Assembly: GCF_964355755.1 (NCBI RefSeq) | Contig: NC_092670.1 | Coordinates: forward strand, 36,009,795-36,073,794 | DNA: 64,000 nucleotides | Direction: 5' to 3' | Source: Antedon mediterranea | Taxonomy: Eukaryota > Echinodermata > Crinoidea > Comatulida > Antedonidae | In this document: piece after piece, positions 1 to 64,000 of the stretch | How positions within the stretch are numbered: the first letter of the stretch is position 1 | Layout: each line of letters opens with the position of its first letter | Notes under the pieces: model-generated | What the model saw: only the letters and a program-made list of their open reading frames with translations | Database searches by the model: none | Told to the model about the DNA's origin: nothing | Program-made: the position numbers and the translations under genes

Positions 1-668
1 CTAGTACTGTATACTATAATATATATATATATATATGACTAACATTTTTTTAATACGGCGAAAAAGAAAAATAAATGTTGTTTACAAAAAGACGGACGAC
101 GACGTGCAAGCATACAGAATGTCGCCCTCTGTTTTTTGGGGTTAAAAAAAACATTGTTTTGATTGTAGCGCCCTCACACTATTTACATAAAACAAGAGAT
201 TGACACAAAAGTAGAAAAAAAAATATTTTAGCAGACATTGTTCTTTGTCTTTGATGATGTAATAAGTTTTATATTTATTTTAATATAATAACAGTAAGTA
301 AAACATGACATTTCTGATTACTAAGCAGTAGGCCTATATAATAATACACATAACGAAATAGGGAGAGGTGTTTTTGCATGGCATGCATCAGGCCTAACTA
401 GTAGGCTAGCTATAGTTTAGGCTAGTAGCTAGCTAGGCTACTACTATACTAGACTCTCTATCTAGCTATATAGCCTATTAGGTTAGCCTAGGTTAGGCTA
501 GCCTAGATTAGATAAAGAGGAGGAAAGGAGGGCATATCTAGTCTCAGACTGCCTTAGCTAGGCCCAGCCTAGAAGCTAGATGCCAGTAGGCCTAGTAATG
601 TATTACTAGGCCTAGGCCTAATAATACTAGGTAGGCCCTAGGCCTAGTACTAGGCCTACTTCTAGCGG
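1..668. other. Gene-free stretch, AGGCCTA/CTAG-rich
   Basis: No coding signal is seen. An AT dinucleotide run lies near 19-36. From about 390 to 665 the DNA is built from overlapping AGGCCTA, CTAGGC and TAGCTAG words, giving many short palindromes. Similar clusters occur near 33810-33910 and 51770-51900, so this looks like a genome-wide low-complexity word rather than a local gene feature. Confidence 0.5.
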
Positions 669-765
669 ATACGGTGCCGATCAAGTCAGCCCTATTATTA
701 AAACCATCTCGCGTCAAGTCGGCCCGCATCAACTCGGCCTCACATCAACTTGGCCTCTAATTAGG
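669..765. repeat. Remnant end of the GTCAAGTCGGCCC foldback family
   Basis: The segment carries degenerate units such as TCAAGTCGGCCCGCATCAA and CAACTCGGCCTCAC, the same motifs that make the terminal repeats of the element at 1800-2584. Coding similarity of the LINE starts immediately after it, so it appears to be one arm of a second, truncated copy at the LINE 5' edge. Confidence 0.6.
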
Positions 766-3700
766 CAGTGGATAAAGACAACTATTCCAGGCAAGTCAAA
801 TCAAGGTAGTCACTTTTATATTGGAGCTATTTATTATCCTCCGTCTGCCGCTAATGCGGATTTGTTGATTGAGCACATTGTTGATACAATTGATAACATT
901 CGTTCTATGGATTTCGCTGCTCCTATTGCTATTTTGGGTGACTTTAATGACCTAGATCTAGCTGAGCTGGAAGTGAATGTTGGACTGTCGCAAGTTGTTA
1001 ACTTCGCTACACGAAAGGATGCCCTGTTGGACAAGATATTTTTGAGTCGTGCTGATCTTTACCATCTTCCGCAACGCTTAGCGCCACTGGGTCGGAGTGA
1101 CCATAATGCCATCCTATTGGAACCACTGATTGAATTACCTCAGCACAAGCGTCTATCAGTGCGTTCTCAGCCATATCGTGACTCCTCTGTTTTGTCCTTT
1201 GGTCAATGGGTTACAACCCATGAGTGGAATGATGTGCTGAATATTGAGGACGTCAATCGAAAAACCAAAATGTTCTCTTCAAATTTGAATGGTGCTTTTA
1301 ACAAGATATTTCCTGTGCTGAGTAGGAACAAGCGCACTGCTGACAAGCCCTGGATGTCCGACAAGATTCGAAGATTAATTGACTCTAGACAAAATTTGTT
1401 TCGTAGGTTTGGTAGAACGGATGGGTGGCGTTCAATTCGCAACTTAGTCCAAGATTGTATTAGAAAGGCTAAAAACAAATATTATTGTAATTCCTTATTA
1501 AGTCTTAAACGTAACAACCCTGCCATGTGGCATAAAGGTATTAAACAACTATGTAATCTTAAGACTAAAAATACTAATTTCACCTTGCCTGGGCTGTCCA
1601 AAGTTGAAACTGCCTCTGAGATTAATGCCCATTTCTCTAGTGTTTGTAATGCCATCCCTCCTCTTAATTTAAACGATTTGCCTGCTTATCTCCCAGCCCC
1701 TGGGCCACCACCTTTAATATATGCTGGTCAGGTCCTAAAAGCCCTTTGTAATCTTAAGCCTAACAAAGCTGGCCATCCAGATGAACCTCCTATTAAACTG
1801 GGTGCAGGTCAAGTCGGCCCCAAACCGTCCCGGCCAAAGTCAAGTCGGCCCCACGTCAAGTCGGCCCCAAGTCAACTCGGCCTCAAGTCAACTCTGCCTC
1901 AAGTCAACTCGGCCTCACGTCAACTCGGCCAATAACTAATCGGTCAACTCGGCCACAATAAAGTATGGAACGCAAAAAGTGCTTAATATTATTACGATTC
2001 TTACTATCCACGTTTTAAAAAAAATGAAGAAATAAAAAATATAATATCATATAAAAAAATGAACTCATTGCCGATATGAATAGAAGTACCCGCGTGTTAC
2101 AAAAAACACGTGCAGGTACCGTATTTTAGGAAATCGAAGACGGAGGCCTACGTTCCACCATTTGGCCATAGAAAAAATGATCGTACATCGTTTTTGTGCA
2201 TGATTTGCGTTTAAAAAAAAGGGGAATCCCCCGGTCAGCGAAAACACGTAGCAGTTGTAGATATCGAAAAAGCTGGCAAACGCACAGGGAGGCTCAGCTA
2301 CGAAATTTTATTAAACGTAAATAAAGGAAAGTTGGTGAAATCATTCCTATTTTTTTTTGCTAAATATATTATTGTCTAAATAATAGTATTCATTAAAAGT
2401 CAGAATTATTCATAGTTAAAAAATTGTGAAGAAATATTATTTTATCAATCCCCTTTATTTGCACTTTTTGCGTTCCATACTTTAATGGGCCGAGTTGACT
2501 TGCGGCCGAGTTGACTTGAGGCCGACTTGACTTGGGGCCGACTTGACTTTGGCCGAGACGGTTTAGGGCCGACTTGGATCGAAACCTATTAAACTATATA
2601 GAGATTTTGCTCCTGAACTTGCTGAACCTGTTGCGGATATCTTCAATCATGCATTGAAGGATGGTGTTTTCCCCGACCTTTGGAAAAGGGCTACTGCAGT
2701 TCCCATTCCTAAAACAGTGAATGCTAGTTCTGTCTCTGACCTTAGACCTATTTCCCTTACCTATGTTCTTGCCAGGGTATTTGAATCTTTTATTGTTAAG
2801 TGGATTCTTGAAGATATTAAGGGTAAATTAGATTCTCGTCAATTTGGTAGTAGGAAAAAGGCTTCCTCAACTCACTATCTTGTTAGTCTTATTGACTCTA
2901 CACTCAAAGATGTTGAGAAGGGTAAATGTTATGTTAACCTATGTGCCACTGACTTTACTAAAGCTTTTGATCGTGTTGATCATAATGTTATTATTATAAA
3001 GTTGATTGAACTGGGTGTGAGGTCGTCCATAATTCCCATCGTCTGCAGCTTTCTCACTTCCCGTTCTCTCAACACCAAGTTTGCTGGGATTTTGTCATCT
3101 TCAAAGTCACTGACTTGTGGTGTCCCACAGGGGACATTGCTTGGCCCTGTACTTTTCCTAGTACTTATTAACGATGCTTGTGTTGATTGCTGCAGATGAT
3201 GGAAATATGTGGATGACCTCACCCTTGGGGAGGTCGTTCGCAAAGGTGATTTGCCTTCCATGCAATCCCTGTTAGATGATCTGAGTGTTTGGTGTTCATC
3301 CAATAATATGATACCCAAACCCTCCAAATGCCATATCTTGGTTGTCAATTTTCTTAAGGACAAGTCGGATGATATTATATTGCCTTCTTTTAGTCTGAGT
3401 GGTTCCATTTTACAAGTACTGTAGTTGATCACATGACGCTTCTTGGTGTAATCATTCAAAATGACCTGAAATGGGAACTTAACACTAATAATATTGTGTC
3501 TAGAGCTTCTAGACGTTTATTTTCCTTGTGCATTTTGAAGAAAGCAGGAATCTTAATTAATGATCTGTTGACTGTTTATATGGCGTATATAAGACCTATT
3601 TTAGAATATGCTGCCCCTGTTTGGCATGGCGCTATCACTAAGGACATGTCCAAGTCTATTGAAAAGGTACAAAAGAGAGCATTGCGTATCATGCTAGGTA

Positions 3701-3957
3701 ACAACTATTTGTGCTATGATCATGCATTGTCTGTTACTGGTTTACCTACTCTTGTAGAGAGAAGAAACAAACTTGTGTTGTCTTTCGGGGAAGGCTTATT
3801 AAAATCCGAGCTGTTTAGAGAAATACTTCCCCCTCTTCATAAGCCAGCTCGGTCTCTCAGAGTCAACCGCTTTCTAGAAGTACCTCATTGTAAAACCAGC
3901 AGACTTAGGTCGTCTCCAGTTCCCACCATGGTGGATATAATTAATAGGCACCACTAG
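766..3957 (+). pseudogene. Decayed non-LTR retrotransposon (EN + RT), split by a foldback element
   Basis: Frame 1 from about 766 encodes the C-terminal half of an AP-type endonuclease (YYPPSA, GDFND, LLDKIFLS, then GRSDHNAIL with the SDH motif) and the linker to the reverse transcriptase (LKPNKAG near 1750-1770). The reading frame resumes after the insertion at 1800-2584 with the RT fingers and palm (TDFTKAFDRVDH, GVPQGTLLGPVL, KYVDDLTL) and the C-terminal thumb region (IRPILEYAAPVWH). Removing the insert and one 11-bp target repeat restores the frame. Further damage is an in-frame TGA at 3197-3199, just before the YVDD catalytic box, and a one-base frameshift near 3420. The N-terminal endonuclease half is missing. 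The clade is uncertain (CR1/Daphne-like by general appearance). This is a dead copy. Confidence 0.85.
1800..2584. mobile_element. Non-autonomous foldback transposon, MULE-like, with 11-bp target duplication
   Basis: The 785-bp insert sits inside the LINE. The 11-bp sequence CCTATTAAACT occurs at 1789-1799 and again at 2585-2595, and the LINE codons continue across it. The ends are long inverted repeats: 1800-1985 against the complement of 2458-2584, ending in the pair GCACTTTTTGCGTTCCATAC and its complement. The arms contain tandem TCAAGTCGGCCC-type units. The core (about 1986-2457) is AT-rich with no credible ORF. Long internally repetitive inverted ends with a 9-11-bp target duplication are typical of Mutator-like elements. 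The superfamily call is inference. Confidence 0.8.
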
Positions 3958-4169
3958 CTCTTTTTTAGATATGTAATAAGTGAATGTTTTAAGGTTTTTT
4001 ATTCATGTATGTTTTTAATTGTATGGTACGATATCTAATTTTATTAAGATGTTTCTATTTTTATAGCAATTTTAACTAATTTTTAGTCATTTGTAATACA
4101 TTTCATTTCAGTCCTTGACTGTCGTTTTGTAATATATTTTTATATACCGAATAAATAAATAAAAAAAAA
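3958..4169 (+). other. 3' UTR and A-rich tail of the LINE remnant
   Basis: This is AT-rich non-coding DNA after the last LINE codon, ending in (AAAT)n followed by a run of A at about 4150-4168, as expected for the 3' end of a retroposed LINE. Confidence 0.6.
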
Positions 4170-4763
4170 CTTTGCACTATTGACACGGAAGAATACCTGA
4201 CACTTTAAAGTATTTAAGTTATAGTTATACATTTTAATTGAATTCTTTATTATTTACATTTAATTTTTAATCCAATGTTTTCCTCCTAATCAAATCAAAT
4301 TACCTTAATTTTTCTTATTCTCAATAAGGATAACGTTTAAGTTCAATCTCATTCTCAGGGAAGAATTCCCACACTATTAATATTATTATAATCAAACGCT
4401 TTATATATATATATATAAAGACTCTAAAATAAACAGAGTGAGACTGAGAAGATGAAAATTTATACAATCCCTATACCAAGGCAAGATGTGTTGATAGAAC
4501 TCAGTATTGACCCAAAAATTAAAATGTTTGATCCAAATTGTCAGAAAATGTTTAAATAATGAATACATCAAAGTTAGTTTTTAAGAAGACTGCAATTAAT
4601 AGTTTGTATCTATGGCAATCCTAGATTTGATTGAAGAATAAAACAAAAACTGGGTTTCTTTGTGTGCAAAATCATTGCGCAATATGCACACAATGACAAG
4701 CATTGCACCATGTATCATAAACTGTTATAATGTGCTTTAAGTGAAGTTGTATCAGTAAATCTC
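4170..4763. other. Non-coding stretch, nothing recognised
   Basis: This is AT-rich DNA with a short TA microsatellite near 4403-4416. I see no ORF, RNA or repeat structure that I can name. Confidence 0.4.
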
Positions 4764-4910
4764 CTTGTCTACACACTAAAACTAAGTGTGATGTGCCCAA
4801 ATATGGTAGAGATATGACCAAATATGGTAGTGATATGACATCATTATGTCCATATATGGGCACATCACATTTTGTTGTCACATAGAGTTTGTAGACTGAG
4901 CTTCACTAAA
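4764..4910. mobile_element. MITE family A (VNTR-core), divergent copy
   Basis: The ends resemble the family A termini (TGTCTACAC...; ...GTTTGTAGACTGAGC). The core has two ATATGGTAG-GATATG units, then CCATATATGGGCACATCACA. The termini are more diverged than in the copies at 10411 or 27096. Confidence 0.7.
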
Positions 4911-5825
4911 TTCTGTCAGATGACGGTGGTTGTTATTAACCGAAGTACTGTAGTCTTTATAAATCCCATCCTTTTAAAAAAATTCAGTTATTTTTTTGTA
5001 CACTAATTGTTTTATTATCATTTGTATTATTAAATACTGTACTGTTCAGTTTGTAGTTACAATTTAGACCACGCCCTTCAACTTCAGTACAGTATATGTT
5101 TAGCCCTAATCTAGAATTGATAGTGTTACTGTTCTGTGCCGGCTGAGTGATCTTCAATAGTGTACTAACAGTTAGCCTTTTTGGTTAAAAATTACTATCA
5201 GTTGCTATCCAAAGCTGCACGATTTCAATCGTACAGTATCTCTCATTACATTATCATATCACCAGCTTTAATACGCAATATCATGGAACATTAAAGAAAC
5301 AACTTATAAAAAAAACAAAGTTTAATGACTTGATGGCTGAGAATAAATGTTGACATATTATTGGTAAAATTTAGTATTTTTAATTTTTATTGTCAATATT
5401 TAGTATCTAATGTGATACTGTATGACACACATAATTGAAGAAAAACATTTAGTAGGGCTTACTTAAGACAGTGATGTAGCACAAGAAATAAAGTGGTCCA
5501 ATTTTCGCAAGAAGAGGGAACGATCTCTGTTCAAGCCACTGGGTCGTCAAAGGCCTCTGTGAAAAAGTGGTCAAGTTAAAACCTTACCAACTTTACTGTG
5601 GCTACGGCCCTGTAAGAGGACTTTTATATTGGATAGCCTGACTATTTTGCATGAAAATTAACTCTGAATTTAGGACTTGACTTCTATGCAGTTGAGTTAT
5701 ACAGTAGTTAGTATGCATGGTATGTTATTCATATAATTGAGAGGAACTGTGATGTTGATTACATCAATCAAAGTCTGCCCAAAGACCTAAATCAAGAATG
5801 GTGGGAAAGGTACTGTACGGGTGTA
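4911..5825. other. Non-coding stretch, nothing firm
   Basis: No gene is seen. The segment around 5460-5610 has a slightly higher GC content and may be an old repeat, but I found no second copy in the window. Confidence 0.35.
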
Positions 5826-6106
5826 AGAGTAATCAATTGAATTTATAACATCGGCAAGGGTTCGAGACTCACTCGCTCCATGGTTCTGGTAGAAGAACAA
5901 GTCTTCTCGGATAAGGACTATATAAACCGTAGGTCCTGTGTACACATCAACAGTAGCTCATGTGCATTTTTAAGAACCTAGTACATCTTTCGATACGAGT
6001 AGGGGGTTGCCCCGGTGTACTAGTACTCAGCCACTGGTTATAACTGGGCCCTCTGGGAGACCAGCCTTTGACTGAAGAGGTCACCCAGTATAACAAAATA
6101 ATTCAC
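5826..6106 (+). mobile_element. tRNA(Leu/Ser)-like SINE, 5'-damaged copy
   Basis: The body shares ordered blocks with the complement of 57290-57562: ATCGGCAA, GACTCACTCGCTCCATGG, GTACAC, TGTGCA and CGAGTAGGGGGTTGCCCCGG. The promoter-like head that starts the other copy (GGCCGAACGGTTAAGGC) is not recognisable here. The copy lies just upstream of the first recognised TTC39C exon. Confidence 0.6.
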
Positions 6107-6152
6107 ACACACTCATACACTTACTATAAAATATTGTTTTTTTATTTTTTAG

Positions 6153-30673
<24,521 letters not shown>

Positions 30674-31239
30674 CCAAGATATCCTACAGACAGTTTTAAT
30701 AACCTGCACAGTTGTAATGCAAAATCAGTTTTTCTAACATCATCCTAACATTCTAGGAGCTATTTAATTGATAAGTTTTCTTTGTTAAAATAATGTATTT
30801 TGTTCTAACATAATCTTATAATTGATAAATTTAATATTTTTGTTTATTCTTAAATCATTTTCTGTAAGTTATAGTCTAGTGGTTGCATAGTATAGTATAG
30901 TACTACAAGACCGTAGGCTGGGGGGGGTACCTTCCCACTGAGGAAGAAAGAGTTATCTATCTTGCACGCATGTTTTTTATCTGTGTTACAGTGTTTTTTC
31001 ATCAAGATGCATTAATTGAAGCATCAAATGGACTTTGATTTACAAAAGTATTACATAAATAGTGTACTTTTTTAGGACCAATTTAATTTAATATTTGATA
31101 TGAATACAGATATATTGGACATTATTAAATATTTATTATCTCACAATTAATGTAACTATAATTGAAGGATCATAACATATCCTATACAGAGAGATTTGTA
31201 AAAATACCGAGACCAATGCTTTACTTTTATATGTTGATA
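30674..31239. other. Likely TTC39C 3' UTR and flank
   Basis: This is AT-rich sequence after the TTC39C stop. I see no unambiguous AATAAA in the first 600 bases; ATTAAA occurs near 31122. A short G run lies at 30921-30927. Confidence 0.35.
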
Positions 31240-31760
31240 TTACTGATAATATTGGACAAAAATTGGACAATTTTCTATTAAAAATATCACAGAAAACAGG
31301 AGCTATATGGAAGAATAAGATCTAGCCCAAACCAGACAGAACTAGAATGAACCATATCGGTCCAGAACAAACTAGATCGAACTAGATGAAACAATATCGG
31401 TCCACAACAAACTAGATCGAACTAGATGAAACAATATCGATCAAGATCGAACAAGATCAAACTAGAATGAACTGGTTATTTTTTTGTTAGTTTTGAAAGA
31501 AATATCACGGGATGTTAAATAATGAAGTTTAAATTTTCGTGAGAATTATTTTTCATTTTTGTTTGTTTTAATTGGACAACTTATATTAAAAATCTCACCG
31601 AATATGGAGCTATATGGCTAGAACTGGATAAAACTATATCGATCAAGGTCAAACTAGATTGAACTAGAATGAACCAGTCCTTTTTTTAGTTTTGAAAGAA
31701 ATATCTCGGGATCTTAACGAATGAAATTTAAATTTTACAAGAATTAATTTTTATTTTGTT
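31240..31760. repeat. Direct duplication with AACTAGATCGAACTAGATGAAA words
   Basis: Blocks of the type TTGGACAA-TT-TATTAAAAAT, GGAGCTATATGG, AACTAGA(A/T)(T/C)GAAC and TTTTGAAAGAAATATC(A/T)CGGGAT recur in order at about 31257-31555 and 31573-31760. A short internal tandem repeat (ACAAACTAGATCGAACTAG) occurs in the first copy. Confidence 0.55.
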
Positions 31761-32014
31761 TGAAAAAGAAATATTGTATTGTGAAGAATGATTTTATATA
31801 AAAAAAGTATGTCTTGGATGAAAGAGTATTAATGAATGAAATATTTATAGAGAAAAAACAAGAATGAAAGTGACATTTTTAATTACTATTATAGTGTAAA
31901 ATTTAAAAAAATAAATAATATTTTAGTAGCATTATTTAAGTATTTAGAATCTGTTAATATATTTACTGTTAGATGTTGTTTTGTTTGGCCTATGTATTAT
32001 TGCCTTCCAATCAT

Positions 32015-32400
32015 AAAGATACATTGTCTCCCAAAACATGAAAAATAAAATCAAACTTTGAATAGGCCATTTTATAGTTTTGATAAACTTATTCACTTTT
32101 GCCAAACAAAAATAATAATTTTGCTTATAAAACACAAAATGAATAGTTATAAACATAACTAGGAACTCTTTCTTTAAACGGATGTGTTATCGGGAAAATA
32201 TATATATCTGTTTCGATCCAATTTTTGGTTAAACATTAAAATGGCCTCTTATACATTGTACATACACGAAAATAAATAATGTTTTTAAAACACATTGACT
32301 GCAGACAGCCAATTTGGGGTCAAAGTGAATAACTATTATGTGACATTAAAATGCCATATTTACCAAAAATGTTAATAATTTTTTCAGGGGGACAAATATC
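32015..32400. mobile_element. MITE family D, copy 1
   Basis: It starts GATACATTGTCTCCC and ends TTTTTCAGGGGGACAAATATC. The internal blocks TTTGAATAGGCCATTTTA, TAAACTTATTCACTT and GTGAATAACTATTATGTGAC are shared with 40122-40431. Confidence 0.65.
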
Positions 32401-32439
32401 TATCTAATTTATCATTTATAGGCCTGTCTATATTGATAG

Positions 32440-32750
32440 CCTTATTTATCTGATCATCGTTGAATTTGTCTTCATCCTTGTCATCACTATAATCATCATC
32501 TTTCATATCAATATCATTATCTTGCTTCCGTATCAGCAACATTGTCGTCATAATCATCATCACCATAATAATCAAATTCGTCATGGTTATCGTCATAATC
32601 ATTGTCAACAAAATCGTCGTCGTCATAATCATAATCATCAAATTCGTCATGGTTATCGTCATAATCATCAAATTTGTCATGGAATATCATCATCATCAAC
32701 ATCATCGTCGTCGTTATCATCATCATCGTTACATCGCCAACACTTAGATG
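32440..32750. repeat. ATC/GTC trinucleotide-rich low-complexity block
   Basis: Imperfect repeats of ATCATC, GTCGTC and TCATGGTTATCGTCATAATC make up the block. Open frames rich in Asp or His over it are artefacts of the repeat. Confidence 0.7.
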
Positions 32751-34345
32751 TGTGACCTAGTTATAATACAGTAATATTGGCGTGTGATGACTATGTACCG
32801 AAAACACTGTAGTTTAATTTAGATTACTAAATTTAACTTAGCTGTTTATACAGGCGATAATAAAGGGAATCAAATAAACAAGATGATTGTTTTCAGTACA
32901 GTTTAATTGGGCTTAGGCCTACTGTATATTATTTATTGTTGAGTTAACGTTTATTTTTCTCTCCATTAAAATGCTGTTTTTTAACAATCTAATACACTGT
33001 AATATATGGAACGAAACATAGCATTTAATAAAAACAAAGTTAACTTATAGTGGATGGAATATAATGTAAAAAAGGGCCTAACCTAGAAATAATTGCGTAC
33101 AAAGGTTTTTAAGTGGATTTCACTTCTTCATCATGTACTGGATCTGAGAAAAAAAGTCCTGAAAAATCTGAGCCCGCGAAAGGTCATTTTGGGTCATTAT
33201 AAGGTCATTTGAGGTCAAAAAGTTACAATATCACGTTTTTGGACATAAAATATTTTTCCAACATCGTTTTTACCTTGATATTGGTGTCAAAATAAAGCTT
33301 ATTAAATTTGGAATTCAGTGACATAAACTTTATTGATTACTAGTACATTTTAATATTTATTTAAAGCTAATTAACTATTTTTTATGCACTTTTTTACAAA
33401 AAATTGTTTTTCAAAAAATATTCAATGACATTTTATAGCTCACTAGGAAGCTTAAAATGTTTCAATGTTTTCCTAAAAATATCTGTAGGACTCCAAGACA
33501 CTAGAGTGAAATTTTCAAAATCATAGCCTCAATAATGAGGAGTTGAGCACTTTTTAAAACTTTGTGATTTGAAATAAATGTATTTGTATGAATAAACCTT
33601 TGGGTTTCCATACCTAATGTTTCTTGAAATAGAGCTTTCTGATTGGCTGTAAGTTTTATGCAGCCTGGAACCAGCATCACTACACCGCCAGAAAAAGTTT
33701 TTGTCAAGAGTTTTATCATTATTTTGCAGGTTTGTGTTTATGTTCATTATGTTTAGATAAGACAGATAATTAATTGAATAATGAAATTATTACCAGATAT
33801 CTATGATTAGACCTATTACTAGGCCTAGGCTCTGATGGGTGCTAGGTCTAGCTGAGCTAAGCCAGGTAGGAAGGGGATGCCTCCTAACCTAGCTAAGCCT
33901 AGCCTAGGCTGGGTAAGGGGTTCTAGGAGCCTGTAGACTTAGGTTGAGGCCTTTGTCTTGTCTGACTAAAAAGGGACCTACTTCAATACTCACCTAGGCT
34001 TATATAAATATAAAGTGATATTAGGGTATTATACTTTATAAATCATTAACTTGAAAATTAAACATTTAAATCATTTTTTCAACTAGGCCTAGCCTAGTCC
34101 ATTAAAGTACGGTGACACGTAGGTGCCTTGTACCTTTGTCACTAATGATTTGCTATTACAATTACAGTACTGTAAAACTATTATCTGGCTGTTTAAAATG
34201 GATTACTGTATTCCTTTATATAATATTTTAAACTATAAATAGGCCTAATATACTTGACTTGTCTACGAACTGACCCAGGTGGTTAAAAATATAAAACATT
34301 TTACAGTTTACTAAATGTACTGTATGCTTTTTTTTCAGTCTCATT

Positions 34346-37300
34346 ATGGAAGCGAGTTCCAGTGGTTTGACAACATGTCCATTTTGTCGTGGATATTTTC
34401 ATGACAAAAATAATGTTGCAACGATCAAATTACAAAAAGGAGTTGACACGATAAATACCATGAGTAAAAACAGAGGGGATAGCATCCATGTAACCATAGG
34501 ACAACAAATACACAAAGATTGTAGAAAGAAATATACTCATCCATCGGAAGTAAGATTTAAGTTTTACATTATATTTTGTTTAATACAGTTTATAGCAATA
34601 ACTTATTATGATAAACAGATAAACATTTTTAATCATATTTTGTAAATGATTACTGAATACTACAATCTCCATTACATTACAGCTCCCAAAGAAAGAAGGC
34701 CCTTCAAGGACTGCCGAGAAGAGGAAAAGTAGGGCGGATAGTAGTGCTTTTATTAGTAGTACTGACTGTGTATTCTGTGGAACTAGAGTTGATGCCAACA
34801 GATCTGAATTTAGCTATGTGAAAACTTCTGGAGTTGTTAAATCAATTAAAGAAATCATTACAAATGTTCGGAAATTTGACACATGGTCATTGGCTGTCAA
34901 TGCTCGGATAGAATTTTATGGAAGTGATCTTCATGCTGCTGATGCTATCTACCATCGCCAATGCTATAGAAATTTTCAATCTGGTCTGGCCATTCCTGTT
35001 CGATTCCAATCATCTACTGGAGAACCGGCAAAGCGAAAAAGATCTGGAAGGCCAATAGATGAAGGTCAAGCACAAGCATTTTCTCAAGTATGTTCTTTCC
35101 TTGAAAGTAATGATGAAGAACAGTTAACGATATCAAACTTAAAAGGTATGAACATATATTCACAATCTTACTTAGAGTTTAACTATTAATATATTGTAAA
35201 AAAAGGAAGGTAAAGGTGGCTGCCGCAGCCGGAGTGCCCATCTCTCTTTCTTTAACGTTTGGGCCAGACTGTACAATGCAACTCCTCCCGCACAAAGAGT
35301 CTGTTTACCTTCCTAGCAAGCGCTGGTCCATTTATACACCTGGATGAAGAGGGACAAACGTTGATAAAGTTCCTTGTTTAAGGAAACACCCCAAGTGCCA
35401 AATCCCAACCTCACGATCAAGAGACCGTCTCCCTACTCGCTGTGCCACCTGACTTCCACTTGTATACAATATGCAAACAGATGTTATTTTAAATATTTCT
35501 TTACTATTTGTTCACAGAAAGAATGAAAGAGTTCATAGATGATGAATCAGAACCATACACCAACAAACACATGAAGAATAGGCTAAGGGAGAGATACCAG
35601 GATAACATTTGCATTTCTGAAGGTGATGGATATAATGATTTGGTCAATTACCTGAGATCTGCATACTTCTATCTACAACAAATGAACAGACTCAAAGACG
35701 ATCATCCTGATGTATATGACCGCTTTTGCAAAGGCTTGAATGTGGTACGTCGAACAAATAAATTCTGGGCTGGTGTAAGTTGTGACCTCGCTATCGAGCA
35801 AACCCTGATGCGGTCGGTAAAAAGCACAGGAGGTCTAACCAGAGGCAGTAAGATGAGTGAACATTCAAGAATGTTGTGGGTTCTTACAAGGCCATGTATG
35901 TCAGCATTCAATGAATCCATGCAGTCATTTACTAATAAAACGTTTGCAACCAGTGATCAACACAAAGAGGCTGCGCCTTCTAGTATACACAGAGATACAA
36001 TTGATACTGATAAATTGCTAGCTAAACTCAACGGATGTTCACCATTTTCAATGGAACTAACCCTTCGTAATATCGTAAATGGTATGGTAGCTAATGATGA
36101 TGTCAATGTTCTTCAATATCAAATGGTAGCTGAAAGTGTCATCTCTCAAATGAAGCAACAGTTAGTCTTCTCACATAAATTTAAAAGAAAGGAAAGAGCC
36201 AGGACACTAGCTGAAGTGCCATTGTTGTTGCACCTGACAGATCTATAGATCCTGGACTCTTATTTCAAAGATGTCTCATTGTGTCACAAACTGGGAGCCT
36301 GTCTTTGGAAGAAATGCTTACGTTTGAACTGAGTCCCTTTCCCCCATCATTGTTTGAAGGAAAGAATTTGCTCCGGAAAGCAGACAAGCCGCAATTGCTT
36401 CACGCAATTATTGATCAAGGACAAAAGAAATCGTCAGACATATTACTATGTCAAAATGCCGTCCCCAAAACTGACATCTATGTCTTCGATGGAGGTTCTT
36501 TAATACACCGACTGCCATGGAAGAAGGGCGAGTTATACCATGAAATTATTACGTCTTATTGCAAGCTAGTTAGAAAGTATGCATCCACAATAGTAGTGTT
36601 TGATGGCTATGGAACACCAACAACAAAAGATGTTACACACTTGAGGCGTGGAAAAGCTGACCACTTAGATGTCAAATTTGACGAATCTACAGTATTTGAC
36701 ACAAAGAAAGAGAAATTTTTGAGTAATACCAACAACAAACACAGATTTATCAACATGCTTGGAAAAGAGCTTGAGTCAGTAGGTGTAGAAGTCATCCATG
36801 CACCGGGTGATGCTGATGTTCTCATAGCAACTACTGCTATTAATGCTGCCAAGAATAAATCAGTCACACTCATAGGAGAGGATACAGACCTTCTTATCCT
36901 CCTTTTGCATCATACCCGTCTAAGCTTGAATAGGATAATTTTTAGATCCGACAAAGCATCAGCTACAAAAGCGACAGATATCATCCCCTTAAAGAAAGCA
37001 CTTGGATCTAACCTTTGTTCAAAGCTCCTGTTTTGTCATGCCCTTACAGGATGCGATACGACCTCAAGAATATATGGCGTTGGAAAGAAGGCAGCTTTTA
37101 AAAAGCTGCTTGGTGATGATAAAGTTCTAAGCTCTTGTGCCAAAGTCTTGACATCCAATTGTCAAACTAAGAAAAAGATTGAAGAATATGGTCGGAAAGC
37201 GATGGTGGCTCTCTTTGGAGGAAGTAGCAGTGAAACATTATTAAGTTCGAGGAGGAAAATTTTTAACAAGAAGGTTGCTGGTTCCAAATCATTTGTTGGG

Positions 37301-37657
37301 CCTGAAAGACTACCACCTACTGATTGTGCAACCGATTTTCATAGTCAAAGGGTATATTTGCAGATTATGACATGGTCTATGAATGATACAGATATGGTGT
37401 TATCGGAGTGGGGATGGAAGGAAGAAGACAACCGCCTAGTTCCACAAATGACAACCGAGGATGCTGCACCACCTCATCTGCTCAAAATGATACATTGCAA
37501 TTGTAAGACTGGATGTGGTACACCTTGATGTGGCTGCAGACGATATGGCCTACAGTGTACATCTACATGTGGATCATGCCAGCTAGAAGGATGCGAAAAT
37601 TGCCCAATAATTGACATCGAAGGCGACATTGATGATGATGAAAGTGATGACGAGTAG
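34346..37657 (+). pseudogene. Academ-like transposase: zinc-binding N-terminus, XPG/FEN-type nuclease, CXC tail
   Basis: The exons are 34346-34549, 34683-35145 and 35518-37657. The N-terminus has two Cys/His clusters (CPFCRGYF with IHKDCRKKY; CVFCGTRV with YHRQCYRNF). Exon 3 encodes a helical region and then, from about 36470, a FEN/XPG-like nuclease: YVFDGG, FDGYGTPTTKD, APGDADVLI, GEDTDLLILLL and GCDTTSRIYGVGKKAA, with the acidic residues in place. The tail CNCKTGCG...CGCRRYGLQC is a tesmin-type CXC motif. A one-base frameshift near 36215-36225 separates the two halves of exon 3, and a TGA at 37526-37528 interrupts the CXC motif. The copy is therefore inactive as it stands. The nuclease and CXC assignments are firm in style; the superfamily name is inference. 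Confidence 0.8.
35203..35462 (-). mobile_element. tRNA-headed SINE inside an intron of the transposase gene
   Basis: On the minus strand, GGTGGCACAGCGAGTAGGG is a box A-like start, followed by GATCGTGAGGTTGGGATTTGG and a body with TCCAGGTGTATAAATGG. It sits between exons 2 and 3 of the Academ-like gene, so it entered after the transposon did or was carried by it. Confidence 0.6.
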
Positions 37658-39194
37658 TGTATCCAACTGATGGTGTTAGAGGATGATAAGTAAATTCTCC
37701 AAATAGTATGTATGCAATTATCTGTTATATTTTAATGTACACTGTGTTAAAGAGAGCGATACAATTTCAATTTTAAATGTGGAATAAAATGCTTTAATAA
37801 ATGGATGGTAACCACTGCCACTTGCCATACTGCTGTTTGATTGTAATGGTTTTGATCAAAACATCATCATGTGATGGTAAATTATCATTTCAAAAGCAGT
37901 TACTATTATAGTAAGTCATTACAATCTTATATAGTTAAATACTATCGTTAAACATTATTTATAGTATTTTATTCATTATTTGTATTTTCCTTAGTTACGG
38001 TTGCTAGGGTAATGCCATATTTATAAAATATTATCATCAATATGATTGCACATGAACAAACAATGCACATGCACATTTTGAATAAGATTGATAGACCTGA
38101 AAACATTAAATTTTATTTTATTAATTATTTAATTTTATTTATTTATTTGTTATTGTTACCATGGCAACCACATTCCTATTCCAGTGGCAATATGTTGTGT
38201 TGATATAAGGGGATCTCTCAGTACATAATTCATCAGTTTTAACATTTCAAACACAATATAACTATTTTTTATTAATTATTTTAATTTTCCTTAGTTACGC
38301 ATAGCAACGGTTGCTATGGTAACATGATTATTGATAAATAAGATGATCAATGGAATTCACTTTAGTCATATGATAAATACACAAAGTTTGCCTAAGATTG
38401 ATTGATATTAAGATATTTTAATTAATTTATGTTAATTTCCACTTAATTTGACCTCAAATGACCCCTTCGGAGGGTCCGATTTCTCGGGACTTTTTTTCTG
38501 TGACTAATGACATAGAGTAGAATCCAAAAACGTTGAAAAACCTTTGTACGCAATTATTTCTAGGTTAAACCTTATTTTCCATCCACTATTAAAGATATTA
38601 TGTTTGTTGTGCAATTTAGTTTACCGACGGCGGAGTAGACATTTATGATAAAATCATTTTCTTTTTTATTGTCTATTATTTGTGTGATACAAAAATCATA
38701 TTTTCACTTCTTTTTTCTTCTTTTTTTTTTGGCAAAATGTTTGTTGGTGCTGTAGTGCCTTCCAATCAATTCTCCTGGGTTCGATATTCTTGACAGACGA
38801 GACCATCCTTCCATTTTACTTTTATTTATCAATTTTATGTATCATTTATAATAGAGTTCGTTGTTGGTTAAATGGGTTAATTATTTGCTTTCCAATTCAA
38901 TTGTTTTGGTTCCATTTTTGTCTTAATAGTGTAAAATAATATAGGCCTACCCTCTATATTAGTCACTCTATTATTGTCGTGTCGTCAGACTATTGTATGA
39001 TGTGTCATGACCGTCCCGTCACCCATAAACACTCCGCCTTCAAAACACAATCACGTGTTGCATAATAGGCTTGAGCGGATCAATAGCACTGTCTCTATTA
39101 AGTATAATTATCTCAACGCATCGTATTAGATCTCCTGTATTTCCATTTTTTGTTTACTGTATTCAGATTTATGCTGCAATAGACAACATACGTT
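37658..39194. other. 3' half of the Academ-like element, then flank and transporter-1 leader
   Basis: Up to 38596 this is AT-rich non-coding DNA of the transposon, with two degenerate copies of a TTAGTTACG-GGTTGCTA-GGTAA block near 37990 and 38293. From 38597 to 39194 no feature is recognised. The 5' UTR of the first transporter gene must lie here, but its start is not visible. Confidence 0.4.
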
Positions 39195-42100
39195 ATGGCT
39201 ACTTTGGGGACTCCAGACGCGGAGTCATTGGGCACAGAATATAAAAGGTAAGCCGGCGTTAATAACTATGTTCTGAGAAAAGTTTTTTTTCCATGGTTTA
39301 GCCTAAATGTTTGTAGTTTCTACTTAATGTATGTTATACCCAAAATTTACCCAAACGAATAAACGAAGAAATTATGCCACCTAATAAATAACTATACTTT
39401 TTACTAGGCCTACCATAAAATCTTTCAGAAATTATGTGTATTGTAATCAACATTATTGGTGGTACCAAGGCTATCAAACAACGTTCTTTGTTCTCGATAT
39501 TGAAGACCTTCACCTGCTATGACCTGACAGTGTCTACCCTCATATTATTTCTGTAGCCTACCATAGTTTTATGAAATATGTTATATTTTAGTATAAAAAC
39601 AAATGATAATCTCAGATCTTTACATGGCTGTTCAGTCGTGTTACCCATAGAGACATAATATCTCTATGTTTACCCGTACATCATCTAAATGCCATATAAA
39701 AATATGATCAACGGAAGAGGTTATAAAATATGGAGCTATCATTTATAGCTCCATGATTATGATTACTCCTTCGTACCGTAGACCTACCATAATATGCGAT
39801 TCTTATTTTTCTTTTATAGTGTAAAACCAAGGCATAGGAATCTTTACTTGGTGGCCTTCATTGCTTTGAATGGCCCAACTATGATCGGTTTCACTTTGGC
39901 ATTTACGTCTCCGGCCGTCCCTGATATGGAGAACAGAAATGTACTTACAACGGACACTCAAATTTCCTGGTTTAGTGTAAGCGTACTACCCTACCCGTAG
40001 ATATCAAGGCTATCCCACAACCTTGCGTAGATATCGACTATTCATTTGTCGCTGAATACTACTAACGGGTATTTCGATAACGACACATTTAACAAAATGT
40101 CTATTGTCATTTTTTTTAATGATGTATTGTCCCCCAGGGACATGAAAAATGAAGATTAATTTAATCAGACTTTAAATAGGCTATTTTGAAGTTTTAATAA
40201 AGTTTTTTTCACTTCTGTTAAAAAAATGTTAAACTTATAAAAAGACAAAAGAAACGTTTAAGTTTAACCAAATCCATTGTCTGACAGACAATTTATGTAT
40301 TTTTTGCTCTGAATTAATAAAATATTTTCAGGTAAATAACTTTTTTTCGATCCAGGTTTTGGTCAAACTGAATAACTATTATGTGACATTAAAATGGCAT
40401 ATTAACAAAAAAAAATTTAGGGGGACATTCTTTAACGAAATTTATCATAATATAGACCTATATCAACATTTAGACTCACGCTCTTAAAAGGTAAAACTTT
40501 GTCTGTTTTTTGAACTCACACTTTCTTTGATTTTAGTCACTGATGGCCATAGGGGCAATCATTGGTGGTCCTGTTGCTGGCTATTGCCTCAGTCATTATG
40601 GTCGCAAGTTCACGATGATGCTCTGTAATTTACCACTTACGTTCGGCTATGGACTTATAGCATCTCTTGATAATGTAGCATCATTGTATGTTGGACGTAT
40701 ACTGACTGGCATCGGAACCGGGATGTTTTCTCTCTCGACCCCGGTACGTGTACACAGCCAATACTACTTGATAACATACTTCATGCATTTTTCATAGTTT
40801 TATTCAATGTTTCTATATTTTGCGGCGAATGGAGAAATAATAATTTCCATGTTAACAAACGCCTAAGTCAAAAAGATAGGCGCAGTATTGGTCTATCACA
40901 CCAAAAAGCATAATAAGCACACTTCTATATCTTTAGCTAATTTTGCACATTTAAGTGTATAATTACATCTTATTGTATAGCTTATGTTTTGCTTAAGCTT
41001 TAACGCAGCTATTATGTGCTTTTTTTAGCACTACTTAAGCTGTTTTATTCACTGCTAAGCTATGTTTTGCTTTGCTATTGCTGATTTTGCTGGTACTCAC
41101 ATCCAGGAAAATCTCATGACTTTGATATCTTACAAAATGAATGAATACATTTTTTTTTGTCGTTTCCTCCATTATCCTTCAATATTTACCTTGCTGTATT
41201 TATGTATTATGTAATTCTTTTTTTTATTTAACATCATAGGTGTATATATCAGAATTGTCAAGTCCTAACCTTCGAGGGTTTTTAGTAGGTGGTGTTCAGA
41301 TGTTTCTAGGATTTGGCTTGGTTATTGTAAATGCATTAGGTACGATGTTCTTGTATTGTTTTACAGTCGGAAACTATATATGCCTACATAATAAAATAAA
41401 CGACTCGTGATAACGATTGATTTGTTTGACCTGTCACTGTTCTTTTGATAATTTCCATGCTGGGATAAATCCCGTGCAACAAAGCTGTTAAAAATTAACT
41501 TGAGTCCCTGCGTAGCCTGATTCTCTTAAGCATGGTTCCCACTACCTCACGACGCAAGGACGTAACGCAACGAAAGTGAATTGACCAATCACAAGCGATG
41601 GCTTATTCGCTTGTGATTGCTAACTGTCTATAACTTCGCTTGTCATTGGTTAAAACGCTTGTGTTGCGTTTACGTCCTTGCGTTACGTTCTAGTGGGAAC
41701 CAAGCTTTACCAGGGTTACGGTAGCTTGAACTTTAGGCCTAAGCTTACCTTGGTGGGCCTACTACAAATCATGCTGGGGTATCGTGTTTATAAGTTCACT
41801 TGAGTCCCTTGCTGAATATGCGTAGCCTAATTCTCTTACCAGGATTGCTTGCGCTTTAAGCTTAGTGCAGCGCAAGTACTGTCGTCTTATCCTAAAGCTT
41901 GGTTCCCACTAGAACGTAACGCAAGGACGTAAACGCAACGCAAGCGTTTTAACCAATGACAAGCAAAGTTATAGACAGTTAAGCGTGGTTCCCACTAGCG
42001 ACGCAACGCAAGGACGTAACGCAACGCAAGTGAATTGACCAATCACAAGCGATGGCTTATTCGCTTGTGATTGCTAACTGTCTTTAACTTCGCTTGTCAT

Positions 42101-45100
42101 TGGTTAAAACGCTTGCGTTGCGTTTACGTCCTTGCGTTACGTTCTAGTGGGAACCAAGCTTTAGCAATCACAAGCGAATAAGCCATCGCTTGTGATTGGT
42201 CAATTCACTTGCGTTGCGTTACGTCCTTGTGTTGCGTCGCTAGTGGGAACCACGCTTTAAAGCTTGGTTCCGACTTGGACGCAACACGGTGCATGCGCTA
42301 ACGTACTTTGCGTTGCGTCTGAGTGGGAACCAAGCTATACATAACTGAAACAGTATATTTTTCATTATATAAGCGTACTTTTGCGTACGGTTTTTTGCAT
42401 GTATACATCCGGGAACAATACATTACGTATTAACATTGTACATTTTTTCGTAGGTATTACACTGTCTTATGTTTGGCTAGCAGTTGTTGGCAGTGCGTTA
42501 TCAACTGTTATTTTGATGTTGTTATTGTTTATGCCAGAAACGCCCCATTACTGCATTGGTAAAAACGACCGTTCACGGGCTTTGTCCACATTAAAGTGGT
42601 TACGAGGTGATGCATATGACGTCGAAAGAGAATACAAAGAAATTGCTGAGGCTACAAAGTCGAACTCGGTAAGTTATAGGTATTTTTTTATGTAGAATTG
42701 TGAATTCGAAGTGAACTGTAACTTCCAGTGTGCAGAATGCGGCTATGAAATATTTACCAGAACCGAATCAGAGCGTAACAAATCCCTGTATTTAAGAATC
42801 GGTATTGTGATTACTTTCCCAACTACTAAGATTTTCTTACATAAGCCGCCAAACCATAGCGGAAAATAATCTCCTCCATGGCTAAACAATTCCAGTTTGT
42901 ATTTTTTTTGTTTTGCGTATATGAAGCAGCACTGTCAGTGGAATCAATAAATGTCTGTCAAAAAGAGCTCTGTTTGTGGCAGCAAATTGAATGGCAGGCA
43001 AAACTACTCATAAAATTATATTTTCTATTTTATTTTCAATACTGGATTTTTTTCTATCTTTTCTGTAATCAAATACTATATTGTTAACGAAAACGGGTTA
43101 TCCCAGTGATAGTGAATTTAAGCTTAGTCTACACAAAGCAATAACAATAACAGAATGCTGAGTTAAGTTCCGGAGATCTAAGGGTATCTATGGCTGCAAC
43201 ACGATGAGTTCCATGCCCCTTAACAGACATCCCGCAACAGTACTGTTGGTATTTGTCACAGCCAGACATAAGATCAAAGTTACAAGTTCTTATCTTGGCA
43301 AGACGAGCTCAGTTTCATGTTGTTAGATTGCCTCGGTCTACACTATCAAACTTTTTACAAATTCCGATTTCTCCACTGTTTGGAAAAAGTGTGGTGATTA
43401 TGGTGGCGGAGCTCTGTAGGACCTATTCCAGCATCTTGGCAGGAGCGCAAGCGGGTATTATGATAAAGCGGGTATTATGATAAAGCGGGTATTATGATGA
43501 AGCGGGTATTATGATGAAGCGGGTATTATGATAGTGACTAGCCTAGTCTATACCTGCTACTGTTTACAGAAATTAAAGGCTGTCCTGGAGTGTTAATTGA
43601 TTGTGTACAGTAGGTCAGCCGCCTTAACGCATCCAGTAAGCGTAACATGTAAAAAGGTGAAAAATACAACATTGATGAAAAGAAAGTTGAATTCGTATTA
43701 TAAAAAGTGTTTATTATTACACGTTGACATTCGATTACATTTAAGTTATCAATAATATGTATTTATTATTGTACCAATTTAAACGGCGATTGTAAATAAA
43801 TGTAAAAGCAAAACAATCCAATATTTAAACAGCTTTTAAAAACTCACCCTTTTAACAAATATGTTCACCCTCGATAAACCCTATTCAATTCAGTTGAGAT
43901 CCATATATTTTATGGCCTGTCACTCTCACCTTTAATTGCTCTTTTTTATTTTATTTATTTCATGGATTACTTGTATTTTTATGTGAAGCCCTTAAAGGTT
44001 CAAATTGATTTATTATTATATAAAATAAGAACAATTATTATTATTACGATTCTTTTTTCAATTGATTTTAACATTTTTCGTTAAGTTTTAATTGATGAGG
44101 ATGAGTAAAATATAAGAATAAAATATGGATGGAAAAGAGTTGCCAATAAGCCTAGGATGTTAAGCCTTTTGGTTGATTGATATGTACTTGATGCCGTCAT
44201 CTTCATTATGGCACAGCAAGTCATCCCCACCATCTCCATTCACATCCGAAACTAACACATTATTGCCGGAAGTACACCAGTTTTGTTTACGGGTCCAACC
44301 TTTTGACGAGAACGAACCGTTGTACAGAGAGAATGCTATCCAGTATGGACCATTGGTATCACTGCACATGATGTCGTCGCGGTTATCTTTATTGAAATCT
44401 CCGACGCTGAGCTCAGAGTTCGAATGCTTGCACCAACCAAGACTTCTACTCCACGTGATAGAGGTAAATCCGCCAGTTGCTGTTGCTGCTGCTACATATA
44501 TGTAACCATTTGAGTAGTCGTGGCAGAGCATATCAGCCCTTCGATCTCCGTTGAAATCGCCAGTAAAAAGTCTCTGATTTGTACCCTTGCACCAGCTCAT
44601 GCTTCGTGTATAACACGCTGAGGTAGAAAATGTACCATCATATCTGGCGTACGATATTTTTATGTAACCCGTACTGGCTGTATGACACAGTATATCATCT
44701 CGGCCGTCCGCGTTGAAGTCGGCAACATAGAGTGTTTCAGTAGACCCCTTACACCAGTTCATACTATAATACCAAGGGGTAACAGTGAATACACCCCCAG
44801 GTTGTGCCTTAGCTACCCACTTCTGGCCAGTTTGAGGAACATGGCACAGCATATCGGATCGACCATCGCCGTTGAAGTCGCCTATGAACAGTTCATATCC
44901 GTTTTGGTGGCAAAATGCCATTTCCCTTCGCCATGACCGGTCACCATTAAATGTGCCGTCGCAACTTTAAAAAAAAAAAAGAAGAATGTAACATCAACTA
45001 AAACATAATATCAGATTATCATCAAACACTGCTATTATTGTAATTAGTCAATACAAATTATTTTTGTTAATTACGTTTTTTTTTTACAAAGACCAACAGG

Positions 45101-48100
45101 GATTCCGAAAAAAGGTTAAATGTTTAGGCCCTATATTTCATATTCATGGTCTCGCAAGTAGACGGCTTCTTCTTATTCAGGATTTACACCATTTACCGTT
45201 AGTGCTACACACAAAAGGTCATGGTTTTATGGCTTTGATCTTGGTTTTCTGTAAAGGTATAGTCTGGGTTCCAGACGTACGGAGTTTGACTTAATCTTAG
45301 TTAAAAGATAAATATGTTGGCACATACGGCGTTTCATACATATTATACTAGTTGAGCTTGTAGACAAACATCGAAAATTAAAAGCATCGAAATAAAATAA
45401 CTACAGACTTGGGGCAAGTCTAGTAAAAAGGTACTGTGCCAAGACCTGCTTGAACTGGGGCTTAGTATCAACGGCACTCAAATACAGTAAATTGAGGTTC
45501 CTAAGTGCGGCGATTGTTTAGTACTCTGTCGCTAGTCTGCGGCTAGGATTTATTTGAATGGTCCCTTAATACCTTCTAATTAGAATAAAACCCTTAGAAA
45601 ATCTCATGATACACTCGATTGAAATACTACTTTCGATTTCTATGAAAGATTACGGGAGTGTTTTATATTATTACCTTGCATAGTAAATCCGCTTTGAGCC
45701 AGTCTTGGAGTCGTGAAACAACAGATCCTCATTACCGTCACCATCGAAGTCTCCCGTATACGGGATGTTTTCGGTTCCTACGCAGAATCCCATCTCAAGT
45801 GTGAAGGTTGTACCCAGGAATACATCATTCGTAGAAACTAAATAGATATAATGTAAATAGTTATTGTGGAATAATAATATCAACCATGTTGGTGATTGGA
45901 TTGTTGATTGGAAGACTTAACAGGCACCGGCAATCTGCCTCACGCTGAAATTGCTGTTTTTTTTCCTTTTGTTTATTTCATATTCATCTTAATAACAACA
46001 CAAATTTAAAAGAAACGAGAAAATCTTTTAAAATAACCAAAAAATGGAGCTTAACTAAAATATTCATCACTGAACACTTTTACAATGTTACATTTTTTTA
46101 TATACAAATCATGAGAAACAAAACTGTTAAGATTAATAGACCTACAATTTATGTCCACAGACCCGTTTTACGTTTACCTGAAACGGAAAAGTATTTAGCA
46201 AAAATCGAAAGCAATTGTACAAAACAGAGCTATACCGTTAAACAAAATATCTGATTACCTGCTTTGGTGGAAACGCTTTTTTCATCCGGTTCTGGCACAC
46301 TATCTAAATAATTAATAAATAATGCTTTTATACTAACAATGATTTATCCAGAATAACCATAAACGTAACCGTAACGTAACAATAGTTACATTCGTAATAT
46401 CACCGTAAGGGCTTTAAAATGAGCAATACAAGTTACTTTGTTTTCTAGGTACAGTAAGGTACAAAAATTATTCGGACAAACCATAGGGTACTAATTTTTT
46501 TGGCGTCAGAGACAAGATGTCAGGTACAGAACAAAGACAAATTACGTTAAGAAGAAATTAGACTGACGTTAAAGTAACGCAAGGACGTAAACGCATCGCA
46601 AGCGATAACAAGCGACAGTTCGAATATTCCATCGCTTGTGATTGGTCAACCCGGGTGGTCAACTCACTTGTGTTACGTCTTTGTGTTGCGTCTCTAGTGG
46701 GAACCAACCATTGGTAAAAATGTACAGAAAAAGCTACTCTTTAAATACGTATAGTTGTATAATAATCAAATACGATTTGTTATGAGAAAAAATGTTCCCT
46801 TCTGCTAATTTTTCAATTGGAAAGCAGCAAGTAGACCTAAATATTTTTTGGATACAAAATAACTCTATAAGATCGTATGTGTTTACCTTACCTTTTTTGG
46901 TGGAAATGTCTTTTTCGGCCGGGTTCTTTGCCACGCTCGCTGAAATAAGATATTATAAGTAACCGTAAATAACAACATTTTACATTATACCAGCGAAGAG
47001 TGAAACATTCACTCTTCCCTGATTTTACTGTTCTGTACGACACGACAAATCATGTGTCGGAAACATTCGGAAAGAAGAACATTTGCTATTATGATTGTAG
47101 TTCACAATATCAAATCACTATTCCCAATTGAATCACCAATGTTCTTAATATGAGAGCACAGTACAGCGATCAAGTGTGTATTAATCGGCGAAAAATCTGA
47201 GCTAGGCCTAATTAGAGAGATGTTGGATATCTCACAAAGTTTGCGTTAAAACCTGACCAGAACAGACCAGTCGAATGTGATGATCTTAGGCCCTACATGG
47301 CTACTTGTTTTGACAATTCGGTTAAAAGCTTACCTGCTCCAGATGTATGCAGAGTGTATGTCAGACAGAGAAGCAACACTAACGTCATTGAGCGAGTCAT
47401 CTTGTATAGTTATGCTGCAGCTTCAGAAGAAGAAATGATATTAAGTTGTTTGGTACCGCTTATATACGTATGGTCTCGGGAAAATATAAAGGCCATAAAT
47501 AATCATTATTCAACAAGATTTGAACATTGATACCAGATTACAGTCGCACATCCGGAGGGCACAAACATTTTAAAGACAAATAAACAGATAAGAAACAAAC
47601 ACTTATAAAGTAGAAAGCGTCATAAAAAAATCCCCAACTTATAAATATCCTTAAAGTTGGGTAATGCTATTAGGTAGGTGAGGTGAGGGAATGGGTTTGT
47701 ATCCAATGCTATTATTTGCGTCGTCCATGAAGCGCCCTGTCGATAGGCCTCTAGATGGTAATACTTTATTGTTTTCAGTGGAGTAGGCCTAATGATTAAT
47801 TTAAAAAAAACCGTTTCTTTTACATATTTGAAAAATTAAAACATTAAACTTTAAAAATCTGTCAATATAACTGTTGGTGTTGAAAACCAAACAGTCAATG
47901 AAGATGTCTAATTGATTGTTTTACAATATACAAATCCTCATGGACATGGACAAGAAAAATTGTTATTATAATTTTACATGTACCGTATGATATTGAAATG
48001 AAATAAAAGTTGAATGACCCAAAGAAGAGAAAACAAATGAAGATGGATTGTAAAATATGTTAAACTCTTTTTATATAGTATTTGTTCATGATAGCCAGGT

Positions 48101-50673
48101 GATCGGGCCCAGTGTTATCTTGTGTTTGTGTTGTGATTCGGTTTTTCAGTAAGACCAATAGTCATATTTGTGAATACACTTATTGTTACGGATACAAAGG
48201 GGAAACACAGATATTTTTCATAAAATGAATGAGGTCATACAGCATATTGTATTTGATGACCTCGTTCGTAAATATGCATTTTTGGAGATATGGGTACCGG
48301 GTATAACTCTTGGTGTATTACGTATATGACGTATATCACATGTTGATAGTCATCCAGTATATTGTATTTGATAACCTCATTGGTGGTAGATACGAGTTTT
48401 CAGAGATATGAGTATAACTCTTAGTTCAACATGGCTAGAACTCTATAGTGAAGAGTTTTTCACCTACATTTGAACTGTCCGGGAAAAGAGAAATAGTGTG
48501 TAAATTATACTGAGAGGGGTTTGTGGTTGAGCGTAACGGGATCAGTTACGTACATTACGCTTTGGAGGGGGTGGGTGCAATGCAGGTTAATTAGCAATTG
48601 AAATGACGGGTAGGCCCTATCTATCTCTTGTATGTTAACAACAGGGAAAACTCATGAAGTAGATTTCGCTAAACACATTTGACGTCACAGCGATTTACGG
48701 CGACGGCGAGCGCGTGCGGCCGATATCATAAATCTTGCAATTGCATGTACATCCCTAATACGTTGTCAAATATTATTATTATGTATATTCATAGGAGGAG
48801 TTTCAGTACATAGAGTTCCTGCAACCAAACATCTACATACCACTGGGAATCAGTATCATGTTGATGGTATTCCAGCAGTTCAGTGGAATCGGCCCGGTGA
48901 CGTTCTACTCTGTCACTATCTTCCAATCGGCATCACCGTCCTTAGACGACAACGTCGCGGCGATAATCATAGCCGCCGTGCAAGTCGTGGCAACATTTAT
49001 TTCTATGTTGCTCATTGAAAGGACGGGTCGGAAAATACTTCTTATTGTTGCAGGTAATTGTATTATGTATGTATTATTAGGCCTACTAAAGCTCTGTCTA
49101 CACTATCAAACTAGTTTGACAAAAAACAATTGTGATGTGTTCAAATATTGATGTGATACCCAAATATGGCAGGTAGTGATATGACATATCATAATGTTCA
49201 TTAAGGTCACATAACATTTTTTTTCACATAAATTGACAGAGAGAGAGAGAGAGAGCTTTAGACTCCTCACCTTTAACAATTTAGGCTGAGATCAATATTA
49301 TATAAACTTTACGGAAAAACATTATGGGATACAAATACATATTGGTAAGCTCTGTCTACACTATCAAACTTTATGTGACAAAATAATGTGATGTGCCAAT
49401 ATATGGACCCGATGACGTAAGATAACTACCGCTTCACCACAAATGACACTTTTTTTTGTCAAACTAGTTTGATATAGCGTAGACAAAGCTTTTGATAGCA
49501 TTATGTTTGAAACGTTTTCTAAAAACTATAACTAACTACTATAGAGTACGAATGGGCAAAACGTTACAATTAAATAAGGGACGGACGAACATTACGCATA
49601 ATTTTTTTCGTAAAGATGTTGAAGTTCCTATGGTCGTCGCAATGGTTGCCGCATTAAGATCGTCTGATCAGAGAAGGCGACCTTCCGTAATATATAGTGT
49701 TGGTTTTATAATAGTTTTTTTTTTAAATAACCAAATAATGTGTATATTCTCCATACAGCGATTGGAATGTGTATAAGTACGACAACGTTTGGTTTGTACT
49801 ACAAATTGACAGAAGTCACCACAAACAGTGGCACGTTAAATAACCTAGAGATGACAGCTCCGCCGTCTGTCGACGGCAACGTCAACATGTCCACAGTATC
49901 ATACGAACTTTTATATTCAACGACGGCAACCACGTCATCACCATCAACGTTAGATTTGACGTGGTTGTCGTTGAGCAGCCTGGTTGTGTTTACGTCATCG
50001 TTTGCGTTGGCATGGGGTTCTATACCGTGGCTGATTATGTCTGAAATCTTACCAACACGAGCAAGAGCTTCCGCTAGTGCTGTCGCGACGATGTTTAATT
50101 GGCTGTCGGCCTTTACAGTAACAAAGGAGTTTTTTGACATGTCGGTAAGTTAACTACAAAAAAGTGGCTATAACGATATAATATAAACGATTTTTTACGT
50201 CGTGTCGTCACGTTTCATGTGACAAGAATCGTATCGTTATCGTCCTAGTAGGAACCACCATTATATGCACGGTTTTAAACTGAAACGCTATCGTCACATC
50301 GTCGTATGTATAAACAAATATCTTAACATTGTCATGATCATAATATATTTTATCATAATTTAATCTATCATAATCGATATTAGGTCGTTATCATTATCAT
50401 ACCTCCAGCATGCCAATTATTATCAGAGGCAGTCATTATCACGTCACACAAATTTAAATATTGTTTTGTTTTTGTCTTCCCTTTTATAAAAACCGCTTTT
50501 AGGCTGCTATGACGGATGCTGGAGTCTTCTGGTTTTATGGAGGCATGTGTTTTCTAAGCGTCATATTTGTGACGTTTTGTGTGCCGGAAACCAAAGGAAA
50601 GTCGTTAGAAGAAATATCAACTACGTTTGACCGTGGCAGCAAATATAAAGTTTGCTATGATTGTACTACATAA
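39195..50673 (+). CDS. SLC2A-family facilitated sugar transporter, copy 1 (class III GLUT/Tret1-like)
   Basis: The exons are 39195-39247, 39820-39976, 40537-40743, 41240-41339, 42454-42668, 48795-49053, 49759-50144 and 50503-50673; the intron phases are 2,0,0,1,0,1,0. The product is 515 residues. Family signatures in order are SHYGRKF in the loop after TM2, YVGRILTGIGTG, VYISELSSPNLRG, FMPETPHY after TM6, QQFSG in TM7, ERTGRK, WGSIPWLIMSEILP in TM10 and VPETKGKSLEEI at the C-terminus. These are class III GLUT8/GLUT6-like features. The TM7 motif reads QQFSGIGPVTFY, so the Asn that binds sugar in GLUT1 (N288) is Gly. The loop before TM10 (exon 7) is about 25 residues longer than in copy 2 and rich in Ser, Thr and Asn. 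Intron 5 (42669-48794) contains an antisense gene. Confidence 0.93.
40122..40431. mobile_element. MITE family D, copy 2
   Basis: It starts ATGTATTGTCCCCCAGGG and ends TTTAGGGGGACATTC. The blocks TTTAAATAGGCTATTTTG and CTGAATAACTATTATGTGAC match 32015-32400. It lies in intron 2 of transporter copy 1. Confidence 0.7.
41526..41709. mobile_element. MITE family B, copy 2, with TTA on both sides
   Basis: TTA|AGCATGGTTCCCACTA at the left and CTAGTGGGAACCAAGCT|TTA at the right bound the copy. The interior is nearly identical to 27806-27989. Confidence 0.9.
41893..42257. mobile_element. Two nested MITE family B copies
   Basis: An outer copy is split into 41893-41980 and 42162-42257. A complete inner copy lies between, at about 41979-42164. 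Removing the inner copy and one TTA rejoins the outer sequence as GACAGTTAGCAATC, exactly the uninterrupted sequence in the other copies. The target duplication is thus TTA. Confidence 0.9.
42258..42339. mobile_element. Short MITE family B derivative
   Basis: AAGCTTGGTTCCGACTTGG and CTGAGTGGGAACCAAGCT form the ends of an 82-bp copy with a diverged core (GGTGCATGCGC), directly abutting the nested pair. Confidence 0.75.
42669..43448. other. Transporter-1 intron 5, first part, nothing firm
   Basis: No gene is seen. A partial family A terminus (GGTCTACACTATCAAACTTTTT) lies near 43335. Confidence 0.35.
43449..43534. repeat. 18-bp minisatellite, about 5 units
   Basis: Units of GCGGGTATTATGAT(A/G)AA are repeated in tandem. 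Confidence 0.85.
44160..47400 (-). CDS. Secreted FG-GAP/VCBS-repeat protein, nested antisense in a transporter intron
   Basis: The five exons, in transcript order, are 47334-47400, 46892-46939, 46259-46303, 45675-45837 and 44160-44964. Every junction is GT-AG on the minus strand with matching phase, and the product is 375 residues. Exon 1 encodes a signal peptide (MTRSMTLVLLLCLTY...). Exons 2 and 3 (48 and 45 nt) encode similar linker segments, SVAKNPAEKDISTKK and SVPEPDEKSVSTKA, evidently a duplicated mini-exon. Exons 4-5 carry six calcium-loop repeats of the D-F-N-G-D-G-x-x-D type starting at Asp 83, 137, 190, 244, 297 and 348, a period of about 53 residues, each with a following LLCH or similar strand and a WC motif. 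This is a beta-propeller architecture; lectin-like or integrin-like binding is possible but unproven. The start is chosen because the signal peptide follows it and the exon ends in phase with exon 2. Confidence 0.88.
45838..46258. other. Intron of the FG-GAP gene, nothing recognised
   Basis: This is AT-rich intron between its mini-exon 3 and exon 4. Confidence 0.35.
46555..46716. mobile_element. MITE family B, diverged copy
   Basis: It retains GTAACGCAAGGACGTAAACGC, CCATCGCTTGTGATTGGTC and TCTCTAGTGGGAACCAA, but the left terminus is lost. It lies in intron 2 of the FG-GAP gene. Confidence 0.7.
47401..48239. other. Region upstream of the FG-GAP gene, inside transporter intron 5
   Basis: No coding or repeat feature is recognised. 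The FG-GAP promoter should be in this stretch, but no confident TATA or initiator is visible. Confidence 0.35.
48240..48425. repeat. Imperfect 100-bp direct repeat
   Basis: ATATTGTATTTGAT(G/A)ACCTC, GGAGATATG or AGAGATATG, and GTATAACTCTT recur in order at 48250-48315 and 48358-48423. Confidence 0.5.
49087..49262. mobile_element. MITE family A copy with a GA microsatellite at its end
   Basis: It opens TAAAGCTCTGTCTACACTATC and closes CACATAAATTGACAGAGAGAG...AGCTTTA. The terminal GACAGAGC has expanded into (GA)n. Confidence 0.75.
49348..49491. mobile_element. MITE family A, inverted and internally short copy
   Basis: TAAGCTCTGTCTACACTATC starts it and TTTGATATAGCGTAGACAAAG ends it. The VNTR core is missing or degenerate. 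Confidence 0.75.
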
Positions 50674-51687
50674 TGATGTGACGGAATTACGATGTTGACA
50701 ATTATTAAATTATGGCAAAAACTTTGGTAAAGAAGATGATAATTATGACCTAAATAATGATGATTATTATTATTATTATTTAGGTCTATTCAGGCAAAAG
50801 AAACATTTTACAAATTATAAGCCAACAAATTAAACAAACACGACGCAAGAAGAAAAATTAAAGGTGTACCTCCAACCAGTTACTAGTAATGCTAATAAAA
50901 AATAATCAAAATTAAGCCATAGTTTACATATGTAAAATTAAATTATAAATAAACAACTATAAGATAAAATTATTTTTAATTTACATTAAATTATGTTTTA
51001 AATTTTAATAATATAATTTTTTTTAAAGTACTATCATATTTTATTCCAATTGTTAATTAACTTAATCAACGGGTAAGTAATGTTCCCTTAGGTTACTTTT
51101 AAATGTACTCCATTTTAATGAGATAAAGGCATTTCTTAAATCCATCCCAAAGTCTACAAAACTTTACAGGTAAGCAATGCAATGCACTATCAGTCCCAGC
51201 TTTAAATCTTTTAAATGTTAATATTTCCTGATGACGATGGTTGATATTTAAGTATTCATTGTTTTTATTTAATGCTTTACATATAAATTAGATGATCATT
51301 ATGATAAGATCATCATCATCATCATCAATGAAAACGATGTTTTTAAAAATGTATGTAGCAATAGGCGTACTAGATAGCATGTATAGAATTGAAAGAAAAT
51401 TCTATTTTTTCATTGAAATAAAAGATACAGTAAAATACTACTAAAACATTAAATACGATTGAGGAGTAATTTACTTTGGCACTTTGGCGCTCCATACTTG
51501 TTGAGCGCCCTCTTTAAAAATTAAGCCTTGTGTGATCGTCGTCGTCGATCGATCATGATCGATTGATCTGAGGAGCAAGTCAAAAAGAATAATAAATTAT
51601 CACAAGCTAATTCACGAGACTGCATTTATTTACTTTACCGCCGGGGCCTAGCTTCTTTAGTGACTAGTCTAGGCTCTTAGTCGGATC
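50674..51687. other. 3' flank of transporter copy 1 and leader of copy 2
   Basis: Candidate polyadenylation signals AATAAA lie at 50894-50899 and 50948-50953. The rest is AT-rich with no further feature. The 5' UTR of copy 2 is presumably in the GC-richer part from about 51480, where the start is not resolved. Confidence 0.4.
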
Positions 51688-54600
51688 ATGTCAACTTTAA
51701 GTGTTGCTGAAGAGAATGAGGCACTCTTGACAATCAATCAAAAGAGGTTGGTATGAAGATAATCCAGTATGGCCTACCTAGCTAGGCCCTACTAGAGAGA
51801 TCCCTAGAGAGGGCCTAACCTAATTGCTAGGCCTAGTACAGTAGGCCAGAGGCCTAGAGTAGTAGTAGGCCTACTAGGCCTAGGCCTTGTTTGTAGCGTT
51901 ATTATGAGTTTAAGGTAGAGGGCCTACTAAGAAGGATAGCTAGAGAGAGAGGCTAGCCTTGACCTTTCTAGTACTGTAGGCGAGCCTAGCCAACAAAGGC
52001 TTCATAGAAAAAAATAATTTCTTAATATTTTATTTTAAATTGCCTTTCATTCAGTCAGACGCCATTACACAAGAACCAGTACATAACAACGCTTGTAGTT
52101 CTTCTAGCACCAATTCTCATGGGCTATACTTTAGGTTATTCATCACCAGCATTACCTGATCTTGTTGATAATAAAATACTTACATCCGATGGCCAACAAG
52201 CATGGTTTGGAGTAAGTATTGCATTAGGATGTGGGCGGTGAGAGGGGGTGTAGGTGAAAGGGGGTGAAGGTTGGAGGGGGGAGTTTGATTTGAACAAGTT
52301 TATTGTGGGGTATAAGGTACGACCATACCGCACTTGACCTTAAGGATTGGTTCCCACTAGGGCGCAGCGCAAAAATATATTAAGCACAATGCATGTTATT
52401 TGGAACAAATGTTTTAGCAGGAATGTGTTGATATCTTTACTTCTGTTTTGTTAAAAACGTTTTAAAAAAGTTCCTGTATGAACAAATTAAACAACCTTTG
52501 TATTGATTTTAATAATTCTATATTTTTATTATACATTTTCTAATTCAATTTTTGTTAATAATTTAAAATTTCAGTCCATGGTTGCTATTGGTGCCATTTT
52601 TGGCGGCCCGATTGCCGGTATGTCTATAAACAAGTTAGGTCGCAAGTATTCCGTGATGATATGTGCCTTTCCATATGCAGTCGGATATGCCATGATTGCA
52701 TCGGTGAATAGTGTAGCAGCTCTATACGTTGGACGGATATTGACGGGTGTGGGAGCTGGAATGACATCTTTGGCAACTCCTGTACGTTTTTTTTAACAAT
52801 ATTGGGTTTCAATTTATTTATTCAAATAACTCCGGCATGCAAGATTCATAAAAAAAAGATAGATACTATAAAGGAACGAAAATGAATGTTTAATTTGTAA
52901 ATCATGAATATTACTGTATTGTGTGGTGTACTGTATGTTTATGTATGTGAAGTTTTTAATTGTTCGTTTTAATTCAAGTTTTAAAAAAAGTGGGGAATTC
53001 ATTTGGTTGTGGCAAACTCACAAAAACAATATATAAGTACAAACACAAATATGTACACATACACATTCATTATTGGTCCAGTAACTGAAAATTTGTCTTT
53101 TATTTGTGTCGGTGTTTTCAATTATTCTTAATGTGTGCAATGAAAACTAAAAACTATTTTCATTTCCATTGTGAATTTCAGATATTACAATTAATTCAAT
53201 CCTTCAATTAGTTTCAATTTATTTATACTACATATTTATAAAAAATATGGATTGTGGTTTTGCACACCATACGGATTGTTGAATTCTATGAATGCAAGGT
53301 GTTTTCAAATGTTTTTTTTCTGCTTCAAAGGTTTACATAGCGGAAGTATCAAGTCCAGATATACGAGGTGCTCTCGGTGCAAGCTTCCAGCTTTCTGTAA
53401 CAATAGGTGTTTTTATAGTTAATGTGTTTGGTAAGTATGTGTGAGTAAGTAGAAAATCAACCCCTACTACTCCCTAAGACAGCTACCCCAAAGACAACTA
53501 CTTCACAAGACAGCTACTCCCCAAGACAACTACTTCACAAGACAGCTACCCCAAAGACAACTACTTCACAAGACAGCTACTCCCCAAGACAACTACTTCA
53601 CAAGACAGCTACTCCCCAAGACAACTACTCCCCAAGACAGCTACCCCAAAGACAACTACTCCCCAAGACAGCAGCTGCTTCCAAAGACAGCTACTTCACA
53701 AGACAGCTACTCCCCAAGACAACTACTCCCCAAGACAACTACTCCCCAAGACAGCTACCCCAAAGACAACTACTCCCCAAGACAGCAGCTGCTTCCAAAG
53801 ACAGATACTTCTCAAGACAGCTACTCCCCAAGACAACTACTCCCCAAGACAGCTACCCCAAGACAACTACTCCCCAAGACAGCTACTCCCCAAGACAGCT
53901 ACTCCCCAAGACAGCTACTCCCCAAGACAGCTACTTCACAAGACAGCTACCCCAAAGACAACTACTCCCCAAGACAGCAGCTGCTTCCAAAGACAGCTAC
54001 TTCACAAGACAGCTACTCCCCAAGACAACTACTCCCCAAGACAACTACTCCCCAAGACAGCTACCCCAAAGACAACTACTCCCCAAGACAGCAGCTGCTT
54101 CCAAAGACAGATACTTCTCAAGACAGCTACTCCCCAAGACAACTACTCCCCAAGACAGCTACCCCAAGACAACTACTCCCCAAGACAGCTACTCCCCAAG
54201 ACAGCTACTCCCCAAGACAGCTACTCCCCAAGACAGCTACTCCCCAAGACAGCTACTCTTACTAAATTTAGTACTATTGATTAAATGTATGTTTCTTTAT
54301 TTTGAATTAGGAGTTCCACTTTCCTATGTCTGGTTGGCCAATGTTGGGTGTCTAGTGTGTGCGTTACTGGTTGTACTCATGCTCATTATGCCTGAAACGC
54401 CTCAATACTATATTATGCAACATCAACGTGATAGGGCACTCTCTGTTTTAGTATGGTTACGAGGTCCCAACTATAATTCAGATCGCGAATGTAGAGAGAT
54501 TGAAGATAATACTAATTTAAAGAAGGTATGGCTTTTTTTATGTATAAATATATATGACTTGCACTGATGAAGGGCTACTGAAAGCTCTGCTAACTTTTCT

Positions 54601-54759
54601 GACTGTTTTACTCTATTGTTTTGTTTTAGCTTTTCGCTTTTATTTTGTATCTTTATTGAGATCCAAGCACTGATACCCACAGCATTGTCATTTTTTCAGT
54701 ATTTTGCCTTTAGAAATATATATATATATATAAATACGTCGGGCACAGAACATGAATTC

Positions 54760-54803
<44 letters not shown>

Positions 54804-57177
54804 TATGCTAAAATGTAATTAATTTGAAACGATAAAGATGAGGAAATCTGTGAGAACTGGAAAAAGTCACCTCAATCGAGATTCAAACCTGGAACCTTGC
54901 TTGATATTCAATATATAAATACAATTTTTTTTATCTGTATGTGGATTGGCCCAAATCGGTGTCTATTTGAAATGCTGGGTATTAATAGTAAAAAATCTTA
55001 ATTTAATTCGTATGTTAAAAAAAGACCGACACTGTTTTTTAAATTGATACTGCTTGTGTAAAATAATTGTTTAGGCCTTCTTAATACAAATCAATTTATG
55101 TTTTTCTTTCTTCAGAATGATTTCCAATATAAAGAATTTTTCAATGCTTATTTGTACATACCGTTAACAATTAGCCTGTGTCTGATGGTGTTTCAACAGT
55201 TCAGCGGCATAAACGCTGTCATTTTCTATGGCGTCACAATATTCCAGAGCGCAGCTCCGTCGATTGAAGAGCATGTCGCTTCTATCATCATTACCGCTGT
55301 TCAAGTTTTGGCTACATTAGTCGCAGTGATTTTAATGGACAGGGCAGGAAGGCGAATACTTTTAATTTTAGCAGGTTTGTCGTTTTTTTCATTGTTTTGT
55401 CATGTTTTTCATTGTTTTGTCATATTTTGTTTTAACAGGACATGTTTTGAAAGTATGTCTGAAACTTCTGCAAATTTTTAGTGTTTTTTAACAATTATAT
55501 GAAATAAAATTTGGAGCCATTTCACCAATAAAAAATGCCATTTTAGAATTCCATTAAATCTTAGTATGTCAAGGTCTGTCTACACTATCACATTTTTTTT
55601 TCACATAAAGTTTGATAGTGTAGCTTAAGACAATTGCAGATTGAATAAAATAACCTGAGCCTGTGTCGATTGTATATCTATGGTTTGCAGTGCCCCTACC
55701 TTAACGTAGCGTAGCGATGTGACAAAGTTAGCCGTTTGTCCTGCTTTTTACTAGAAAATTTATTCTGCCAAGTTGTCTAAATAGGTGTTTGCTTTACTAT
55801 ACTTGAAGGAATTGGAATGTGCATAAGCTCAACAACATTTGGTGTTTATTATGATCTGACCAAAAACAGTACGTCATCTGCCAACGTGTCGTTGACAAAT
55901 ACCGACTTGGGAGACTCGCATACTCCAGATCTCACTTGGCTGTCCATGATGAGTATGATCATCTACATCACAGCGTTCTCCCTTGGTTGGGGCGCAATAC
56001 CATGGCTGATCATGTCTGAGATTTTTCCAACCAGGGCACGGGGAGCAGCGAGTTCAATAGCTACGGCTGTCAACTGGACTTGTGCTTTTATAGTAACAAA
56101 GGAGTTCTTTGATATGGAAGTAAGTGTGTTTTTTTAATGAAATTTTAACCAGTGAGTGAGTGACCTTTGGACAAAATACATTAGTGACCTATGACCCACA
56201 AACGGTACAACATGTTAATTAATTCATTCATGCACTATTGGGATCATTAGATTGATGCTTCTTCAATCGATTTCTCGATACAGTTTTGATAGATCCAGAC
56301 AATGACCAATGACGCAAAATACGAGACCTTTTGACCTAGGAACTGGTTACAACATGTTCACTCACTGTGCACATATTTGGAACGTTAAGATGTGTGCTTC
56401 CTCAATCGCTTCCTCGCTTACAGTTTTTGACAACCAATGACACAAAATTTGAGGTCATAGGTTGTCAAGAGCTTCCTATTATCTGAAGTCGCTTCTCACA
56501 GAAAAATTGAATATCACCTAGTTCAGTAGCTGTAACAAATAAATCGAGAAAAAATATTATAAATACAAAAGCCGTCATAAAAAAGTGACCATTTTTATTC
56601 CCCATTCTTTCTAGAACAGCTTACTTACAAACAGAAAAAAGAAAAACTGCTTTAACAAAATACATTTACCGATGCTTTGGATTTGAAATAAAATGTTACA
56701 GTGCCCTCTATTTTATGGTTGTAATCGCCGCTATGTTCTATGGTATTGCAATCTTTCAAAGTGCAGCGCCAGCATGTCTTCTCTATCAATACCATTGTAT
56801 TAATATTTTGCATATAATTTGCATAAATGCTATGACACCAAACCTCAAATGACAAGTAAATCAGCCGTACCAAAATCACATATTACTAAAGTTATATTGT
56901 GCATGCAATGATTAAAGGTTAATATTAACTTTGGTTTTTATTTTCTCTCGGTTGACAGAAGGGTGCTTGCAAAGTTATTTTATTATCTTCTTTTTCGCAG
57001 AGTGCTATGACAAGTGCGGGAGTTTTCTGGTTTTATGGCGGTGTCTGTTTAGTTGGCGTTATATTTGTCGTTGTTTGCGTTCCTGAAACAAAAGGAAAAA
57101 CGCTAGAAGAAATATCTGAGTATTTTTCAAGGGACCAAAAAATTCTGGATTTCCCAATTGCGGAACAGATAACTTAG
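51688..57177 (+). CDS. SLC2A-family facilitated sugar transporter, copy 2 (GLUT8-like)
   Basis: The exons are 51688-51746, 52055-52211, 52575-52781, 53331-53430, 54311-54525, 55116-55374, 55809-56119 and 57001-57177. The intron phases are the same as in copy 1, and exons 2-6 have identical lengths (157, 207, 100, 215, 259). The product is 494 residues. Signatures are LGRKYSVM, YVGRILTGVGAG, VYIAEVSSPDIRG, IMPETPQY, QQFSGINAVIFYG with the canonical TM7 Asn, MDRAGRRILL, WGAIPWLIMSEIFPTRARG and VPETKGKTLEEI. The N-terminus contains EENEALL, fitting the acidic dileucine signal [DE]xxxL[LI] that sends GLUT8 to endosomes and lysosomes. The donor after exon 1 is GTTGGT, a weak form, chosen because only it keeps the frame. 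Confidence 0.94.
51770..51900. repeat. AGGCCTA/CTAG word cluster
   Basis: Dense AGGCCTA, CCTAG and TAGGCC words, as at 390-665, lie here just after exon 1 of transporter copy 2. Confidence 0.5.
53467..54256. repeat. 16-bp minisatellite with higher-order structure, about 790 bp
   Basis: Units of AAGACA(A/G)CTACTCCCC are repeated about 49 times, with variants ending CTACTTCACA or CTACCCCA and a recurrent CAGCAGCTGCTTCCA insert at about 53668, 53783, 53972 and 54087. The recurring order of variants gives a higher-order period of about 300 bp. It fills most of intron 4 of transporter copy 2. Confidence 0.9.
54556..54715 (+). repeat. Repeat family F, copy 2
   Basis: It has the same limits as 13816-13992, from GACTTGCACTGATGAAGGG to GCCTTTAGAAATATATA. 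The GTGTTGCCC part of the hairpin is deleted. Confidence 0.7.
54763..54925 (-). mobile_element. tRNA-headed SINE copy with a 36-base C run at its 3' end
   Basis: The C run spans 54763-54798. Read on the minus strand, 54925-54799 matches 6665-6783: AATATCAAGCA, TTTGAATCTCG, GAGGTGACTTTTT, ACAGATTTCCTCATC and ATATCACCGGG. On that strand the SINE ends in G36. Confidence 0.75.
55570..55628. mobile_element. MITE family A, termini only
   Basis: GTCTGTCTACACTATCACA is joined directly to CACATAAAGTTTGATAGTGTAG; the core is deleted. It lies in intron 6 of transporter copy 2. Confidence 0.75.
56120..57000. other. Intron 7 of transporter copy 2
   Basis: Two loosely similar blocks (TGACCAATGACGCAAAAT..GAC and CAACCAATGACACAAAAT..GAGGTC) lie at about 56160-56345 and 56380-56460. 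A short plus-strand segment at about 56725-56775 (TCGCCGCTATGTTCTATGGTATTGCAATCTTTCAAAGTGCAGCGCC, described in parts) resembles TM7 of a transporter (FYG-IFQSA) and may be a stray duplicated exon fragment. Confidence 0.4.
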
Positions 57178-57289
57178 TTTTAGTTGTCTAGCTAAATCGT
57201 TTTGTTAAAATTATCATGCATAAAAATTCAAAGAACTTGGATGTTGAAAGGGTAACATTAGAAATGTTTTATTTTTTTTAATTTGTGGG

Positions 57290-57562
57290 CAAGGATCACC
57301 AATAGTAAATGAATCACTGTCCTATCAGATAGGTGGTAATCCCCCTGATGCAGAGGCTATATTGTAAACCAGTTCACCTGGGTAACCCCTACTCGTCTCG
57401 AATGATAAACTGGGTTTTTTAAAGTATGCACAGGTTATAACTGTACACTGGACAGTTTATAGAACCATGTAGCGAGTCGGCCTCTGACCGTTGCCGATAT
57501 TGTTGGCTCTTTAGGTACGATAAATGATGCCCCTGCCTTAACCGTTCGGCCATTTGTCTATT
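57290..57562 (-). mobile_element. tRNA(Leu/Ser)-like SINE, fuller copy
   Basis: On the minus strand it begins GACAAATGGCCGAACGGTTAAG, a box A like that of Leu/Ser tRNAs. It continues ATCGGCAACGGTC and GACTCGCTACATGG, and ends near CGAGTAGGGGTTACCCAGG. AATAAA at 57584-57589, just outside, may serve transporter copy 2. Confidence 0.65.
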
Positions 57563-58019
57563 AATACCATTTCAAATATCTTCAATAAAAAGTTCCATTA
57601 AATTGTTATAAAAACAAGAGATTATATTACATCATTTATGACATCACAAAAAGAAGACAAAGCAATAGAGCATAACAATTGATATTAAAGGTTTTAGACG
57701 TTTTATTTCACAACGTTTGCCACTTAAATTTGATTAAGTTTGATGTTGGTACCTTTCAAACCAAAACACTGGTGTGTCCCTGTAGTTCGCTCTCCGGAGA
57801 ATTTGCAGCTGTTCAACCACGCTGTTTTGAACTCAAGAGTTGCTTGATTTTATCTTTCACACCAAAACACAAGGGCGTCAAGTCCGGATTGTCTCCGGAG
57901 TTTTGCTTTTGGTGTCAAAGAGGTATTTGACACTGGTGACTCGTCTTCAAATAGCAACAAAATACATGCTTCCTATCATATCTCAGTACTGTATATAGTA
58001 TCTGAACAACATGGTATGT
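57563..58019. other. Spacer, nothing recognised
   Basis: No supported feature is seen. CTCTCCGGAG-AATT and TGTCTCCGGAG-TTTT at about 57790 and 57890 form a weak direct repeat. Confidence 0.35.
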
Positions 58020-58306
58020 AAAGCTCTGTCTACATTATCAAACTTTATGTGATAATGTTTTGCTTTTATGCCTAATGAGACGTTCCCATATATGGACATG
58101 ATGTCATATCACTACCATATTTAGGTATATCATTACCATATTTGGGTATATCATTACCATATTTGGGCATATCACTACCATATTTGGGTATATCACTACC
58201 ATATTTGGGTATATCATTACCATATTTGGGCATATCACCACCATATTTGGGTATATCACTACCATATTTGGGTGCATCACACTTTTTTTTGTCAAACTAG
58301 ATTGAA
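58020..58306. mobile_element. MITE family A with an expanded VNTR core
   Basis: The terminus TAAAGCTCTGTCTACATTATC starts it and TTTGTCAAACTAGATTGA ends it. Between them are about nine units of ATATCACTACCATATTTGGG. The minus-strand frame here (repeated YPNMVVI) is a translation of the repeat. Confidence 0.85.
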
Positions 58307-59187
58307 TATTTAAACGCGTCATTGCCCAAGTGAAATTTTTTGGGTAAATTTTCATTCTAATTTTAATCATGGTCCAATACCAAATTTATACCAATGCCAA
58401 ATTTATACTACTTGAATTTGTAAATATTATTTAGATATTAGATTTTTATTCAATTGATTTTTTCTCAATTTATTTTTATATTTGACCACTTGACCGGCAT
58501 TAATTTGTTTTAAAAATTATATATGGGAATTGAAAACTTATCGTTGTATAGATTGTAAAAAAAAATTGTGGCGGTTGTGTATGAAAGGCACAAGTGAAGA
58601 GTAGATAATTCTTGATTTAAAAGAGAAATAGGAAAGATAAGCCCCTTTCACACAGAGCTTTAAGACTGTAATATTGTGGTAATTCGTGAACGCCGGCCTA
58701 TATAGTAGTACAGTAGAATCAGCCTTCTTTGGGCACCCATATTCAGGGCCAACTTTCCCATGAAAAGAATGAGTGGCGGTAATTCTGAAGACAGCCCTAA
58801 GGCGAAAATGTGTTGCCGTCCCCAATGTGTCCCCTTAATATAGATTATACAGTGTACATCCAAATTATCAGTTGCATTGTGTAAATTGAAAAATTGTGTT
58901 GCGCAAATTAAAAACCGCACGTTACAGTATAGTTTACATTGTCCAATCATGGATGTAGATTCAATTGAGTAATACTGTGGTCCTTTAAGGGTGAAAGTAC
59001 AGTACATTATATATAGTTAACTCATGGAGGTACCTGTATAACAATTTTTATACCTCCATGGTTAACTTAATTATATTAGAGTGCTATATATATATATATA
59101 TATATATATTAAGCGCACGTGTTTCCACCACAGAGGAGACTAAAATGGTGGGCTATAGTTTATGAATGGAGTACTGATTTTAGTGAA
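58307..59187. other. Spacer, microsatellite only
   Basis: A (TA)n run lies at about 59084-59110. An inverted pair TAACTCATGGAGGTACC / ATACCTCCATGGTTAAC spans 59019-59066. Otherwise nothing is seen. Confidence 0.4.
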
Positions 59188-59330
59188 TAAAGCTTGGTTC
59201 CCACAAGAGACGCAACGCAAGGACATAAGCGCAACGTGGATGATTTGACCAATCACAAGCGATGGATTATTCTCGCTTGCGTTGCGTGTACGTCCTTGGG
59301 TTGCGTCTCTAGTGGGAACCAAGCATTAAA
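59188..59330. mobile_element. MITE family B, short copy
   Basis: AAAGCTTGGTTCCCACAAG and CTCTAGTGGGAACCAAGCATT are the ends, and CCAATCACAAGCGATGG is kept. The distal half of the core is deleted. Confidence 0.85.
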
Positions 59331-59579
59331 GTGGGGCGTGTCACACTTGAGTTAGGTGTAACTGTAACATAGTTTAATGTTGACGAAGTAAGAAATAATT
59401 GTATTCCAATAAAATAAATTAATGCAATCCAAATATTATGTTTAGTCTGTTAATTTGAATTAAATTTGTTTATAGAAATAACACTGCATTTCTATATTCT
59501 ATTGCATAATTACGTGTACTTTCACACATATGCCCCTAATGCTTAAAGAAGTATTCTCCCACCTCCCCCACCCCCATAA

Positions 59580-59806
59580 TAGGTTATTTTGTTTTAAAAA
59601 ATCCCTTCCGTAAAAAAAACGAATAAAAATAATGCTTTCTCATATAAAAGGACAACATAATGGTCAAATTCATTAAAAAAAATCCATTGGCTGGCAGCCA
59701 ATTTGACTGGTTTTCAGGTAAATACGTTTTTTTATGCGACATTAAAATGGCATATTCAGCAACAACAAAAATGTATAAAAAATATTTTTTCAGGGGACAA
59801 TACATC
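59580..59806. mobile_element. MITE family D, partial copy
   Basis: It retains TGGCTGGCAGCCAATTTGAC, GCGACATTAAAATGGCATATT and TTTTTCAGGGGACAATACATC, matching the right half of the family D copies. The left half is weak. Another left-half remnant, with TTACCCAAAAACATGAA, lies near 61211-61400. Confidence 0.55.
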
Positions 59807-60404
59807 TATACATGTATGTGTGTGGGCTTTACGCATATGCTTTGTTGAAACCATTCCTTTCTGCATAATATACGCGTAGATTTAGGAATCGATAATTTAT
59901 TGATTACAGTTTCAGAATAGAAGTGAATTGTTGTGTTGTTTGGAGCATTTAATTATGAAATGTCGAAAATTAATCCTTTAATCCGACGTGTTTGTTTTAC
60001 ATTGACAATAACAATGCAGTATACAAGTGACTATTGTATGTCAATAGTTAAATCGTAATTGAAATAGACCCACAATTAATTAACTATGCATTAACATGAT
60101 TAAATTAAAACAATTAATGGCCATTATCATTACTGATTCTCCCCCTCTGCAATGGACGTGGAATTGTACATAAATCAAATATATAAACGTTACAAATGAT
60201 ATACATTAAAATAAAATCGTTGATAGGATATCTACGTGTTTGTTTAATAAGAATGATCAAAATATAATATCTTGATTGGATACCGACCATTTTATTGAGA
60301 TGGTTTCATTTCATTTACTTATTTTACCAAAAAACAATAAACAAATGACAGGAAAAACAAAAGAGGCCTAGGTCACTAGACTGAATGAGTCTATATAATC
60401 TAAA
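59807..60404. other. Spacer, nothing recognised
   Basis: This is AT-rich sequence with no supported feature. Confidence 0.35.
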
Positions 60405-60592
60405 AATATAAATCCAAAGGCAAATTACTGAAAAAAAAATGACAATGCTGTGGGTATCAGTGGCTGGATCTCAATGGAGATACAAAAATAAAAAGCGAAA
60501 AGCTAAATCAAAAAAAGTAAACAGCCAGAAAAGTTAGCAGAGCTTTCGGGCAACACTAGCCCTTCATCAGTGCAAGTGAAGGAATTTGGATA
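60405..60592 (-). repeat. Repeat family F, copy 3 (best preserved hairpin)
   Basis: On the minus strand it reads GCACTGATGAAGGGCTAG then TGTTGCCCGAAAGCTCTGC, the intact version of the hairpin damaged in the other two copies. It ends in CTTTGGATTTATATT. Confidence 0.75.
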
Positions 60593-60613
60593 ACGTCATA
60601 GTATATTTATATC

Positions 60614-61002
60614 GTACAATTATGAAAAGCGCTATTTACAATAAAATGCAATTACCAGTTTAGGCCTATACAATTTTAAAATTTCAAGAATTTAAATTGA
60701 AAAACACACAGTAGTATTAGGTCGTGATTAATTTACTGTTTTATTATTATTATCTGTAGTTAGTCCGATCGTTATAACTTACGTTACTGGCTCCCACTCT
60801 TTTGAATTTTGGTACAATGAAAAGCGCTATTTACAATAAATTACGGATAATATTTAGAAATTTTACGTTAAAAATATGAAATTTAAAAAACAATAGTATT
60901 CGTAAGGCCTAAATGATTAATTTACTATTTGTGTTTATATTATCTTTAGTTAGTCCGATCGTATTAAATTATGTTACTGGCTCCTACTCCTTTAAATATT
61001 GG
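60614..61002. repeat. Tandem duplication of about 195 bp
   Basis: ATGAAAAGCGCTATTTACAA, TAGTTAGTCCGATCG and GTTACTGGCTCC(C/T)ACTC recur in order at 60614-60812 and 60813-61002. It lies about 0.8 kb upstream of beta-tubulin. Confidence 0.75.
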
Positions 61003-61829
61003 TTAATAAAAAAAAACCATTACTATAAACAAAATGTAATAAGATTTCTGTATAAACGCCCCCGCGGTTTATGCACATTATTATATTATTGATAAAAACA
61101 TAACAGATGTTTGGTTCTATCAAACACATCCGTAAAAACTGAATATTATTTAATTCATAATGTCATAATTATTGTAATAGAATTAAAAAATATAATATAT
61201 CCGCTTAATGTTGTATTCTTACCCAAAAACATGAACAATTAAGTTTATTTAAATCTGATTTTGAAGCTATTTGTAGTTTTAATAAAGTTAATCACTTTCG
61301 TAGAAAACAAAATTTAAAAAAATAGTTTTCACTTATAAAATGACAAAATAAATGTTTACATTTATTTTGCTGGGCAAACACGTGCTGTAAAAATAAAAAT
61401 AAAAAAAACAATATATATTTAAACAATATTTATAATTTCGTTCAGTCATCATCATCATATTTAACCATTGTCATAAATGGTATTAATCATCATCGCCACA
61501 TAAACAAATAAAACAGTTAATAATTTTTCATAAATAAAAAACAAGCGATCAAACTCAAACTGAAATTATAACGCAAATCATCATCATCATGTGACAATGT
61601 GTGACGTGGATCACACACAAAAAAAAAAGAAGCTACCAGTAGCTATGAACCGAGCCGAGTATATTAACGGATTAGCGCAAGTACCTGGATGAAATCTGTT
61701 CTTCCAAACCGAGTATATCTACAACAGAATCAATACCAGCCGGTTGTTTTCCTGAGCGGTTGTTATTTTTGTAGTATCACCGACTTTTTGTAATTTTATA
61801 TTTTTCCTAATTTATAAAACGATTTAAAA
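61003..61829. other. Beta-tubulin upstream region
   Basis: The remnant of a family D element lies at about 61211-61400, with ATCATC repeats near 61448 and 61580. No convincing TATA box is seen; the leader lies between about 61700 and 61829. Confidence 0.4.
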
Positions 61830-63706
61830 ATGCGTGAAATTGTTCATATTCAAGTTGGGCAATGCGGAAATCAAATTGGTTCTAAGGTGAGATCGATTTT
61901 ACTTAAATATTAAGCCTAATATTATATTAGTAGGAATAAGTTACCATACGCTGGCTAATATTTTATATACAAGAAATGATTTGGTAGAACTGATATATAT
62001 TAAATTATTTCTGCTAAACGGAAAGTGTTAAAATATTACTCGTGTATACAGTAATATTAGGTTTCCAATTTTCTTTGCGGTACCAGCATTTTTTATCTAG
62101 GCACTTTCACCATATTACGCATTATATATATTTTTCCCAATAGTAATTGCATATTATGTTACAGTATTTAACTTTTTTGTTATATAGGCCTAGTTATATT
62201 GCATAACAATTTTTGTAACTATAGGCCTACTACTTGTGTGTATAGTCAGTCTTTTAGGCCTTTTTGCTTCAATTCTTTGCAATCCGATCTGCTTGGCCTT
62301 ACTTCCAAGCCTTTTTAGTTCTTGCCTTGTATTTCTAAAGCGATTCGAAAAACTGCTGATTGTAGCTATGCCTTCTATTTCCAATTGATCAGTAAAAGTT
62401 TATTTTAAATTTCTTTCAGTTCTGGGAAGTAGTTTCTGATGAACATGGAATTGACCCAAATGGAAGCTATCATGGAGACTCTGATCTTCAACTTGAACGT
62501 ATCGACGTCTATTACAGTGAAGGAACTGGTGGCAAGTACGTTCCAAGAGCTGTTCTTGTTGATCTAGAACCAGGCACCATGGACTCTGTCCGGTCGAGTC
62601 CTTTGGGCGCCAATTTCAAACCAGACAACTTTGTGTTTGGCAGAAGTGGGGCTGGGAACAACTGGGCCAAAGGTCATTACACAGAAGGAGCTGAATTGGT
62701 TGAAGGCGTCATTGAAGTTGTCAGAAAAGAAACGGAGAACTGTGATTGTATCCAAGGCTTTCAGTTGACGCACTCTTTAGGTGGTGGTACTGGATCTGGT
62801 ATGGGAACGCTCCTCACCAATAAGATTAGAGAGGAATATCCAGATAGGATCATGAGTACGTTCAGCGTCGTGCCATCACCTAAGGTATCAAATACCGTCG
62901 TAGAACCTTACAATGCCACGTTGTCTGTACATCAACTTCTTGAGAATACAGATCAGACATACTGTATTGACAACGAGGCACTTTACGACATCTGCTTTCG
63001 AACTTTGAAGCTCGCAACACCAACATATGGAGATTTGAATCACCTTGTGTCTGCAACAATGAGTGGCGTAACGACTTGCTTAAGATTCCCTGGCCAACTT
63101 AATGCTGATCTAAGAAAATTGGCTGTTAATATGGTACCATTCCCACGTCTGCACTTCTTTATGCCAGGGTTTGCACCTCTGACAAGTCGTGGCAGTCAAC
63201 AGTATCGTGCTCTCACAGTTGCAGAACTGACGCAGCAGATGTTTGACTCCAAGAACATGATGGCAGCATGCGATCCTAGACATGGTCGGTACCTGACAGC
63301 GGCTGCCATTTTCAGAGGACGCATGTCAATGAAAGAGGTAGACGAACAAGTCATGAACATTCAGAATCGTAACACCAGTTACTTCGTTGAATGGATTCCA
63401 AACAACGTCAAAACTGCGGCTTGTGACATCGCACCCAGAGGCCTTAAGATGTCCGTTACCTTCATCGGCAACAATACCGCCATTCAAGAGTTGTTTAAGC
63501 GAATTTCTGAGCAGTTCACGGCTATGTTCCGTCGTAAGGCGTTCCTTCATTGGTATACTGGAGAGGGCATGGATGAGATGGAATTTACGGAAGCAGAGAG
63601 TAACATGAATGATCTTGTGTCAGAGTTGCAGCAATACCAAGATGCCACAGCAGAGGACACAGTGTCACCATTCGAGGAAGAGGATGCAGGAGAAGAAGAT
63701 TATTAG
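61830..63706 (+). CDS. Beta-tubulin, two-exon gene
   Basis: The exons are 61830-61886 (19 codons) and 62420-63706. The single phase-0 intron lies after codon 19, a classic tubulin position. The product is 447 residues. It has the autoregulatory MREI N-terminus, QCGNQIG, the GTP-binding loop [17 protein letters not shown] and an acidic tail ending [10 protein letters not shown]. It forms microtubules with alpha-tubulin. Several positions differ from the very conserved metazoan consensus as I know it: QVGQ at residues 8-11, IGSK at 16-19, [17 protein letters not shown] in helix 3 and SELQQYQ near the C-terminus. This suggests a specialised isotype rather than the main one. The gene is otherwise intact, and the downstream AATAAA is placed normally. 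Confidence 0.97.
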
Positions 63707-63724
63707 AGATCATACTTGTGCAAT

Positions 63725-63730
63725 AATAAA
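63725..63730 (+). terminator. Polyadenylation signal of beta-tubulin
   Basis: AATAAA lies 19 bases after the stop codon and is the first such hexamer. That gives a very short 3' UTR if used. Confidence 0.6.
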
Positions 63731-63867
63731 ATAATGTTTTCTTACTAAAATTTATTATATCTGTAATTTATCCGAAAATCTTTAGTTGTATAAACATTAA
63801 TTGTAGATATCTTAAAACCACAATATCTGTTTTGTGTATACAGTTATGTATAATTTTGTGGAGGATC

Positions 63868-64000
63868 CAGTGGCCGTATTCACCACCAATCACACTTAAG
63901 TGAGATATTTTCTAACTCAATGAATAAGTATTTCCCTTAAATTGTATTCACTTAAATATGAGTTTTAATTTAAGAGTGCTTAGCTAAAGTGTGAATGGTA
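63868..64000. mobile_element. Palindromic MITE family E, cut by the window end
   Basis: CCAGTGGCCGTATTCACCACC, AATCACACTTAAGTGAGATAT and TATTTCCCTTAAATTGTATTC match the complement of the 27520-27687 copy. Confidence 0.75.

Follow-up and report, generated by a model that had tools for sequence, protein, structure and literature searches.

A secreted FG-GAP propeller gene nested antisense in a sugar transporter intron of Antedon mediterranea, very probably a DNA-level copy of a tandem-array member

In the crinoid Antedon mediterranea, a gene for a secreted FG-GAP (VCBS-type) protein lies within an intron of a sugar transporter gene, on the opposite strand. Its position raises the question of whether it is a functional gene and, if so, where it came from and whether it arrived before or after the host transporter was duplicated. 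We analyzed the locus in a window of 64,000 nucleotides (NC_092670.1, positions 36,009,795 to 36,073,794), and positions given below are those of this window unless another locus is named. The host, transporter copy 1 (39195 to 50673, plus strand; 8 exons, 515 amino acids), is followed in tandem by copy 2 (51688 to 57177, plus strand; 8 exons, 494 amino acids). Both are MFS sugar transporters by their intact frames and PF00083 matches (2.7e-80 and 1.3e-92, respectively), and in the full models exons 2 to 6 have the same lengths in the two copies. The original prediction of an intron 5 of about 6.1 kb in copy 1 against less than 600 bp in copy 2 is borne out by measurement: 6,126 bp (42669 to 48794, plus strand) versus 590 bp (54526 to 55115, plus strand), with the remaining introns of copy 1 spanning 358 to 1,114 bp. 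No FG-GAP sequence is present in the short intron of copy 2, and searching the copy 2 locus with the nested protein returned no match and no relic of the gene. When copy 1 was searched against the genome, copy 2 was the only match besides the query, although a missing match in this search does not prove absence. Copy 2 also carries, in its intron 4, a minisatellite of CAAGACAGCTACTCCC-type units (53470 to 54258), which is open in three frames (ORFs of 268 to 372 amino acids) and likely a gene-finder trap, and, in its intron 7, a degenerate exon-6-like fragment, MVVIAAMFYGIAIFQSAAPA (56712 to 56780), possibly the relic of an additional transporter copy.

The nested gene, here called N (44160 to 47400, minus strand), has five exons, all of them within intron 5 of copy 1, and its gene model encodes 375 amino acids in a frame unbroken from ATG to TAA. 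Each of the four introns has GT-AG boundaries, with phases of 1, 1, 1, and 2 after exons 1 to 4. Exon 1 (47334 to 47400) provides the start codon and signal peptide MTRSMTLVLLLCLTYTLHTSGA and has a homologous exon in a paralog, A, described below. It is followed by two symmetric phase-1 mini-exons, exon 2 of 48 nucleotides (SVAKNPAEKDISTKK, 46892 to 46939) and exon 3 of 45 nucleotides (SVPEPDEKSVSTKA, 46259 to 46303); further mini-exons were sought in N, and none were found beyond these two. Propeller blade 1 is encoded by exon 4 (45675 to 45837), and blades 2 to 6 plus the stop codon by exon 5 (44160 to 44964), as judged from the gene model and a structure model. Taken together with PF13517 matches in the product, these features uphold the predicted complete, secreted five-exon FG-GAP gene, antisense and nested. 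At 268 codons, the frame of the last exon is the longest open frame within the intron, the maximum across 300 dinucleotide-preserving shuffles of the host intron being 174; this difference and the existence of an independent paralog rule out chance open frames. N is not a chance chain of ORFs, because paralog A (C1:33869895-33875007) independently repeats its exon structure and phases. Two high-copy dispersed repeats are located in the introns of N (46571 to 46711 and 45260 to 45422), showing approximately 77 to 82% identity to many genomic copies.

Contigs are chromosome-scale, and AGGCCTA motifs are frequent. Searching the genome with the N protein recovered ten loci, N included. Seven of the ten are arrayed at C1:33.61-33.88 Mb, each in plus-strand orientation; the others are one locus on C5, one on C6, and N itself at C1:36.05 Mb, on the same chromosome as the array and 2.2 Mb away from it. 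Paralog A is placed at the end of the array, approximately 5.6 kb past the next member, and emerges as the sister of N with 100% support in both nucleotide and protein trees. It comprises eight exons: a signal exon, five 48-nucleotide symmetric mini-exons, and two propeller exons. The layout of N follows the same order with identical boundary phases at homologous exons, and with two mini-exons where A has five, a difference that represents expansion or contraction of an exon array. The mini-exons of A (L009:2797-5080) are consecutive, phase-1, and encode 16-residue repeats in which E, K, S, and T abound. The family is still duplicating at the DNA level, as seen from a segmental duplication between C1 and C5 of at least 7 kb with 97.5% identity (L037:2987-10000 and L039, the latter on the minus strand), which holds one FG-GAP gene and probably also the start of a second gene.

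The coding sequence of N is under protein constraint. When changes along the N branch were polarized by six paralogs (26 codons being ambiguous), we counted 31 synonymous and 19 nonsynonymous changes, a ratio of 0.18, with the A branch showing a ratio of 0.27. The probability of so few nonsynonymous changes on the N branch is about 3e-9 under equal rates per site and 9e-5 under a conservative ratio. Approximately 5.7 stop codons would be expected on this branch under neutrality; none were observed (P of none, 0.004). Since only 19 of the 50 polarized changes are nonsynonymous and no stops have accumulated, N is a functional-looking gene whose product is maintained as a protein. The earlier reading of a live gene, argued from matching exon phases, thus finds its phases confirmed and gains the coding-constraint tests. 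Alternatively, N could be a decaying or silent pseudogene whose frame is intact only through recency, in a family that does include very young copies and a pseudogene within the array with five in-frame stops (C1:33629862). However, N is not recent (dS of 0.53 from A), its branch ratio and lack of stops are at odds with decay, and its promoter region is conserved, leaving this alternative very improbable.

The route of copying can be read from what N and A have in common. Their similarity extends approximately 210 bp upstream of the ATG (47401 to 47613, minus strand, in N), and a global alignment of 320 bp of upstream sequence scored 95, compared to at most 6.5 in 100 shuffles. Within this region, a TATA-like box, TATATAAG, can be read from the sequence of N at about 47459 to 47466, some 60 bp before the ATG, and pairs with one in A (N, TATATAAGCGG; A, ATATAAACGG). 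Past the stop codon, homology between the 3' flanks of N and A was not distinguishable from shuffles; a candidate poly(A) signal, AATAAA, is found in N 145 nucleotides past the stop (44009 to 44014, minus strand). Copying was DNA mediated, because the signal exon, phases, introns, and some 200 bp of upstream sequence are common to both genes. Retroposition is out, as N keeps four introns at homologous positions together with upstream DNA common with A; on this comparison, N is best described as a DNA-level duplicate and not a retrogene.

The age of the insertion can be given relative to the transporter duplication. N and A share 80% amino acid identity, with a dS of 0.53 (95% CI, 0.41 to 0.68) and a dN of 0.12. 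The two transporters share 54% amino acid identity, and their dS of about 2.6 is saturated, with many undefined bootstrap replicates. Differences at 4-fold sites amount to 29% between N and A and 63% between the transporters. Because a dS of 0.53 stands against a saturated value for the host pair, the data support an insertion younger than the tandem transporter duplication, on the condition that the old location is that of A, and the age so obtained is relative only. Taking A as the old location appears to be the simpler reading given its place in the array, and parsimony favors copying from the array into the intron over the reverse. If N and A have exchanged sequence by gene conversion, the insertion would be dated too young. 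The original prediction had left two possibilities, arrival of the gene after the duplication or its loss from one copy, and the first is favored here by this difference in divergence and by a sister in a distant array. Under the second, N would have occupied the intron before the transporters duplicated and later disappeared from copy 2, whose short intron might then be a deletion product; yet the N-A split at a dS of about 0.5 is set against saturated transporters, copy 2 retains no relic of N, and its closest relative belongs to the distant array, so that we give this sequence of events very little credence.

We therefore consider it very probable that intron 5 received, in antisense orientation and after the transporter duplication, a copy of an array member complete with introns and core promoter, giving rise to a functional-looking gene. 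The source would have been one member of the tandem array of secreted FG-GAP genes at C1, and the copy would have traveled 2.2 Mb, well after the tandem transporter duplication as judged by relative divergence. Because N brings a promoter region and a candidate poly(A) signal of its own, it should be transcribed independently, and the host would remove the whole N region by splicing along with intron 5. Such a history makes N ordinary among nested genes, because insertion of young duplicates is the commonest known route to nesting. Nested structures account for 4.3 to 8.7% of vertebrate protein-coding genes, Drosophila has approximately double the human and mouse proportion, and most nested genes are young duplicates inserted into introns (PMC8467205). 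Like the metazoan nested genes described there, N is complete, wholly intronic, on the opposite strand, a duplicate of a gene elsewhere, and housed in a long host intron; it differs from them in details only, namely in its retained introns and promoter region and its tandem-array origin. Arrival by transposition of an array member, which the original prediction did not consider, explains the arrangement.

Interference of N with expression of the host is possible, and in mammals no expression divergence was found to follow from nesting (PMC8467205). It is also conceivable that N acts as an antisense regulator of the transporter and that the nesting is kept for that reason, given that the primary transcripts would overlap in antisense if both genes are transcribed. 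However, paralogs that are not nested are intact too, the protein itself is constrained, a property not required of an antisense RNA, and nesting is widespread and mostly involves young duplicates (PMC8467205); a regulatory reason for the nesting therefore seems highly unlikely next to the transposed array member.

The product of N contains, in order, a signal peptide, a short linker with many E, K, S, and T residues, and six FG-GAP repeats. It matches PF13517 (FG-GAP_3) at 2.1e-30 in five stretches, with 105.5 bits against a cutoff of 26.9, and PF01839 at 4.9e-19. In nearly all blades, a DxNGDG calcium-type motif is flanked by Trp/Phe-Cys and by a second Cys, amounting to about two cysteines per blade. 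An AlphaFold model of exon 5 (blades 2 to 6, five of the six), built with four bacterial relatives, reached a pLDDT of 78 and a pTM of 0.79; from the single sequence the model was poor (pLDDT, 49). The exon 5 model matches VCBS propellers with Z scores of 19 to 24 and integrins with about 12. A phmmer search of the PDB with N gave no match, whereas the family profile did match. The best fold match is 9oee, a secreted Streptomyces griseus protein in complex with UmbA4 (Z, 23.7; rmsd, 2.8; 263 residues), which shows 26% identity to N and, unlike N, lacks WC/LC cysteines in the stretches that align. Exon 5 is thus predicted to encode a propeller of the VCBS type, with the fold search leaving room for other propeller families.

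Fungal GlcNAc lectins (PVL, PAL, and AAL2) are also matched by fold, with a Z score of about 19. As in PVL and AAL2 (2bwm and 4tqj), N displays Pfam FG-GAP_3 and the DxNGDG calcium-type motif, but it has six repeats instead of seven, about two cysteines per blade, and a shorter interblade segment. At the position of the pocket Trp (GW motif), N has W in four of six blades and F in two of six, the preceding Gly being mostly absent. In each blade of AAL2, an Asn/Asp located 7 to 8 residues before the pocket Trp is essential for GlcNAc binding (PMC4483166). In N this residue is absent in all six blades (T/T, S/R, P/T, C/A, T/I, and G/K), and we do not call N a PVL-type GlcNAc lectin.

Extracellular recognition is the likeliest role for N on present comparisons, because C-type lectin exons precede the propeller in three paralogs (E, F, and H). 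These exons, located at L037:3430-3663 and about 3990-4090 in E, at L038:2962-3192 in F, and at L039:8401-8168 (minus strand) in H, match the first part of the PF00059 domain (5.8e-10) and are preceded by a signal-like exon and followed by the propeller exons; part of the family may represent C-type lectin-propeller fusions. From its fold, motifs, and paralog architecture, the N product would be a secreted, calcium-binding, disulfide-stabilized six-bladed propeller that may bind an extracellular glycan or protein. Literature on FG-GAP proteins in echinoderms yielded a single relevant item, in which a sea cucumber "FG-GAP repeat family protein," matched here by family name only, is among the gut transcripts most downregulated after evisceration, where it appears alongside digestive enzymes and lysozyme (PMC3735544).

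The relatives of N outside the animal point to the possible origin of the family. Of the best 80 prokaryotic loci, only the top four (L040 to L043) contain the cysteine-paired blade; they come from Enhygromyxa salina, Plesiocystis pacifica, and two metagenome-assembled genomes labeled Myxococcales and Deltaproteobacteria. Their identity to N exon 5 is 34 to 41% over the alignment and at most 42% in the best segment, and strong matches were found in 17 of 192 genomes sampled from the class to which the Enhygromyxa genome belongs. The secreted propellers of Enhygromyxa salina and Plesiocystis pacifica share with N the same WC...DxNGDxxxD(L/M)(L/M)C blade, and the Enhygromyxa protein, like N, is stand-alone, secreted, and six-bladed. 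In contrast to N, the myxobacterial genes are without introns, and in others of them, as read from sequence, the propeller is joined to protease-like domains. A published survey describes PVL, tachylectin-2, and integrin propellers as satellites of prokaryotic VCBS groups (PMC8023676). The confinement of the cysteine signature to the top four of the best 80 loci suggests an old transfer of the propeller between bacterium and animal, in either direction. More tentatively, and as a scenario we hold to be possible without regarding it as probable, the family would derive from horizontal transfer between marine myxobacteria and this animal lineage, in which the propeller then acquired introns and a signal exon, gained either charged linkers from mini-exons or a domain of the C-type lectin kind, expanded in tandem, and was scattered by DNA-level duplication, including the copy in the intron.

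The locus provides a clean and relatively datable case of nested-gene origin, in which a multi-intron duplicate with its promoter would have arrived after duplication of the host, and the empty intron of copy 2 next door serves as a built-in control for the insertion. The close likeness to marine myxobacterial proteins, the nearest among prokaryotes, was unexpected, and this lead may outweigh the nesting in importance; together with the C-type lectin exons of some paralogs, it fits a role of the family in extracellular recognition.
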